Shown: positions 1 through 64,000 of the stretch, piece by piece | Layout: each line of letters starts with the position of its first letter | How positions within the stretch are numbered: position 1 is the stretch's first letter | Assembly: GCF_007745175.1 (NCBI RefSeq) | Contig: NZ_CP036271.1 | Span: forward strand, 6,659,439 to 6,723,438 | From: Caulifigura coniformis | Lineage (GTDB): Bacteria; Planctomycetota; Planctomycetia; Planctomycetales; Planctomycetaceae | Reading direction: 5' to 3' | Length of the DNA: 64,000 bases | The notes under the pieces: generated by a model | The model's database searches: none | What the model was told of the DNA's origin: nothing | What the model saw: the letters and a program-made list of their open reading frames with translations, nothing else | Translations under genes and position numbers: made by a program

Positions 1-329
1 TGGCCTTGTTTCAATTGTGTGCCGGTCGCCTGGTAGATCATGTAATTCGAATCCGTCGGATCAACCGTCCCCGTTGGAGCGTAAATCTTGATTTCCGATT
101 CGTTTGCGGCCATATCTCGGAAAACCACCGACACTGGCGGTCGCGCATTCACCGTGGCAACCGGAACCCGGATCTTCCACGAAATACTGACAAAAGTGTT
201 TGCAGCCGGTTGATTGGGGGACTCCTGCGGGCATCCTGACGCACAGAGCACCAATGCCAAGAGGAAACGAAAATTCGACGACAACTTTCTGCCCGAAGCC
301 ACCCCACCTCGAACATCATTGCACGACAT
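1..329 (-). CDS. Partial putative lipoprotein, C-terminus outside window
   Basis: Only the first 109 codons are inside the window; the gene runs off the left edge. The product begins MSCNDVRGGVASGRK, followed by a hydrophobic stretch (FRFLLALVLCASGC) that reads as a type II signal peptide with lipobox A-S-G-C. The protein should therefore be lipid-anchored outside the cytoplasmic membrane. The visible mature part (SISWKIRVPVATVNARPPVSVVF) has no domain I recognise. The start is supported by AGGAGG eight bases upstream. The upstream leader is made of a 12-bp tandem repeat, which is unusual. Function unknown. Confidence 0.72.
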   Translation of the reverse strand, partial: MSCNDVRGGVASGRKLSSNFRFLLALVLCASGCPQESPNQPAANTFVSISWKIRVPVATVNARPPVSVVFRDMAANESEIKIYAPTGTVDPTDSNYMIYQATGTQLKQG

Positions 330-340
330 AGCCACTTCCT

Positions 341-412
341 CCTGAGAGAGAGCCTGAGAGAGAGCCTGAGAGAGAGCCTGAGAGAGAGCCTGAGAGAGAG
401 CCTGAGAGAGAG
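341..412. repeat. Six perfect 12-bp tandem repeats in a gene leader
   Basis: The unit CCTGAGAGAGAG is repeated six times without a mismatch, followed by a partial CCTG. Read on the minus strand it is CTCTCTCTCAGG. The array ends about 11 bases before the start codon of the partial lipoprotein gene, and its last copy runs into that gene's AGGAGG ribosome-binding site. Repeats like this can change copy number by slippage. The rest of the 298-bp gap up to position 627 holds no gene I can support. Confidence 0.95.
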
Positions 413-604
413 CCTGCCACAACCGCGAAGCTGACTGCTTATTCGATCATGGCCTGAGTGGCCAAGCTACCAGTCTCAAGTTCGTTGTCAACCTCAAACA
501 TGAGTCAAGAATTGATGGAGCTCCGCATCAAGCCGCTGGAAGCATTGCGAGTCCTGTGCCACCACTGCCGTGCAGCTTGGGATCGAGGTCATGATCCGCC
601 CGAA

Positions 605-618
605 CAGGCTGAAGCCTG
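605..618. repeat. Short hairpin, CAGGCT-GA-AGCCTG
   Basis: A perfect 6-bp inverted repeat with a 2-base centre lies just downstream of the DUF1501 stop codon. From memory, similar AGGCTGAAGCCT sequences are scattered through planctomycete and related genomes, so it may be a dispersed repeat. It could also help end transcription of the DUF1501 gene, but no T-run follows it. Confidence 0.45.
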
Positions 619-627
619 TACTCCGAA

Positions 628-2067
628 CTACGCAATCAGCTTTTCGACGATTTTTCCTGCGACGTCAGTCAGCCTGAAGTTCCTCCCCTGGAACTTGTAC
701 GTCAGCTTCTCGTGATCCAGACCGAGGAGCTTCAGCAGCGTGGCGTGCAGGTCGTGGACGTGGACCTTGTCTTCGACGGAGTAATAGCCGAGTTCGTCCG
801 TCGCACCGATCGTCTGTCCGTGTTTGATCCCGCCGCCGGTCATCCACATCGTGAACGCCTCGACGTGATGGTCGCGGCCAATGAGGTCGCGCGGCTCGCC
901 CATCGGAGTGCGACCGAACTCGCCCCCCCAGATGACGATGGTGTCATCCAGCAGGCCGCGGGCCTTGAGATCGGTGACGAGGGCGGCCGCCCCCTGGTCC
1001 ACTTCCCTGCACCGCGCATCGAGCGGTTCGCCGAGGTGGGTGTCCTTGTTGCCGTGATGGTCCCAGTCGGTGTGATAGAGCTGCACGAACCGGCAGCCCC
1101 GTTCGACGAGCCGCCGCGCGAGGAGACAATTGTTGGCGAACGACGGCTTCGAAGGATCGGCCCCGTAGAGGTCCATCGTCTCCTTCGTTTCGCCGGAGAG
1201 GTCGACGAGTTCCGGCGCACTGGATTGCATGCGGAACGCCATTTCATAGGCGGCGATGCGCGTGGCGATCTCGGGATCCTGAACGGCCGCAAGCCGCGAC
1301 TGGTTGAGATCGCGCACCGCGTCAAAGAAAGCTCCCTGCCGGGCCGAGTCGTATCCGGGCGGGCTCGAGAGATTCAGGATCGGCTCGGCCCCGGAGAGGA
1401 ACGGGACCCCCTGGTAGGTCGTCGGCAGGAAGCCGCTGCCCCACAGCGCGGTCCCTCCGCGCGGGCCGCGCGGGCCTGACTGCAGAACGACGAATCCCGG
1501 CAGCGACTGCGACTCGCTGCCAATGCCATAGGTGAGCCAGGCACCCATGGATGGCATGCCGAAGCGTGAGGAGCCGCAGTTCATGAACAGCTTGGCCGGC
1601 CCGTGGTTGAAGACGTCGGTGGCCATGCTTTTCACGAAGGTCACATCGTCGGCGATCTTCGCGAGGTGCGGAAGACACTCACTGATCTGGGCCTTCGACT
1701 CGCCATGTTCCGCAAACTTGCGACGGGTTCCGAGGAGCTTCGCATCCCCCTTGATGAACGCGAACCGCTTGCCCTTGGTGACCTCTTCGGGGATGACCTG
1801 ACCGTCATACTCCTGCAGCTTCGGCTTGTAGTCGAACAGATCGAGTTGACTCGGCGCCCCGGCCATGAACATGAAGATCACCCGCTTGGCCCTGGCGGGG
1901 AAATGAGTCGGCTTGGGAAGGAGCGGAGGTTTCGCCTGCGGGAGGGGGGCCGCTGAGGCGTTTTCGCCCAGCATCGAGGCCAGAGCGATCGATCCCAGGC
2001 CGACGCCGCAGTCGGCGAAGAAATGCCGGCGGGTGCGATCAAGGAGGTGGGCGGCACGCAGGTCCAT
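628..2067 (-). CDS. DUF1501 family protein
   Basis: A 479-aa member of the DUF1501 family, which belongs to the alkaline-phosphatase/sulfatase-like superfamily and is very abundant in planctomycetes. The N-terminus (TRRHFFADCGVGLGSIALASMLG) has the twin-arginine-like pattern normal for the family, suggesting export. Family-typical stretches follow: RAKRVIFMFMAGAPSQLDLFDYKP, FVQLYHTDWDHHG, and IVIWGGEFGRTPMGE, the last two carrying His/Asp residues that probably bind metal. The biochemical role of the family is not established. DUF1501 genes are often paired with a DUF1549/DUF1553 cytochrome-type gene; no such partner is next to this one. The ribosome-binding site is weak. Confidence 0.9.
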   Translation of the reverse strand: MDLRAAHLLDRTRRHFFADCGVGLGSIALASMLGENASAAPLPQAKPPLLPKPTHFPARAKRVIFMFMAGAPSQLDLFDYKPKLQEYDGQVIPEEVTKGKRFAFIKGDAKLLGTRRKFAEHGESKAQISECLPHLAKIADDVTFVKSMATDVFNHGPAKLFMNCGSSRFGMPSMGAWLTYGIGSESQSLPGFVVLQSGPRGPRGGTALWGSGFLPTTYQGVPFLSGAEPILNLSSPPGYDSARQGAFFDAVRDLNQSRLAAVQDPEIATRIAAYEMAFRMQSSAPELVDLSGETKETMDLYGADPSKPSFANNCLLARRLVERGCRFVQLYHTDWDHHGNKDTHLGEPLDARCREVDQGAAALVTDLKARGLLDDTIVIWGGEFGRTPMGEPRDLIGRDHHVEAFTMWMTGGGIKHGQTIGATDELGYYSVEDKVHVHDLHATLLKLLGLDHEKLTYKFQGRNFRLTDVAGKIVEKLIA

Positions 2068-2202
2068 GAGATCGGCCGTTGGATGGCGAAGCGGAACAGC
2101 GGTCAGGCCTTCATTCTGCCGGGTGGAGCGACGAGGGACAACGGCGGGAGTGGTGGTTGGTGGACCGACGTCGACACTGGCGGTGCCGGCCCTGGTGGCT
2201 GC

Positions 2203-3678
2203 CTAAGGGAGGATCCAGTCCCGTAAGTGGCGTGCGATTGGCGCCGGCGTTTGCGGTCGGTCGGCAATTCGGATCGCGACGCACCGGGCCAGCAGTTCGG
2301 CCAGGGGCTCCGGGAGCAATGGTTCGAGAGTCGACTTCGCGATCGGTTGAGCGTCACGGACGATGCTGGCGGTAATCTCCGCGCGGGTCGAGCCGGCATG
2401 GAGAGGCTGGCCGGTGAGGACCGCGAAGGCCGTGGCGCCGAATCCGTAAATATCAGTCCAGGGGCCGATGGTTCCGAGCGCAGGGACGACCTGTTCCGGA
2501 GCCGCACAGGCGAGCGTCGCGCCGGTCCTCGCGGCGGGCGCGAGTGCCGTCGTCGATGACAATCCGAAGTCCACGAGGACGACGCGGCCGGCCTTCGAGC
2601 AGACGACGTTGGCGGGGGTTACATCGCCGTGGACAATTCCGGCGGCATGGACTGCGGAGAGCACATCGGCAACGAGGGCCAGGCGTTCGAGTTTCTCAAC
2701 CAGAGTGACGCTGGCCGAGAGGGCCCACTCAAGAAGGTTCTGCCCTTCAATCAACTCGGAGGCGATGAACGGCGTGCCGGAGGGGGTTCGTCCCCAACCG
2801 AGTGAACGAGCAACTCCCGGATGTTCGAGCTGGCTGACTGTTTCGAGTTCCGTGGCGAGCGACCGCAGCGCGGGGCCATGTTTCCAGAACTGCTTCTTGA
2901 GGAACTTCACCGCCAGCGCGGCGCCCGTGCGGCGATCGACGGCGTGATACACGCGGCCGATTCCGCCCTGGCCGATGAGACGGGTGAGCCGGAGTTCGGA
3001 GTAGAGAAGTTGAGGGAGTCCTCCGGCGATAGTCCAGGCGGCTGCGGGATCGCCGATCGAGTCGGGAACATTCAGCAGGACGCCGAAGTCGATCTGGCGG
3101 AGGTCGTCATCGTCGAGGCCGGCGTGCTTGCGGAGTGACTGGCAGGCATCGGCGAAGGCCCGGCTGATCGATCGCTCGGACGCGCCGGTGGCAGCTGCGA
3201 TGCGGGCCGGGGAGTCGCCGCGGAGCCGGAGCAGGACGACTTCGCGGGCGAGCGGTTCGAGCGTGTCGAGGGCCGCTTCGAGGGCTTCGGTGGCCGAGGC
3301 GGCTTCGTCGGCGTTTGGCGTGTGGTGGTCGAGGATGATGGGGTCGACGGCCGTTTCGCGATCGACCGTGCGGCGGTCCTGCTGATGCCGACGGATTTGC
3401 TTGTGCAGTTTCCGGGAGACGAGCGTGGCCAGCAGAGGCCAGAGATCGTCGGCGTCGAGCCGCCAGCGGTCTTCGCGGACGCCGACCAGGAAGCTGCGCC
3501 AGGCGGAGGCGACGACATCGTCCGCATCGAGCCGGGCACGGTAACGAGTGGCGAGCTGGCTCTGCACGAGGGCCGCCAGGCGGACGGTGTACGTGGCAAA
3601 CCGTGCTGCGGCATCGTGCTCGGCCGGGTGACCGGAGCCGGCGACGGAGTTCGGCGGGTTTCCGAATTCGTCGGACAT
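2203..3678 (-). CDS. ECF sigma factor fused to Ser/Thr protein kinase
   Basis: One 491-aa polypeptide holds two regulatory modules. Residues about 30-180 are an ECF-type sigma factor: region 2 around DADDVVASAWRSFL and region 4 around LEPLAREVVLLRLRG with its helix-turn-helix. Residues about 228-491 are a Hanks-type kinase with GQGGIG loop (236-241), Lys258 in LAVKFLKK, catalytic HGD (350-352) and DFG (370-372), and an APE-like motif. All core catalytic residues are present. The loop is HGD rather than HRD, as in many bacterial kinases. No membrane segment is seen, so both parts are cytoplasmic. The kinase may control the sigma domain or be controlled with it; this is inference. The start at 3678 (MSDEFGN) was preferred over 3708 (MPVPC); neither has a strong ribosome-binding site. 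It is divergent from the ferredoxin gene. Confidence 0.9.
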   Translation of the reverse strand: MSDEFGNPPNSVAGSGHPAEHDAAARFATYTVRLAALVQSQLATRYRARLDADDVVASAWRSFLVGVREDRWRLDADDLWPLLATLVSRKLHKQIRRHQQDRRTVDRETAVDPIILDHHTPNADEAASATEALEAALDTLEPLAREVVLLRLRGDSPARIAAATGASERSISRAFADACQSLRKHAGLDDDDLRQIDFGVLLNVPDSIGDPAAAWTIAGGLPQLLYSELRLTRLIGQGGIGRVYHAVDRRTGAALAVKFLKKQFWKHGPALRSLATELETVSQLEHPGVARSLGWGRTPSGTPFIASELIEGQNLLEWALSASVTLVEKLERLALVADVLSAVHAAGIVHGDVTPANVVCSKAGRVVLVDFGLSSTTALAPAARTGATLACAAPEQVVPALGTIGPWTDIYGFGATAFAVLTGQPLHAGSTRAEITASIVRDAQPIAKSTLEPLLPEPLAELLARCVAIRIADRPQTPAPIARHLRDWILP

Positions 3679-3755
3679 TTCTGGCGGCCTGAGGCAAGGG
3701 ACGGGCATTTCCGGGTAGATGCCGTCTCCACTTCTATCAGCGAAAGGACAACCTC

Positions 3756-4082
3756 ATGGCCATGGTGGTGACCGAGCCGTGCTTCGGATGCAAGTTTACT
3801 GACTGCGTCGTTGTCTGCCCGACGGAGTGCTTTCACGAAGGCGAATCGATGCTGTTCATCAACCCGGACGAGTGCATCGACTGCGGGGCTTGCGTGCCGG
3901 AATGCCCGGTGTCGGCGATTTTCTATGAGGGAGATGTTCCGGCCGCGTGGAAGGGGTACGTCGAGCTGAACCGGGAGATGGCGCCGGTGTGTCCGCCGAT
4001 TCGTGAGCGGAAGGCGCCGTTGCCGGAGCGGGAACGGCTTCCGGATGAGACCGGAGGGGGCGATCGCATGAATGGTCGCTGA
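3756..4082 (+). CDS. fdxA: Seven-iron ferredoxin, FdI type
   Basis: A 108-aa ferredoxin closely resembling Azotobacter vinelandii ferredoxin I over its whole length. Cysteines are at 9, 12, 17, 21, 25, 40, 43, 46 and 50. In FdI the equivalents of Cys9, Cys17 and Cys50 hold a [3Fe-4S] cluster and those of Cys21, 40, 43 and 46 hold a [4Fe-4S] cluster. It should act as a small cytoplasmic electron carrier. The C-terminal half follows the FdI pattern (ELNREMAPVCPPI, then PLPE). The start has an AAAGGA site nine bases upstream; an internal Met at codon 3 is a possible alternative. The gene stands alone between the sigma-kinase and an SRPBCC gene. Confidence 0.93.
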   Translation: MAMVVTEPCFGCKFTDCVVVCPTECFHEGESMLFINPDECIDCGACVPECPVSAIFYEGDVPAAWKGYVELNREMAPVCPPIRERKAPLPERERLPDETGGGDRMNGR

Positions 4083-4177
4083 TCCGAGAATTTCTGGATT
4101 GGCGTGTCGATTTCCGCAGTGGTCGATCGACGCAGTCATGTTCCCACGCAACTCGTCCCTTTCAGGAGCACTTTCCC

Positions 4178-4630
4178 ATGTCGGATTCATCCAGCACCAT
4201 TCGCCTGCATCGCGTCCTTCGGGCCCCTGCCGAACGGATTTACAAGGCGTTCCTCGACCCGGACGCCCTTTGCCGGTGGCTGCCGCCGTTTGGCTTCCTG
4301 GGGAAGATCGAACGGATCGACCCCCGAGAAGGGGGCGGCTATCACATGTCGTTCACGAACTTCGGCACGGGGCAGAGCCAGTGGTTCGAGAGCCGCTTCG
4401 TGGAACTTGTTCCGGGCGAGCGAATCGTCCTCGCCGACACGTTCGACAAGCCTGGTCCGGCCGGGAGCATGACCAAGACCATCACTCTGCGGCCGGTGAG
4501 CTGCGGGACGGAACTGGAAATCGTGCATGCCGGGATTCCCTCGGTCATCCCCCCGGAGATGTGTTACCTCGGCTGGCAGGAGTCACTGCGCCAACTGGCC
4601 TCGCTGGTGGAGCCGGAGATTCCGGGTTAA
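4178..4630 (+). CDS. SRPBCC/AHSA1 family protein
   Basis: A 150-aa START-like fold protein of the 'activator of Hsp90 ATPase homolog 1-like' group. The typical opening RVLRAPAERIYKAFLDPDALCRWLPP and the closing GWQESLRQLASLVEP are both present, covering the usual family length. Members bind hydrophobic ligands in a helix-grip cavity; the ligand here cannot be told from sequence. No signal peptide, so it is probably cytoplasmic. AGGAG lies ten bases before the ATG. It lies 95 bp downstream of the ferredoxin gene on the same strand and may be co-transcribed. Confidence 0.88.
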   Translation: MSDSSSTIRLHRVLRAPAERIYKAFLDPDALCRWLPPFGFLGKIERIDPREGGGYHMSFTNFGTGQSQWFESRFVELVPGERIVLADTFDKPGPAGSMTKTITLRPVSCGTELEIVHAGIPSVIPPEMCYLGWQESLRQLASLVEPEIPG

Positions 4631-4688
4631 GGCGATTCGGACTCGCGCCGGCAGGGGGGCCGCCCCTGCCGGGGGACGCCAGGGCTGA

Positions 4689-4769
4689 TCACTTTCTCAG
4701 GATGGGCCAGTTCGTCGTTGCCGCAAAATGACTTGCGGTAACGAAAGTCGACCGACCGTGAAAAAGTGA
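4689..4769. repeat. Dispersed hairpin repeat, unit A copy 1
   Basis: An 81-bp unit bounded by near-perfect inverted ends, TCACTTTCTCA and TGAAAAAGTGA. Inside is a second inverted repeat: TCGTTGCCGCAA (4715-4726), a 6-base loop, then TTGCGGTAACGA (4733-4744), with one mismatch that would be a G-U pair in RNA. Two more copies lie at 57984-58077 and 58417-58498 in the same orientation. The nested palindromes suggest a REP- or MITE-like element. The gap from 4631 to 5252 holds this unit, unit B and a promoter; no gene is supported in it. Confidence 0.85.
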
Positions 4770-4829
4770 CTCGCCCCGCCCCAATCCCCACCCGCCCAAG
4801 CACTTCCGAATACCGAGGACCAAGCTCTC

Positions 4830-5061
4830 CCGCGCAACCGCCCCCGTCATGGTGGAGGACACCATGATCACAACCACCGTCAACCTGTCGTCACACAACC
4901 CGGCCCGGCCGGCTCCATGTCCGCGCCACCCACGCTCTCCCGATCCTTCCACTGAACTTCCGCAGGAAAAGAGGGCGAGGAGTACAGGACCACCCACACA
5001 ACGCGCCCTCCTTGCCCCCCTCGACGTCAAACACCTCCGCAGTGTTCCCAATCCCTGCCCG
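4830..5061. repeat. Dispersed repeat, unit B copy 1
   Basis: About 232 bp that matches 58160-58390 closely. The core at 4926-5044 differs from the other copy at only one position. Conservation does not favour any codon frame, so the small open frames on both strands are probably not genes. It carries an inverted repeat GAGGGCG...CGCCCTC with a loop of about 27 bases. It directly follows unit A, as in the second copy. Role unknown. Confidence 0.85.
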
Positions 5062-5085
5062 CCCAGCCGCGGGACGGGCGAATCC

Positions 5086-5115
5086 TTGACATTTCCTTGC
5101 GTTCTCCCGTAGCAT
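5086..5115 (+). promoter_or_regulatory. Sigma-70-type promoter for rpmF-plsX
   Basis: TTGACA at 5086-5091, an 18-base spacer, and TAGCAT at 5110-5115. The -35 box is a perfect consensus match. It lies 138 bp before the rpmF start codon and just after repeat unit B. Confidence 0.6.
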
Positions 5116-5252
5116 GCTCCGCTCTTCACAGAGTCCAGACTTAAAATTGCCTGATCCCCTGATTGGATCAGGAGTTGGGGCGATTCAGCCCCGGGTTCAA
5201 TCGACGCTGGCATGATCGGCCGCGTGGATCATTTCGAGTTGAGGCGAGTGCG

Positions 5253-5432
5253 ATGGCTGTTCCCAAGAGGCGGACCTCGAAGTCCAAGAAGAAGATGCGT
5301 CGCAGCCATTTCGCTGTGAAGCCGATGAAGCTGCAGACGTGCCCGCAGTGCAACACGTTCAAGCCTTCGCATGTCGTTTGCCCCAATTGCGGCAGCTACC
5401 AGGGCCGCACGGTGGTTGAAGCTCAGGACTGA
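5253..5432 (+). CDS. rpmF: 50S ribosomal protein bL32
   Basis: A 59-aa protein starting MAVPKRRTSKSKKKMRRSHF, the standard bL32 opening. The C-terminal half carries two Cys pairs, CPQC and CPNC, that form the zinc-binding knuckle of the zinc-containing form. It is a structural protein of the large ribosomal subunit. The start at 5253 fits the family length; a longer in-frame extension upstream has no family support. GAGGCG lies seven bases upstream. It is followed after five bases by plsX, the common bacterial rpmF-plsX pairing. Confidence 0.97.
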   Translation: MAVPKRRTSKSKKKMRRSHFAVKPMKLQTCPQCNTFKPSHVVCPNCGSYQGRTVVEAQD

Positions 5433-5437
5433 ACGGC

Positions 5438-6433
5438 ATGCGCATCGCCCTCGACGCGATGGGGGGCGACTTCGCCCCGCAGATCAACGTGCAAGGCGCG
5501 ATCGATGCGCTGTGCGCGAATCTCGATCTTGAAGTTCAGCTCGTTGGCGACGCCGGGGATCTGGAGCGACGCCTTGCGGAAACCGGGTATTCCGGCGAGC
5601 GCCTGAGCATCGTTCCGGCCGACGGTTTCGTCGGCATGGAAGAAAAGCCCACAGAAGCGCTGCGCAAAAAGCCGCGGAGCTCGATTGCCGTCTGCTGGAA
5701 GCTGATGGCCACCCGCGAGGTCGACGCGATCGTCAGCGCCGGCAATACGGGCGGGGTCGTCGCAGCGGGCCTCTGGAGCCGGCTGTTCCTGAAAGGCGTC
5801 AAACGCCCGGGAATCGCAGTGGTCCTGCCGACGCTGACAGGCCGCACCGTGCTGATGGATGTCGGGGCCAACCCGGACGCCAAGCCGGAGCACCTCTATC
5901 AATACGCCGTCATGGCGCAGATTTATTCCCGCGAAATGCTGGGAATCTCGCATCCGCGCGTCGGGCTGATGAACATCGGCAGCGAGGACGGCAAAGGAAA
6001 CGAGCTGGTCCGCGGCACGCACCAGATGCTCAGCAAGAGCCCTTACAAGATGGACTACGTCGGAAACGTCGAAGGCCGGGGCCTGTACCTGGGCGAGGCG
6101 GACGTGGTGATTTGCGAAGGATTCGTGGGAAATGTCGTGCTGAAAGTCAGCGAAGGCATGGCCTCGATGTTCATGCGGCGGATTCCGGACGCGATCCTGA
6201 AGTCGCTGCATTCCGAGAAGCACCTGGCGGCCGCGGCGTTCGAGAACCTCGCGCATTCCTACGAGTACAACGAAACGGGCGGAGCGCCGCTGCTGGGGAT
6301 CGACGGCGTGTGCATCATCTGCCACGGCTCGAGCGACGCCCGGTCGATTGCGAACGCCCTCCAGGGAGCCGCCGCCCTGCACAAGCGAAATGTCAACGCG
6401 CAGATCGCGGATGCTCTGGCGCTCAGCGAATAA
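5438..6433 (+). CDS. plsX: Phosphate acyltransferase PlsX
   Basis: A 331-aa PlsX. It makes acyl-phosphate from acyl-ACP and phosphate, the first step feeding PlsY in bacterial phospholipid synthesis; it works at the cytoplasmic face of the membrane. Family hallmarks are the opening IALDAMGGDFAP, the central ALPTLTGRTVLMDVGAN-like block (here VVLPTLTGRTVLMDVGAN), and the C-terminal GGAPLLGIDGVCIICHGSS. Length is normal. It lies five bases behind rpmF and shares its promoter. Confidence 0.97.
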   Translation: MRIALDAMGGDFAPQINVQGAIDALCANLDLEVQLVGDAGDLERRLAETGYSGERLSIVPADGFVGMEEKPTEALRKKPRSSIAVCWKLMATREVDAIVSAGNTGGVVAAGLWSRLFLKGVKRPGIAVVLPTLTGRTVLMDVGANPDAKPEHLYQYAVMAQIYSREMLGISHPRVGLMNIGSEDGKGNELVRGTHQMLSKSPYKMDYVGNVEGRGLYLGEADVVICEGFVGNVVLKVSEGMASMFMRRIPDAILKSLHSEKHLAAAAFENLAHSYEYNETGGAPLLGIDGVCIICHGSSDARSIANALQGAAALHKRNVNAQIADALALSE

Positions 6434-6487
6434 CGAAACCGAGTTCCGGAGTCCGAATTCGGGGAATTCCCGTCGCGCAGAGTTGCT

Positions 6488-6507
6488 GATCCCGGTGTGC
6501 CGGGATT
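6488..6507 (+). terminator. Terminator-like hairpin after plsX
   Basis: ATCCCGG, loop TGTG, CCGGGAT: a perfect 7-bp stem followed by TGTTG. It lies about 55 bp after the plsX stop and before the rpsU promoter, so it probably ends the rpmF-plsX transcript. The T-run is short. Confidence 0.55.
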
Positions 6508-6517
6508 GTTGAACCTC

Positions 6518-6546
6518 TTGCGTTTTGGCAGTCGATTCATTAGCGT
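6518..6546 (+). promoter_or_regulatory. Candidate promoter for rpsU
   Basis: TTGCGT (6518-6523), a 17-base spacer, then TAGCGT (6541-6546). The spacing is ideal but the -10 box is a weak match. It is placed between the plsX terminator hairpin and rpsU. Confidence 0.4.
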
Positions 6547-6654
6547 CGACGATCCGCCTGCGCCCGTCCCGGCATGTCAGGCAACAGATGGCTGCTTCGA
6601 GCGGCCGATTTCAACGAACTTCCCTCCACAGGGGAGCCAACAAAGGAGCCATGG

Positions 6655-6855
6655 GTGGTCCGTCTGCGTTTGCGAGATAATGAATCCGTTCAGGAAGCAG
6701 TCCGCCGGTTTCGTAAGCTGGTTGAGCACACCGGTGTGAAGAAGGAAATGCGTCGCCGCGAATATTTCGAGAAGCCGAGCGAGCAGAAGCGGCGTGAGCG
6801 TCGCCGGGCTCAGCGCCGGGCACGCATCAACAACGACCTCGCAAAGAAGTCCTGA
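6655..6855 (+). CDS. rpsU: 30S ribosomal protein bS21, GTG start
   Basis: A 66-aa bS21, a small basic protein of the small ribosomal subunit platform. The body [27 protein letters not shown] and the strongly basic tail ([19 protein letters not shown]) are typical. The start is GTG at 6655 with AAGGAG six bases upstream. The ATG at 6651 is out of frame, and the in-frame upstream extension is not family-like. It has its own promoter candidate and a strong terminator. Confidence 0.93.
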
Positions 6856-6911
6856 GCACTCGTGACGGGCGACCAGTCGCCCGCTGCCTGGACCCGGGAC
6901 GGATCCAATTC

Positions 6912-6938
6912 AAGAGCACGCCGAAGGGCGTGCTCTTT
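6912..6938 (+). terminator. Rho-independent terminator after rpsU
   Basis: AAGAGCACGCC, loop GAAG, GGCGTGCTCTT: a perfect 11-bp stem with a tetraloop, running into TTTGC. It sits 57 bp after the rpsU stop and before the AraC-family gene. Confidence 0.85.
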
Positions 6939-7135
6939 GCATTCCATGGGTTTGGAACCGTGAAATCCGCGGGACTTCCTGACGGGTGCGGGGTTCCATA
7001 GATGCCTGCCGCTGCAGCGGCGGCCTTCGGAATGCCTGTTCCCTTCGATGGTCCTATGGAACAACAAGAGATCGATGCCTGTGCCCCTTGCCGATTGGCA
7101 GGGCGCCTCCGCCTCTCCTCTGGCCAGGATGGCCG

Positions 7136-8014
7136 ATGAGCCAGGCTGACGTTGTAGCTCCCTCGGCGCGGCCGACATTGACGGCCCTGCTCAGCTGCTG
7201 GCCGGTGGTCTGCCAGGTCGACGGCGAGCGCAGCCTTTCTGCGCCGGAAGATTCGCTGGAATCGCCGGCGCTCGCGGTCGTCACCGCCGGTCCGCTGTGG
7301 GTCCGATTCGCGAACGCCGAACCCGAAAGACTCGAGTCGGGAGACCTCATCGTCACCCACGAAACCGACAGTGCGGACATCCTCTCCCATGTGGCGGACG
7401 ACCTGTCGGCGTCGAACGGGTTCTGGCGCCCGGATGATCTTTCCAGCTCGCCGGGGCTTCTGGTGGTGCGGCTGGAGTGCATCGGCACGCAGTTCGCCCC
7501 CGGGCTGATGCCACGGCCGTTTGTGATTCGTTCGCCCGGTTCAGCGGATCGGGCCCTTTCAAGTTCGCTTCTGGAAATCGTCCGGCTGGGGGTCGCGGCG
7601 CCGGTCGCCAATGCCGCGGCCACGGCGCTGTACCTGCATGTCATTCAGCAGCACCTGCAGGCGAAGCCCCGGGATGTGCAGATGCTGGCCGGGTTGTTCG
7701 ATTCCGAGATCGGCCCGGTCGTCGCGGCGCTGCTGCAGTCGCCCGCGCAGGACTGGACGGTCGAGTCGCTGGCGGACGTGGGGGACATGTCCCGCTCGGC
7801 CTTTGCGCGGAAGTTCCGGGACCTGATGGGGGCGGCTCCGATCGACTTCCTGGTGGAGGTGCGGATGTGGCTGGCGGCGCGGCTGCTGAAGCAGCCCTCC
7901 CGCGACCTGAAGTCGATTGCGCGGGAAGCGGGCTATCAATCGCCGGCGGCCTTCAGCGTGGCGTTCAAGCGATGGTCGGGCGAGACGCCGTCGGACTATC
8001 GACGCCGGGGCTGA
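7136..8014 (+). CDS. AraC-family transcriptional regulator (cupin_6 type)
   Basis: A 292-aa regulator. The N-terminal half (about 20-175) fits the AraC-type cupin sensor: VAGPLWVRF-like turn (TAGPLWVRFANAE), DLIVTHET and a long acidic loop. The C-terminal 100 residues are the double helix-turn-helix DNA-binding domain (WTVESLADVGDMSRSAFARKFRDLMGAAP, then SIAREAGYQSPAAFSVAFKRW, ending DYRRR). The start MSQADVVAP was chosen for its AGGA site and family length over a longer frame from 6986. The inducer is unknown. It is upstream of the large inverse-autotransporter gene on the same strand, separated by 421 bp, so it could control that gene or its own promoter. Confidence 0.88.
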   Translation: MSQADVVAPSARPTLTALLSCWPVVCQVDGERSLSAPEDSLESPALAVVTAGPLWVRFANAEPERLESGDLIVTHETDSADILSHVADDLSASNGFWRPDDLSSSPGLLVVRLECIGTQFAPGLMPRPFVIRSPGSADRALSSSLLEIVRLGVAAPVANAAATALYLHVIQQHLQAKPRDVQMLAGLFDSEIGPVVAALLQSPAQDWTVESLADVGDMSRSAFARKFRDLMGAAPIDFLVEVRMWLAARLLKQPSRDLKSIAREAGYQSPAAFSVAFKRWSGETPSDYRRRG

Positions 8015-8435
8015 GCGGGGGCGTTTTTCGATCTCTGCGGGGATCCTGCGCGAGACGCGTCATGGACGTCCGCGAACGCTGGCGTTTCCCGGGGTTTCTC
8101 ACGGCGGCACGGCTCACCACGCAGTGCCACGAGTTCCTGCCGGCAGTCCGATGGCGGACCCGGACGGAACTTGAGCCGTTCTTCAGGAGAGCCGCTGAGA
8201 GGGCTGGACGCGGCTTCCGAGCGGCAATTCTGTCCGGACTTTAGTCGAAATTGTTTTCAATGATCCTAAAAGCGCGCGCGATCGTCCTGTCCGGCGACCG
8301 CGAATTGAGGGCTTTCGAGGGGCGGTCTTAGAGTCGGCGGGAGTCGCCAGTCCGCGCGGAGAACTGCGGTTTCGCAGACAATTATATCGTAACTGGCGAC
8401 TGCTAATGGATTTAGCGGATTTGAAAGGATTCGGA
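8015..8435. other. 421-bp gap before the inverse-autotransporter gene
   Basis: No gene is supported. The right part is less GC-rich (TTATATCGTAACT near 8381-8393) and probably holds the promoter of the downstream surface-protein gene. A small hairpin CTGCG-GTTT-CGCAG precedes it. No clean -35/-10 pair could be named. Confidence 0.5.
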
Positions 8436-11400
8436 ATGTCCCGCTCGTCGGTCACCCCGTCACCACGCCTCTCGTCTCGGACCCGTTCGACGATCGTTTC
8501 CCGATCGTTGCGTGCGTTTGGCCGGGCGAAACGGCATGGGCTGGCTTCGCTGGCGTGCCTGGCGGCCCTGGGCTGGAGTTCCGCGGTCCTCGCGCAGGGG
8601 CCTCCGGGTTCGTCGCAGAAGCGGGCGACGACCGGAGACGACGCCAGCGAAAACGGCTGGGGAGTGATCGGCCGGACCGGCCACCTGGGATTCAAGACGT
8701 TCGGCCGGGACACCTCGATCACGCCGGTCGAGATCATGCCGTACCTGATGGAAGATGAACACTTCTTCTTCAGCGACATCCGGGGCTTCGTTTCGAACGA
8801 AGCGGAGTTCGGCGGAAATGTGGGCCTTGGTTACCGCTATCTCGATGAAGGGATGATGTCGTGGTACGGGGCCAACGTTTTCTATGACATCGACAACACG
8901 ACAGGGGAGATGTTCCACCAGATCGGTTTCGGCCTGGAGGCGGCGATCGAGGTGTTCGAGCTGCGGACGAACTTCTACCTGCCTGTCGGGGACACCGAGA
9001 AGCAATTCAGTTCGGGGACGCTGGCGGCCCGTTTCGAGAACAACCAGCTGCTGTTCGATTCGACGTCGCGCTTCGGGAGCGCGATGAAGGGACTTGATTT
9101 CGAGGCCGGGTCTTCGATTCCGATGCCGGTCGGTCCGTGGGGAAGCGATCTTCGCGGATTCCTGGGCGGATACTTCTTCAGCGGCGACGGCGTCGACAAC
9201 ATCACCGGTTTCAAGGCGCGGGCCGAACTCGACGTGAACCACGCGGTGACGACGCAGTTGCTGTACACGAACGACGGAACGTTCGGCAGCAACCTGATGG
9301 TTGGCGCCCAGGTGGAATTCCCCTGGGGCGGAAGCCATCCGTCGTCGAGCTGGAAGCGCGCGATGCCGACGCCTTACCGGTATGTTGAACGCAATTACAA
9401 CGTCATCGTGGCCGAGACGCGATCGGAGATCCAGGGGATCGTCGCGATCAATCCCGCGACGGGCCTGCCTTACGAAGTGCAGCACGTTTCGGGAACGGGT
9501 TCGGCGGGCGGAGACGGGACTGCGGACGATGCGTGGGCAACCGTCGCCCAGGCGCAGGCGGCTGGCGGCGACCTCATCTGGGTCCATTCCGGAACGACGC
9601 TGACAGAACAGATCACGGTCCAGAACGGCCAGTTCGTGCTCGGCGAGACGCCGGGACAGACGATCGTGGCCCAGGGCTACGGGAACATCCAGCTTCCGAG
9701 CGGCCCGAGCACAGGACCGATGGCGGCTCCGGGGAGTTCGCCGCTCATTACCGGCGTGACGGGTCCGGCGGTGACGCTCGGGAACAACAGCACGTTCAGC
9801 GGGTTCACGATCGACGGTGTGACGGGCAACGGCGTGGTGGCCAACGGGGCCAGCAACGTGACGCTGAGGAACCTGACGCTCAGGGACATCAGCGGCGACG
9901 CCATGGTGCTCAACAACACGACGGGCAACGTCTCGATCCAGAACGTCGACTTTGAAACGGTCGGCGGCCGCGGCCTGGTGATCGACGGCGGGAACGCCAC
10001 CGTGAACGCCCAGGCGACATTCACGAACGTTACGGGAGATTCGCTGACGATCGAAAACACCACCGGTGGCTCGGTGACGCTGACCGATGTGAACATCTCG
10101 CATGGCGGCGGACGGGGCCTCGTCGGCAACAACCTTGGCGGCGGCCTGTACACGGACGACCTGACAGTCACGCAGATCACGGGCGACGCCATCGTCATCA
10201 ACGGGTCGACGGAGAGCATCACGTTCGGCGGCACGACGCTGATCGAAGATTCGCTCGCCCGCGGCATGGTGCTGAACGGCCTCGATCCAACGGAGGTGGT
10301 CAACGTCACGAAGGCGATCACGATCGAAGACCTGCAGGTGGACTCGACATCGACGGGCGCCGCCCTGACGGTGACCGATTCCGAAGCCGACATCGTCATC
10401 AAGAAGATGACGTTGGCCCTGGAGAACGGAGCCGGCCTGGTGGTGAACGACGTCGACTCGCTCAAGATCGAGAAGGGAACGATCTCGACGACCAAGAATA
10501 CGGCGGTCGACATCGAAGATTCGGACACCGACATCCGGCTCACCTCGGTAAGCGCGGATGACGGGACGGTCGGCATCCGGATCGTCGACAGCACGGGCGG
10601 ATTCGTCGTGAACGGTGTCGGCGGCCTGGGATCGGGCGGCACGATCAAGAACATGGACACGGCGGTCTATCTGGAGAACGCGGGAACCGTCGGCCTGGGC
10701 CGGATGAATTTCACCGGCAACACGAACGGCATCATGTCATCGTCGACCGACTACGTCGTGCTGGATTTCATCCAGATGGGAAGCACGACCAACTACGCGG
10801 TCGACTCGCGGAACGACGCGCTGCACTCGATCACGAACTCGTACTTCGCGGAGAACGGTTCGCTCGGCGGCGGGACGATCCGTTACCAGGCGGATACGTT
10901 CGGCACGTACGTGTCGCAGATCATTTCGTCGACGATTGTCGACAACAACGGCACACCGGTCACCTTTACGGGCCTGGCGGGGGCCGAGGGATCATCTCTC
11001 AACCTCCTGATGGACAGCACGGTCGTCTATGCGAACCGTGGCGGCGTGTCGGCTCTCGACATCGACTGGAAGGGTCCGATCGGGGTGACCGTCAACGGCA
11101 GCGAGTTCAACCTCAGCGAGTCCAACCAGCGGGCGATCGACATCGTGGGGACGTCGGCCACCGATCGTCTGACGGCGGCCCTGACAAACAACATCGTGAA
11201 TGCCGACGACACGAGCGCGACCGGATTCCGCATCATCGCGGCGGGAACGTCGACGCTGAACATTGTCGGCAACGGCATCGCCTTCAACGGCGGGAACGGC
11301 GTGGGAATGCAGTTCGACCTGGCTGACGACGCCAACGTGGTTCTCGACACGAACGTGATCATCGACAACGCGTTCGGAGCGACCGGGTTCCTGTTCGACG

Positions 11401-11621
11401 ACATCGCAGCCGGTTCGACGGTCCGCATCGACGGCAACACGATGCAGTTTAACTCGACGGGCGTGGTGGTCGACCGCGGCATCATCTTCACCAGCATGGG
11501 TGAGACGGTGCAGCTGTCGGGAACCCGCAACAACGTGATCCAGGGAGCGACAACTCCGTTCCAGGCTCCGTCGGGCAAGACGACCGGCAGCTTCAGGCTG
11601 AACGGCGCGACCGTCCCGTAG
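8436..11621 (+). CDS. Inverse-autotransporter-like beta-barrel protein with beta-helix passenger
   Basis: A 1061-aa exported protein. A long basic N-terminus leads to a signal peptide hydrophobic core ending SSAVLA|QG. Residues about 58-330 fit the inverse autotransporter beta-barrel domain (as in intimin/invasin): alternating strands such as GWGVIGRTGHLGFKTFGRD, FGGNVGLGYRYLDE and WYGANVFYDIDN. After a linker come about 600 residues of parallel beta-helix repeats of the SxVTLxNLTLxDISGDAM kind, rich in N, T, G and V, ending NGATVP. The barrel would sit in the outer membrane with the C-terminal helix displayed outside. Invasin-type relatives usually carry Ig-like repeats, so the helix passenger differs. 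The start at 8436 has AAAGGA; the earlier ATG at 8406 has no such site. Likely an adhesin or surface fibre; ligand unknown. Confidence 0.85.
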   Translation: MSRSSVTPSPRLSSRTRSTIVSRSLRAFGRAKRHGLASLACLAALGWSSAVLAQGPPGSSQKRATTGDDASENGWGVIGRTGHLGFKTFGRDTSITPVEIMPYLMEDEHFFFSDIRGFVSNEAEFGGNVGLGYRYLDEGMMSWYGANVFYDIDNTTGEMFHQIGFGLEAAIEVFELRTNFYLPVGDTEKQFSSGTLAARFENNQLLFDSTSRFGSAMKGLDFEAGSSIPMPVGPWGSDLRGFLGGYFFSGDGVDNITGFKARAELDVNHAVTTQLLYTNDGTFGSNLMVGAQVEFPWGGSHPSSSWKRAMPTPYRYVERNYNVIVAETRSEIQGIVAINPATGLPYEVQHVSGTGSAGGDGTADDAWATVAQAQAAGGDLIWVHSGTTLTEQITVQNGQFVLGETPGQTIVAQGYGNIQLPSGPSTGPMAAPGSSPLITGVTGPAVTLGNNSTFSGFTIDGVTGNGVVANGASNVTLRNLTLRDISGDAMVLNNTTGNVSIQNVDFETVGGRGLVIDGGNATVNAQATFTNVTGDSLTIENTTGGSVTLTDVNISHGGGRGLVGNNLGGGLYTDDLTVTQITGDAIVINGSTESITFGGTTLIEDSLARGMVLNGLDPTEVVNVTKAITIEDLQVDSTSTGAALTVTDSEADIVIKKMTLALENGAGLVVNDVDSLKIEKGTISTTKNTAVDIEDSDTDIRLTSVSADDGTVGIRIVDSTGGFVVNGVGGLGSGGTIKNMDTAVYLENAGTVGLGRMNFTGNTNGIMSSSTDYVVLDFIQMGSTTNYAVDSRNDALHSITNSYFAENGSLGGGTIRYQADTFGTYVSQIISSTIVDNNGTPVTFTGLAGAEGSSLNLLMDSTVVYANRGGVSALDIDWKGPIGVTVNGSEFNLSESNQRAIDIVGTSATDRLTAALTNNIVNADDTSATGFRIIAAGTSTLNIVGNGIAFNGGNGVGMQFDLADDANVVLDTNVIIDNAFGATGFLFDDIAAGSTVRIDGNTMQFNSTGVVVDRGIIFTSMGETVQLSGTRNNVIQGATTPFQAPSGKTTGSFRLNGATVP

Positions 11622-11706
11622 TCGATCGCGGTTTTTCGTGAGGACCGGGCTTCGCGTCCGCCTATAATCGCTCCCGTCACCTGGCAGAAAGGGACGGGAG
11701 CGCAGC

Positions 11707-12009
11707 GTGTCCGACTTCGAGAACCCGCCGATCGAGCAGGAGCAGGCCCCGCCGGACGTGCGGCTGTATATCCCCGAGCCGAACGTCTGGACCGCGCGGG
11801 TGAAGCTCGGCTGGGAAAAGGAATACTGCTATGCAAAGTTCCCGGGACAGGACTATCTGCACCTGCTGCTGAACGGCGAGATCTTCATCGAAGGCCGGGA
11901 CGAACGATTGTGCCTGACGTGTGCGCTGCGTCGGGGCGTGATCACCACGGACCGCCTGTACTGGCAGAACCGGCCCCGGCTGTCCTCCCTTCCTGTCCAC
12001 GGTCTGTGA
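11707..12009 (+). CDS. Small conserved-looking protein, unknown function
   Basis: A 100-aa cytoplasmic protein with GTG start and a GGGACGGGAG purine-rich site upstream. The sequence has a coherent composition (YIPEPNVWTARVKLGWEKEYCYAKFPGQDYLHLLL, then CLTCALRRGVIT) with a CxxC pair, but I do not recognise a family. It ends 13 bases before the hydrolase-like gene, so the two are probably one transcript. The large surface-protein gene ends 85 bp upstream. Confidence 0.65.
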   Translation: MSDFENPPIEQEQAPPDVRLYIPEPNVWTARVKLGWEKEYCYAKFPGQDYLHLLLNGEIFIEGRDERLCLTCALRRGVITTDRLYWQNRPRLSSLPVHGL

Positions 12010-12022
12010 TCCAGCTCCTTTC

Positions 12023-12769
12023 ATGACGGCCGGCGTGACCGAATCTGGCTGGGTGCGCGACGACGTCGACGGGACGCCAGTGCGTCTGTTGCCGCCTGCG
12101 GAGGACTCGGTCGGAATCGTGTTCGTGCTTCCCGATGGGCAGTGGCCGGAGCCGGACGACTGGCAGACTCTTCACGATCTTGTCCGGGCCGCGCGTCTGG
12201 GCGCCGTGGTTCCGGACGTGCGGCCGTGGTGGATCGACCGGCCGGATCCTGCGCTGGGCCGGGCGGAATCGCCCCTGGCGTTTGTGGCCGAGAAACTCGT
12301 TCCGTCAGTTTCCCGGCGCTGGCCGTCGCCGAGCCGGCCGGCCGTCCTGGGGGTGGGTTTCGGGGGACAGGGAGCGTTGCAGCTCGCCTACCGATTTCCG
12401 CAACTGTTCCCAATTGTGGCCGCGATTTCGCCGGCCATCGATTTCCACCGGCTGCACGATTCGATGCCGCAACTGCAGGAGTGGTTCGAGACGTCCGAGC
12501 GTGCGCGGCAGGAGACCGTGACGCTGCGACTGCACCCGTTGAACTGGCCTCCGCACCAGTGGTTCGCGTGTTCCCGCGGCGACTGGCGGTTTGACGGTTG
12601 CGAGCGTCTGGCCAGCAAGCTGGCGTCAATCGGCCTGCCGTTCACGGCCGATCTGGAGACGCCGGGGGGGCCGAACTTTCTGGCGGTGCAGCTTCGGAGA
12701 GCGTTCCAGTTCGTGACGGCCCGCCTGAACGAGCCTGCGACGACGCGGGAGATCCGCTTCGGACGGTGA
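12023..12769 (+). CDS. Esterase-like alpha/beta hydrolase lacking catalytic residues
   Basis: A 248-aa protein that follows the esterase D-like alpha/beta hydrolase order. The nucleophile elbow reads LGVGFGGQGALQLAYRFPQLFPIVAAISPAID, where the usual G-x-S-x-G has Gly112 in place of Ser. The Asp-containing turn (SRGDWRFDGCERLASKL) is kept. The usual C-terminal GGH is GGPNF, so the catalytic His also seems lost. The protein is therefore probably not a hydrolase and may bind a ligand or protein instead. This is inferred from motif reading, not an alignment. It is in a probable operon with the preceding 100-aa gene. Confidence 0.72.
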   Translation: MTAGVTESGWVRDDVDGTPVRLLPPAEDSVGIVFVLPDGQWPEPDDWQTLHDLVRAARLGAVVPDVRPWWIDRPDPALGRAESPLAFVAEKLVPSVSRRWPSPSRPAVLGVGFGGQGALQLAYRFPQLFPIVAAISPAIDFHRLHDSMPQLQEWFETSERARQETVTLRLHPLNWPPHQWFACSRGDWRFDGCERLASKLASIGLPFTADLETPGGPNFLAVQLRRAFQFVTARLNEPATTREIRFGR

Positions 12770-12863
12770 CGCGGGGCTTTGAACGCCTACACTCTTCGCC
12801 TCGCAATCGTCGACGGTTGCCTCTGTCGCTTGCGATGTCCTTTTTTCTGGAAACTGCGTTGTC

Positions 12864-13892
12864 ATGAAGCACCGACCACTTGGACAGTCCGGCATTGAAG
12901 CCTCGGCCGTCGCCTTCGGGGCGTGGGCCATTGGTGGCTGGACCTGGGGCGGGGCGGACGAGCAGGAATCGATCCGCGCGATCCACGCCTTCCTGGATGC
13001 GGGGGGGAACCTGATCGACACGGCGCCGGTGTACGGATTCGGCCGGAGCGAGGAAGTGGTGGGGAAGGCGATTGCGGATCGCCGCGACAGGGTGGTGCTG
13101 GCGACGAAATGCAGCATGCGGTGGGACCTGACCGAGGCGCAGAAGGCCCGGGCGATCAAGCGGTTCTCCACGACGGAGGAGAATATCGACTGGTCCGGTT
13201 CACCGGGGGCGGGAAGTTTTGACGTCTACCTGTACAGCGGCGCGGATGGGATCCGTGAAGAGGTGGAGCGGAGCCTCAGGCGGCTGCGGACCGACGTGAT
13301 CGACCTCTACCAGACCCATTGGCAGGACGACCTGACGCCGATCGAAGAACGGATGCGGGCGCTGGAAGACCTCAAGAAGGCGGGGAAGATCCGCGCCATT
13401 GGCGTCTCGAACGCAAAGCCGGCCCAGCTCGCGGAGTATCGGCGCATCGGCGTGATCGACTCGGTGCAGGAAAAGTATTCGATGCTGGACCGGCAGCAGG
13501 AGCAGATCAATCTGTCGACCTGCGCGCGGGACGGAATCGCGTTTCTCGCCTATAGCCCGCTCGCGCAGGGCTTGCTGACCGGCAAAATCACGCCGGACCG
13601 CGACTATGACCCGGGAGACCAGCGGCGCTTCAAGGACCGCTTCAAACCGGACAATGTCGTGCAGGTGCTGGCAATGCTCGAGCCGCTGGGTCCGATCGCG
13701 ACCCGGCACAATGCAACGATTGCGCAGGTCGTGATCGCATGGACGCTGGACGTCCCTGGCTGTTCGCATGTTCTCTGCGGCGCCCGCAATCCGGAGCAGG
13801 CCGTCGCCAACGCGCAGGCTGGATCGCTCGACCTGACCGCGGCGGAAATCGACAGCATCACTGCCGCCGTTGAGACTTACCGAGGGGTCTGA
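12864..13892 (+). CDS. Aldo/keto reductase
   Basis: A 342-aa aldo/keto reductase, an NADPH-dependent TIM-barrel oxidoreductase of the cytoplasm. The catalytic tetrad is visible: Asp in LIDTAPVYG, Tyr in the same motif, Lys in VVLATKCS, and His in LYQTHWQD. The cofactor-binding C-terminal part (VIAWTLDVPGCSHVLCGARNPEQ) is also present. An internal stretch of about 30 residues around KRFSTTEENIDWSGSPGAG is an insertion between strands. The substrate is not predictable. The ribosome-binding site is poor. It lies 94 bp after the pseudo-hydrolase gene. Confidence 0.92.
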   Translation: MKHRPLGQSGIEASAVAFGAWAIGGWTWGGADEQESIRAIHAFLDAGGNLIDTAPVYGFGRSEEVVGKAIADRRDRVVLATKCSMRWDLTEAQKARAIKRFSTTEENIDWSGSPGAGSFDVYLYSGADGIREEVERSLRRLRTDVIDLYQTHWQDDLTPIEERMRALEDLKKAGKIRAIGVSNAKPAQLAEYRRIGVIDSVQEKYSMLDRQQEQINLSTCARDGIAFLAYSPLAQGLLTGKITPDRDYDPGDQRRFKDRFKPDNVVQVLAMLEPLGPIATRHNATIAQVVIAWTLDVPGCSHVLCGARNPEQAVANAQAGSLDLTAAEIDSITAAVETYRGV

Positions 13893-14354
13893 TTCTCCCT
13901 CGCGGAGTGCCTTCTGGTGCTGGCAACATCCGCAGCCTGGCAGGAAGCCTTGCGCTCGCGTGGCCTTTGCCGCCCAAGGTGGCATGTCGTCTCACAGGTC
14001 GGGGACGGAGCGGTTTTGACTGACGGATTGCTGTCAGCATTCTCCGGGAGAGTCAGTGGAACCGGGGACCGTCCGTGTGTTTCAGGCCGCACAGTCCGAG
14101 GAGATTGCGGCGAGCATTCAGAGAAAACCCTTGGTCGTGAAGTTTAGTACCGTCGCGCCCTTCAGTATGACCGATAGCAGTATTTGCCTTCGGGAGTCTT
14201 CGCGGCGCGAGAAACACGTTTCCGCAGCAGGGAGAATCTCCAGGGAACAGGGCGACCGGTCGTTTTCTGCATGCGGCGACCGAGATGCGACGAGGACCCA
14301 GGCGAGGTGCATTGGGAGAAGGGAAGTCCATCCGGGTGTTTGGGAGCGGGAGCC
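13893..14354. other. 462-bp gap before the LuxR-type regulator pair
   Basis: No gene is supported; the open frames here lack ribosome-binding sites and family resemblance. An imperfect inverted repeat CTGAC...GTCAG lies near 14019-14036 beside TTGACT at 14016. The rest is unremarkable. A long leader for the regulator at 14355 is possible. Confidence 0.4.
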
Positions 14355-15002
14355 ATGCACACATCTGCCCCGATGCGGGCGATTCAACTTGTTCAATGCG
14401 ACAAGGACCTTGAACAGGCGATCAGCGGAGAGATTCAGGAACGTCAACTGGAGGTGGTGACATTCGAGTCAGTCGACGAGTTCCGACGTCGATTCCAGAC
14501 GTCACCCTTCCGGAATGACTGCATCCTGCTGGAGTCGCGCTCCAGCTCGTCGCTCGACCTGACGTCGCTGATCGAAGTCCGCCGGATGGCGCCGGCGGGG
14601 GCGGTCATTCTTCTGACGACCAATTGCAGTCATGCGAACCTGATGACGGCTCTACGCTGCGGAGCGACCGACGTGATCAACGGGCCGGTCGACGCCGTGA
14701 CGCTTTTTCAGCGGCTGGACGACTACTTTGAATCGCGGCCGCCGAAGACGTTCCGGATCGACCGCCCGCAGGCGATCGCCGGCATTGCCAGCCTGACCCG
14801 CTGCGAACGTGAAGTGCTGCAGCTGGTTCTGGCGGCGATGACGACGCAGCAGATCTCGCGCAGCCTGCACGTCGGTCCGCAGACGGTGGCCAAGCACAAG
14901 CAGCAGATCCTCCGCAAACTGGGGGTGCGGAACGACGTGGAACTCGTGCTGGAGATCGTGGGCAATCAGACGCAAACCGATCATTTTTCCGGCCTGAGCT
15001 GA
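14355..15002 (+). CDS. LuxR-type regulator with degenerate receiver (Glu at acceptor site)
   Basis: A 215-aa protein with the layout of a FixJ-type response regulator. Residues 7-135 fold like a receiver, but the phospho-acceptor position reads ILLE60SR where Asp is expected, and the usual Lys near the end is replaced (VINGPVD). One acidic-pocket residue remains (QCDKD). The C-terminal GerE/LuxR helix-turn-helix is intact (LTRCEREVLQLVLAAMTTQQISRSLHVGPQTVAKHKQQIL). Glu at this site often mimics phosphorylated Asp, so it may be locked active, or regulated without phosphorylation. The start MHTSAPM has a GGGAG site. It lies 60 bp before an intact FixJ-type paralogue. Confidence 0.85.
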   Translation: MHTSAPMRAIQLVQCDKDLEQAISGEIQERQLEVVTFESVDEFRRRFQTSPFRNDCILLESRSSSSLDLTSLIEVRRMAPAGAVILLTTNCSHANLMTALRCGATDVINGPVDAVTLFQRLDDYFESRPPKTFRIDRPQAIAGIASLTRCEREVLQLVLAAMTTQQISRSLHVGPQTVAKHKQQILRKLGVRNDVELVLEIVGNQTQTDHFSGLS

Positions 15003-15062
15003 ATTCGAGAGCTAGGCTTCCGTTGGTTTTCAACGTCGCTCTTTCGCGATCCGGGGTGATGG

Positions 15063-15698
15063 ATGCTCATTCCACCTCAGCCAGACGGTCCTGTCGTCCG
15101 TGTCGTGGATGACGACCCATCGGTGTGCGGGCTGATCACGTCGCTGCTGACCGGACACGGGCTGCGGGTGCAGACCTACCGGAATGCCATGGATTTCTTT
15201 CAGGCGTTCGACCCCGCGGTTCCCGGCTGCCTGGTGAGCGACGTTCGGATGCCCGGCATGACGGGGATCGAGCTGCAGGAACGGCTCAAGGAGCGCGGCT
15301 GGCTGATCCCGACGATCATCATTTCGGGCGATCTCGACGTTCCCACGGCGCTGCGCGCCATGAAGAATCATCCGGTCGACGTGCTGGAGAAACCGTTTCT
15401 GCCGCGAGTTTTGCTCGAGCGGGTGCGGCACGCGATCGAAATCGATCAACGGACCCGCGAAGAGGTGTCGCGATCTGAGGATGTCACGCGGAAGCTGGCC
15501 AGCCTGACGTCCCGCGAGAGGGAAGTTCTGCAACTCGTCGTCTCGGGGCACGCCAACAAACATGTCGCGCGCTCGCTCGACATTACCGAGAAGACAGTGG
15601 AGGCGCATCGCGGCCGGCTGATGAAAAAGCTGGGCGCGCGAAATGTCGTCGAGCTGGTGCGGATGACGGTCGATTCGGACTCGGCCGTCCGATCGTGA
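15063..15698 (+). CDS. FixJ-type response regulator
   Basis: A 211-aa two-domain response regulator. The receiver has the acidic pair VVDDD, acceptor Asp60 in CLVSDVRMPGMTG, a switch Thr/Ser region IIISGD, and Lys in VLEKPF, so it should be phosphorylated by a histidine kinase. The C-terminal LuxR-type helix-turn-helix (LTSREREVLQLVVSGHANKHVARSLDITEKTVEAHRGRLMKKL) binds DNA. It is in tandem with the degenerate paralogue upstream. The nearest histidine kinase is 7 kb away, beyond the Tad operon, and is a candidate partner. Confidence 0.92.
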   Translation: MLIPPQPDGPVVRVVDDDPSVCGLITSLLTGHGLRVQTYRNAMDFFQAFDPAVPGCLVSDVRMPGMTGIELQERLKERGWLIPTIIISGDLDVPTALRAMKNHPVDVLEKPFLPRVLLERVRHAIEIDQRTREEVSRSEDVTRKLASLTSREREVLQLVVSGHANKHVARSLDITEKTVEAHRGRLMKKLGARNVVELVRMTVDSDSAVRS

Positions 15699-15711
15699 CG
15701 CTGTGAGAGAC

Positions 15712-15733
15712 CCGCGCGATCGAGGTCGCGCGG
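15712..15733. terminator. Hairpin between convergent genes
   Basis: CCGCGCGA, loop TCGAGG, TCGCGCGG: a perfect 8-bp GC-rich stem between the converging fixJ-like and tadG-like genes. It may terminate both transcripts. T-runs are short on both sides. Confidence 0.5.
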
Positions 15734-15762
15734 CCGCTTTGTGACGCCGGAGGCAACGGCAG

Positions 15763-17244
15763 TTACTCGAGGAGGAAGACGTCTTTGGCGGCGGGGAGCG
15801 GGTCGGCCGGGTCGATCAGGCAGTTGAGGACATCGAGGATGCGGAGGCTTCCGCAGACGATCCCGGAGCGGAAGGTCCCGTTTCCGGTGAGGATGACGTG
15901 TCCCCATTTGGCGTAAATGTTTCCGCCGAACTCGACGTTTCCGAGCAAGGCCTGACGGATCAGAAGGATCGGGCGGCGATCCATGCGGCGCTGCATGAGC
16001 AGCATGCCGTGATAGGGGCTTCCGGGTGAGTTCAATCCGCTGAAGCGGTTTCCGGGGAGCGCCGTGTCGATCAGGACGCTGGGAACCAGGCTGAGCACTC
16101 CGGGGTTTCCGGGGTCCGTCTCGCCTTCGGCCGCGTCCGGAAGCCCGGTGGCGGAGGAGTAGCTGGTGGTGTCGGTGACGTAGAACATCACTCCGTCGGC
16201 CTGCACTTCGCCGGCCAGCATGTTCAGGCTGATCTGGGTGAGCGGATTCTTGCCGCGGATGATGTAGATCCCGGGCTCGAAGATGACCCTGCCGGAAACA
16301 ATCTGGATCCAGTCGTAGACGCCGGGGCGGAGCGTCGTGGGAGGTCCGATAAGCGGAATGCCGATGACGGTCGGGGCGCCGCGGTAGGTGGTGTCGACGT
16401 TCGTGGAATCGGACGCGACAGATGGCGGGGGGACGTTCGCATAGGGGTCGGGGACGGGAAATCGGTTGGCTTTCAGCGGCAGTTCACCGCCGCCGGTGAA
16501 GGGTTGATAGCAGTCAGGGTTGTCGACGCCTCCGACAACGCGCAAGTCGCGGCAGCGGACACGGGTGAGTGGCAGGAGTGGCGTGCAGGAGCAGGCGCGG
16601 CGGAGACCGCGGCGACCGATGCGGTCTCCGTTCTCGTCGAAGCCTCCCCAGGAATTGTTCACATGGATCGCACCGTCAACGCGCACGGCGCCGAGTCCGA
16701 GCACCTCCAGCCCGCCGAGCAGGGGCATGACCGAGGGGAGCGAGATCGGCAGTCCGAGGAGGTTCAGTTCCGGCGGATCAGGATCGAGGATGACGAGCGC
16801 TGCCGGCGCGGTGGTGACCTGCCTTCCCGCGACGGCGCGGACGCGAACCGAATCGGTCCCGCCAAACCGCATCAGGTGGGTCTGCACGGGAACCGTGACA
16901 ATCACCTCAACGTGGTCCTCGTCTCCGGCGTACTCCCCGACCGTGGGGGGCACATGCGTGGTGACAGTCGCGTTCGGGAGCTGGTTCAGCACCTTGATAT
17001 ATCGCTCGGCGACAGACGCGGGGGATGCTTCTCCGTAGGCGATCTCGGCAGCGGCCGCGGAGGCGGCGGCATCCGCGGCATGCTGCGCTTTGCGCGATGC
17101 GGCGGTCAGGAGTCCGCCGTCCAGGACGAGTCCGGCGACCGCCAGGATCGAGGGGATCAAGACGGCGAACAGGACGAGGAGCTTTCCCGAGCGCGGAGCA
17201 GAGCTCCGTTCGATGCCGGTCGAAATGGATGGCGATCGATGCAT
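15763..17244 (-). CDS. TadG-like pilus-assembly protein
   Basis: A 493-aa protein with one N-terminal membrane segment (GKLLVLFAVLIPSILAVAGLVLDGG) followed by an Ala-rich stretch (AADAAASAAAAEIAYG). This is the TadE/TadG-like N-terminal module that anchors minor pilin-like subunits. The remaining 400 residues form a large extracytoplasmic domain that I do not recognise, with several Gly/Pro-rich strands. It is the last gene of the leftward Tad-like operon, 15 bases after tadE. The role is probably pilus base or minor component at the cell envelope. Confidence 0.82.
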   Translation of the reverse strand: MHRSPSISTGIERSSAPRSGKLLVLFAVLIPSILAVAGLVLDGGLLTAASRKAQHAADAAASAAAAEIAYGEASPASVAERYIKVLNQLPNATVTTHVPPTVGEYAGDEDHVEVIVTVPVQTHLMRFGGTDSVRVRAVAGRQVTTAPAALVILDPDPPELNLLGLPISLPSVMPLLGGLEVLGLGAVRVDGAIHVNNSWGGFDENGDRIGRRGLRRACSCTPLLPLTRVRCRDLRVVGGVDNPDCYQPFTGGGELPLKANRFPVPDPYANVPPPSVASDSTNVDTTYRGAPTVIGIPLIGPPTTLRPGVYDWIQIVSGRVIFEPGIYIIRGKNPLTQISLNMLAGEVQADGVMFYVTDTTSYSSATGLPDAAEGETDPGNPGVLSLVPSVLIDTALPGNRFSGLNSPGSPYHGMLLMQRRMDRRPILLIRQALLGNVEFGGNIYAKWGHVILTGNGTFRSGIVCGSLRILDVLNCLIDPADPLPAAKDVFLLE

Positions 17245-17259
17245 GAATTGGGCCCTGAT

Positions 17260-17724
17260 TCAATTCGCGATGAGCATTGTCGAGCGGGCAGTCAGGTTCC
17301 ACTTCGCTCCGAACAGGCGGGGAATCACCGTCGGCGCTTCCGATGAGAGCTCGACCTGGATCTTCTTCCCGGCACTGTTCGCTCCATCGAGCCACTGCAC
17401 CTTGATGCCGACGATGGAGGGGGTGAGTGTCGCCAGCAGCGGGCGAATGGCCGCCGCAATCGGGTGCGTGTCGGCGGCGGTTCCGGTCCATGTCGTCGGC
17501 TGCATCGCCGTTTTGCTGAACTCGCCGGCGACGATGACCCGGCGCGCTGCGCGGCAGGCGCATTCGGTCAGCATTGTCTGGCGCTGCACGGTCAGCGCGA
17601 CATCGAGCCCGGAGAACAGGATCAGGAACGCGACGGGCAGCACGATGGCGGCCTCTACCGCAGCGACGCCCCGTCGCCGGCGGGCTGTTCGACCGATTCG
17701 ATGTTGGCCAGGATTTACTGTCAT
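17260..17724 (-). CDS. TadE-like pseudopilin
   Basis: A 154-aa TadE-family protein. Basic residues RTARRRRG precede a prepilin-like segment VAAVEAAIVLPVAFLILFSGLDVALT with Glu five residues in, as expected for processing by a prepilin peptidase. The rest is an extracytoplasmic domain with a Cys pair (TECACRAARR). The start at 17724 overlaps the stop of the upstream tadE paralogue (ATGA), which indicates translational coupling. Confidence 0.85.
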   Translation of the reverse strand: MTVNPGQHRIGRTARRRRGVAAVEAAIVLPVAFLILFSGLDVALTVQRQTMLTECACRAARRVIVAGEFSKTAMQPTTWTGTAADTHPIAAAIRPLLATLTPSIVGIKVQWLDGANSAGKKIQVELSSEAPTVIPRLFGAKWNLTARSTMLIAN

Positions 17725-18173
17725 CGGATCTGCCGCACGGTGACCGAGTGACGGAGGTTGATGCGACTGCCGGGAGTGACCCAGAACAGGGTCCATCCGA
17801 CCGGATAGCTGGCTTCAATCGTGACGAGCGTGTGGAGGTCCGCTTCGACTTCTGTCGTGATGTCGACGGTGAGCAGAGCGGGATCGAAGCGGTTCAGGTT
17901 CGCGCTTTCGAGGAGGACCGCGTCGCGGAGCCTCAGCTTCCACCCGTTTGCCTCGTCCTCCGAGAACCGATTCGACATCGCGTAGTCGCCGCCGATCCGC
18001 ACGGCGTTCGAGAGCGTCATGTCGGCCTTGATGATCCGGCCCAGGTCGGCGATGCCGCCGATGACGGTGACCAGGATGGGCAGGACGAGGACGAGTTCCA
18101 TCGCGGCGGTGGCCTGCCGCGGTTCGGGCGGGGCGTCAGTCCCGGGAAGCCAGGCGCGGTTATTTGCGATCAT
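17721..18173 (-). CDS. TadE-like pseudopilin, second paralogue
   Basis: A 150-aa TadE-family protein. After a short Pro-rich N-terminus comes RQATAAMELVLVLPILVTVIGGIADLGRII, a prepilin-like hydrophobic segment with Glu near its start. The C-terminal half is a small extracytoplasmic domain. The start MIANNRAW overlaps the end of tadC by 14 bases. An N-terminal extension of 22 residues is open but would run further into tadC and is unlikely. Confidence 0.83.
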   Translation of the reverse strand: MIANNRAWLPGTDAPPEPRQATAAMELVLVLPILVTVIGGIADLGRIIKADMTLSNAVRIGGDYAMSNRFSEDEANGWKLRLRDAVLLESANLNRFDPALLTVDITTEVEADLHTLVTIEASYPVGWTLFWVTPGSRINLRHSVTVRQIR

Positions 18174-19086
18174 TGACCATCCCCGTCTTCGAGAACTGCT
18201 CGACGATCTGGATGGCGGCCGGACCGGCGAGCACCACAAAGATGATCGGGAAGAGCAGGATCAGCGTAGGAAGCAGGATCTTCACGGCGGCGATCTGGGC
18301 GGCTTCTTCGGCCCGCTGTTCGCGTTGTTCGCGGAGCGAATCGGCGAGGCTGCGAAGGGTGGTGGCGATGCGCGACCCGAATCGCCGGGCCTGGCTGCAG
18401 GCGTTCGCGAGAGTCCTGAGGATGTCGACGTCTGACCGCTCGGCAAAGTTGAGGAGGGCGCGGTCGGCGGTGGCGCCGAGTTCGATGTCGCGCTGCACGC
18501 GCGCCAGTTCGCTTCCGAGAACGGGATGCGCCACCTGAAGTTCATCGGTAATGCGCTGCAGGGCCCCTTCCAGGCTCATTCCGGCGTCGAGGCAGGCGAC
18601 CATGAGGTCGAGGAAGTCGGGCAAGGCGGACTGGAGCGACTGCTGGCGACGACGGGTGCGCAGTTTCAGGTAGTGGCCGGGCGCGAGGAAGCCGAGGCAT
18701 CCTCCGAGGAGCGCGCCGAGCAGGTCATCGAGGACGCGGGGCGGGAGTGACCGGGCGAACCAGATGCCAAGGAGGGCGCCGACGGCTCCCACGAGGAGTT
18801 GCATCGTGGAGAAAACCGAGACGGCCGCCGGGGCCTGGAATCCAGCATGCAACAGGCGATTCCGAAGGGTGCCGATCGACGCTTCGTTGCGCGGCCCCAG
18901 TTGGCGCAGGAGCCGGTGGAGGAAACCGTCGGACTTCGCGCGACGGTCGTCATTCGATGTCAGCGAGCGGATGCGGTTGTCGACCCTTCGGTCCGACTGG
19001 ACGAGAATCATCAACGCGGTGAAGACGGCTCCGAAGGCCGCCAGCCCCGTCCACACATGCGCATAATCCTGAAGGATGCCGGCCAT
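18160..19086 (-). CDS. tadC: TadC-like inner-membrane protein (T2SS GspF domain)
   Basis: A 308-aa membrane protein of the GspF/TadC family, part of the inner-membrane platform for Tad pilus assembly. It has an N-terminal membrane segment (LAAFGAVFTALMILVQ), a middle pair (VFSTMQLLVGAVGALLGIWFA and DLLGALLGGCLGFLAP) and a C-terminal one (ILLPTLILLFPIIFVVLAGPA). The cytoplasmic part shows the family pattern ALPDFLDLMVACLDAGMSLEGALQRI. Gene order after tadB supports the assignment. The start is ATG at 19086. Confidence 0.9.
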   Translation of the reverse strand: MAGILQDYAHVWTGLAAFGAVFTALMILVQSDRRVDNRIRSLTSNDDRRAKSDGFLHRLLRQLGPRNEASIGTLRNRLLHAGFQAPAAVSVFSTMQLLVGAVGALLGIWFARSLPPRVLDDLLGALLGGCLGFLAPGHYLKLRTRRRQQSLQSALPDFLDLMVACLDAGMSLEGALQRITDELQVAHPVLGSELARVQRDIELGATADRALLNFAERSDVDILRTLANACSQARRFGSRIATTLRSLADSLREQREQRAEEAAQIAAVKILLPTLILLFPIIFVVLAGPAAIQIVEQFSKTGMVNDRK

Positions 19087-19113
19087 CACGATCGTCGATC
19101 CGGGAGGAGGGGT

Positions 19114-20046
19114 TCAGAAGGGAATGCGGACGATGCGTCGAATCCAGAGCGCGGCGACGACCTGCGCCGCGACGAGGGCCTGCAGGATCCGCGGACGATC
19201 GAGCAGCGCCTGGAGATAGTCGCGCCGTGCGACGTACAGGCCGATGAAGGTGACGATCGGCAACGCGGACAGGACGATCGCCTGCATGCGTCCTTCGCCG
19301 GTCAGGGCCCGCATCTTCGCCTGGAAGGAGGCGCGTTTGCGGATCAGGCTGGCCATATTGGAAATGATCTCGAGCGGGTTGCCGCCGGTCTGGCGCTGAA
19401 CGATCAGCGCGATCGCCAGGATGCGGAGTTCCATCACCGGGACGCGACGACAGAGTTCCTGCAGCGTCTGCTCGAACGAGAGGCCCAGGTTGTGCTGTTC
19501 ACAGGCCTTGGCAAACTCCCGGGCCAGGGGCTGCCGGCCTTCCGTTCCGACGAGCTGGAGCGCCGCGCTCACGCTTTGTCCGGCCTGGACGGCCCGGACC
19601 ATGACATCGAACGCTTCCGGGAGAAGTTTCTGCAGCTGTCTGATCCGCCGCTGGCGTTTGAAGGCGACATAGATGACCGGAGCGACCACGCCTGCGAGGA
19701 AGGCGATGAACATCACCGTTCCGCGCGCGCGGAGCAACGTCAGCGGCAGACAGAACGCCCCACCGCACAGTCCGCAGATGGCGACCAGCTGCGCGAGCGT
19801 GATCGGAACGGCCGACTGTTCGAGAAACTGGCGTGCCTCCAGGAGGAGTCGGTGCTTTCCCGATTCGACGAACTGCAGGTCGCGGAAGAGCTTCGAGTTC
19901 TGGGCGGAGTCGCCCGCTCCATCGCGCCGCAGCTGATTGATCCGGCGGTCGACGCGACGGGCGTGCCCCCCGAAGATCTCACTGATGAGCAGTGCGGTCG
20001 CCCCGACCGCCAGCGACACGCTGCTGAGGACGAACATGCCAGTCAT
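19114..20046 (-). CDS. tadB: TadB-like inner-membrane protein (T2SS GspF domain)
   Basis: A 310-aa GspF-family protein, the partner of TadC. Membrane segments are at the N-terminus, at [18 protein letters not shown] and [19 protein letters not shown], and at the C-terminus. The family pattern [26 protein letters not shown] and [27 protein letters not shown] is clear. Its ATG overlaps the tadA stop (ATGA). Confidence 0.92.
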
Positions 20047-21440
20047 GTCGGATTCCTCCGGGGCGTCACGGGAGCGACGGTGTCCGCTCGTTCGGGAATC
20101 AGCTGACGACGTTCGAACAACGATGGAGGGAGGATGATGCCCGCTTCGCGCAGGACTTCGAGGCACTGGGGGCGAATCCCGGTCGCCATGAACCTTCCCA
20201 TCTGGCGATGCTCCTGGTCGAGGCCTGTCTTCTCGAACGTGAAGAGGTCGTGCATCTGGACCTGTTCGCCGACGAGTCCGGTGACTTCCGAAATCTGCGT
20301 AACGCGTCTCTGCCCACCGGCGAGACGCTCGCAGTGGACGACGATCGTGACGGCGCTTGCGATCAGTTCGCGGATGAACCAGATCGGAAGTTCGAAGCTC
20401 GCCATGCCGACGAGCATTTCGAGGCGCCGGATGGCGTGGCGCGTCCCGTTGGCGTGGATCGTCGTCAGGCTTCCGGCGTGACCGGTAGTCATTGCCTGGA
20501 GCATGTCGAAGGCTTCGTCGCCGCGGCATTCGCCGACGATGATGCGGTCGGGCCGCATCCGGAGGGCATTGCGAAGCAGGTCGCGTGAGCGGACTTCGCC
20601 CTGGCCTTCGAGGTTTGCGGGGCGAGTTTCCATGCGGGCCACGTGGGGCTGCTGGAGCTGCAACTCGGCCGCGTCCTCGATGGTGGCGAGGCGTTCGTTC
20701 TCCGAGATGTATCCGGAGAGCATGTTGAGGAGTGTGGACTTGCCGCTTCCCGTGCCCCCGGAGACGACCATATTCAGTCGGCCCTGAACGCAGGCGGCAA
20801 GGAACTCGATCATCTCCCGACAGATCGAGCCGCGCGAGATGAGGTCGGCCGCGATCAACGGCTTGGCGGCGAAACGCCGGATGGAGACGAGTGCGCCATC
20901 GAGGGCCAGAGGCCGGATGACGGCGTTGACGCGGCTGCCGTCGGCGAGCCGAGCGTCGACCATCGGATTGGCTTCGTCGAGTCGCCGGCCGATCTTGCTG
21001 GCGATGCGCTGGACGATTTCGACGAGATGGTCTTCGTCGTGGAAGGCGACGTTGGTCCGCTCCAGCCGGCCGCGACGCTCGACGTACACGACCTTGGGGC
21101 CGTTGATCAGGATGTCGGAGATGGTCGGGTCGCGGAGCAGCGGTTCGATCGGTCCGAGGCCGAGGGTTTCGTCGATGACTTCATTGATGAGCCGCTCGCG
21201 CTCGCCTTCGTTGAGAAGGTCTGCCCGATAGCGACAGAGGTCCTCGATTCCCCGTCGAAGTTCGCGGCGCAGTTCGTGATCCTTGAGCGCCGTGGCTGAT
21301 CCGGTGTCGAGGGCCGCGATCAGATGGCGGTGCACGTCCTGCTTGATTCGCAGGAACCTCTGTTCGCGCGACTCCTTGCGCGCCGCTCCGGCCTGGAGCG
21401 GCGTTGGTTTGGAGTCGGAATTGAACATCGAACCGATCAT
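20043..21440 (-). CDS. tadA: TadA/CpaF pilus-assembly ATPase
   Basis: A 465-aa secretion ATPase of the TadA/CpaF family that powers Tad pilus extrusion from the cytoplasmic side. Visible features: the N-terminal all-alpha region with [19 protein letters not shown], Walker [10 protein letters not shown] (228-236), an Asp-box ([12 protein letters not shown]), Walker B ([16 protein letters not shown]) and the His box ([12 protein letters not shown]). All catalytic motifs are intact. It overlaps cpaE upstream and tadB downstream by ATGA, so the operon is tightly coupled. Confidence 0.96.
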
Positions 21441-22672
21441 GTCGAGGCGACGGCGATGCTACGGAGGATCTTCGCGAAGGAGTTCTTTCCAGGTTCGGAC
21501 TTCGGCTTTCCGTCAGGTGGGGTCGGAGAAGGCATGATGCGTTCGGCGAGCTGGTTGATCTGTTCGGCCAGCTTCGACGCGGGGGCTTCCGTCAGGACGG
21601 GGACGCCGCAGTTGAGGCTGACGTTGGCGTTGAGCGGATCGTCGACAAGGCAGACGTCGACAGGACGGCGGAGGAAGGAGTCTGTCTTGAAAGCCGGGAT
21701 TTCTCCGGGCTGCCCGGCGCGATTGGCGGCGACGATGATCCGCTGGGAATCGATCTGCTGTTCCTGCCATTCATCGAGCACGCGCCGCGCACTGCACAGC
21801 GACGCGAAGTCGAGCCGGACCAGCAGGACGACGGTGTCCGAGAGCTGGGCGAGCCGGAACCGGCGCGCGCTGCGGCAGTCGGCGTCGATCACCCAGCAGG
21901 GGCGGGCGGGCCGGGCCAGCTTCATCAGGCGGTTGACGTCTTCGGTCGGACAGTCGGCCAGTTCGTCGGGCGAGAGTCCTCCCGCCAGCACGGACACTCC
22001 GCTGGTATGGCTGGGAAGCGATTCGGCGACGACCTTCGCATCGAGGGAGTCGATGCTCCTGAGCAGGTCGCCGAGCGTGTACCTTGGCTTGAAGTCGAAA
22101 TGATCGCCGACTTCTCCATGTTCGGAGGCGAGGTCGACGAGGCCACAGCTCTTCAGGCGCTGGGCAAAGGAGAGTGCGAGGTTCGATGCGATCATCGTGC
22201 AACCGGTGCCGCCGGATGCGGAGGTGATCGTGATGATGCGATTCACCGTCTGCGCCTGGTGTCTCACCGCCTCGATGCGGATGAGAACATCGGCGAGCTG
22301 GGATTCCAGGTCAGACGATTCGTCGATGTAGTCGTCGGCGCCGGCGTGCAGTGCTTCGAGGATCGCCCGGGGCTCATGGGGCACTCCGACGCAGACGATG
22401 CGGCAGTAGTTGGACGACCGCAGCTGACGGATCAGCGGGACGACTTCGCTGGGGTTGTCGGGCAGGACGACAAACATCACCTCAACCGAATCAATCCCGC
22501 TGAGTCGCTGCGCCTGGGCAATCGGGAGGACACTCGTCAGCGGGCAGTCCCTTCCCTGTGCCAGAAGGACACGCCGGAGATGCGTGGCCGCGACGGGTCT
22601 GTCGCTCAGGATCAATGCTGCCATGCGCGCCGCTATCCATGGAGGAAACATCTGCGAATGGGGCGCGTCCAT
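21437..22672 (-). CDS. CpaE/TadZ-like protein with atypical Walker A
   Basis: A 411-aa MinD/ParA-type protein that in Tad systems places the pilus machine in the cell. Residues about 17-140 resemble a receiver domain without a clear phospho site, as in CpaE. The P-loop reads SGGTGCT (153-159) where KGGxGKT is normal: both signature lysines are lost, so ATP hydrolysis is doubtful. TadZ proteins are known for atypical Walker A motifs, but this is an extreme case. It is the first gene of the leftward Tad operon. The start at 22672 is uncertain; 22624 is an alternative. A GGGG/CCCC hairpin sits right before the start codon. Confidence 0.86.
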
Positions 22673-22756
22673 GCATGAGGGGAAAGCCCCCCATTCACCT
22701 AAACGTAACTCCTGACGGAAACGGTGAAGGCGTAGAGTCGGGCAACAGGCCCGAAT

Positions 22757-22771
22757 TGCGACAATGTCGCA
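22757..22771. promoter_or_regulatory. Palindrome TGCGACA-A-TGTCGCA in divergent region
   Basis: A perfect 7+1+7 inverted repeat lies between the divergent Tad operon and hybrid kinase gene. TTGCGACAA occurs at 22756-22764 and again at 22831-22839, exactly 75 bases apart, about seven helical turns. This looks like a paired operator for a dimeric regulator controlling one or both directions. The rest of the 315-bp gap holds no gene. Confidence 0.5.
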
Positions 22772-22987
22772 TTCCGCGTCGCAGTTGAGGTCCGGTTGCG
22801 CATGCGCGTCGGGGTTTTCCCCAATGAATGTTGCGACAAATCAACACGTTGCGGCGAGCTTTGTTGCGTTTCTTCCGCAGTCGGCCGGGCACCAGAAAGC
22901 CAGACGGCCCGAGCGCAGACATCGAAACCAAAGCAGTCCTCCCCCGGAGACGCGACCTACGTTTCCTGAGGAGTGCACTGGGCCCTG

Positions 22988-25426
22988 ATGAGCGTGGTCA
23001 TGTCGCCTGTCGAGTTCGCCGATCCCGGCGTCCGCCATATCGAACTCACGATCGAGCGGCTGGAGCGAAGTCTCCTGGGCGCGGCGGTTGCCGCCAGCGA
23101 TCCGCGCGCATTCGCGGAAGTCGCCGCTGCCCTGCTCTTCAAGAGTCTTCCCGTGGAAGGGGTCGGCGTCTGGATCACGACATCAGCGGAACAGGACGCC
23201 GAGCCTGTCGCGTTCTTTGGCAATGGTCGCGACCTGGAGCGCTGCCCTGCCTCGCTGCAGGAAGCGGCCGGGCGACCTCGCCCCGACGACACCGTGAGGG
23301 GCCTGCCCGAGGCGGGCGTCTCCCGGGCCAGCTTTTCCGTTCCTGACATCGGGCAGGTCACGTTTCTCGTTTCCATTCCGCATGAGGAGGTGTGGAGCCT
23401 GTTCTCCGAAGGCTGGCTCGAGAAGGCCATCGCTCCAGCCATCCAGATTCTCGCTGCGCACATCGAAGCGCGCGAATCGTCGGCTGTCTCGTCGTTGCTG
23501 GTCCGCGAGTCGGTCGATTCGCTCATCGGTCTCAACGAAGCGGGTGAATGCACCCTGTGGAGCCCGGCCGCGGAGGCCCTGTTCGGCTGGCCTGAGCCGG
23601 ATGTGATCCATGTTCCGCTCCGGATCGTTCCCCGCTCCCACGCGGCCACGTGGGAGCAGAGCGTTAACGCGGCGCGGGCCTCAGGACGTCCACTGACTGT
23701 TCGACTGACGGGCCAGAGGTGGGACGGCACGCTTGTCCCTGTGGAAGCACGGATCGTGCCGTTGCTTGGCGACATCCGGTCGCTTCCCCACGTGTTGCTC
23801 GTGCTGCGCGACATGACTCTGGCTGCCGAAACAGGCGAATGGCGAAAGCTTGTAGCATCGGCCTCACAGGCGTTGCACGCCGCCACGGGAGAGATCCCGT
23901 CCATCGGCAACTGCCTGGCGCCGTTGATCTCGTCAGGCCGGTTTCGTCGCGCGGCGCTGTGGCATATGAGCGCCGATGGGCAAGGCTGGACGCTGCACAC
24001 GAGCGAGCCGGCTGCCGCGCGGACAGCGGGGGGACTTCCGGACAACCTGATCGCAAAGGCCGTTGCGGGGAAGCTGGTCGATCTCGTTGGTCCAGTCGAG
24101 ATGCCCGTGCCTTCGCAGGGACGGGTGTTGCGCAGGCCGACCGGCTCGCTCGTCGGCGTCCCTCTTCCTGATCGCCAGTCGCTGCTGGTGCTGGAACAGG
24201 CCGGCTACGAGGAGCCCGGCGAGGCGGCGCGCGAGGCGCTTCGCACCATTGCTTCGATCGTGGGAAGCGCGCTGGACCGGGAGCGATTGACCCGCGAGCT
24301 GGAACAGATGCGGGAGCGCGTGACACAGGCAGCGAAGCTGGAATCGCTGGGACTTCTGGCGACGACCGTCGCGCACGACCTCAACAACATCCTGACCGTC
24401 GTGTTCGGCTATGCGGACCTGGCGCGGCATTCGAACTCGCCGCAGGATTCGATCGGTGAAATCGAGAAGGCAGCGGAGAAGGCGGCAGCGTTGAGCCGCC
24501 AGCTTCTGCGTTCGGGACGAACGACGCGCAACGAGACGGTGGTGTTCGACGTGGCCACGGCGGTCGCGGAGCTGGAGCCTTTGATCCGGAGCCTCACGGG
24601 TTCGAAGATCACCCTCAAGATCGACGCCGCGGTTCGCGGGCTGTGTGTGCGCATGCCGCGCACGGACTTCGACCAGCTGGTGTTGAACCTCGTCGCCAAT
24701 GCGCGGGACGCGATGCCGGCCGGCGGACTTCTCGGAATTCGCCTGGCCGCGGTCGAACCGGTGCTGCGGGATCTCGAACGGAATCCGCGGCTGCGGTCGG
24801 GCTCCTGCGTCCAGCTGCGCGTCATCGACAACGGCGCCGGCATGACGGCGGAAGTCTGCTCGCGGATGTTCGATTCCTTTTTCACAACCAAGGAGGCCGG
24901 GAAAGGGACGGGCGTCGGGCTGGCGACGGTCAGGCAGGTTGTCGACCGGGCGGCGGGAGGGATCAGCGTGGAGAGCAGGCCGAGCGTCGGCACGGCGATG
25001 ACAGTGCTCCTTCCACGCGTGATGTCCGCGGTCTGTCCGCGAACGGTCGATGCGCGGCCGGAAGTTCTTCCCTCGGGAACCGAATCGGTGCTGATCGTGG
25101 AGGAGGAGCCCCGCCTTCGCGATCTGCTGGCGCGAATCCTCGAATTGAGGGGATACAAGGTTCGCTCGCTGGCGCAGCTGCCGGTGGAGCCCCTGCCAGA
25201 GCTGGCCGGGGCCGAGCTCGTCATTGCCGATCGCTCAACGATTGAAGCAGCGCCGCAGAAGTGCCCGCGGAAAGGGACGGACCGCTGCGCCGCGCTGGCG
25301 CTGGTGGAAGCCGACTGCGACAGCGCGATGCCGGCGACGGCATTCGCCGTCTGCCGGATGTTGCCCAGGCCGTTCACCAGCCACCAGGTGGCGATCGCCG
25401 TTCGCGAAGCCCTCGATGCCCGCTGA
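22988..25426 (+). CDS. Hybrid sensor histidine kinase (GAF-PAS-GAF-HK-REC)
   Basis: An 812-aa cytoplasmic sensor kinase with no membrane segment. Residues about 25-160 look GAF-like, about 175-280 are PAS, and about 295-430 are a second GAF-like region. The dimerisation domain has the phospho-acceptor His463 in TVAHDLNNILTVVFGYADL. The ATPase domain has N (LVLNLVANARDAM), G1 (VIDNGAGM), F (FDSFFTTKE) and G2 (GTGVGLATV) boxes. The C-terminal receiver-like domain keeps an Asp (LVIADRS) but has Arg where Lys is usual (MLPRPF). It is divergent from the Tad operon. A GTG start at 22973 is possible but overlaps the AGGAG site. Confidence 0.92.
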   Translation: MSVVMSPVEFADPGVRHIELTIERLERSLLGAAVAASDPRAFAEVAAALLFKSLPVEGVGVWITTSAEQDAEPVAFFGNGRDLERCPASLQEAAGRPRPDDTVRGLPEAGVSRASFSVPDIGQVTFLVSIPHEEVWSLFSEGWLEKAIAPAIQILAAHIEARESSAVSSLLVRESVDSLIGLNEAGECTLWSPAAEALFGWPEPDVIHVPLRIVPRSHAATWEQSVNAARASGRPLTVRLTGQRWDGTLVPVEARIVPLLGDIRSLPHVLLVLRDMTLAAETGEWRKLVASASQALHAATGEIPSIGNCLAPLISSGRFRRAALWHMSADGQGWTLHTSEPAAARTAGGLPDNLIAKAVAGKLVDLVGPVEMPVPSQGRVLRRPTGSLVGVPLPDRQSLLVLEQAGYEEPGEAAREALRTIASIVGSALDRERLTRELEQMRERVTQAAKLESLGLLATTVAHDLNNILTVVFGYADLARHSNSPQDSIGEIEKAAEKAAALSRQLLRSGRTTRNETVVFDVATAVAELEPLIRSLTGSKITLKIDAAVRGLCVRMPRTDFDQLVLNLVANARDAMPAGGLLGIRLAAVEPVLRDLERNPRLRSGSCVQLRVIDNGAGMTAEVCSRMFDSFFTTKEAGKGTGVGLATVRQVVDRAAGGISVESRPSVGTAMTVLLPRVMSAVCPRTVDARPEVLPSGTESVLIVEEEPRLRDLLARILELRGYKVRSLAQLPVEPLPELAGAELVIADRSTIEAAPQKCPRKGTDRCAALALVEADCDSAMPATAFAVCRMLPRPFTSHQVAIAVREALDAR

Positions 25427-25443
25427 CCTTCTCGCCCAGGCCT

Positions 25444-25776
25444 CTATGAGCCGACGCTGTCGAACAGACTGGACGGGCAGACGGGCCAGGGACCGCTCGC
25501 GTGACTGTGGAGGCGAGCTTCAATCCGCATCTGCGATTCTACGGCGAGCAGTCGCCGTTCGTGTGCCTTTCTTGCAACACAGAGCCCGTAAGCCGTCAGT
25601 CCGAGGGCTCCACACAGGCCGGCCAGGATCCCGAGATCGCGCGGGAGTCCGCTTCCGATGCCCATCGAAAGACAGGTGATCGAAAGGATTGCAATCGAAA
25701 ACTCCGACAGCAGTGGGGGGCCAGCTTCTCCCTGTTTTCCCGCCGCCAACGAGTGCTCCGCCAGTCGTGACTGCAT
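25444..25776 (-). CDS. Small predicted membrane protein
   Basis: A 110-aa protein starting MQSRLAEHSLAAGKQGE, with a GAGGGAAG site eight bases upstream. Two hydrophobic segments (FSIAILSITCLSMGIGSGL and LGILAGLCGALGLTAYGLCVA) suggest a membrane hairpin, followed by a basic cytoplasmic-type segment. I do not recognise a family. It lies tail-to-tail with the histidine kinase, 17 bases away. Confidence 0.5.
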   Translation of the reverse strand: MQSRLAEHSLAAGKQGEAGPPLLSEFSIAILSITCLSMGIGSGLPRDLGILAGLCGALGLTAYGLCVARKAHERRLLAVESQMRIEARLHSHASGPWPVCPSSLFDSVGS

Positions 25777-26112
25777 TCTGCGACTTCCCTCGCATTCCAA
25801 ATCCGTCAAAACGCCACAAGGCCCTACAAGCCTCACCATCTACAAATATGCAACACGCGGTGCAGTCGGGCGGAAGCTTTTCAGAAAACGGGGGCCGTGT
25901 CAGGACTTTCCCTCACAGAGCGTTTTTTGCCATCCCGGTGGTACAGGGTGACCTAGGTTTCAGTGCGTGACCCCTCAAGCGCTGCGCGCAGCGGTCGCGC
26001 ATCAGCCCTGCCGTTGTCGTCCGTCCCGGTTCAAAGACGCAGAGTTGTCCGCGGAAATACGAAGAGGAAGCGAGGAAAGCAGCGGACGCTTTGTGCAAAC
26101 GAGGAGCGGCCC
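25777..26112. other. 336-bp divergent intergenic region
   Basis: Separates the small membrane protein and the HD-GYP regulator. It contains an A/C-rich stretch with lower GC than its surroundings (about 25790-25860), a plausible site for promoters in both directions. No defined boxes, repeats or genes were found. Confidence 0.4.
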
Positions 26113-27390
26113 ATGTCCGCACGCGACAGGTTCAAGCCGAATCATCCAGCTGTCAGCCGTCATCTCCCGCGGTGGGACGATCGGCCGCTGACTTCGCAGA
26201 CACCGGCCGGCACGAGCGACGACCCCCGGCCCGTTGTCGTCCTCGTGGACGACGACCGCTCATTTCTGACGATGGTCAGATCCACTCTCGAGCCGTACCA
26301 GGAATCGTGGCGTCTCTCAGTCCACTCCGATCCTGAAGAGGCATGGAAGCTGATTTTCAACAGCCATGTCGACGCGGTGATCAGCGACCTGTCGATGCCC
26401 AGGCTTTCCGGCTTCGATCTCCTCCGACGCATTCGCGAAACGGCCGAGACGCATGACATCCCGGTCACGATTCTGACCGGGACCGCAGACGGCGACGTCA
26501 AGCACGATGCCCTCGACCTGGGCGCCACCGACCTGCTGGCCAAGCCATTTCATACGGCAGAACTCCTGGCCCGGCTCCGCAGCATGCTGCGGCTGAAGGA
26601 AATGCAGGACGCGGCGAAGCGGCGCAGCGAGCAGCTCGAGGAACTGGTCGCCAGCCGTGAGAAGGAACTCAACCAGTCGCGACGGGAAGTGATCTGGAAG
26701 CTCGCCAAGGCCGCAGAATTTCGTGATGAGAAGACGGGGGACCATGTCGTCCGTGTCGCACGGATGAGCGCGAGAATCGCGCGGGAACTGGGACTGATGC
26801 CGCAGAGAGTGGATGCCATCGAAATGGCGGCCCCGCTGCACGATATCGGAAAGATCGGCATTCCCGATTCCATCCTGCTGAAGCCGGGAAGCCTGACGCC
26901 GGACGAGCGCGAGATCATGCGCCGGCATTGCGACATCGGCTACCGCATCCTGAGTGAATCGGGGCAAGCGGAGACCCGTCCGCAGTTTTTCCTGCCATTT
27001 TCCCGGGCGCTTGCAGGCGACGACGTGATGAAGACGGCGCAGGAGATCGCTCTTGCGCACCACGAATGGTGGGACGGAACAGGCTATCCCCGCGGCCTGG
27101 CCGGAGCAGAGATTCCACTGTCCGCGCGGATTGTGGCTGTGGCCGACGTGTACGACGCGCTTCGGTCCGTTCGTCCGTACAAAGGAGCGATTTCGCCGGA
27201 TGACGCCCTGCACGAAATCCGCTGGCGCCGGGGTCGACAATTTGATCCGCAGGTGGTTGACGCGTTCCTGCGGTGCCACGAGCTGCTGGCCCGGGAGCAT
27301 GCGGCGAGCTGGGCGTGCGACGTCGCGCTCAGTGGAATCGAAGCGTCAGCGCACGAGCGCGAGGCGCTCGACGTCGTTCACTCATTCTGA
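26113..27390 (+). CDS. HD-GYP response regulator (c-di-GMP phosphodiesterase)
   Basis: A 425-aa two-domain protein. The receiver (about 40-155) has VDDD, acceptor Asp92 in VISDLSMPRLSG and Lys144 in LLAKPF, so it should accept phosphate. A coiled linker (MQDAAKRRSEQLEELVASREKE) leads to an HD-GYP domain with all hallmark residues: HDIGKIGIPD (HD at 243-244), the spaced His residues, and HHEWWDGTGYP. HD-GYP domains hydrolyse cyclic di-GMP. The start MSARDR has GAGGAG upstream. The hybrid kinase 0.7 kb upstream on the same strand is a likely partner. Confidence 0.94.
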   Translation: MSARDRFKPNHPAVSRHLPRWDDRPLTSQTPAGTSDDPRPVVVLVDDDRSFLTMVRSTLEPYQESWRLSVHSDPEEAWKLIFNSHVDAVISDLSMPRLSGFDLLRRIRETAETHDIPVTILTGTADGDVKHDALDLGATDLLAKPFHTAELLARLRSMLRLKEMQDAAKRRSEQLEELVASREKELNQSRREVIWKLAKAAEFRDEKTGDHVVRVARMSARIARELGLMPQRVDAIEMAAPLHDIGKIGIPDSILLKPGSLTPDEREIMRRHCDIGYRILSESGQAETRPQFFLPFSRALAGDDVMKTAQEIALAHHEWWDGTGYPRGLAGAEIPLSARIVAVADVYDALRSVRPYKGAISPDDALHEIRWRRGRQFDPQVVDAFLRCHELLAREHAASWACDVALSGIEASAHEREALDVVHSF

Positions 27391-27485
27391 ATGCGAGATG
27401 GCGGGCCCCGAAGGAATCACCGGCCAGCGAGATCTGGTCTCGCCGGCATGAAGGCCACGAAGTCAGACGGAGAAATGACAGCCCA

Positions 27486-27806
27486 ATGTCGGAATCCATC
27501 GCCAAGCTGCTGGAATCGCTCCTGTCGCAGATTCCCGGACGAACGCCCGAGTCCGAGGCGCGCCTGGCCGAGCTTTGCCGCCAGTTGCGGGAGCTTCAGC
27601 AGACTGACGGAAACCTGACCGTCACCCCTGCTCCAGAGCCCGACCCGCTCACTGCGCCGGACGCCCGCACGGTAGAGGCTGCGCCGACTGGTTCCGCGAT
27701 GTCTCGCGACGATGAAGAGATCCTGGAAGCGATCCAGGCGGAAATCGAGTCGCTCTCCGCCCTGATTCAGTCGACGCAGGGCGGTCCGTCGCGCTCGGGG
27801 GGATGA
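27486..27806 (+). CDS. Small acidic protein, unknown function
   Basis: A 106-aa acidic protein with two predicted helices (ESIAKLLESLLSQI...EARLAELCRQLRELQQ and DEEILEAIQAEIESLSALIQ) joined by a Pro/Ala-rich linker. No signal peptide or known domain. GGAGAAA lies about eleven bases upstream. It follows the HD-GYP gene by 95 bp and may be co-transcribed with it. The helices could form coiled coils and bind a partner. Confidence 0.55.
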   Translation: MSESIAKLLESLLSQIPGRTPESEARLAELCRQLRELQQTDGNLTVTPAPEPDPLTAPDARTVEAAPTGSAMSRDDEEILEAIQAEIESLSALIQSTQGGPSRSGG

Positions 27807-27832
27807 TCGCCGGTGGGACGTGAGGCCCGGAT

Positions 27833-29701
27833 TCAGTTCGAAACGCCGGAGTTTCCGGCGGCGCACCGGCGGAGGTACTCAAATGCGGTCGCGACGGGGA
27901 CCGGCCGGCAGAACAGGTCGCCCTGGGCCTGATGGCAGCCTGTCTCGCGCAGGCGCCGCAGCTCTTCCGGCGTCTCGACGCCCTTGGCGACGACCTGGAT
28001 TCCAAGGTCGTGTGCCAGGCCGACCATCGAACGCACGATCACTTCGCTGTCGCGACGGATCCCCACGTTGTGAATCATGCTGCGGTCGATCTTGATCCGG
28101 TCGAACGGAAACAACTGCAGATGCCGGAGCGATGCGCATCCGGTTCCGAGGCCGTCGAACACGATCTTCACACCAAGAGCGCGCAAACGCTGGAGCGAAT
28201 CGAGGTTTTTCTCCGGCCGGTCGACGAGGACCGCTTCGCAGACTTCCAGGACCAGCCGGGAGGATTCGATTCGCGACTCTCCCAGCGCCTGGGAGACCGT
28301 GCGGACGATGTTCGAGCGGAACTGGCGGGGTGAGAGATTCACTGCGACTTCGCAGTGAGCGGGCCAGGCCATTGCATCACGACAGGCATTGAGGATCGCC
28401 CACTCACCAAGGGGAACGATCGATCCACTCGCTTCGGCGATGTGCAGGAAGCGCTCTGGCGGGAGGAGCCCCTCCCGAGGATGGTTCCAGCAGAACCGTG
28501 ATTCCAATCCGCTGACGAGACCGTGGCGAATGTCGATGACCGGCTGGTAGTGCAGCAGCATCTGCCCGGCCGCCAGCGCGTCGATCAACCCTTCGTGGAC
28601 CTCGTGGCGGGTCTGCAGCTCGGTCTGCATGCTGATCTCGAACCGTCGCCAGCCTTCGCCCCCGTCCCTCTTCGCCCACTTCACGGCAATGTCGGCCGCC
28701 TGGAACAGGGCTTCCTGCGTGTCGCCATCCTGGGGGGCAATCGCCACGCCGATGCTGGCCGTCAGACTCACCTTCGTTCCGCTGACGAGGAACGGACGAT
28801 GGATCGTCTCCATGATGCGCGTGATGAGGCGCTCCGGCTTCGTTGACGTTCTGCCGCCGCAATGCAGCACTGCAAACTCGTCATTCCCCAGGCGTGCGAG
28901 AACATCATTCTCGCCGATGCAGGTCCGCAGTCGATCTGCGACTTCGAGCAGCAGGGCGTCGCCTGCGACATGTCCGAACGTGTCGTTCGCCGCCTGGAAT
29001 CCATCGATATCGATCAACATGATCGAGAATCCGGCGCCACGTCGATTCTGACAGGCCTGTTCGACGAGCGCCTGGAACGCGCGTCGGTTCAACAGCTTTG
29101 TGGCCGCGTCGTAGTCGGCCTGGTAGGCAAGCTGAGCCCGCTGCTGTTCGGCGGAATTCTCGAGAATCCGCCTCCGGGTGATATCGAACCCGACGATCAT
29201 GACTCCTTCCTCCGCGGGGGCGAGGTGCAGGACGATCCAGCGGTCGCAAACCGGGTTGAACCATTCGAAGTGATCTTCCTTGCCGTCGAGCAAGGAACGT
29301 TCGACGCGCTGCAGGAATTCCGGCGCGTCGATTCCGAGCCGCGTGTCGCCCAGCAAACGGTCGACGGCCATGTCGGGGGTGAGAAGCTCGTAGACCGCGC
29401 CGCTCGCGCGTTCGACGCGTCCTCCATCTCCCACCAGCGCGACGAAGCCGCAGGCATGCTGCAGCACGAGCGCAAGCTGCTCTACCGAGTCGACCGATCC
29501 GGACTGTTCGGCCGGGCCACGGCGTTTCTTTGTCCTGGCGGACGCCGACGCCTGATCGGGACGGGTTCGAGAAACCCGGCGACGAGCCTCGACCGGCTGC
29601 CTGCCGTCCACGCTTAACACGGCCGGTGGAAGAATCGAGAGGTCGTTTCCGGTTGGAACCTTCGAGGAGTTGGTGGATGACAACTGCTCAGAGCGAGCCA
29701 T
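27833..29701 (-). CDS. GGDEF/EAL protein with degenerate active sites
   Basis: A 622-aa protein: PAS-like region (about 70-180), GGDEF domain (about 190-355) and EAL domain (about 365-615). The GGDEF signature is GNDEF (272-276). The EAL signature is ESR (400-402). In the EAL domain DDFGTG has become DGLGTG (516-521), losing the second metal-binding Asp, and AEGVE is AKGVE (572-576). VNLSPRQF, the LEVCE Glu and IKIDRS are kept. It is therefore probably not a cyclase or phosphodiesterase and may bind c-di-GMP as a sensor. Start 29701 has TGGAG upstream; the earlier GTG would remove that site. It converges with the HD-GYP operon. Confidence 0.9.
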   Translation of the reverse strand: MARSEQLSSTNSSKVPTGNDLSILPPAVLSVDGRQPVEARRRVSRTRPDQASASARTKKRRGPAEQSGSVDSVEQLALVLQHACGFVALVGDGGRVERASGAVYELLTPDMAVDRLLGDTRLGIDAPEFLQRVERSLLDGKEDHFEWFNPVCDRWIVLHLAPAEEGVMIVGFDITRRRILENSAEQQRAQLAYQADYDAATKLLNRRAFQALVEQACQNRRGAGFSIMLIDIDGFQAANDTFGHVAGDALLLEVADRLRTCIGENDVLARLGNDEFAVLHCGGRTSTKPERLITRIMETIHRPFLVSGTKVSLTASIGVAIAPQDGDTQEALFQAADIAVKWAKRDGGEGWRRFEISMQTELQTRHEVHEGLIDALAAGQMLLHYQPVIDIRHGLVSGLESRFCWNHPREGLLPPERFLHIAEASGSIVPLGEWAILNACRDAMAWPAHCEVAVNLSPRQFRSNIVRTVSQALGESRIESSRLVLEVCEAVLVDRPEKNLDSLQRLRALGVKIVFDGLGTGCASLRHLQLFPFDRIKIDRSMIHNVGIRRDSEVIVRSMVGLAHDLGIQVVAKGVETPEELRRLRETGCHQAQGDLFCRPVPVATAFEYLRRCAAGNSGVSN

Positions 29702-29805
29702 GACGACTCCACACACGGCGGGGCTTACTGGAAAAAATCCGGGCGGCGCATGCGCCGCCCGGATGGGGAGCCGCTCGACAGAAGCGGCCGGCTCGAGTGT
29801 CGACT

Positions 29806-31515
29806 TCAGATAAACGAGTAGTCGACGTTCTTCAGGGAGACGGTCGATGCGAACGTCGTTTTGCCCGTGGCGACTTTCAGCTTGCCGCGCGGCGATTTGC
29901 CGGTGACGCTGACAGTCGACAGGAACTGGGTCTTCGTCGTCGGGTGGTTCTGACTCACACTCATCTCGGCCGCTCCGCCGAGGAGCACCTTCACAGGCTG
30001 CGAGAACACGGTCGATCCCGACCGCAGCGGATCCTGCTCCACCTTGATCGAATCGCCGATTCCCAGGCCATTCAGGGTGGCGAACGATTTGAAACTCACG
30101 TCGTCGATCGCGATCTGGTTGCCGGCCGTGCTGCCGCCGCTGATCGTGGCGCCGCCGTTGAAGAGCGACGTTTTGACGGAGATCTGGTCGATCCCCGAAC
30201 TGCCATCGATCAGGCTGCTGCCAGATCCGTTCTGCTGCAGGCCGTTGATCGTGATCACGTCGTCGGCACTTCCGGTGTGGATCCTGAGCGTCCGGTCGAC
30301 GGCGACCGTGCTGAGCGTCACGCGATCGCGGTCGTTGCCAGTCAGAATCGACACCGTGCCGAACCTTGCGTTGCCCAGCGAGACGACATCGTCGCCCGAC
30401 CCCGTATTGATGTTCAGGCTGGCCGTGAGGCTCGATCCCAGTCCTCCCGGCTGCGTGGGATCATCGAGGTCGTCCCCGCCGATCAGATCATCGAGATCGA
30501 ATTCCGCCAGGAAGTTGATCAGGTTCTGCAGCAGATCAAACTCACCGTCGGTCAGGTCGCCGATGTCGATGATCGAAGTCAGGTCCTGAAGGAGCCCGGT
30601 GTTCAGTGAGCTGAGATCGACCAGGTTGCCCAGGTTGAGCAGCGCGAGAAGATTCAGGGTGCCATTCGCATTGAGAATCTGGTCGAGGTCGATTTGCAGC
30701 GCCAGGTCGGCGATCGCCGTGAGATCGAGAACCCCTTCCAGGTCGATCAGGTTGTCCAGCTGCTCAAGCTGGAGAGAACTGACGAATTCGCCGAGATTGA
30801 TGTCGGTCGTCGTCTGCACGAACTGGACCAGGTCGCTCAGGATCGTGAGTCCGCCGAGGCCGCCGACGCCGGGAATGCCGCCCCCGCCGTCGCCAGGTCC
30901 GCCGCCGTTTCCTGGCGTGGCCATCAGAGTCTCCACGAGGTCCGCTCCGTTGCCGGTGTTGACCGTGACGATGCCGTTGGCCGACACGGCCGCGAGCGTC
31001 ACGCGATCGTCGCCCGACCCGGTATTGATCGTCGCATTGCCGATGACGGAGCGTGTCAGCCCAATGGCATCGGCTCCCGAGCCTCCGGTGATCGTGAGTT
31101 TCCCGGTGATCTGGCTTTGCCCGATCAGCACCGTGTTCGCGCCCGCGCCAAGCCCGAGCGTCACATTCTTCAGAACGAGTCCGTCTCCCAGCTGAACCGT
31201 GTCGTTCGATCCCTTCAGGGTGGTTCGCAGGCTCGTGACGCCGTTGAAGGTCGCCGATGCGCCCTCTGAACCTCCAACCTTGATCGTCGTTCCGTTGCGT
31301 CCCGTCACCTGGATGCTGTTGCCGGACTGAGTGATCATCACATCGTTCGGGCCCGCATCTCCCGTGAGCCGCAATTCTCCCTTCGAGAGGGTCGCGGTGA
31401 CGGTGGGGAGGATGCGGACTTCGAGAGGCTCGACCTGCAGGCCACCCGCGCTCCGCCGACGGGCCCTCTGGGGAAGCAACCGACCGCCGCGATTTCGAAG
31501 AAATGAAAAGTTCAT
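29806..31515 (-). CDS. LEPR-type exported repeat protein
   Basis: A 569-aa protein with a basic N-terminus and the motif EPLEVRILP (29-37), which resembles the planctomycete LEPR-XLL N-terminal signature of exported surface proteins. The body has two sets of beta strands marked by NTGSGDDRVTL, NTGNGADLV, NTGSGDDVVSL and HTGSADDVITI, an Asp/Gly pattern that may bind calcium. Between them is a Leu/Asp-rich block (about 225-345; units such as LGNLVDLSSLNTGLLQDL) preceded by a Gly-rich stretch. The start MNFSFLRN has GGAG. Probably a cell-surface or secreted protein; function unknown. Confidence 0.75.
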   Translation of the reverse strand: MNFSFLRNRGGRLLPQRARRRSAGGLQVEPLEVRILPTVTATLSKGELRLTGDAGPNDVMITQSGNSIQVTGRNGTTIKVGGSEGASATFNGVTSLRTTLKGSNDTVQLGDGLVLKNVTLGLGAGANTVLIGQSQITGKLTITGGSGADAIGLTRSVIGNATINTGSGDDRVTLAAVSANGIVTVNTGNGADLVETLMATPGNGGGPGDGGGGIPGVGGLGGLTILSDLVQFVQTTTDINLGEFVSSLQLEQLDNLIDLEGVLDLTAIADLALQIDLDQILNANGTLNLLALLNLGNLVDLSSLNTGLLQDLTSIIDIGDLTDGEFDLLQNLINFLAEFDLDDLIGGDDLDDPTQPGGLGSSLTASLNINTGSGDDVVSLGNARFGTVSILTGNDRDRVTLSTVAVDRTLRIHTGSADDVITINGLQQNGSGSSLIDGSSGIDQISVKTSLFNGGATISGGSTAGNQIAIDDVSFKSFATLNGLGIGDSIKVEQDPLRSGSTVFSQPVKVLLGGAAEMSVSQNHPTTKTQFLSTVSVTGKSPRGKLKVATGKTTFASTVSLKNVDYSFI

Positions 31516-31887
31516 GTGGACGCTCCGGATCCTGAAGGGGTGAACTTCCCCCCGCTCCATGAGGCAACGGAGAGGATGTGTGGCCTGTCGAACCGTTCCG
31601 CCGGCGTCGCAACACACTCCAGCGGGCCAGTTCACCCAAACATGGGATGAGCGCCTGGCCGCTTTTGCCCAATTCCGCCGGGTTGTGGGGGAATCCCCTA
31701 GAGAAGCTTCAATGTTGGTCTTCCGGGCTCCGCAGGCGATGAACGGACGAACGCGAATCGAGAACCGTTCAATCGCCTGCACAGGAGCCATGCAAATGGC
31801 CCGGTACGAGTCCCGCACGACGAGGGAAACCTCGGCGTGCTATGGTATTTGCCTCGCGTCTGCCCGCTGTGCGCCAGGGGAATTGCG
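31516..31887. other. 372-bp divergent intergenic region
   Basis: Lies between the LEPR-type gene and the TolB-like gene. A TGCTATGGT sequence near 31837-31846 resembles an extended -10 element for the rightward gene. GGGGGAATCCCC near 31690 is a small palindrome. No gene is supported. Confidence 0.35.
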
Positions 31888-33255
31888 ATGATCGGACCAC
31901 GCTTCGCTTCAGGCTGTCGGCCCGTGACCGGACATTCGACAGGTCGACTCGCTCGATCCGTCTTCTGGTGTGCCAGTCTCGTGCTCTTCAGCGCGGCTCA
32001 CATTTCCGCGGCCGACCCGGTGGCCCCATCGGACGAGAACGTTCCCACTCCGATTGCGGACAGTGCTTTCACGACGACCGTGCGCCAGGTCACCGTTGGG
32101 CCGAAGCATCACTTCTTCGGCTACTTCGGCCACGTCCAGACGATCCCCTGGAACCAGAGCGGCCGTTTCCTGATCGCCCTGCGCACCGACTTTCAGGACC
32201 GCATGCCCCGGCCGGGTGAAGCGGCCGAGATCGTGCAGATCGACACGCGGAAGAACGACGCGACGCGGACTGTCGACGTCACCCGCGGCTGGAACTTCCA
32301 GCAGGGGGCGATGCTGTACTGGAACCCCGAGGCGGCGGAGACGCAGTTCTTCTTCAACGACCGCGATCCCGAGACGCAGGAAGTGTTCTGCGTGCTGTTC
32401 GACGTGACGACGCTCACCCGGATCCGCGAGTACCGCGTTCCCGGCATGTCGATCGGCAACGGCGGCGTCGCGCAGAACGGCGGGGCGTTTCTGGGGATCA
32501 ATTACGGACGGATGGCCCGACTGAGGCCCGTTACAGGCTACCCGGGCGCCCACGACCAGACGGCGGACCGCCCCGGACACCCGGACGACGACGGCATTTT
32601 CCGCATTGATGCGAAAACCGGGGAGAAGCGACTGCTCGTCTCGTATCGCCAGATGGCGGACGCCATTCGCCCGCTGAGGCCCGACGTTGACGAGAAGGAA
32701 CTCTTCATCAACCACACGCTGTGGAGCCGCGACGACAGCCGGATTTATTTCTTCGCCCGGGGCGACTTCGACGTCGACGGCAAAAAGCGGCTTGATATTC
32801 CGTTCACGATGAACGCCGACGGGACCAACCTGAAACCGCTGGCCCGTCACATCGGAGGGCATCCCGAATGGTTCTCGGGAGACGTGCTGATCGGGCACGT
32901 CGACGGACGCCAGGTGCTGTTCGACGTCGAGACACAGGCGGTCGTCGGGATGATCGGCACGCCGGAAAGCATCCCGAGCCCCGGCGGCGACATCGCTCTC
33001 TCGGCCGATCGGAAGTGGTTCCTGAACGCCTACGGACGGAAGGACCAGAACTTCTACAACGTCGTCCGCCTCGCGGACGGGGCGTGGACGCGCACCGCCG
33101 GCTTCAGCAGAGGGGGCTACACCTCGGGCGTCCTGCGGATCGATCCGTCACCGAACTGGAATCGCGACGCCACGCAGTTCCTGTTCGTCGCAGTGGATGA
33201 CGCCGGAACGCGGCAGATTCATGTGGCGACGATTGAGAAGCGACCGACGAAGTAA
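31888..33255 (+). CDS. Exported TolB-like beta-propeller, possibly oligogalacturonate-lyase-like
   Basis: A 455-aa protein with a signal peptide (SVFWCASLVLFSAAHISA|AD). The body shows repeated propeller-blade strands (RFLIALRTDFQDRM, AMLYWNPEAAETQFFFNDRD, SRIYFFARGDFD) ending with WNRDATQFLFVAVDDAGTRQIHVA. This pattern fits TolB/WD40-like propellers and recalls the oligogalacturonate lyase (PL22) fold family, which would fit the neighbouring pectin-related genes. The catalytic assignment is uncertain. Start at MIGPRF with AGGGG. It converges on the end of the leftward glycan operon. Confidence 0.75.
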   Translation: MIGPRFASGCRPVTGHSTGRLARSVFWCASLVLFSAAHISAADPVAPSDENVPTPIADSAFTTTVRQVTVGPKHHFFGYFGHVQTIPWNQSGRFLIALRTDFQDRMPRPGEAAEIVQIDTRKNDATRTVDVTRGWNFQQGAMLYWNPEAAETQFFFNDRDPETQEVFCVLFDVTTLTRIREYRVPGMSIGNGGVAQNGGAFLGINYGRMARLRPVTGYPGAHDQTADRPGHPDDDGIFRIDAKTGEKRLLVSYRQMADAIRPLRPDVDEKELFINHTLWSRDDSRIYFFARGDFDVDGKKRLDIPFTMNADGTNLKPLARHIGGHPEWFSGDVLIGHVDGRQVLFDVETQAVVGMIGTPESIPSPGGDIALSADRKWFLNAYGRKDQNFYNVVRLADGAWTRTAGFSRGGYTSGVLRIDPSPNWNRDATQFLFVAVDDAGTRQIHVATIEKRPTK

Positions 33256-33347
33256 GGGCCCCTGAATCAACGGACGGTCGATAGCTCACCGACCGGGCGC
33301 CGTCTGCTCTCCCTGGGTAATCCCTGGGAACGGAATGATCCGGGCGG

Positions 33348-34829
33348 TTACTGCGCGGGAGGAAGTGCGCCGCGCCAGCCCGCCTTGAGGAGAGCGGCCA
33401 TCTCGTTCCGAACGTCGGCGAGTTGGGGATCATCGACGAGATTGCGAGTCTCCCAGGGATCGCGTTCGAGGTCGAACAGCGCCGCTCCCGGGCGATTGCC
33501 TTCGTATTCGAGGTAGCTGTACCGGCGATTCCGGACGGAATGTCCCCGATCGGCCGGACCTCCGGACATGAACACGGCGCGCTTCCATGTGCGATTCGCG
33601 TCGCCCAGAAGTGGCGCGAAGCTCGTCCCTTCGAGATTGGCAGGAACAGCCAGACCTGCCAGTTCGCCGATGGTGGGGAAGAGGTCGACCAGCTCGATGA
33701 ACTGCCGACAGACCTGTCCATTGGCCGGTGCTCCGGGAACGCGCACGATCAGTGGGACGCGGCGGGTCGCCTCGAGCATCGAGTACTTGCTCCAGAACCC
33801 ATGATCGCCCAGGTGAAAGCCGTGGTCGCCGAAGAAGATCACGATCGTGTTGCGATCGAGCCCCGTCTCTTCCAGTGCATCGAGCATCATGCCGACGTTC
33901 TCATCGACAAATGTCACACAGGCGTAGTAAGCGGCGATCGCCTCGCGGGCCTGCTGCAACGACGGCTGTGCGTCGCGGAAGAGATCCGGATTCCCACCGC
34001 GCGCCCGTTTGAGGGAGTGCGCCGGGAAGTTCACCAGCGAATCGACGGGGGCGGCCGGCGGCGGGATCTTCGTCGGGTCGTAAATGTCGACATACTTCTT
34101 CGGCGAGATGAGCGGCGTATGGGGCTTCGATTGTGAAACCGAGAGGAAGAACCGCTGGCCCGCGGGTTGCTTGGCGAAGTCGCGGAGCAGGGCCGCGGCG
34201 GTGGCCGCCATGCGATAGTCGTACTCTTCCTCGCGGTTTAGGCCGGAATCGCCATAGCGATCGGAGTGTTTTCTTTTCCATTCGCGGAACTCCGGGCTCT
34301 TTTGATCGGCGGGGGCTTTTTCCCAGCCTGGCCGCTTCGGCGGGAAGTTGAGAATCGGTCCGGGTCCCTTCCAGCCCTCGGGCTTGTCGTGCATTTCCAG
34401 CCGGTCGAATGCCAGCATGGGCCTGTCGGCGTACTCGAGCCTGTGGAACAGCTTGCCGACGTTGGCCGTCGTGAACCCGCCGGCCTTCACGACCTCCGGC
34501 AAGGTGAGCGTTCCGGTGGGGAGGAGGTCGTCCATGACGTCGCTGTTGGAATAGACGTTCGTCGTCGTCGGTCGAAGCCCCGTCAGGAACGAGGAGCGTG
34601 ACGGATTACAGCTGATCCCCTGGCAGTAGGCGGAGTCGAACAGCACGGCCGACCTCGCGAAGCGATCGATGTTCGGAGTCCTGCAGATCGCGTTGCCGTA
34701 ACAGCCGAACACGCCGGCGTTGCAGTCTTCAATGTTGATGAACAGCACGTTCATCCGCGATGTGTCGGGCAGTTCCGCGGCCCGCGCCGACGTACCCCAG
34801 AGCATCAGCAGGCAGAAGGTGAATCGCAT
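33348..34829 (-). CDS. Exported sulfatase, iduronate-2-sulfatase-like
   Basis: A 493-aa Cys-type sulfatase. Signal peptide MRFTFCLLMLWGTSARA. The activation motif is CNPSR (Cys74), where Cys is converted to formylglycine. Metal-site residues include Asp35 in NIEDC and the FFGDHGFHLGDHGFW block. The overall order (TPNIDRFA, FLTGLRPTTTNVY, KPHTPLISPKKY, LDRNTIVIFFGDHG) matches the iduronate-2-sulfatase branch. It probably removes sulfate esters from a sugar outside the cytoplasm. AAGGAG precedes the start at 34829. It is the last gene of the leftward glycan operon. Confidence 0.92.
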   Translation of the reverse strand: MRFTFCLLMLWGTSARAAELPDTSRMNVLFINIEDCNAGVFGCYGNAICRTPNIDRFARSAVLFDSAYCQGISCNPSRSSFLTGLRPTTTNVYSNSDVMDDLLPTGTLTLPEVVKAGGFTTANVGKLFHRLEYADRPMLAFDRLEMHDKPEGWKGPGPILNFPPKRPGWEKAPADQKSPEFREWKRKHSDRYGDSGLNREEEYDYRMAATAAALLRDFAKQPAGQRFFLSVSQSKPHTPLISPKKYVDIYDPTKIPPPAAPVDSLVNFPAHSLKRARGGNPDLFRDAQPSLQQAREAIAAYYACVTFVDENVGMMLDALEETGLDRNTIVIFFGDHGFHLGDHGFWSKYSMLEATRRVPLIVRVPGAPANGQVCRQFIELVDLFPTIGELAGLAVPANLEGTSFAPLLGDANRTWKRAVFMSGGPADRGHSVRNRRYSYLEYEGNRPGAALFDLERDPWETRNLVDDPQLADVRNEMAALLKAGWRGALPPAQ

Positions 34830-34895
34830 GGAGGGCTCCTTCAGGCAGCTGTTGGGTGATTGCCAGGAAAAGAGGGACATCGAAACCGGACAGCG

Positions 34896-36212
34896 TCAAC
34901 GGGCGTTCGCGGTTTCGGGAGGAATCACGGCGGGCGTGCCGCTTTCGATGGAAAGGTCGGGCCATCCTCCGACATCCGCCTGCGAAGCGATGGGACCGGT
35001 CATACGGCCGGTGCGCACGTTCTCGACGATCCGTCGGTCGACCGGATCGCGCCGGGGTCCGGCGCCGGCATGGTCGAGCACTTTTTCATACGCGGCCCGC
35101 GCATCCTCGAGTCGGACGGGAACGTCGGGCTGGAACAGTGGGGTGCGGGAGATCTGCGCCTGGACGTTTGCGGGGGCGGCCAAAATAGGCGTTTTCGGTT
35201 CGATGAAGACGACGGCGAGATCGTCCTGATCAGCGTCTGTCCGATGCGGACCGATGTTCCCCGCCACGTACACCTTGAGGCGATCGATCACGCCATGCTT
35301 GGGGGTCCCCAGGATCTCCGCGCGCCGGGGATCCGCAGTGGCGTAAAAGTTGTTGATGAACTGGAATTCGAACTTCGTTCCGGCGGCTTCTTCCGGGCGG
35401 TTTTCGATGCCGGTGGTGTAGCGCGATCCCGACCGCTCGTAGTCGTAGAAGACGTTGTTGACCGCCTCCATGCGGACATCGTACTTCTGGCCGCGGCGGA
35501 CATCGTTGGCCTCGAACTGCGGTCCGCGCATCACGTAGTGCGCCAGCAGGCAGTGATGCATCGTCAGGGTGTTCGCGCTGAGGTTGAGCCCGAAGGCATG
35601 GTGGTCGCCATAGGGATGGAGGCGGGGATTCGAGAGGGGTTCCGCCAGCAGGCACCACTGGATCGTGACATTCTCACAGCGGACCGCGCAGATCAGTTCG
35701 TCACAGCACCACGACAGCGAGCAATGGTCGAAGATCAGGTTGCGCGAGTCGTAGAGGCTGACGCAGTCGAGATCGCCCGACCCGTCGGGCCGTTCGCGGC
35801 CGGCCGCCTCGACTCGGCGGAGGACGTCGATATCCCCGCAACGGAACCGCAGGTGCCGTACGATGACGTCGTGCGTGTTCAGACAGACGAACGAGTGATC
35901 GCAGATGCAGACTCCGCCTGCGGGCGCGGTCGAGCCGTCGATCGTCAGGTACGGCTCCTGTACAACGAGTTCGCCCTGCAGGCGGATATTGCCGGCGACG
36001 TTGAAACGGACCTGCCGGGGACCGGGCTGCTGCGCAGCCCAGCGGAAAGTTCCGGGCTGGGGCGATTCGACGTTGTCGTCCAGGCGGTCCACGACCAGGA
36101 CGCGTCCGCCTGTCCCGCCTCGCGACCTGGCCCCGAACCCCTCGGCTCCTTCAAAGGCGACAGGGGGCGCGGCGCAGGCGATGAGAAGGATACTCAGAGC
36201 CGTCGGCATCAT
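34896..36212 (-). CDS. Exported pectate-lyase-like beta-helix protein
   Basis: A 438-aa protein with a short signal peptide (MMPTALSILLIACAAPPVA) and the pectate lyase superfamily parallel beta-helix: EGFGARSRGGTGGRVLVVDRLDD, PGTFRWAAQQPGPRQVRF, DHSFVCLNTHDVIVRHLRFRCGD, and DCVSLYDSRNLIFDHCSLSWCCDE. This resembles PL1-type lyases that cleave polygalacturonate by beta-elimination. The family's catalytic Arg may be in LSNPRLHPYGDHH, but I cannot confirm it. Its ATG overlaps the stop of the FG-GAP gene upstream. Confidence 0.85.
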   Translation of the reverse strand: MMPTALSILLIACAAPPVAFEGAEGFGARSRGGTGGRVLVVDRLDDNVESPQPGTFRWAAQQPGPRQVRFNVAGNIRLQGELVVQEPYLTIDGSTAPAGGVCICDHSFVCLNTHDVIVRHLRFRCGDIDVLRRVEAAGRERPDGSGDLDCVSLYDSRNLIFDHCSLSWCCDELICAVRCENVTIQWCLLAEPLSNPRLHPYGDHHAFGLNLSANTLTMHHCLLAHYVMRGPQFEANDVRRGQKYDVRMEAVNNVFYDYERSGSRYTTGIENRPEEAAGTKFEFQFINNFYATADPRRAEILGTPKHGVIDRLKVYVAGNIGPHRTDADQDDLAVVFIEPKTPILAAPANVQAQISRTPLFQPDVPVRLEDARAAYEKVLDHAGAGPRRDPVDRRIVENVRTGRMTGPIASQADVGGWPDLSIESGTPAVIPPETANAR

Positions 36213-37426
36213 TTCGAAACCTTCCCTGCACCTGGGGATCGCGCGGGATTTTCGTACCAGATCACACCGAGCCCGCGGTTTTCCTCGCAGGTCAACACGT
36301 CCAGATCTCCGTCGCCATCCAGGTCCACGAGCGGCGCGAGGTCGTACTTCACACCGTCGCTGCCACTGATCGGGCGCGGCGACCACGAACCCTGCCCCGG
36401 CGGGCCGTCGCAGGAAAGCCACGACACTCCGTGCAACGGCGACGCGGCTGCTTCGCACGTGACGACAAGATCCATCCGGCCATCAAGATCGAGATCGCCA
36501 AGACTCACGGCCTTGGCCGTTCCCGACATCGGTGGAAACGGGATCGTGGACGACTTCCAATGTTCCCCGGAACGATCGAGCCGCTTCAGCCACAGCACGT
36601 GGGCCGGTTTGGTCGCCACGACAATGTCCTCCAGGCCATCCGAGTCGAGATCGGCCAGGTCGAGGAACATCGTCTCGGCTCCGACTCCAGCAATCGCGTG
36701 TTCGATCCACGGCGAAGCCACATCGCGCCCGGGATTCTCCAGCCAGTAAACGCCCGATCGGTCTCCCTTGCGGTCCGAAAAAACGAGGTCGAGGTCGCCG
36801 TCGCCGTCCATGTCCGAGGAGACCAGCGACATCGTCCATCCGACCGGCCTCAACGGGTGGAACGTCCACTCCGCAAGCGCTCTCGGATCGGCCGGCGCCT
36901 GGAACCAGCCAATCTGCGACCCTCTGGACTTTCCTCCGGCGAAGAAGTCGATCCCATGACGGCCGTCGATCTGCGCGGGGAGCGCGAACATCCATCGCGT
37001 GACGTTCAGTGACGCGGGCAGTGGGGCGGTCGACCATGCCTCCGCATCGAGAAGACGACTGCGATCAGCAGGTGCCCAGGAAACGCGAACCTGCTGCGAA
37101 TCCCCCTCGCAGCAACTGACCACCTCGCAGGCTCCGTCCCCATCGAGGTCGACGAGAACGGCGTCCTCGACGTCCCGGGCCGTTCCCACCGTCACGGCGG
37201 GCCACGGCTTTCGGACGCGCTCGGCGCCCGGATGAACCATCAGCCGAACGACACCCCCCTGTTCCCAGCCGGTCACAATGTCAGGCAGGCCGTCGCCGTT
37301 CACGTCTTTCAGTCGAGTGCCGTCCGCGCCTCGCGACGAATCGTCGATGACGTGCCGCTGCCACTGGGCAGTGGCATTCGCCGCCGGGGCGACGAAGAGC
37401 AGCAGCACGAAACAGCGGAACGACAT
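36209..37426 (-). CDS. Exported FG-GAP/VCBS repeat protein
   Basis: A 405-aa secreted propeller protein. Signal peptide MSFRCFVLLLFVAPAANA. Repeats carry the calcium-binding pattern DxDxDG: DVNGDGLPDIV, DLDGDGACEVV, DMDGDGDLDLVF, DLDSDGLEDIV, DLDLDGRMDLV, DLDGDGDLDVL. Such propellers often bind sugars or proteins. It lies 7 bp after the DUF6807 gene and overlaps the pectate-lyase-like gene. Confidence 0.9.
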   Translation of the reverse strand: MSFRCFVLLLFVAPAANATAQWQRHVIDDSSRGADGTRLKDVNGDGLPDIVTGWEQGGVVRLMVHPGAERVRKPWPAVTVGTARDVEDAVLVDLDGDGACEVVSCCEGDSQQVRVSWAPADRSRLLDAEAWSTAPLPASLNVTRWMFALPAQIDGRHGIDFFAGGKSRGSQIGWFQAPADPRALAEWTFHPLRPVGWTMSLVSSDMDGDGDLDLVFSDRKGDRSGVYWLENPGRDVASPWIEHAIAGVGAETMFLDLADLDSDGLEDIVVATKPAHVLWLKRLDRSGEHWKSSTIPFPPMSGTAKAVSLGDLDLDGRMDLVVTCEAAASPLHGVSWLSCDGPPGQGSWSPRPISGSDGVKYDLAPLVDLDGDGDLDVLTCEENRGLGVIWYENPARSPGAGKVSK

Positions 37427-37433
37427 GGGCGGT

Positions 37434-38444
37434 TCACTTCTCCGGAGCCGTCTGGAGCGACTGGACGAACGCGTCGTATTCGGCGGCCGGGCTGTGAGCC
37501 GTTCCCTCGTGGAACGCCGCCGCGAAGAGGAGCGTGAGCGGTTCGCCCGCCTTCACGACAATCCGGCTTCGCTCCCCCTGCTTCATCGCCGCCCGGCCGA
37601 AGGGATTGGCCACGAACACGCCGTAGTCGCGATTGTGCCACCAGCTTCTGCGGAAGTTGACTGGCCCGGACATCAACGTCACGCCACAGGGGACACCGTC
37701 GACGACTCCCGAATAGTCGCACCAGGCGGCTGGCTGTCCCCACGTTGCGTTCGCCGTCTGTTGTCCTTCACTGTTGCGGATCACACCGCCGTTCTTCTGC
37801 GTCATCTCCGTTGCAACGCGGGCCCCGAATCCCATTTCCTCCTGGTCTCCGAGGACGAGTTCACCCGAATCGGCCGACAAGGTCGTTTCCCATGTCAGCC
37901 GCCAGCCCGATGTCGATTCCCGGGCCGTCAGCCGATTGAGCATGCGTCCCAATGCTTCGCCCTCTTTCCCAACGAAGCGGCTTTCAGTCGTGAAGCGCAC
38001 GATTCCGTTGTCGATCGCAGGGGGCTGCACGAACCGGAGATGTTCGATCCGTCCCTGATTGCGCCAGAAGTCGTGTCCGCTGATGTCACCGAACGCGAGC
38101 CAGATCCCGGGGTGCATGTCCGCGTGATCGGTGGCGTCTTTCCCTTCGACAGGAGGGTGGCGACGGGTGACCTGTCGCTGGCTTTTCAAGCGAACGTTGG
38201 CGACGTACGGCCTGCGGATCAGGGGATCGTCAAACACAAACTCAGCGAGCGGGCGGCCCGCTGCGGTGATCGTCAACCGGTCCGCGTGCTGCGCGAAGCC
38301 GAGCCCTTTCTCCGTCGCCTCGGGCTTGGCGGTTGGATCTTTGAAATCGGCGGCCGTGATGTTGGCCGCCGGCCCCCACATCAGCACCGCGACCGACCAC
38401 GCGAGAAGCGAGAGGCCGGGCAGACATCTCGGCCGTTCAATCAT
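37434..38444 (-). CDS. DUF6807 (former PmoA) family protein
   Basis: A 336-aa exported protein (signal peptide SLLAWSVAVLMWGPAANITA) of the family once named 'methane oxygenase PmoA' and now DUF6807. Typical blocks: RPYVANVRLKSQRQVTRRHPP, DHADMHPGIWLAFGDISGHDFWRN, and WCDYSGVVDGVPCGVTLMSGPVNFR. The old name is misleading; it is not a methane monooxygenase subunit. The family is common beside sugar-degradation genes in planctomycetes. Activity unknown. It overlaps the MFS gene by eight bases. Confidence 0.86.
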   Translation of the reverse strand: MIERPRCLPGLSLLAWSVAVLMWGPAANITAADFKDPTAKPEATEKGLGFAQHADRLTITAAGRPLAEFVFDDPLIRRPYVANVRLKSQRQVTRRHPPVEGKDATDHADMHPGIWLAFGDISGHDFWRNQGRIEHLRFVQPPAIDNGIVRFTTESRFVGKEGEALGRMLNRLTARESTSGWRLTWETTLSADSGELVLGDQEEMGFGARVATEMTQKNGGVIRNSEGQQTANATWGQPAAWCDYSGVVDGVPCGVTLMSGPVNFRRSWWHNRDYGVFVANPFGRAAMKQGERSRIVVKAGEPLTLLFAAAFHEGTAHSPAAEYDAFVQSLQTAPEK

Positions 38445-39684
38445 TCAACGTGCTCCTGGAGGCAACGGGCGCCCACCAGATGGCGAACAGCCCCAGGCCG
38501 TAGATCATCGCACAGATGGTTCCGACACGGGGATAGTCGCCGCCGAGGGCCCGGAACAGAAATCCGACCGCGAGGACGCCGACCGCGGTCGCGAACCGGC
38601 CCGAGTTGAACGACAGCCCGGTTCCGGTGGCCCGGACGTGGGTCGGAAAGAGTTCGGGGAGGAACAACGCCAGCCAGCCGAAGAACAGCGTCGCCACGAA
38701 ACCCTGGGCAAAGACGACCGCGTGAAACGCCGGCTCCAGAGGCGCGGTCCACTGGAACATCATCACGGTGAGGAGGCAGGAGCCGACGCTGATGAGCGCG
38801 TAGCTCAGCCGTCGTCCGAGCAGCGACGCCAGCTGTGCGCCGGAGAAGCTTCCGAGGGTCGCTCCGAGCGCCCACCAGCCCTGCGTGGCCGCCTTGTAAC
38901 CCGAATTGGAGGCCCCGGCGATCTTGTCGGACCAGGGAATCATCCACTTGCTTGCCGCCCAGGCGCCGACCATCGGAATCGAGCTGATGACGATTCCCGC
39001 GAGCGTCAGCCGCCACAGCGACGGGCCGAACAGCTCGCGGATCGGAGTCGCCTGCCGCTTCACTTCTCCCCGGCTCACCAGCCATCGCGGCGATTCGGGA
39101 AGCGCGATGAGCACGAGGATTCCGAGGACGGCTGGGAGGCCGGCGAGCTGGAACACCCAGCGCCAGGTGTCGGGAGTGATCGGCCAGACGCGCGCCAGTT
39201 GCGAGAGCAGCAGGATGCCTGCGTTCAGTGCCGCGCTCATGACGCCTGAGACCATCGGACGCGATGCGTTCGGCCAGCATTCGGAGACGAGGGCGATCGC
39301 GTTGGGCCAGACGCCGCCGACTCCGAGGCCGACGAGAAACCGCAAGATCAGCATTTCTTCCTGCGTGCGGGCGAACGCCCCGAGGGCAGCGAAGACGGAG
39401 TAGCAGAGGATGCTGAGGCCCATCGCGCGCGTCCGGCCGATGCGGTCGCCGAGGCTGCCGAGCCAGATTCCGCCCAGCGCTGCCCCCAGCATGAGCGCCG
39501 CGGTGAATCGCGCGAACCAGTCGCCCCCGAGCGTGGGCGTATAAGACTCGCCGAGCAGGCTTCTGGAAATCGACAGCGACGCTACCGGCATGAGGCCGAG
39601 TTCGACGCCGTCAAACACCAGTCCGAGACTCGCGGCCGCCAGGACCGCGATCCGTCCGCCGGGGCTCAACGTGGGTCCGCTCAT
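38437..39684 (-). CDS. MFS transporter (sugar/organic acid type)
   Basis: A 415-aa major facilitator with about 12 membrane segments. The loop signatures GSLGDRIGRTRAM (between segments 2 and 3) and LPESPRWLVSRGEVKR (mid-loop) are typical of AAHS/sugar-porter-like MFS proteins. It sits in the inner membrane and probably moves a sugar acid or related breakdown product. It overlaps the dehydrogenase gene by ATGA, so uptake and metabolism may be linked. Confidence 0.9.
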   Translation of the reverse strand: MSGPTLSPGGRIAVLAAASLGLVFDGVELGLMPVASLSISRSLLGESYTPTLGGDWFARFTAALMLGAALGGIWLGSLGDRIGRTRAMGLSILCYSVFAALGAFARTQEEMLILRFLVGLGVGGVWPNAIALVSECWPNASRPMVSGVMSAALNAGILLLSQLARVWPITPDTWRWVFQLAGLPAVLGILVLIALPESPRWLVSRGEVKRQATPIRELFGPSLWRLTLAGIVISSIPMVGAWAASKWMIPWSDKIAGASNSGYKAATQGWWALGATLGSFSGAQLASLLGRRLSYALISVGSCLLTVMMFQWTAPLEPAFHAVVFAQGFVATLFFGWLALFLPELFPTHVRATGTGLSFNSGRFATAVGVLAVGFLFRALGGDYPRVGTICAMIYGLGLFAIWWAPVASRSTLND

Positions 39685-40544
39685 TCGGCCGTTGTTCCGC
39701 GAAGGACTTCGACAATCGAGCTGTTGTCCATTTCGCCGAGCCCGGCGGCGACGGCCCGTTCAAGGAGCTGGCGGTGGGTGTCAGTCAACGGGAGCGGGCG
39801 GCCGGCTGACTTTGCGGCTTCCAGCATCATGCAGACATCCTTCAGGTGCTGCGACAGCTTCGCCTGCACGCTGTAATCCCCTGTGATCATCTTGTGACCT
39901 TTCGTGTCCATCGTGCGCGACGAGGCAGGGCTGTCTTTCAGCACGTTCAGCGCTTCGGCCGGATCGACCCCGATGAGTTCGGCGAACGCCAGACCTTCGG
40001 CGAGCGCCGCGCGATTCAGTCCCAGTACGAGGTTGGTCACGAGCTTCATTTTTGCCGCGCTGCCACAACGGCCTGTGTGGAAGACCCGCTTTCCGAGGAC
40101 GGGCCACAGGTCGGCGCAGGCCTCGAAGGCCGCTTTCTCGCCCCCGACCATGACGACGGCCTCCCCCTGGCGGATCTGTTCGCTCGAGCCCGAGATCGGA
40201 GCGTCGAGGTAGTTGACGCCCCGGGCCGCGAGGCGCTGCCCCATCGAGACGGAGTGTTCGGGAACGCCAGTTGTCGTGTCGATCAGGTACTGCCCGGGGC
40301 GCAATGTCGCATTCATCCGCGCGACGATCTCGGCCACGGCGTCGCTCGAAAAGAGGCTGATGACGACCCGCTCGCACGACGCGCCAGGATCATCGGACCA
40401 CTCGGCTCCGCGCTCGATGAGGGGCTCCGCTTTCGAGGGAGTACGATTCCACACTCGAACGGCGTACCCCCGCTGGAGCAGCCGTTCCGAAATCGCGGTT
40501 CCGGTCAATCCCAGACCCACGACTCCGACCGGACCTTCTGTCAT
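39681..40544 (-). CDS. GarR/3-hydroxyisobutyrate-type NAD(P)-dependent dehydrogenase
   Basis: A 287-aa beta-hydroxyacid dehydrogenase. Rossmann motif GVVGLGLTGTAI, cofactor-selecting WNRTPSK, substrate-binding GVNYLDAPISGSS, and catalytic Lys in KMKLVTNLVLG. The family includes tartronate semialdehyde reductase (GarR), which belongs to galacturate/glucarate breakdown; that would fit the locus but is not proven. Start MTEGPVG has AGGAG nine bases upstream. Cytoplasmic. Confidence 0.88.
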   Translation of the reverse strand: MTEGPVGVVGLGLTGTAISERLLQRGYAVRVWNRTPSKAEPLIERGAEWSDDPGASCERVVISLFSSDAVAEIVARMNATLRPGQYLIDTTTGVPEHSVSMGQRLAARGVNYLDAPISGSSEQIRQGEAVVMVGGEKAAFEACADLWPVLGKRVFHTGRCGSAAKMKLVTNLVLGLNRAALAEGLAFAELIGVDPAEALNVLKDSPASSRTMDTKGHKMITGDYSVQAKLSQHLKDVCMMLEAAKSAGRPLPLTDTHRQLLERAVAAGLGEMDNSSIVEVLRGTTAE

Positions 40545-40573
40545 TGCCGGTTCTCCTGACAGTCCGTGTGCGC

Positions 40574-41020
40574 TCACGACTTCCGCTTCGCCGACTTGTC
40601 GGTCGCCAGATCAAAGTTGAACGTGTTCGCCCCCGGAATCACTTCGGCCTTCAACTCCGTCGCCGTGTTATACCGCGCCGGAAGCCTGATGGGCCTGGGG
40701 TTCTCCTCGGTGGGCCAGACGTTGATCTGCACTTCGTGCCCGCCGACGATCGCCCCTTTCTCCTTGCGGCTAAACACGAGCTCATACTCCCCCGCATCGT
40801 TCGTGAAGCCGATGGAGGTCGTGCCGACTCCGTCGTTCGGCTGGAACACGACATTCGCCTTCGGGAGCGGGCGTCCGTCGCAGCTCACGACGCCCGTTAC
40901 CCCGGCGAGTTCGAATTCGGACTTGCTGCAGCCAGCCAGCGGAAGTCCGGCCATCAGCAATCCTCCCGCCAGGATTGTCCGGGACAACCCTCTCCCACGC
41001 CGCACACACGTCACAGCCAT
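40574..41020 (-). CDS. Small lipoprotein with carboxypeptidase-regulatory-like domain
   Basis: A 148-aa lipoprotein. The N-terminus SRTILAGGLLMAGLPLAGC carries a lipobox. The mature part (GVTGVVSCDGRPLPKANVVFQPND...GEYELVF...AIVGGHEVQINVWP) is the Ig-like transthyretin fold seen in many planctomycete lipoproteins next to DUF1559 genes. GGGGGAG precedes the start. Function unknown; probably outside the inner membrane. Confidence 0.85.
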   Translation of the reverse strand: MAVTCVRRGRGLSRTILAGGLLMAGLPLAGCSKSEFELAGVTGVVSCDGRPLPKANVVFQPNDGVGTTSIGFTNDAGEYELVFSRKEKGAIVGGHEVQINVWPTEENPRPIRLPARYNTATELKAEVIPGANTFNFDLATDKSAKRKS

Positions 41021-41168
41021 GGTCGCTCCCCCGCTTCGGAGTTCTGTTCCGCCCACTCACGCGTTGAACCGGCGCTGGTGAAGGTGGCGGTGACCTCGCC
41101 AGTGCGCTGGACATCGCAACCCCAGGCTGAAATGCACTGACGAAGCGGGTGCCGTCCTCAATTTCTCC

Positions 41169-42164
41169 TTAGAACTCGCCGACGGGCAGACCGTCCTCAC
41201 GACGCAGCAGGCGCTGGTAGGTTCCCATGCGGGTGCTCGGTCCGGAGGCCGTCTGGTTCGTCGAATCGAAGTGGATGTTTTCGCTGATGAAGCCGACGTG
41301 TCCGTCGCCGAAGACGAAGTGAGCGCCCCCTTCGTGGCTGCTCCCGAAGGCCTTCTCGGCGTAGTCGTTTCCAGGATTGGGCGGGAAGTTGAGGCGGGCG
41401 TCGTTCTGGCAGGCGCCGAGGACCATTCCCGCAGCGCTGCGGCCGTCGTTGTCGTAGCGTGACACGCCGACCCATCCGCCGGCGGTGGCAATCCAGTCGC
41501 GTTCGCCGACCATGAAGGTGTTGCTCGAGCCATCAACCACGTCGCGCAGCTGGATGGAGCCGCTCGGCTGCATCATGCCCAGACCGTCGCGCGCCTGCGT
41601 GAGGTAGGTGTTGGAGTTGCAGGTTCGCGTTCCGGCGCAGGCGATGTAGTTGGAAGTTCCGACATAGGCCCGGTTGTCCGGGAAGTTCGGCCGGAACGAG
41701 CTGTCGAACTCGCGGGACGCGCCGTTGTTGTCGGCGGGGGCAATGTCGGTCGGGCAGCGGTAAGCCGGCAGGGGCGTCCGTGCCAGAATTGCGAGGGTCG
41801 GGCTCTGCAGCATTTCGGTCAGCGTTCTCGAACCGACGCCCATCTGGTTATAGAGCGGCCCCTGATCGAGGAAGGGGAGGATCAACGAGCCCCAGCCCCA
41901 CGCGGCCCTTGGCCCGCTGCCGACGACCGGCACGCCGGGGTTCACGTTGTGGACCATGGCCGGCGGGAGCATGCGATGCACATCCATGTAGTTGTGCATC
42001 GCCAGCCCGATCTGCTTGAAGTTGTTGCGGCACTGCGTCCGGCGGGCGGCCTCGCGGGCCTGCTGCACGGCGGGCAGCAGGAGTGCAATCAGGATCGCAA
42101 TAATCGCGATCACCACGAGCAACTCAATCAGCGTGAACCCTGGTCGACGAGCGCGGCGCCACAT
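41169..42164 (-). CDS. DUF1559 family protein with prepilin-like N-terminus
   Basis: A 331-aa DUF1559 protein. The N-terminus RRPGFTLIELLVVIAIIAILIALLLPAVQQ is a type IV prepilin-like signal with cleavage after Gly and Glu at +5. The C-terminal block HFVFGDGHVGFISENI is the family's H-x-G-DG signature. Planctomycetes have dozens of such genes; some have been linked to envelope fibres or uptake, but the role is not established. It lies in the middle of the glycan operon with 148- and 200-bp gaps on its sides, longer than elsewhere. Confidence 0.94.
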   Translation of the reverse strand: MWRRARRPGFTLIELLVVIAIIAILIALLLPAVQQAREAARRTQCRNNFKQIGLAMHNYMDVHRMLPPAMVHNVNPGVPVVGSGPRAAWGWGSLILPFLDQGPLYNQMGVGSRTLTEMLQSPTLAILARTPLPAYRCPTDIAPADNNGASREFDSSFRPNFPDNRAYVGTSNYIACAGTRTCNSNTYLTQARDGLGMMQPSGSIQLRDVVDGSSNTFMVGERDWIATAGGWVGVSRYDNDGRSAAGMVLGACQNDARLNFPPNPGNDYAEKAFGSSHEGGAHFVFGDGHVGFISENIHFDSTNQTASGPSTRMGTYQRLLRREDGLPVGEF

Positions 42165-42364
42165 GGATCATCTCCCCCGAGGTGAAAACCGGATCAGCGA
42201 TGAACATTCGAAACGTCACAAGGTGAAATCGAGAACGGCACGACACGCGTCCTGCCATTCGTCAGCCAGCTCATTGCCTCCCACATGTCTGAACTGACAG
42301 GTCCCTTCTGAAAACTGACGAGCCCTGCACGAGGTTCCCAGGACTGCACGGTCCGGGTGGGAAG

Positions 42365-44512
42365 TCAGTTGGAACCGAGGCGTGCGGAAACCGGCTTCCA
42401 GTCGGGCAGCGACAGGTTGCAGCGATAATTCGAGTCGTTGCAGTCCGGGTTGCGTTTCGGGGCGTAGATCCGGTCGCCGGTGAACGGACGGTCCTGCGTG
42501 TAGATCCAGACGCGGTCCTGGTCCCACAACACGATCTCGTCCCGCGCATCCCCCGTCATGTCGCGCACTTCCGCGCACAGGTCGGGATGCCCGTCGTCGG
42601 GGAAAATCACGGCGCGCCGCAGCGAGCCATCAAGCAGTCCCCCTTCGCGAACGTTCCCCGACAACAGGACGAATTCCTGTCCGTCTCCCCGCCAGTTGAC
42701 CGGCAGCATGGGGCTGCCGCAGTGATGCGGTTCCTCCTGCTGCAGCAGTTCGCCTTCGTGGTCGAACAGTGAAACGATTCCCGGGTTCTTCCAGAAGTTC
42801 ACTGTCATGAACTGCAGGCCGGGGAGGTCACGACGGAACTTCCCGACGGCCGCCGCCTGAGCATGGCCGACGCGGACGTGCCGCTCGATGAGTCCCCGGT
42901 GATTGATGACGATGAAACCTTCATCACTCCCGCAGTAATACGCTTTATGCGGTTGCTTCGGGTCGCCCGAGAAATTGCCGACGACGATCGAATCGGCGTG
43001 ATCCTTGAAGGCCGGGTCCGCGCTCCATAACTGCTTCCCCGCCCCGTCCCACAGCGCGTATCCGATGGCCAGGAGGTCCCTGCCTCCTTCTCCCCCTGGG
43101 AACGCGTACGGGTAATGGCCCGTCATCCCCTGCCCCTTCCACAGCGGCTTCAGGTCGCTGTCATACACCCAGAAGTTCCAGTAGCGGTCCTTCACCACGA
43201 TCTCGCCGCGGTGTCCCCTGCCCGAGAAATCGACGAAGGCCAGACAGTCCGCGCTGCTCACGTTCGTCGGCCACTTGTCCGGCACTTTCTGGTTGACTGC
43301 CGGATAGCTTTCGACCCGTGGCGTGTCGGCCGACTTCAGGACTTCGCCCGTCCTGCCGTCCAGCACGAGCAGTTTCTTTTCGCTGGCCACGACGACTTCA
43401 TTCTTTCCATCGCCATCGAGGTCATGAACCTGGAACGGCGTATCGCTGGTGAGCAGCCCCTTCCCGGGGTCCGGTTCGCCGCGCTGCCAGAGGATTCTCC
43501 CGTCGGACGTGAGGGCCGTCATGCAGCCGATCTCGACTGCTTTGTCGTCCGGAGTCTGGGGAATGTTCTGGGCGATGAGAATGTCGAGCGAACCGTCGCC
43601 ATCGAGGTCTCCGAACCGCATGTTGCGTCCGGCGCCGAAACGCGGAGTCGAGAACTTCTTCCACAACTTCGGCTGCGGATTCTGCGCCTGCAGCTCTTTG
43701 AGGTCCTGGTTCCGCGTCGCGATCGTGCGCGCGATGGCGTCGCTGGCCTCGGATGTGGCGGTCACGCGGAAGTCCTGGAAACGGGCCTGCACGTTCGCCG
43801 TGATCCCTGTTTTCCCGGAGAGCAACTCGTCGCTCGTCGCTTTCACGACCAGCACGTCATCCACATAGGCCCGGATCTCGGGCCCGCGGTTTTCCACCTT
43901 CAGCCGGTACGCCTGATCGGGCTTGCTGGCAAAGTCGGCCGCGGCCAGTTCCCGGAAGCGGCTGACCCGGAACTCGTCTTCAAGCGGCATACGGATCGCC
44001 AGCCGCGCTTTCCCCTCCTGCAGGCTGAACAGGTAGTGATGGCGGTTGGTGTGGTAGCGGAACACGAGGCCCGCGATGTCGTCCGTCGCCTTCGGCGTCA
44101 TCGTGACTTCGACGGTGTAGTCGCTCCACTCCGGCTCGCCCGTGACGAACAGCGGGGCGAACAGCCGGGCCATCATCCGGCCCCCCTTCGTCGGGAGGAT
44201 CTGGTCGAGATAAGGCTTCCCGTCGTCCGAGCCGGCCGCCCAGCAGTCCATGTAGCAGATGGAATTGCCCCAGGGCCCCAGAGGGACGCCGCGATTCGCC
44301 AGGTAGTGATACTCCTGGATCGCGCCGTTAATGAAGCCGAGGGGGCGGGAGAGCATCCCGGGGGGAAACCGGGAAAAGTCATCCCGGAACAGCTCGACCG
44401 TCGCCTCGCGGTTCGCGCCCGACGGAGGCGTCCCCGGTTCCGCGGCGCGGGCGGGAATGCTGGTCCATGTTCCCAGCGTGACTGCCAGCAGAGAAATCCA
44501 GTTCAAGCGCAT
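42365..44512 (-). CDS. Large exported beta-propeller, rhamnogalacturonan-lyase-like C-terminus
   Basis: A 715-aa secreted protein (signal peptide to ARA|AE). Residues about 40-255 resemble a LamG/concanavalin-type sandwich (VELFRDDFSRFPPG, YTVEVTMTPKATDDIAGLVFRY, YRLKVENRGPEIRAYVDDVLV). Residues about 290-715 are a propeller with calcium sites DLDGDGSLDIL and DLDGDGKNEVV. The ending DRIYAPKRNPDCNDSNYRCNLSLPDW resembles the C-terminus of family 11 rhamnogalacturonan lyases. It may bind or cleave a pectin-type chain; the catalytic role is inference. Confidence 0.78.
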   Translation of the reverse strand: MRLNWISLLAVTLGTWTSIPARAAEPGTPPSGANREATVELFRDDFSRFPPGMLSRPLGFINGAIQEYHYLANRGVPLGPWGNSICYMDCWAAGSDDGKPYLDQILPTKGGRMMARLFAPLFVTGEPEWSDYTVEVTMTPKATDDIAGLVFRYHTNRHHYLFSLQEGKARLAIRMPLEDEFRVSRFRELAAADFASKPDQAYRLKVENRGPEIRAYVDDVLVVKATSDELLSGKTGITANVQARFQDFRVTATSEASDAIARTIATRNQDLKELQAQNPQPKLWKKFSTPRFGAGRNMRFGDLDGDGSLDILIAQNIPQTPDDKAVEIGCMTALTSDGRILWQRGEPDPGKGLLTSDTPFQVHDLDGDGKNEVVVASEKKLLVLDGRTGEVLKSADTPRVESYPAVNQKVPDKWPTNVSSADCLAFVDFSGRGHRGEIVVKDRYWNFWVYDSDLKPLWKGQGMTGHYPYAFPGGEGGRDLLAIGYALWDGAGKQLWSADPAFKDHADSIVVGNFSGDPKQPHKAYYCGSDEGFIVINHRGLIERHVRVGHAQAAAVGKFRRDLPGLQFMTVNFWKNPGIVSLFDHEGELLQQEEPHHCGSPMLPVNWRGDGQEFVLLSGNVREGGLLDGSLRRAVIFPDDGHPDLCAEVRDMTGDARDEIVLWDQDRVWIYTQDRPFTGDRIYAPKRNPDCNDSNYRCNLSLPDWKPVSARLGSN

Positions 44513-44554
44513 GTCGTTCCCGCGAGCTGAAGGATCGAATGGAAATCAGAATTG

Positions 44555-45709
44555 TCAGCAGTCCAGGTGGTCGATGACCGCCCGGGCCATGTCGGTCGTC
44601 GAATTGTTTCCGCCCAGATCGGGTGTTCTTGTGGGGGTGTGCCTGAGCATCCGCTCGACGGCGGTTTCAATCCGGCGACCGACGGCGGTCATCTCGGAGT
44701 CGTCGTGCCGCTCTCCCAGCCAGTCGAACATCATGGAGGCCGACAGGATCATTGCGAGCGGATTGGCGATGTTACGTCCTGCGAGCGTTGGGGCCGATCC
44801 GTGCGAGGGCTGAAAGAGGGCGCGGCCGTCGCCGATTTCCGATGAGGGCGCCATTCCGAGTCCGCCGACGATGCCGGCCCCGAGGTCGGAGAGGATGTCT
44901 CCGAACTGGTTCTCCATCATCAGCACGTCATACGCGGCGGGATCCTGGACGAGGAAGAGGCTCATGGCGTCGACATACGCGCAGTTGGCCGTCACCCGTG
45001 GGTGACGCGCGGCGACCTCGAGAAACACCTTTCGGAAGAACGCGAAGCTGCGAAACACGTTCGCCTTGTCGACGCAGGTGACCGATCTCCGCCCGTCGAG
45101 CGGCCGTCCGTTTCTCCGCGCCGCGAGCTGAAACGCGTACTCCGCGACGCGCCGCGTCCCTTCCCGCGTGACGACGAGCGTGTCGGTGGCCACCTCGTCG
45201 TTGACGAGGCATCCCCCGCCGAACGAGGCGAACAGCCCTTCGAGATTCTCCCGGATGATGACCAGATCGATTCCGGCCTCCGCCGTGTTCAGCGGAGACT
45301 TCACTCCCGGGTAGAGCTTGACCGGGCGAACTCCGGCATAGAGACCCAGCGCCCTCCTGAGGCCGACCATCATGTCGGGCTGCACTTCCGTGCCGTCGGG
45401 CTTGCGGACGTCCGGCAGGCCGATGGCCGCCAGCAGCACGGCGTCCGCGCGGCAGCAATCGGCGAGCACTTCGTCCGGGAGCGCCTGGCCGGTGCGGCAG
45501 TAGCGATCGGCCCCCGCGTCGTGCTCGTCATATTTCAGCTGCACGCCCCTCAGGCCGCGCGTGGCCGCCTCCACAACGGACAGGGCCGCTTCCGTGATCT
45601 CCGGTCCGATGCCATCTCCCGGAAGGACGGAGATCCGGTATCGCCTGGCCATGGTCGCGGCCGTTGGCTCCGTTCTCGTCGCGACCGCACCTGTCATGTT
45701 CGGGCTCAT
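44555..45709 (-). CDS. Isocitrate/isopropylmalate dehydrogenase family enzyme
   Basis: A 384-aa decarboxylating beta-hydroxyacid dehydrogenase. Motifs: VLPGDGIGPEI, the substrate-binding RRALGLYAGVRPVKLYPG, IIRENLEGLF, and the metal/cofactor block MMENQFGDILSDLGAGIVGGLGMAPSSEIG...QPSHGSAPTLAGRNIANP. The IPMDH-like fold also includes tartrate and D-malate dehydrogenases, and the context suggests a sugar-acid substrate rather than leucine synthesis. Start at 45709 follows the upstream stop by three bases; MARRY at 45652 is the alternative. Confidence 0.88.
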   Translation of the reverse strand: MSPNMTGAVATRTEPTAATMARRYRISVLPGDGIGPEITEAALSVVEAATRGLRGVQLKYDEHDAGADRYCRTGQALPDEVLADCCRADAVLLAAIGLPDVRKPDGTEVQPDMMVGLRRALGLYAGVRPVKLYPGVKSPLNTAEAGIDLVIIRENLEGLFASFGGGCLVNDEVATDTLVVTREGTRRVAEYAFQLAARRNGRPLDGRRSVTCVDKANVFRSFAFFRKVFLEVAARHPRVTANCAYVDAMSLFLVQDPAAYDVLMMENQFGDILSDLGAGIVGGLGMAPSSEIGDGRALFQPSHGSAPTLAGRNIANPLAMILSASMMFDWLGERHDDSEMTAVGRRIETAVERMLRHTPTRTPDLGGNNSTTDMARAVIDHLDC

Positions 45710-45712
45710 GAA

Positions 45713-47422
45713 TCAGCTCGATGGAAAAGCGGACCTGTTGAACTCGCTCACGAACTCGTACGCCACCGCCCGAACCGGGCAACCATCGCCACGGGAGATC
45801 CGCAGCGGAAACGCCATGAACTCCACAACGTCGCTTTGAAGCTGATCGAGATGCGCCAGCCCTTCGACGATGCACACGTTGCCGCCCAGCAGGATCCGGT
45901 GGACTTCGGTCAGCTCCCGCATGTCGTTCACATCCGCGACGGACGGGGGCTCGACTCCCACCAGCGCCACGCCGCGATCGACCAGCCACTGTGCCAGCTC
46001 CGCCGAGATCCGCGGCAGCCCGTTGCGGTAGTCGTCGGTTCCAAACCGCTTGTGCCAGTCCGTCCGCAGCAGCAGGCGGTCGCCCGGCCCGATGAGGTCA
46101 GCCACCACGCCGAAGTCGTCGACCGTCAGCAACTGTTTCGGAGCCGTGGGCGTCAGGTCGATCACGCGCGCCGGACCGCAGCAGACTTCCAGCGCCTGCT
46201 CATCGATCGTCGCCCCTTCAGCCAGGAAATGCCGCGGCGCATCCATGTGCGTTCCGCAGTGCGAATAGAGGGTGAGCGTCGTCGCGTTCCAGCCGTCCCG
46301 TTCGAGTGTTCGAAAATCCGTCACCGAAGCGTTCGGCAGCGATTCGTCGATCCGCAGTGACAGATCGACGAACCGCCGCGAACCGCTCCTCGCTCCGCCG
46401 GGTGCGACGGGCCGGTTCTCCCTGGCCGACTGGTAGACCGCTTCGACCACGGCCAGCGTCTTGAGATATTCCGCGCCGTTCGTCTCGAACTCCGCGCCCG
46501 AGTTCAGGCAATCGATGAAATGCCGCTGCGTGAAATAGACGCAGTCGCCACCGAAGCCACGGTCGACGTGCGTGTACGCGTGTGTCGTCTCCCGTCCCCC
46601 CAGGGGCTGGACCGTCAAACCGCCATCGGACGCCAGCCGGATCGATCCGCCGTTTCCCTCGACCAGCATCTCGCCGAAGGTGTAGCGCGGGTCGGCCGCC
46701 GTGCTGTCGTTGAACCGGTTCGCGTCCCACACCGCGACCGCTCCCCCCTTCATTCGGAACGTCAGCAATCCCGTGTCTTCCCCGGCGATGACGTCGTTCA
46801 GCCGTCGCAGCACGCTGTACGTCTCGACGATCTCGCCGCCGAGGAAACGGAACAGGTCGATGAGGTGGACTCCCGTTTCGTGCACCAGCAGTCGCGGCAT
46901 GTCGCGGAAATAAGGCTGCCGCGCGAGATAGGCGTCCGGTCCCCAGCCATCGCCGAGGCGGGTCCGCATCGTCAGCGAATGCAGCCGGTCTCCGACGGCC
47001 CCCACGTCGATCAACCTTCGGATCTCGCGATGCCACGGCTGGAACCGGAAGTTCTCATGCACCATGAACCGCACGCCGCGGCGCGCGGCTTCTTCCACGA
47101 TCCGCCGTGCCGTCCGGTAATCCGGGGCCAGCGGCTTCTGGCAGATGATGTTCAGCTGTGCTTCGGCCGCCTGTTCGACCAGCGCGCGATGGCTCGCCGG
47201 TGGGGTGATGATGTCGACGAAATCGACAGGGCCCAGCTTCAGCGCCTGGGACAGGTCTTTCACCGCATGACGAATCTCGAACCGCTTCGCCGCCTCCCTC
47301 GCCCTGGCCTCATCGACATCGCAGAGCGCAACGATCTCGACATCCTCCATCCGGCGCCAGGCGTCGAGATGGAACTGGCTGAAATAGCCAGCCCCGATGC
47401 AGATCCCGCGGCGGCGCGTCAT
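45713..47422 (-). CDS. Fusion: Gfo/Idh/MocA oxidoreductase plus cyclase (KynB-like)
   Basis: One 569-aa protein joins two enzymes. Residues 1 to about 350 are a Gfo/Idh/MocA oxidoreductase: Rossmann GAGYFSQFHLDAW, QKPL in place of the usual EKP but with the catalytic Lys, and HETGVHLIDLF. Residues about 360-569 are a cyclase/kynurenine-formamidase-type hydrolase with the metal motif HCGTHMDAPRHF. The reading frame is continuous and both halves look complete. The first domain probably oxidises a sugar or polyol with NAD(P), the second may hydrolyse a lactone or similar product. It overlaps the MFS gene by ATGA. Confidence 0.9.
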   Translation of the reverse strand: MTRRRGICIGAGYFSQFHLDAWRRMEDVEIVALCDVDEARAREAAKRFEIRHAVKDLSQALKLGPVDFVDIITPPASHRALVEQAAEAQLNIICQKPLAPDYRTARRIVEEAARRGVRFMVHENFRFQPWHREIRRLIDVGAVGDRLHSLTMRTRLGDGWGPDAYLARQPYFRDMPRLLVHETGVHLIDLFRFLGGEIVETYSVLRRLNDVIAGEDTGLLTFRMKGGAVAVWDANRFNDSTAADPRYTFGEMLVEGNGGSIRLASDGGLTVQPLGGRETTHAYTHVDRGFGGDCVYFTQRHFIDCLNSGAEFETNGAEYLKTLAVVEAVYQSARENRPVAPGGARSGSRRFVDLSLRIDESLPNASVTDFRTLERDGWNATTLTLYSHCGTHMDAPRHFLAEGATIDEQALEVCCGPARVIDLTPTAPKQLLTVDDFGVVADLIGPGDRLLLRTDWHKRFGTDDYRNGLPRISAELAQWLVDRGVALVGVEPPSVADVNDMRELTEVHRILLGGNVCIVEGLAHLDQLQSDVVEFMAFPLRISRGDGCPVRAVAYEFVSEFNRSAFPSS

Positions 47423-48714
47423 GAGTTCGCCTCCACGGATTTCCGGGGATCAATCCCCATCCAGGCCGCGACCGCCAACAGGTTCAGCGCGGCCGCGACG
47501 TAGAAGAACGTGCGGTCCGAGCCGGTCCAGAGCTGGAGATACGGAAAGGCGATCCCGGTGAGGAACGAGCCCAGGTTGCCCGTCATGTTCATCACGCCCG
47601 ACATCAACCCGGCCCGCCGCCGGCCGACATCAATGCAGACCGACCACGAGGGGGCGAGAGTCATATCCGCGCCGAACACCGCGACGCTCAGCCACGCGAC
47701 CGCGGAGATTGCCGAGCCGGCCGCCGCGCACCCCGCCACGCCGACGGCCGCCAGCACGAAGCCGATGATCGCGGGCCAGCGCCGCGAGCCTTCCCACTTC
47801 CCTCTGCGGTAGATCGAGTCGACGAGCCAGCCCGCGAACCAGTTCCCGATGGCGCCTGCCACGAACGGCGCCGCCGCCAGGAAGCCGGCGTGCGTCGACG
47901 TCAGCTGGTACGTCTGCTTCAGGTGCGGGAACAGCCACGTCAGGCAGAAGAAGAAGGTGAAGTTGCTGCAGAAGTACTGTGCGCTCAGGAGGTACAGGTT
48001 CGCCGATCGTGAGAACGGAAGCAGCGAGGTTGCTCCTGCATCGTCACTCCGGCCGGCGCGCTGTCGGTCGGACGCGATCAGCGCCAATTCCTCCGTCGTG
48101 ATTCCCGGATGGTCGGCCGGATCGTTCCGGAACCATGCGAACCAGGCGATCGCCCACACGAACCCGATCACCATCAGCAGCACGAAGCTACCCCGCCATC
48201 CCAGTGCATCAATCAGCAGCCCCATGAGCGGCAGCGCGAAGGCCGCCCCGAGCCGGCCTCCTGAAAAATTGATTCCCTGCACGAGGCCCCGCTCGCGCAT
48301 CGGGATCCAGGCATACACCGCCCGCGCAATCCCCGGGAACGCTCCCGCCTCCCCTGCTCCGAACAGGAATCGAACCACGAGCAGCGATATCAACCCCGTC
48401 GCCGCGGCCGTCAGCCCGGTGAAGATCGACCAGAACACGACCACCAGCGTCAGCACCAGCCGCGGTCCATAGCGATCCGCCAGCCAGCCTGATGGCGCCT
48501 GGAACAACGCATACCCCAGCGCGAACGCCGACATCACCCAGCCCATCTGCTCGCGGCTGAGGTCCAGCTCTCCCGACAGCGGCCCTTCCGCGGCCGAGAT
48601 GCAGACCCGATCCACATACAGCAGGAGCGACAGGCTGAACGTGCCAACGACCAGCCACGCCCGCTTCGGAAGCGGAGTCGCCATTCGTTGCTCGACGGTC
48701 AGTTCGTTCGACAT
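47419..48714 (-). CDS. MFS transporter, ACS family (hexuronate/sugar-acid type)
   Basis: A 431-aa transporter with 12 predicted membrane segments of the anion:cation symporter family, which includes ExuT and GudP. Signatures: LLYVDRVCISAAEGPL, YALFQAPSGWLADRYGPR, FLFGAGEAGAFPGIARAVYAWIPMRERG. It should import organic anions such as hexuronates with protons. The start MSNELTVEQR was chosen; a GTG at 48768 gives 18 more residues without a clear ribosome site. Its position beside sugar-acid enzymes supports a uronate role. Confidence 0.91.
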   Translation of the reverse strand: MSNELTVEQRMATPLPKRAWLVVGTFSLSLLLYVDRVCISAAEGPLSGELDLSREQMGWVMSAFALGYALFQAPSGWLADRYGPRLVLTLVVVFWSIFTGLTAAATGLISLLVVRFLFGAGEAGAFPGIARAVYAWIPMRERGLVQGINFSGGRLGAAFALPLMGLLIDALGWRGSFVLLMVIGFVWAIAWFAWFRNDPADHPGITTEELALIASDRQRAGRSDDAGATSLLPFSRSANLYLLSAQYFCSNFTFFFCLTWLFPHLKQTYQLTSTHAGFLAAAPFVAGAIGNWFAGWLVDSIYRRGKWEGSRRWPAIIGFVLAAVGVAGCAAAGSAISAVAWLSVAVFGADMTLAPSWSVCIDVGRRRAGLMSGVMNMTGNLGSFLTGIAFPYLQLWTGSDRTFFYVAAALNLLAVAAWMGIDPRKSVEANS

Positions 48715-48785
48715 CAGGTCTACCGACGCTCGGTGTCTGTTCTGCTGTGTCCGCTCAACTGTCTCCACAACTGTGTCCGCGGGAT

Positions 48786-51626
48786 CTACGGAACCTTCGT
48801 CACCGCCGCCGCAGGAGGCGGCGACACGTTCTTCGGCGCACTCCCCTCCAATGTCACGACAGCGATCCAGTCCTTTTCCACGTCGCTCGGCGGAGTTCCC
48901 AGGTCGCTGAACGCCCCTTTTCCCTCAATGCCCGGGATCGTTCCGGCCCTTAGCTTGCCGCCCCGCCGCGGATTGAACCACTCGACGCGATAACGGGCCT
49001 CCGGCAGCCACAGCCGGAACTCTTTCTCACCCCCCCGCCACTGCAGGGCATAGAGATGCCCCGGTTTGGCGAAGCAGCTGGTCTCGGGCGATCCGACGTA
49101 TTGATCGGCCGATGCCATCTCCGTGAACGGCAGGTGCTTCTGGAAGAACTCGATCGCCGTCGTCGTCTGACGCCACATGTTGTCGCGACTGCGGAAGTCT
49201 TCCAGGTTGATGTCGTTGTGCGCGAAGTTGTAACCGAACAGCCATTCCACACCGGCCCCGCCCGACAGCAGGTGTCCCCACAGGTGGTCCTTCCGCACAT
49301 CGTCGTGGTTGAAGTCGTCTTTATCGGGCTTCACTCCCGTGTTCGCCGGCCCGATCTCGTCCAGGCAAACGACCCACGGCCGCCCCGCCTCGGCCGACCG
49401 CCGGATCCATTCCTTCGTCCAATGCCGGGTCTTGTTCGTCTGTAGCGACGCTCCATCGACATCGGGATCGCCCACAAGCGCCGAATAGACGCGCTCGATG
49501 TCGCGCGGGAACGTATGCACGACGACCATGTGTCGATACGGGTCATGCTGGTGGAAGTACCTGCAGAACGCCTTCTGCTGTTCGGTCGTGTTCGTGTTCT
49601 CTTCCCCCAGGTTCCAGGTGATCGCCGGATGGTGTCCGAACCGGGCGATCAGTTCGCGGAAGTACAGACGCCGCGTGGGTCCCAGGTCCCCGCCATCCAG
49701 CAGCTGGTCGTTCTCCTGCTCCTGCAGCACGAAATGCTGCATCATCCCGAGCTGGTCCATGTAGTCGAAAATGACTTCCCACTGGTCGAGCTTGCTGCAG
49801 TCGTAACGCACGCGTTCGTCCATCGAGGTCCACGGCCAGACGTCCTTCCCGTCCCCTTTGACGTTCATCGTCAGCATGTAGACCGAGTTCTGCCCGACCG
49901 ACGCCAGGTAGTTGAGCGCCCCTGTGAGATTGCCTCCCCGACCATCGCGCCAGGTCGGGTCGCTCGCCCGCGCATCGAGCGCGTGCGGCAGGTAGCGGTG
50001 CGTTGGCTTGGTCTGGTCGAACTCGTAGTACGCCAGGAAGTTCTCCGGACTGTCGACGCCTCCCTTGAGGAACCACGTCCCGTCCCCGGCAAACTTCAGG
50101 TACCGCTGTCCCACATAGTCGAGCGTTCCCCTTCCCCGGAAATCGGGGGCCTGCTTGTCGCTCGGACCGCATTCAAACGACCCGCTCGCGCCATCGAACG
50201 CGGTCGCGATCCCGGCGGCCGCATCATCGGAAACCGCCACTTCCGGTCCCGACCGGAACGAGGCCTTGTAAGTCCAAGTGCCGGTCGACACGGGCCGGAA
50301 ATGGACCCGCCAGCAGTTGCCGCTCTCCGCTCCGCTGTTGGCCGCATCGCCATCGGCCGCAAAGTAGCCCGGAACAACCAGGCTCTTGTCGCCGTTGGAG
50401 AAGGTCACGTTCAGGCGGTAGTCGAAGAAGGGGTTGGGCGTCGCCGCTTCGGAAGTGTCCGGCCCGCGGAACGTCAGCGTCACCCGGTGCCACTGCTTCC
50501 GCTCGCCCGAGATCACCACCCCTTTCTGTTCAAGCGATTCCTCGACATGCCGTTTCGCCGGCGTCTTCGCCGTCTCCTGCTTCACGAGCTGACCGGCCCA
50601 TGCAATCAGCCGCAGCCGCTGGTTGATGACGGAATCGCGCTTCCCCGCTTCCGACTTGCCCCAGTCCCCCTGCGCGCAGATCACGGCCAGCCCCAGGCCC
50701 GGCATCATGACGGAGTTGTTTCCCGCATGTCCCAGGCTCATCACCGTGTCGGCCGGCGCATCGGGCCAGAACCGCTGGTCCGGATGCTGCGGGCCGGTCG
50801 CGTTGAACCACCAGTTGAACCCGTAAACGCCCGGACCGGCGGTCGAGAAATGATCCGAGCCTCCCCCATACGAGGCGATCTTGAGGTAGTCGTCGGTCTC
50901 CGCGGGAACGGTGTTCGGCAGGGAGTTCGGAACCTGCGGCTTCATGTTGTCGACGAAGTACTGCGCGGGGAGGATCTCTTTGCCGTTCCATTTCCCGTGA
51001 TTCATCCACAGCAGCACGATCCGTGAAAAGTCGCGCACGGACGCGCTCAGTCGCCGGTTCGTTTTGCGAAACGTAAGCCCATCTTCCAGCTGCAGCGCGC
51101 CGAATCGCTCGGAGGAGTTCGCGCACGCATCCGGGTCTTCCTGGAACACCTTGTCGAACAGCGTCTTCTGGTAGAGCTGGATCGCGAAGTCGTTATAGGC
51201 CCACGCCGCGCCCGGCGCCTCGGGACGGGCATAGCCGCTCGTCATCGATGCCAGGTGACGGAACGTCATCGACTGGTCCTTCGGCGAGAGCTCCCACCCG
51301 AAGTCCGCGATCTTGGCGTCGGGCGAAGCGACCTTCCCTTCCTTCATGGCAAACATGAGCAAGGTCGACAGCACTGGCTTGGCCGACGAATACCAGTCGC
51401 TCTTCTCGGCCTGGTCCCCCCAGCTGTGAACGAGCCGTCCGTCTTTGAGGATGCAGCCCCGCCCTCCCAGCGACTGAGCCACGGCCTCCAGCCGCTCCTC
51501 GCTGAGGCCAACCTCGGCCGCAGAGGTCGGCGTCCAATGAGCGCCGGGATAGTGCGTTTCACCGGCAACAAGCTGCGCCCCTTGCATTGCAACCAGGACC
51601 ATCATCAACGCGATCAGGCGATCCAT
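48786..51626 (-). CDS. Fusion: serine beta-lactamase-like hydrolase plus glycosidase-like domains
   Basis: A 946-aa exported protein (signal peptide LIALMMVLVAMQGAQLVAG). Residues about 25-375 are a class C beta-lactamase-fold serine hydrolase: S80-S-A-K83 (SxxK), YND where Y-x-N is usual, and GHAG near the C-terminal strand. Residues about 390-490 resemble DUF5060, followed by a TIM-barrel glycosidase-like domain of the DUF4038/GH140-type (FKGGVDSPENFLAYYEFD, ITWNLGEENTN, VVCLDEIGPANTG, with candidate acid/base Glu residues) and a C-terminal beta domain (LYALQWRGGEKEFRLWLPEARYRVEWFNPRRGG). It could remove an ester and a sugar from the same glycan. Confidence 0.86.
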   Translation of the reverse strand: MDRLIALMMVLVAMQGAQLVAGETHYPGAHWTPTSAAEVGLSEERLEAVAQSLGGRGCILKDGRLVHSWGDQAEKSDWYSSAKPVLSTLLMFAMKEGKVASPDAKIADFGWELSPKDQSMTFRHLASMTSGYARPEAPGAAWAYNDFAIQLYQKTLFDKVFQEDPDACANSSERFGALQLEDGLTFRKTNRRLSASVRDFSRIVLLWMNHGKWNGKEILPAQYFVDNMKPQVPNSLPNTVPAETDDYLKIASYGGGSDHFSTAGPGVYGFNWWFNATGPQHPDQRFWPDAPADTVMSLGHAGNNSVMMPGLGLAVICAQGDWGKSEAGKRDSVINQRLRLIAWAGQLVKQETAKTPAKRHVEESLEQKGVVISGERKQWHRVTLTFRGPDTSEAATPNPFFDYRLNVTFSNGDKSLVVPGYFAADGDAANSGAESGNCWRVHFRPVSTGTWTYKASFRSGPEVAVSDDAAAGIATAFDGASGSFECGPSDKQAPDFRGRGTLDYVGQRYLKFAGDGTWFLKGGVDSPENFLAYYEFDQTKPTHRYLPHALDARASDPTWRDGRGGNLTGALNYLASVGQNSVYMLTMNVKGDGKDVWPWTSMDERVRYDCSKLDQWEVIFDYMDQLGMMQHFVLQEQENDQLLDGGDLGPTRRLYFRELIARFGHHPAITWNLGEENTNTTEQQKAFCRYFHQHDPYRHMVVVHTFPRDIERVYSALVGDPDVDGASLQTNKTRHWTKEWIRRSAEAGRPWVVCLDEIGPANTGVKPDKDDFNHDDVRKDHLWGHLLSGGAGVEWLFGYNFAHNDINLEDFRSRDNMWRQTTTAIEFFQKHLPFTEMASADQYVGSPETSCFAKPGHLYALQWRGGEKEFRLWLPEARYRVEWFNPRRGGKLRAGTIPGIEGKGAFSDLGTPPSDVEKDWIAVVTLEGSAPKNVSPPPAAAVTKVP

Positions 51627-51675
51627 TGTGTCGTTCTCTTGTTCAGTCGATCGGGATGCCAGGCAGACTTCGCCG

Positions 51676-52905
51676 TTACTTCGTTCGCGAGACTGTTCCT
51701 GCAGCCTCTGCTCCCCCATCCTTCAATCGCGCGGCCCGCCAGGCCGGATAGGTTGTCTTCAGAAAATGGCTCGCGTAGCCCCCGTACCACGAATAGCCAG
51801 TCCGACGTTCCCGCTCGACTTCGGCAAGCGATTTGACCCGCAGCCCGTCACGATTCGCCAGGACCGGCTCATTCGTTTCGAGGTCATAGAATCGCGCCCA
51901 CAACACCGGGGCCGTCGCGTCCTCAATAGCGACTACGTCATCGCGGCTTGTGTGGTTTTGATAGCGGATGGTCTCCGCTTCGACGCGAACGATCCGCAGG
52001 CCACGAATCTGCGATTCTTCGAGCCACCGCGCACCGCCCTCGATGGCCGCCTCCATTTCTGCCGTCGGAGTGTCAAAAGACATCAGGTATTCCAGCACCC
52101 CCACCGTCTCGCTACTGATCAGCGCGGGCAACTCATAACTTCGCCCTTGCGTCGGCTTGAGCGTGATCTCGTCATACTGTGAGGCCCAGCCCGTCAGGAC
52201 CCCGTTGCGTTTCACCTGGAGCGCCAGCAGGCATCGATCGCCACGTTCAACCGCCTCGCCGACTCGGGCGGCGAGTTCGGGAGGCAATGCCTGAAAAGGT
52301 TCACGGCGGTCCGCCGCCCGGTGCAATGTCGTCAGAACGCCGACCATCACGCCATCCACAATCGTGACGTGCGGACGATAGTCTCTCTTGTTTGGCCAAC
52401 TATGCGGCCATCCGCCGTGCGGATACTGCGCTTTCAAAAGGAATTCGAGACCTCGAACCGCCGCGTCGCGATGTCGCTCGTTCCGGGTGACAGAATAGGC
52501 CCATGCGAGGAATTCCGTGTTGGGATACGACGCGTGGTTGTCGAGGCTGGTGTCTTCCCGCCAGTGCTCCTCAGCGGTCTCACGTCGCTCGTCCGGCGTG
52601 AGGATTCGGAGAGGATCGAAGTTAGGGGGCCAGCCCCCGTTCGCCCGCTGGTGGAGCAGCAGATTGTCCGCGATTTCGCGCGTCTGCTCTTCGCGATATC
52701 GCGCATAGTCCGTCCGGTTCGATTGATCCCGGTAGTGTTTGATCCCATCGCGAAATCCGCTCTGCCATCGCACGACGTCATCTTCGGCGTCAGCGACACG
52801 GACAGGCGCAGTCGACGCGATTGCCAATGACAGCGCAATGCACCGGATCCACCAGACGCACTGGCAAGCGAACTCCGTCCATAAGGATTCTGCTCCGCGC
52901 GTCAC
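51676..52905 (-). CDS. Pectate lyase, PL10-like
   Basis: A 409-aa exported alpha/alpha-barrel protein. Family patterns: LLHQRANGGWPPNFDP, LDNHASYPNTEFLAWAYSVT, and FLLKAQYPHGGWPHSWP, all as in PL10 pectate lyases (PelA), which cut polygalacturonate. It also has a C-terminal WARFYDLETNEPVLANRDG block, typical of the family. The start is GTG at 52905, with GGGGGAGGAG directly upstream; an ATG-type start further up (52962) lacks a site. It follows DUF1559 by 83 bp. Confidence 0.9.
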   Translation of the reverse strand: MTRGAESLWTEFACQCVWWIRCIALSLAIASTAPVRVADAEDDVVRWQSGFRDGIKHYRDQSNRTDYARYREEQTREIADNLLLHQRANGGWPPNFDPLRILTPDERRETAEEHWREDTSLDNHASYPNTEFLAWAYSVTRNERHRDAAVRGLEFLLKAQYPHGGWPHSWPNKRDYRPHVTIVDGVMVGVLTTLHRAADRREPFQALPPELAARVGEAVERGDRCLLALQVKRNGVLTGWASQYDEITLKPTQGRSYELPALISSETVGVLEYLMSFDTPTAEMEAAIEGGARWLEESQIRGLRIVRVEAETIRYQNHTSRDDVVAIEDATAPVLWARFYDLETNEPVLANRDGLRVKSLAEVERERRTGYSWYGGYASHFLKTTYPAWRAARLKDGGAEAAGTVSRTK

Positions 52906-52988
52906 ATCTCCTCCCCCAGACAGGCTGTCGCTCAAAGGAAGAACCTGGCCGCACAGATCCACCTCCGGGCGTCAATCCGGCCGCGTTT

Positions 52989-54014
52989 TCAGAATTCTCC
53001 GATCGGCTGCCCGTCATTTCGAGCGAGGAGCCGTTCCCAGGTGGAATCGATCACACCGTCTGTCCTCAGCGTCTGGATGGACTGGTCCATGTCCGCGTCG
53101 AGATTCTCGTTCACAAAGCGGACCGAACCGTCTCCCAGCACAAAATGCGATCCACCCGTATGGCGGCTGCCGAATACGCGCCGGGCCGTCGCCTGGCTTC
53201 CGCCGGGAGCTGGCCAGTAGGCGGTGAAGTTCAATTTGTACCGTCCGCAGCCCATTGCGTCGGCCAGACCTTTCTCGGAGTTTTGCCGAACTCCGCGCGT
53301 TGCCAGAACGACGCCCGCATTCAGCGTTTGCGAAGACGCGTTCGTCGTGTGCATCTGCCAGCATCGCTCCCCCACCACCGCTGTATTGCTGGTTCCGTCG
53401 GTCATGTCTCGAAATGAGATGGAGCTGTTCACGAAGAAGACGCCATTGGCCGCGCCGGATGGAGCGCCGGGATTGCGCCGGAGCTCGCCGCTGCTGTTCA
53501 CGCCAACGTAGCTCGACAGCGCGGTCGACTGCTTTGTGGTGTTGGTGACTCCGATGAACTGTCGCGCCGAGTTGAGAACTGGCCCGGTGTCCGTCGGGCA
53601 GCGGAAGGCCTCCATGGGCTTCTGCATCGCCTGAAGGTTCGCGGGGATGTCCAGCGATTGGGGCATCGGCAGCCTGCCAATATCGAGCTGATTGAACAGG
53701 GGAGCCTGGTCAATCTGCGGCAGCAGGAACGCGCTCCAGGCCCAGTTCCCCGTATCGATGTCCACGTTCTGGTCTCCGGTGGTGGGATCGGGATAGATCT
53801 GTACACAGCCCGGCGGGAAGCTCTTGTGGACATCGGCGTAGTTGTGCAGCGCCAGCCCCAACTGCTTCAGGTTGTTTTTGCACTGGGTGCGCCGGGCCGC
53901 CTCGCGGGCCTGCTGCACAGCCGGCAGCAGCAGTGCAATCAGGATCGCGATGATCGCGATCACCACCAGCAGCTCAATCAGCGTGAATCCGAAACGACGT
54001 CGCGCAGTCGACAT
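52989..54014 (-). CDS. DUF1559 family protein with prepilin-like N-terminus
   Basis: A 341-aa DUF1559 protein, paralogous to the one at 41169-42164. N-terminus RRRFGFTLIELLVVIAIIAIL with prepilin-type cleavage site; C-terminal signature HFVLGDGSVRFVNENL. It is the second gene of the leftward glycan operon, placed directly after a small lipoprotein, the usual planctomycete arrangement. Confidence 0.94.
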   Translation of the reverse strand: MSTARRRFGFTLIELLVVIAIIAILIALLLPAVQQAREAARRTQCKNNLKQLGLALHNYADVHKSFPPGCVQIYPDPTTGDQNVDIDTGNWAWSAFLLPQIDQAPLFNQLDIGRLPMPQSLDIPANLQAMQKPMEAFRCPTDTGPVLNSARQFIGVTNTTKQSTALSSYVGVNSSGELRRNPGAPSGAANGVFFVNSSISFRDMTDGTSNTAVVGERCWQMHTTNASSQTLNAGVVLATRGVRQNSEKGLADAMGCGRYKLNFTAYWPAPGGSQATARRVFGSRHTGGSHFVLGDGSVRFVNENLDADMDQSIQTLRTDGVIDSTWERLLARNDGQPIGEF

Positions 54015-54137
54015 GCGAAACCTCCGATAACGGGAAGCGAAACGACGACGAGAAACGCATTCAGCCCGGCTGGTCCGCCGCGGAGCGTGCCTTTCGACCA
54101 GCGGTCCTGTCAGAGCCCGCGAAACGACGACGCAGCA

Positions 54138-54335
54138 CTACCGCTTCCGCTTGCGCGTGTTCTTCTGATAATCGGCCTCGGCTCTGTCCTCGTCGGCCAG
54201 CCGGGCCTTGTCCTCGGCATCCTGCGCTGCCTGTTGATCTGCCGTCAGCGTGTCCGGCGGACGCCCGGAACAACCCGAGAGCGCCGCTCCGGCGACGAGC
54301 ATCACGCTCAACCTGCGCCAGTGAGATCCGGTCAT
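54138..54335 (-). CDS. Small lipoprotein upstream of DUF1559
   Basis: A 65-aa lipoprotein: MTGSHWRRLSVMLVAGAALSGC with lipobox L-S-G-C, then a charged tail ending NTRKRKR. Small lipoproteins of this kind often sit beside DUF1559 genes in planctomycetes. The start at 54335 was preferred over 54341 because it places AAGG eight bases upstream. It is the first gene of the leftward glycan operon. Confidence 0.75.
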   Translation of the reverse strand: MTGSHWRRLSVMLVAGAALSGCSGRPPDTLTADQQAAQDAEDKARLADEDRAEADYQKNTRKRKR

Positions 54336-54538
54336 CAGCATCGCCTTCTTGAGTGCGGAAAGAGGCTGTTGCTTGTAATGTCGGAGGAGTCGCGCCGGCG
54401 TCGTCCAGAAGTAGAGAATGACTTCGGCGCGTCAGTGATTGTCTTTCGCTGCACACCTATTGCCGATGAGATTTTGCGTATTTTTCATGCGACTTTCCGT
54501 TCGCGTGGAGATGAAATCGGCCTTAACTGGCGAACAGC
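54336..54538. promoter_or_regulatory. Divergent control region between glycan operon and xylR-like gene
   Basis: The 203 bp separate the head of the leftward operon from its likely regulator. The part near 54467-54495 is AT-rich (ATTTTGCGTATTTTTCATG). XylR-type regulators normally bind in such regions. I could not define a certain promoter or operator pair. Confidence 0.4.
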
Positions 54539-55696
54539 ATGGCTCGGACGAGGCGTCGGAAGAATGTTGCTCTGCTCGTGGAGTCGTCCAACCGTTATGC
54601 GCGCGAGCTGCTGCATGGCATCCACAGCTTCATCCGTGAACGGTTCTCGTGGTCGATCCAGCTCACCGAACAGGGGCGTGGGCAGCTTCCGGTGGCTTGG
54701 CTGAAGAACTGGTCGGGAGATGGCATCATTGCGCGGATCGAGACCGAGGAAATCGCCGAGGCCGTTCGGGCCAAGAAGGTCCCCACCGTCAACGTCAGCG
54801 CCACGGGGCTGATGCCGGAGGCAGTCAGCGTCATTTCCGACAGCAGGCTCGCGATGCAGCTGGCCGTCGATCACCTGCTCGAACGGGGTCTCAAGACCCT
54901 GGCGTTCTGCGGCGACGCCCGGTTTCCCTGGGCCCACTCGCACGCCCAGAATTTTCAGCAGCACGCCGACGCCAGAGGAGCCGCCTGCTTTCTCTTTCCC
55001 GTCAACGTGGAAGACGCGCACCACCCGGATCGCGAACGGACGCGCCTCGCCGCCTGGCTGAAGAAGCTGCCCAAGCCTGTCGGCGTCGCCGCCTGCTACG
55101 ACGTCCGCGGACAACAACTGCTCGAGATCTGCCGTGAGCTGGGGCTCCAGGTTCCTGAGCAGGTGGCCGTCATCGGCTGGCACAACGACGAACTGCTCTG
55201 CGACCTGTGTGATCCGCCGATGTCGAGCGTGATTCCCAGCGCCCGGCGGGCCGGGTACGAAGCAGCCCAGATTCTCGATGACCTGATGGCCGGAAAGTTC
55301 ATCGAGCCCGGCACGCGGATGATCGCTCCGCTCGGGGTGGCGACGCGGCAATCGACCGACGTCGTCGCCGTGAACGATCCCCACGTGGCCGCGGCCGTCC
55401 GGTTCATCCGTGACCATGCCTGCGACGGAATCACGGTCAGCGACGTGGTGCAGGCGGCCGGCACCTCGCGCACGCTGCTGGAGCGGAGCTACAAGAAGGC
55501 GCTCGGGTCGACGATCCACGACGACATTCTGAACGTGAGGATCGACCGGGTGAAACGACTGCTGGCGGAGACCGATCTCAGCCTGCGCGTGATCGCCGAG
55601 CGCACGGGCTTTGAATATCCGGAATACCTCAGCGTCGCCTTCCGCAAACGAACCGGGATCAGCGCCCGCGACTTCCGGCTGGAAGCGAAGGGGTGA
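54539..55696 (+). CDS. XylR-type transcriptional regulator
   Basis: A 385-aa regulator with the XylR layout: a periplasmic-binding-protein/LacI-like sugar-sensing domain (about 8-275; KNVALLVESSNRYARELLHGIHSF, AVDHLLERGLKTLAFCGD, VAVIGWHNDELLCDLCDPPMSSV) followed by an AraC-type DNA-binding domain (about 285-385; ITVSDVVQAAGTSRTLLERSYKKALGSTIHDDI, VIAERTGFEYPEYLSVAFRKRTGISARDFR). It is divergent from the 16-gene glycan operon and is its most likely regulator, responding to a sugar released from the substrate. Confidence 0.93.
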   Translation: MARTRRRKNVALLVESSNRYARELLHGIHSFIRERFSWSIQLTEQGRGQLPVAWLKNWSGDGIIARIETEEIAEAVRAKKVPTVNVSATGLMPEAVSVISDSRLAMQLAVDHLLERGLKTLAFCGDARFPWAHSHAQNFQQHADARGAACFLFPVNVEDAHHPDRERTRLAAWLKKLPKPVGVAACYDVRGQQLLEICRELGLQVPEQVAVIGWHNDELLCDLCDPPMSSVIPSARRAGYEAAQILDDLMAGKFIEPGTRMIAPLGVATRQSTDVVAVNDPHVAAAVRFIRDHACDGITVSDVVQAAGTSRTLLERSYKKALGSTIHDDILNVRIDRVKRLLAETDLSLRVIAERTGFEYPEYLSVAFRKRTGISARDFRLEAKG

Positions 55697-55719
55697 CGGG
55701 CTTTTCGTGGGCGAAAAAG

Positions 55720-56027
55720 TTCACCACAGAGACACGGAGGGGCGGAGAAGAGGGAGTTCGCGGCTTAAAGGGCTGACCTCCGGTGAAGCCTCAGCCCCCA
55801 CTGAAGAAAAGGAGCAGTCAATCTCCTCGGCGACCATCCTCTTCAAGCCGAGTTCTTCTTCTTTCTCCAATCCTCTCCGCAACGACAGAGAGTCTCTCCA
55901 AGCGATCTCGCAGCGCCGCTGCCCCCTCCTTCCTTCTCCTCAAAAAAATCCACTCGCCATTCAACGGAGCCTCATCCCTCCACCCGCAATCTCCCTCTTC
56001 TCCCCTTCTCTGTGTCTCTGTGGTAAA
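55720..56027. mobile_element. 308-bp element with 37-bp terminal inverted repeats
   Basis: The ends (55720-55756 and 55991-56027) are inverted copies matching at 32 of 37 positions and begin TT(C/T)ACCACAGAGACAC. The inside has no gene, is pyrimidine-rich on the right side, and holds a hairpin GGGCTGA (55770-55776)/TCAGCCC (55791-55797). It fills the gap between convergent XylR-type and sulfatase genes. The shape fits a MITE-like non-autonomous element; a bidirectional terminator role is also possible. Confidence 0.6.
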
Positions 56028-56040
56028 CCCTTCCTGAAGC

Positions 56041-57888
56041 CTACTCCGCGCGGGCGGTGATTCTTTCGATCAGCCGCGGGACGTACTCCCGCATTCGCTG
56101 GGGCGTTCCTTCCGGCAGCGGGCTGTTCGCCTTGAGCTGGGCGACCACGTCGGCCGGCAGCGGGCTGAGCTGGTCAATCGAATTCAGCGCGAGAATGGCC
56201 GTCACGACGCCGTGGCCTCGTGGATTGGAAAGTTCCGTGAGGACCGGCAGTGCCGCCCGGCGTCCTTCGGCTCCGCAGAACCGGCCGAGCGCTTCGGCCG
56301 ACGCGATCCGCACACTGGCTGACGGATCGGACAGAAGCGACGTCAGTCGCGACTTCTCAGCGGCCACCGCCGATTCTCCCTGGCTCATCAGCCCCAGCAC
56401 GGCCCAGTACCGGCAGGCCGGAATCGACGATTCCAGCCCCTTCCGATTCTTGACGGCCGCTTCCGCATCGGACTTTGCGGGGACAAGGATCTGGTCCAGG
56501 AGCGCGGGAAGCCAGGAGGAGGCGGTTTCGGCCAGCATCACCGGGGGGCGGCCATCCGCCAGGTCGTGCATCTCGCACTCCGGCAGGAGTCCAAGGTCGC
56601 ACGACTCCTTCAAATGGACACCCAGCGCCTCGACCAGGCGATCGCCGATCCGGCGTCCCTCCGCAGTCGACACGAGATTGTTCACTTCATCCGGGTCGTT
56701 CTGCAGGTCGAACAGTGCTTCAGCCGGTTTCGGAAGGAAGAACGCAGCGTGCTGCGGAGGAAGCCCCCCCTTCTCGAACGCCGCCCGCCAGGCCTGCACA
56801 CCGGCCTGCCGGTACATGTAGGCGAGGTAACCTCCCTGCGGTTTTTCGGGAATGAAATTGCGGACATACACGTAGCGTCCATCCGTCACACTGCGCACAA
56901 CGTCGACCCGTTCATCCATCCGCCCGCGATAGCCAAACAGGTACTTCCGCGGCTCCGCGTTGAACTTTCCGAGGAACGGCTGCCCCTGCATGTTGGCCGA
57001 AGGCTTTACGCCGCACAGGCTGAGCAGCGTCGGTCCGAAGTCGACGAAACTCACGAGGCGCGGCGTCTCGCCGCCGGGCACATAGTCTGCCGGGCGCAGG
57101 TGCTTGAACTTCTCCGGAACGTGGAGCAGGAACGGCACGTGCAGGCCGCTGTTGAATGGGACGCGTTTGCTCCGCGGGAGTCCGCAGCCATGATCCGAGT
57201 AGAACCACACGATGGTGTCCTCGGCGAGTCCCGCGTCGGCCAGTTCCTTCAGCCGCTCGCCGACGAATGCGTCCATCGTGGTCGCGTTGTCGTAGTACTG
57301 AGCCCAATCCTCGCGGATCTCGGGAAGGTCGGGCTGATACGCGGGGACCCGCACTTTTGCGGGGTCGTGCGTCAGTTCCTTTCGCTTATGGACGCCGCTC
57401 TCGTGGGTGACCGTGTTGTTGAAGACCGCGAAGAACGGCTTTCCATCGGGACGGTTTTTCCAATGCGCCTTGTTCGAAGAGTCGTCCCACGCCTTGCCGT
57501 TGGGGACGACGTTGTAGTCGGTCTTCGAGTTGTTCGTGCAGTAGTAGCCGGCGTCGCGGAGGACCTGGGGGTAAAGCTTCCAGTCGGGCGGGAGCTTCAC
57601 CTCGCTGCGCATGTGCTCGGCCCCGAGCGAGGTCGCGTACATCCCGGTGATCAATGTCGTCCGGGCCGGTGCACAGACCGGGGCGTTGGACCAGCAGGTT
57701 TTGTAGCGGAGACTCTTTGTCGCAAAGGCGTCGAGGTGGGGCGTCGTGGCGAAGGTGTCGCCGTAGGGCCCGATGATGGGGCTCAAGTCTTCGCAGGTGA
57801 TCCAGAGCACATTCGGCCTGGACTCCTCCGCGGCAGAGGCCGGTCCGGCCAACAGAGACAGCAGGACAAAACTCAGGGCCAGTCTCAT
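56041..57888 (-). CDS. Exported sulfatase with C-terminal HEAT-like region
   Basis: A 615-aa Cys-type sulfatase. Signal peptide MRLALSFVLLSLLAGPASA. Activation motif CAPAR (Cys72-Arg76). Metal residues in WITCEDLSP and FYSDHGCGLPRSK. The branch resembles heparan N-sulfatase (sulfamidase)-like planctomycete enzymes. After the catalytic and C-terminal subdomains (to about 450) there is an extra alpha-helical region (CRYWAVLGLMSQGESAV, SVRIASAEALGRFC) that reads as HEAT-like repeats. It converges with the XylR-type gene across the inverted-repeat element and may belong to the same glycan-use region. Confidence 0.93.
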   Translation of the reverse strand: MRLALSFVLLSLLAGPASAAEESRPNVLWITCEDLSPIIGPYGDTFATTPHLDAFATKSLRYKTCWSNAPVCAPARTTLITGMYATSLGAEHMRSEVKLPPDWKLYPQVLRDAGYYCTNNSKTDYNVVPNGKAWDDSSNKAHWKNRPDGKPFFAVFNNTVTHESGVHKRKELTHDPAKVRVPAYQPDLPEIREDWAQYYDNATTMDAFVGERLKELADAGLAEDTIVWFYSDHGCGLPRSKRVPFNSGLHVPFLLHVPEKFKHLRPADYVPGGETPRLVSFVDFGPTLLSLCGVKPSANMQGQPFLGKFNAEPRKYLFGYRGRMDERVDVVRSVTDGRYVYVRNFIPEKPQGGYLAYMYRQAGVQAWRAAFEKGGLPPQHAAFFLPKPAEALFDLQNDPDEVNNLVSTAEGRRIGDRLVEALGVHLKESCDLGLLPECEMHDLADGRPPVMLAETASSWLPALLDQILVPAKSDAEAAVKNRKGLESSIPACRYWAVLGLMSQGESAVAAEKSRLTSLLSDPSASVRIASAEALGRFCGAEGRRAALPVLTELSNPRGHGVVTAILALNSIDQLSPLPADVVAQLKANSPLPEGTPQRMREYVPRLIERITARAE

Positions 57889-57983
57889 GGATCAGTCCTC
57901 GATGGCGGCGCGCGGGAATCGAGGGAACAGCTTACCGCAGTTGGGATTCGAGGGCACGGTGCCCGGTACTCGGGCAGGGCTGG

Positions 57984-58077
57984 TCACTTCTTCAAGATGG
58001 GCCAATTCATCGTTGGGTTGCGCCGTTGCCGCAAAATGACCTGCGGTGACGAGAGACGACCGACTGTGAAAAAGTGA
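57984..58077. repeat. Dispersed hairpin repeat, unit A copy 2
   Basis: Ends TCACTTCTTCA and TGAAAAAGTGA. The internal hairpin CGTTGCCGCA/TGCGGTGACG is kept with substitutions. It is 13 bp longer than copy 1 owing to an insertion just before the hairpin. Confidence 0.85.
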
Positions 58078-58110
58078 CGCGTCCCGCCCCAATCCCCACC
58101 CGCCAACGCA

Positions 58111-58152
58111 CTCCCGACTCCCGACTCCCGACTCCCGAGTACCGAGTACCGG
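58111..58152. repeat. 7-bp tandem array, CTCCCGA
   Basis: Four perfect CTCCCGA copies followed by two diverged GTACCG(A/G) copies. The same place in the first composite copy (near 4801-4830) has only degenerate traces, so the array has expanded or shrunk between copies. Confidence 0.85.
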
Positions 58153-58159
58153 GCCCCCC

Positions 58160-58390
58160 CGCGCAACCGCCCCCGTCATAGTGGAGGATCCCATGAACAC
58201 AACCACCACCAACCCGTCGTCACACAACTCGGCCCGGCCGGCTCCCTGTCCGCACCACCCACGCTCTCCCGATCCTTCCACTGAACTTCCGCAGGAAAAG
58301 AGGGCGAGGAGTACAGGACCACCCACACAACGCGCCCTCCTTGCTCCCCTCGACGTCAAACACCTCCGCAGTGGTCCCGATCCCTGCCCG
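58160..58390. repeat. Dispersed repeat, unit B copy 2
   Basis: Close match to 4830-5061, with one difference in the 119-bp core. Flanked on both sides by unit A copies in the same direction, unlike the first copy, which has A only on the left. Confidence 0.85.
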
Positions 58391-58416
58391 TGCCTGAGAG
58401 TTGCGCGCAAGGCTGG

Positions 58417-58498
58417 TCACTTTTTTCAGGATGGGCCAGTTCGTCGTTGCCGCAACATGACTTGCAGTGACAACAGACGACCTAATTGTGAAAAGTGA
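58417..58498. repeat. Dispersed hairpin repeat, unit A copy 3
   Basis: Ends TCACTTTTTTCA and TGAAAAGTGA. The central GTTGCCGCAA arm is kept, while its partner arm is more diverged (TTGCAGTGAC). Confidence 0.8.
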
Positions 58499-58616
58499 CT
58501 CGCCCTGGGTACTCGGGAGGCAGGAGGCGGGAACATTCGCGGGATCGGGCCCCGCATTTTCTGTCGGGTTGGCGTAAGATCAGCGAATCGCATGCAGCGG
58601 CCATGGGGAGGACGGG

Positions 58617-60830
58617 GTGGACTCGACGCTGGACAGGGCTCGATCGATGACGATGCGCTGGCTGCCGATCGCTCTCGGGCTGCTGATTCTGTTCTCGCCT
58701 CACCCGGGCCGCGGCCAGGAGACGTCCGGCGAAGACTTGGACCTCACGGTCAGCCAGATGCAGGCGGGCGGGTTCGTCTTCGACAAGGGGACGCGGCTCG
58801 TTTCCGATCCCCGGCTGAAGATCTCCTTGACTCCGATGTTCGAGACGTTGCGCACCCAGGCGCCGCTCAACCTCAATGTCCGGCTGCAGTGGAACGGGAG
58901 CGGATTGCTCGAGGGCCGGCTGCTCTGCGACATCTACGCTGCCGAGCGATACGTCGGCAGCTGGAGATCGCACGAGCTGGCCGTCAACAACGAGGTCCTC
59001 TCGTTCCCGCTGACCCTTCCGCCGTCTCCGCTGTACAACGGCCGCGATCCGTTCAATCTCCGCATCGCGTTCGAAGCGGAGGATCGCACGATCCTGATGG
59101 ACCAGCGTGATCTGCCAGTGGAGTCGACCTGGTCGCGCAACTTTGTTGTCGGCGTCGTTGCGCCGGAGAACGTGACGCGGATTTCAGGCTTTCGCAGCGA
59201 CAGCCAGACGCCGCAGGTCGCCGACATCTTTCAGCTGGCGAACTTCCACGACTTCCCGCTGCACGCGTCGCAGCTGGTCACCAACACCACTCCAGTGGTG
59301 AGCCGCGATTTTCCGCTCGACCCGCTGCGGCTCACGGCGTTCGACATGGTCGTCGTTTCACCCGAATCCCTGCGGGAACTGCGGCCCCCGCAGTGGCAGT
59401 CGCTGGCGACCTGGATTCGTGCGGGCGGGCGCGCCTGCCTCATTGCGACGATGGCCGTCCCCGAGAATCTGCGTCCTGCGTGGCGGGAACTGTTCAACGA
59501 GCAGCCGGGTGAAACATCACTGACGTTTTCCGACAAAGGCATCCCGGAGTTCGCGGCGGGGGGAACGTCCCTTCGGGCACGCATCGGATGCGGTCGGGTC
59601 ATCTGCCTGACGGAGCCGGCCAAGATCGATTCCCGCGCCTGGCTGCAGGATCTGCTGTGGTTGTACGGGATCCGCGACGCCGTCCAGTCGTCGATTCTGT
59701 CGACCGGCAAATGGACCATCGGAGCGCCGCCCAGCACAGCGGCGACGGTCGCCTTCCACCCGTTCGTTCCGGTGAAGAGGCCGCTCGCCGAGATGCGGCG
59801 TCCGCTGAATTCCCCGGAGGTGGGACGGATCTCGCCGATCACGATCTTCCTGCTGCTGGGCACCTGCCTGATGCTGATCGGCCCGGTCGACTACTTCGTT
59901 CTGGGGCGGCTGGGCATGCGGAAGATGACGTGGGTGTTCCTCCCGTGCGTGGCCATAGCGACAACCTGGGCGACGATGCGAGTTTCTCAGGGCGCGCTGG
60001 GAGCCAAAGACTACGCGCGCTCGGTGTCGGTGGCCGATCTCGACCGCATCGGGCGCGTCTGTCGTGTTTCGCGGTTCGAGCAGCGGTATGCGGGAACGGA
60101 AGCGATCCATCGACGGTCGCTGGGACCGTCTTTGCGGCTCGATTTCGAACGCCCGCTGCTGGGATGGAACGGAGCGTCGAATCCGCTCGTTCCGTGGACC
60201 ACCGTGCGGGGCGGGGACGATCAGTCGAACCAGCCGCCGCTGCGCTATTCCGGGAAGGTGACCGGCGGTTATGAGCTCCTCGAACCGATGTTCCAGTGGT
60301 CGCCCCGGCTGTTTCGCGAGACGACCTTCGGCGACGACGGGCGGATCAACTCGGCGCCGCTGCAGACGATCCGGTGGTCCGAACTCGAGAACCTGACGTG
60401 GGTCACGACGGACGGGAGGCGAAAGATCGCCGAGCTCGTTCACGAAGTTCTCCCCGAAGCGGCCGTCTACGTCCGATTCAGCAATCGCACCGCGAAGTGC
60501 GGCGATCCAGAACCTGAGGCGGCTCCGAACACGGTGACGCCCGCGCCAGTCGCCGAATCTCCGGAAGCTTTTATCCACCTGATCGGAAACGCGACGTCCT
60601 GTCAGAGGAGTTTTCTGGACACCAGCCTGATCTACGAACGTGCCGTCACTCGTCCCTTCGGGCTGTTCGGCCTGGTCCGGGAACGATCGCCCACGTGCGG
60701 CGCCGACCTGGAGGACTTTCAGTGGATCGACAGCGAAGATCCAACCGAGGCCGTCCTGATGATCCTGCTGCCCGGAGAAGACAGCGTGATTTATCGCCGC
60801 CGGCTGGCGCTCGCCGCTGCAGCGCGATGA
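58617..60830 (+). CDS. Large exported/membrane protein, unknown function
   Basis: A 737-aa protein with a signal segment (LPIALGLLILFSPHPGRG) and two membrane helices near residues 410-455 (ITIFLLLGTCLMLIGPVDYFVLG and WVFLPCVAIATTWATMRVS). The N-terminal 400 residues and the C-terminal 280 would be extracytoplasmic. The region FDMVVVSPESLRELRPPQWQSLATWIRAGGRACLI resembles the glutamine-amidotransferase-like or DUF4159-like pieces seen in planctomycete MoxR/DUF58 operon proteins, but no such partners are visible here. GTG start at 58617 has GGGAGGAC upstream; ATG at 58647 is an alternative. Confidence 0.75.
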   Translation: MDSTLDRARSMTMRWLPIALGLLILFSPHPGRGQETSGEDLDLTVSQMQAGGFVFDKGTRLVSDPRLKISLTPMFETLRTQAPLNLNVRLQWNGSGLLEGRLLCDIYAAERYVGSWRSHELAVNNEVLSFPLTLPPSPLYNGRDPFNLRIAFEAEDRTILMDQRDLPVESTWSRNFVVGVVAPENVTRISGFRSDSQTPQVADIFQLANFHDFPLHASQLVTNTTPVVSRDFPLDPLRLTAFDMVVVSPESLRELRPPQWQSLATWIRAGGRACLIATMAVPENLRPAWRELFNEQPGETSLTFSDKGIPEFAAGGTSLRARIGCGRVICLTEPAKIDSRAWLQDLLWLYGIRDAVQSSILSTGKWTIGAPPSTAATVAFHPFVPVKRPLAEMRRPLNSPEVGRISPITIFLLLGTCLMLIGPVDYFVLGRLGMRKMTWVFLPCVAIATTWATMRVSQGALGAKDYARSVSVADLDRIGRVCRVSRFEQRYAGTEAIHRRSLGPSLRLDFERPLLGWNGASNPLVPWTTVRGGDDQSNQPPLRYSGKVTGGYELLEPMFQWSPRLFRETTFGDDGRINSAPLQTIRWSELENLTWVTTDGRRKIAELVHEVLPEAAVYVRFSNRTAKCGDPEPEAAPNTVTPAPVAESPEAFIHLIGNATSCQRSFLDTSLIYERAVTRPFGLFGLVRERSPTCGADLEDFQWIDSEDPTEAVLMILLPGEDSVIYRRRLALAAAAR

Positions 60831-60849
60831 GCGTCTTCGAACGAGGCCG

Positions 60850-62874
60850 TCAGAGTCCGTGGATCTGCCGGATGATCGTCGGATCGGTCAGAGTGCGGTC
60901 TTCGGCCAAGAGCATGGCCTTGCTGAGAATAATCGACAGCGTGCGATCCCCCTCGAAGGGGAGGAACACGCCCTCTTCTTTGGCGACGGCCCCGCTGTCG
61001 GGCACGATGCACAGGTACTGGTCGTTCGGCTCCATCAGGATGTTTCCGCTGCCGAGGTGAATCTTGTAGGTGCGGAGATCGCCGCGAACGACCAGGAACT
61101 TCTCGCTGAAGGAGCACCGCGGCCCGATCTTGAGACGCGGGACGAGACGCTCGAGCACATGCTTGCGCGTCTGCGCTGTGGGAGTGAGGTCCCCAAACGA
61201 AAAGTTCTGCCAATATTCGCGATATCGCCCTCCGGGGCCGCCGTCCGCCCAGGTCGGATCGTTGCCGACACTCGCGACGCCCACGAACAGATCGACGTCG
61301 CGCATCAGTTCCGAGAAGACAATCGGCGGAATCATTTCCAGGGGGAGCGGCTCGTTGTACGGATGCGCCAGACCTTCGGTGACGAACCGCCCACCGGTGG
61401 CATGGGCGACATGAAGATCGGCTTCGAGCCGGTAAAACCGCACCTGATCGGTGGAGAGGTACAGGTAGACGCCGGCGTCGGTCGTATCGACGCCATACGC
61501 ATCGCCGACCGTGTCGACCCAGAACTCAGCCCGCAGACCCCAGGTTTCGAGGCGTCTTGTCGGCGCGGAGTAATCCGCATCGACCATCAACCGCAGTTTG
61601 TTCGACCACCCGCGCGCCGCACATAGGGCATTGAACTGGTGCTGCCGGAGAATATGGGCCGCATAGCGATTGGAATACGTCTGCGTACGGCGTTCGGCAT
61701 CGGTCAGCAGGTAGACCTCGCGATGGGCCTGTTTGAACGGCTGGCGGACTTCGTGCCGTTCGAGCCAGCCGCGCCAGGTGAGGACGTCGTCCATCGGCCG
61801 TCCGATGGGATGCCACAGCTCGACCGTCGTTCCTTCGGCGTCGATCCAGTCGATCGGCTGGTCGTCGACATCGACGACGCCCTCCTCTGTCCAGACGCCG
61901 CTTGTCTCGAGGCCGGTGTTCCGAAACACCCACACCAGCCGCCGGGCGAGAATGCCGACGAGCGGATGGTCGAGATAACGCTGGCGCCAGACGTCGGTCG
62001 GCCAGCGCCTTTCTTGCAGAAAAAGGCCATCGAGCCGCTCGCGCTGGGCGGTGAACATCTTCTCGATGTCTTTGGCAGCAGACTTGAGATCTTTCAGTTC
62101 GTCCGCGAAGTCGTTCCTGATGGCGGCCGGAACTGATTTCTGAATCCGGCCGTCCCCTTTGCGCCAGGCCAGTGTGGTGCGGCCGGAATCACCGACGGTC
62201 AGTTCGGCCGTGAATTCTCCAAGTGCCTCTTCCAGGCGGCCGACGGATGTGAGTCCATAGGTCGGGACAGCCAGCTCTTCCAGTTCTTCCCGGGTAATGC
62301 CGAGTCGAACGGCCGTCGCTTCCAGGGCTTTTTCAATCTCCTTCTGGACGGAGGCCATCTTGACCCGCGCCTTGAGATAACTCAGCCGGGCGATTGCCGT
62401 CACCGAGGGAAGCTGGCCCAGGACGTAAATGCAGGCGTTCCCGACCTTCGTCGATCGCGAACCGACGGAGGGAAGTTTCCGGAACGTCGAGATCGCCAGG
62501 GGGCCGAGAAGCGACTGCAGAGTTTCGCTCGCCGACGGCAGAACCATCCAGACGAGCCCCTTGAGGACATCGCAATTGGCGCCGATCAGCGCCAGCGGAT
62601 GGCGTGAATCGGGACCTGGCCGCTCGACCGGATCGTTCACTCTTGGGAACCAATCCGCCAGCCGACGCTCGAACTCTTCGGCCCCCAGGTGACGGACGAG
62701 GTCGGCCGCCTGCTTCAGCCAGCGCGTCGACGGCTTCGAGGCGGAAGCGGTCTGCGCATGCGTGATGACCTCAAACCAGTTCTGGCGAATGTCGGACGGG
62801 GACGATTCGATGTCGACAACCGCCACGTTCGTCCAGGCGTCGCCTGGAAAGAGCAGGAGTCGTGGTGGCTGCAT
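60850..62874 (-). CDS. DUF4132 domain protein
   Basis: A 674-aa cytoplasmic protein whose C-terminal two-thirds match the DUF4132/MolR-type family: TTVELWHPIGRPMDDVLTWRGWLERHEVRQPFKQAHREVYLLTDAER, then SNRYAAHILRQHQFNALCAARGW. The end (HLGSGNILMEPNDQYLCIVPD) also fits. Family members such as E. coli YehI are about 1200 aa, so this one has a shorter N-terminal part. Function unknown. It lies seven bases after a small gene and its start has GGAGG eleven bases upstream. It converges with the membrane-protein gene. Confidence 0.82.
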   Translation of the reverse strand: MQPPRLLLFPGDAWTNVAVVDIESSPSDIRQNWFEVITHAQTASASKPSTRWLKQAADLVRHLGAEEFERRLADWFPRVNDPVERPGPDSRHPLALIGANCDVLKGLVWMVLPSASETLQSLLGPLAISTFRKLPSVGSRSTKVGNACIYVLGQLPSVTAIARLSYLKARVKMASVQKEIEKALEATAVRLGITREELEELAVPTYGLTSVGRLEEALGEFTAELTVGDSGRTTLAWRKGDGRIQKSVPAAIRNDFADELKDLKSAAKDIEKMFTAQRERLDGLFLQERRWPTDVWRQRYLDHPLVGILARRLVWVFRNTGLETSGVWTEEGVVDVDDQPIDWIDAEGTTVELWHPIGRPMDDVLTWRGWLERHEVRQPFKQAHREVYLLTDAERRTQTYSNRYAAHILRQHQFNALCAARGWSNKLRLMVDADYSAPTRRLETWGLRAEFWVDTVGDAYGVDTTDAGVYLYLSTDQVRFYRLEADLHVAHATGGRFVTEGLAHPYNEPLPLEMIPPIVFSELMRDVDLFVGVASVGNDPTWADGGPGGRYREYWQNFSFGDLTPTAQTRKHVLERLVPRLKIGPRCSFSEKFLVVRGDLRTYKIHLGSGNILMEPNDQYLCIVPDSGAVAKEEGVFLPFEGDRTLSIILSKAMLLAEDRTLTDPTIIRQIHGL

Positions 62875-62881
62875 GCGACGT

Positions 62882-63271
62882 TCAGCCTCCGACGAGCGGC
62901 GTCAGCTTGAGGAAGGTAACGCTGGTCGCGGGAGCTTCGCCCACGTTGGGACGAAGTTGAATCGTCTGGTCGAGACGTTCGACCTGCCGGTCATCCACCA
63001 GGATCAGCACGCGGTTCTGGCGAAATGCTTCGCAGGCGGTCTGGAACTGCGCCTTCCAGTCGATATCGCGTCGACCGGCGGCGGTCCGATCGGCGGAAGG
63101 ATCGACGAGGCCCTGGAACTTCTCCTTCTTCTTCAGGTTGTAGTCCTGGACTTCCTGGTAGACGCGGCCGCGGATCAACTCTTCGACCGTGATGGTTTCG
63201 GTCAGGAAGTCGACGACGGATTCGCTGACGGCCCGGCCGTCAGTTGTTTCATCGCGAATGGTCAGTTGCAT
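62882..63271 (-). CDS. Small protein in operon with DUF4132 gene, unknown function
   Basis: A 129-aa protein: QLTIRDETTDGRAVSESVVDFLTETITVEELIRGRVYQEVQDYN, then a linker and QTACEAFRQNRVLILVDDRQVERLDQTIQLRPNVGEAPATSVTFLKLTPLVGG. No known domain. The C-terminal part has the look of a small beta/alpha domain. AAGGACG precedes the start. Its short spacing to the DUF4132 gene suggests the two act together. Confidence 0.75.
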   Translation of the reverse strand: MQLTIRDETTDGRAVSESVVDFLTETITVEELIRGRVYQEVQDYNLKKKEKFQGLVDPSADRTAAGRRDIDWKAQFQTACEAFRQNRVLILVDDRQVERLDQTIQLRPNVGEAPATSVTFLKLTPLVGG

Positions 63272-63354
63272 GGAGGCGTCCTTGCGGGATTACGGATTTC
63301 CTGATGGTAATCCGCAATCGGGGGCGCGCGGTAGGTGGGGGCTTCCAAAGCAAA

Positions 63355-63385
63355 GCACCCCGGCTGCTGAAAGCAGCCGGGGTGC
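63355..63385 (-). terminator. Strong hairpin terminator
   Basis: GCACCCCGGCTGC, a 5-base loop, GCAGCCGGGGTGC: a perfect 13-bp stem. On the minus strand it is followed by TTTGCTTTGG. It lies 37 bp after the pilin-like gene and before the small DUF4132-partner gene, so it ends the pilin-like transcript. Confidence 0.8.
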
Positions 63386-63421
63386 ATAGGACGTTGACGC
63401 CGGGCTAAGGGCGACGACGGA

Positions 63422-63748
63422 TCAAGGGGCCTTCGGAGCTTCCGGGGTCGGCCGGTCGCACGACATATCGCACTGGTTGTTGTCGCAGTCGTCGGCCGTA
63501 TCGGTGAAGATCGAGCCGTACGAGGCGGCGTGAATGACGCCGTTCGCGTCGACCTTGTGGAAGCCCGACGTGAAGTAGCTCTGGTTCAGAGCGCCGATGG
63601 CGTCGGCCACGTCGTTGAGTTCCGCGTTGATCGAGTGCTGGACTTCGCTCAGTCCGACCACGAGACCGATGACGCACAGCGTCGCCACCAGGACGAGTTC
63701 TGCGGAGATGATGAATCCGCAGTCGTCATTCAGAAGTTGCTTCAACAT
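63422..63748 (-). CDS. Flp/TadE-like pilin-type small protein
   Basis: A 108-aa protein. A short polar start (MLKQLLNDDCG) precedes FIISAELVLVATLCVIGLVVGLSEV, a prepilin-like segment with Glu near its head, as in Flp and TadE proteins; exact spacing to Glu is one residue off the Flp norm. The C-terminal half is extracytoplasmic and Cys-rich (DDCDNNQCDMSCD). AAAGGAAC precedes the start. It may be a pilin for the Tad-like system at 15.8-22.7 kb, which has no flp gene of its own; this is inference. It has its own terminator. Confidence 0.72.
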   Translation of the reverse strand: MLKQLLNDDCGFIISAELVLVATLCVIGLVVGLSEVQHSINAELNDVADAIGALNQSYFTSGFHKVDANGVIHAASYGSIFTDTADDCDNNQCDMSCDRPTPEAPKAP

Positions 63749-64000
63749 AGACAAAGTTCCTTTTGTGAGGTGTAGCGCCTTGCAAAGCCGACTCACCCCC
63801 GACGCCAGAGGAGCAGGTCGCGCCATCCGTATGCGCCGCTTGCGGAAACGCCGGTGTGAAAGGAGTCGTCCGGAAGCGCCGATGAGATGCATCGAGGCCG
63901 CCGGCGGATCGCCGGCGGGCCTCGTCAAGGAGTCCGGTCCTGCAGAGTGCATTCGTGGTCATGCTTCGGCCCGGTTCGTCCCCGGAGGCGAAGCCGAACG
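63749..64000. other. Right-end intergenic region with GC-rich hairpin
   Basis: 252 bp without a supported gene. At 63894-63923 there is a long stem, GAGGCCGCCGGCG paired with CGCCGGCGGGCCTC around loop GAT, with one bulged base. It could be a terminator or a leader structure; no T-run is visible. Confidence 0.5.

Follow-up and report, generated by a model that had tools for sequence, protein, structure and literature searches.

A probable family of non-autonomous composite transposable elements with a constrained non-coding core in Caulifigura coniformis

Two sites 53 kb apart in the chromosome of Caulifigura coniformis share a composite repeat built of two units, A and B, part of which is nearly identical between them. 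Is this pair a private duplication, a mobile element, or a conserved sequence with a function of its own? The window analysed here is a stretch of 64,000 nucleotides (bases 6659439-6723438), and the chromosome searched is a single contig of 6,761,146 bases. We conclude, with a probability of roughly 85%, that the repeats form a genome-restricted family of non-autonomous composite transposable elements whose B module holds a constrained non-coding core.

Results

The window copies belong to a chromosome-wide family

The closest match between the two sites pairs bases 4926-5044 with 58255-58373, 119 bases with a single C/T mismatch at 5016, and the original prediction had both the coordinates and the description of this pair right. 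The ungapped repeat around it (4802-5061 and 58131-58390) is 92% identical, and gapped blastn aligns the copies at 83% over 416 columns and the second A at 85%. A-unit matches within the window lie at 4693-4776, 58001-58084 and 58422-58505. Both the ungapped and the gapped comparison bear out the predicted A-B-A arrangement at site 2 (copy 2); site 1 (copy 1) is without the right A (Table 1). Copy 2 has the same ten bases on either flank, and the best candidate for a target duplication at copy 1 agrees at 9/10 positions by eye.

Table 1 Features of the two repeat copies, in window coordinates
Feature	Position	Strand	Basis
Copy 1 left A (palindromic end unit, short subtype)	4680..4776	+	start CAGGGCTGATCAC; alignment with 58 other A copies
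Copy 1 B module, no right A after	4777..5061	+	genome blastn; right A absent here
Copy 1 block 1 of B (CGCAACC ... GGTGGAGGA)	4830..4859	+	low-change stretch; common to most A-less copies
Copy 1 42-nt core (block 2) of B	4971..5012	+	10 changes/42 columns vs 314/195
Copy 2 left target duplication GGTACTCGGG	57965..57974	.	target-duplication comparison, L011
Copy 2 left A (long subtype)	57975..58084	+	A-copy alignment
Copy 2 B module	58085..58395	+	blastn
Copy 2 block 1 of B	58159..58188	+	low-change stretch in B change count
Copy 2 42-nt core (block 2) of B	58300..58341	+	B change count
Copy 2 12-bp spacer, B to right A (GAGAGTTGCGCG)	58396..58407	+	spacer comparison
Copy 2 right A, end GCCCTG	58408..58507	+	A-copy alignment
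Copy 2 right target duplication GGTACTCGGG	58508..58517	.	target-duplication comparison, L011

Searching the chromosome by blastn with 4689-5061 as query returned at least 69 matches (best 40 of 84 candidates), and B alone returned 40, comprising 36 substantial matches and four short, diverged ones. Across these 36 B places in the 6.76-Mb chromosome, a left A is present in 32 and a right A in 27; both flank B in 26, six have the left A only, one has the right A only, and three have neither in full. Since the A/B repeat recurs at 36 chromosomal places, the window pair is far beyond chance.

An event private to the two sites, either a simple segmental duplication or a gene-conversion pair, would account for 119 bases with one difference, and recent copying or gene conversion had been proposed. 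The copy count refutes this reading, as B is present not twice but 36 times in its own chromosome and the window pair is two of these copies. The genome-wide copies moreover have differing flanks and carry target duplications, and among the branches listed in the B tree the window copies are not each other's nearest relatives: L001 clusters with L002, and L011 (copy 2) with L016, L003 and L028. The probability of a private event is negligible, and the 119-bp identity is therefore attributed to a constrained core and shared ancestry.

Two other repeats were seen in the window. Positions 329-424 hold a tandem 12-bp array of CCTGAGAGAGAG with several perfect copies, and a separate 190-nt direct repeat (41960-42149 and 53810-53999, 82% identical) probably reflects paralogous genes.

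Complete units have inverted ends and 10-bp target duplications

The 26 complete units span CAGGGC to GCCCTG, most of them 505-547 bp long and typically about 515 bp, and these terminal inverted repeats extend into TGGTCACTTTTTCA and TGAAAAAGTGACTC. With a target duplication defined as at least 8 of 10 equal flank positions in a 10-bp window, allowing one base of slack, 22 of the 26 units have one, 13 of them perfect, compared with 9 of 650 mismatched left-right pairs. The complete units L005, L015, L023 and L090 are without a 10-bp duplication. Two A-B copies, L002 and L013, also show exact 10-bp duplications, the right one lying at the end of B (by eye).

Copy number, ends and target duplications together identify A-B-A as a non-autonomous, MITE-like composite transposable element, and the earlier wording, that site 2 looks like a composite element, proved apt. 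The family is transposase-less and has many intergenic copies (36 places, non-coding B, intergenic bias), as MITEs do; and, as in MITE-bounded composites, two copies of a unit bound a co-moving segment in 26 A-B-A units with outer duplications. Movement of the bounding unit on its own, the other hallmark of such composites, was not seen: neither the A scan (best 40 of 76 candidates) nor the end-motif scan of the genome detected a solo A. The end-motif scan gave 87 matches against 7 in the control, and A adjoins B only (comparison by eye); the few matches with 3 mismatches away from B are at control level by eye. The four units without duplication, and the lack of a recognised transposase with matching ends, weigh against the transposon reading.

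Insertion points avoid long open reading frames, with a frame of at least 400 codons crossing 3 of 24 rejoined sites versus 231 of 400 random window points. A hairpin or terminator as the target was rejected, the folding energy of empty sites being no different from that of controls (p 0.17). A Planctomyces MAG, the nearest named relative by plsX (84% identity in PlsX), lacks both A and B at its orthologous rpmF-plsX locus.

A 12-bp spacer precedes the right A in all 27 copies that have one. Its consensus, GCGAGTTCCGCG, equals the left flank of the A-B copy L013, which matches all 12 spacer bases; the runner-up among 32 left flanks reaches 10/12 against any spacer variant. This identity points to the L013 site as the possible birthplace of the A-B-A form, which would have arisen there or from it. 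Separately, the left flank of L021 and the right flank of L090 share CTCACGGCA, a 9-10 base duplication, with the two copies about 3.8 Mb apart; the copies may have recombined, or the N run of L090 may mark a misassembly.

The A unit and a parent transposase

By folding, each A is an imperfect palindrome of about 100 nt, and pairing holds in 87.5% of cells over 59 A copies. RNAalifold missed the palindrome at default penalties and recovered it only with relaxed ones. Covariation over the same 59 copies was at shuffle level, so that selection on pairing is not supported.

No other element with the ends of A-B-A turned up in the genome, nor any transposase with matching ends among the families searched, and the autonomous parent has possibly been lost. 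An ISAs1 parent was rejected for the absence of PF13808 (DDE_Tnp_1_assoc, ISAs1 transposase), which had 0 matches in the genome although the controls were detected. IS4/IS5 parents were rejected as well, the seven PF01609 places having different ends by eye. One A-B-A copy does contain an IS701 transposase gene (L091:1860-3370; NCBIfam NF033540, E 1.2e-100); since this insert lies within a (GAGTACC)n stretch, with inverted ends of its own and what by eye may be a GTAC duplication, we read it as nested and not as the parent.

In our reading, two direct, palindromic A copies of about 100 nt bracket the B module of about 300 bp, and the whole A-B-A is mobilised together. A DDE-type transposase supplied in trans would presumably cut the target with a 10-bp stagger and join the outer CAGGGC/GCCCTG ends to it.

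B is non-coding and contains a constrained core

B is not coding. Its variability is flat with respect to position modulo 3 (0.057, 0.077, 0.075), the reading frame varies between copies and is broken by frameshifts, five hand-composed B translations had no Pfam match at E<=1, and plasmid tblastn with B gave no match. That B encodes a small conserved protein is hence very improbable, even though most copies have an open frame preceded by a GGAGGA-like sequence and an ATG; the leader ORFs of copies without A (A-less copies) also terminate at scattered positions, and no reading frame of B is conserved between copies. Neither outcome named beforehand as refuting the original prediction, a mere two copies or a conserved protein, was observed.

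Changes in B were counted by FastTree and parsimony over 33 copies, with L030, L090 and L092 excluded from the alignment. A 42-nt core accumulated 10 changes in its 42 columns, compared with 314 in the remaining 195, or about 7 times fewer per column than the rest of B, although recombination among copies may inflate the count outside the core. The same holds for terminal-branch changes (7 in the core versus 215 in the rest of B) and for singletons (5 versus 76). A second low-change stretch of B is CCGCGCAACCGCCCCCGTCA. The family is thus a transposed repeat with a constrained core. The selected non-coding function that had been suggested is partly supported, by the constraint and the lack of a conserved frame.

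The core and the bases after it can form a ten-pair stem in 33/33 copies, in which three variable pairs stay G-C or G-U on the + strand; the A-B(-A) copies show no two-sided change. Rfam 15 gave 0 matches in the window at the gathering score and none at E<=1 across 15 loci, some with A and some without, and copy 2 has no sigma-70-like promoter.

Copies without A lie mostly upstream of genes

A degenerate core pattern occurs at 48 places in the genome. The core model R2, built from 13 A-less and the two window copies, gave 63 matches in its own genome at E<=0.01, and 52 of these are strong (E<=3.4e-11). Sorted by position and by eye, 35 of the strong matches belong to the A-B(-A) family and 17 are A-less; L092 (346 kb), one of the 36 B places, was counted as A-less in this sorting. 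Thirteen A-less copies have a mean identity to the B consensus of 0.725 in block 1, 0.588 in the middle and 0.756 in block 2 (for L152 the block 2 alignment failed); as these copies were found via the core, their core conservation is subject to ascertainment and block 1 alone is free of it. In an alignment of 15 rows, made up of 13 A-less copies and the two in the window (L152 included), three pairs of the core stem show two-sided changes, a result equalled in 43 to 145 of 500 shuffles, so that support is modest. One place, L159 (G000:C1 3316000-3318000), was found through block 1 and carries block 1 alone, with no core visible by eye; an Hsp70-like start (protein read by eye) lies some few hundred bases downstream.

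Gene context was assessed with calls from a simple, uncalibrated codon-score gene finder. For 30 of the 36 copies the downstream gene is on the same strand (p 0.002 against the intergenic make-up of the window alone), and the neighbouring genes are divergent at 21 sites, co-directional at 13 and convergent at 2; at co-directional sites only, 9 versus 4 favour co-orientation (p 0.27). The 19 A-less places (17 strong, 2 weak), which have one place in common with the 36-copy set, are upstream of and co-oriented with a gene in 15 cases, which is not significant alone (p 0.06). Their downstream genes gave partial matches, below full-length cut-offs and with most fetched stretches stopping within genes, to models of LepA, FtsH, ABC-F, Stp1-type PP2C, exopolyphosphatase and deoxyhypusine synthase. 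Other domains in the downstream products are DUF58, PSCyt1/PSCyt2, esterase, DinB_2, cupin, aconitase-family and MacB.

As the core also occurs without A upstream of genes, its most likely role appears to be that of a transcribed hairpin or leader, or of a protein-binding cis-site, an assignment we make tentatively, at a little under even odds. Counting against our overall reading are the shuffle-level covariation of A, the modest support for the core stem and its lack of two-sided changes in the A-B(-A) copies, and the co-orientation figures that fall short of significance, at the A-less places and at co-directional sites. A bolder version, which we consider rather unlikely, is that the element spreads a constrained, structured 5'-leader whose core acts in RNA upstream of many genes. 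A-less copies would then be domesticated insertions retaining the regulatory part, and a lineage-specific regulon (lepA-like, FtsH-like, ABC-F-like, PP2C, exopolyphosphatase-like) would have been gained by transposition.

The family is restricted to one of the genomes sampled

Repeat DNA gave only three weak matches in 169 other genomes of the family sample, which we read as chance, and the core pattern is absent from the same 169. A model of A (R1) matched its own genome only among 392 phylum-sample genomes, that is, none of the 391 others. In 170 family genomes R2 gave two weak matches outside its own, both inside predicted genes (2/169 relatives), and relatives carrying the repeat were accordingly rejected. 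Plasmids, genome_contigs searched with the exact core and viral_contigs searched with two exact patterns gave no match. No published description of the A-B-A repeat was recognised in the literature listings searched.

This distribution bears on the order of events. B may have been a host leader or regulatory family first, one copy of which was captured by a transposon to give A-B-A. Such an origin fits the 17 strong A-less copies, which have diverged further than the A-B-A ones and have two blocks in common, and also the position of the 15 of 19 places, upstream of genes that include lepA-like, FtsH-like and ABC-F-like ones. Yet the latter figure does not reach significance by itself, and no such leader exists in the same-genus genome G005 or in 168 other relatives, although the downstream genes are common ones; we find this history possible but doubtful. 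Better placed, if still short of being favoured, is the proposal that B is an old selfish repeat, its core kept since the mobilising enzyme needs it in cis and its gene-start position being a target preference. A lineage-specific parasite would be expected to be missing from relatives, as the whole family is in both its A-bearing and A-less forms, and the abstract of PMC3049150 interprets BOX repeats as parasitic. Against it, constraint on the core extends to terminal branches, an outcome not predicted if selection were for mobility only, and A-less copies retain the core, though those were found via it.

Discussion

In the composite transposable family described here, the non-coding interior of a mobile repeat is under stronger constraint than the ends and persists near gene starts even where the ends are missing, and such instances can be counted. 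Whether transposable repeats rewire gene regulation in bacteria can thereby be tested directly. A further question concerns the enzyme, namely what transposase would leave 10-bp duplications at such ends when the genome has no recognised parental element.

IS231-related mobile insertion cassettes are transposase-less, have IS-like ends, are moved in trans and produce 10-12 bp duplications. Our family is likewise a transposase-less unit with IS-like ends, but no IS4-type transposase with matching ends was found here.

BOX repeats are composed of the sub-units boxA, boxB and boxC. In Streptococcus pneumoniae, the abstract of PMC3049150 describes them as small dispersed sequences with extensive secondary structure, nearly restricted to the species and thought to affect co-transcribed genes. 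By description, not by sequence, the present family is similar in being small, dispersed, structured, nearly species-restricted and built from sub-units, and differs in its 10-bp duplication and the separate life of its inner module. The Correia elements of Neisseria, according to passages of the review PMC10969869, are MITEs lying mostly immediately upstream of genes, whose expression they can change. Their location is alike; Correia elements, however, carry promoters, in contrast to copy 2, which is without a sigma-70-like one.

A close parallel in organisation lies in the TIME-COMPs, in which, as the abstract of PMC13367494 puts it, two direct or inverted MITE copies bound and move a segment; the TIMEs themselves originate from transposons of the Tn3 family, and genes are the cargo of their composites. 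Transposase-less repeats, inverted ends, two copies moving a bounded segment and target duplications are common to both. By comparison, the family here has a 10-bp duplication, no solo end unit seen in the scans, a cargo that is non-coding and constrained, and no recognised parent. The family is thus ordinary in kind, a MITE-like composite, and unusual in its direct palindromic ends and in a constrained core that is also found without them.
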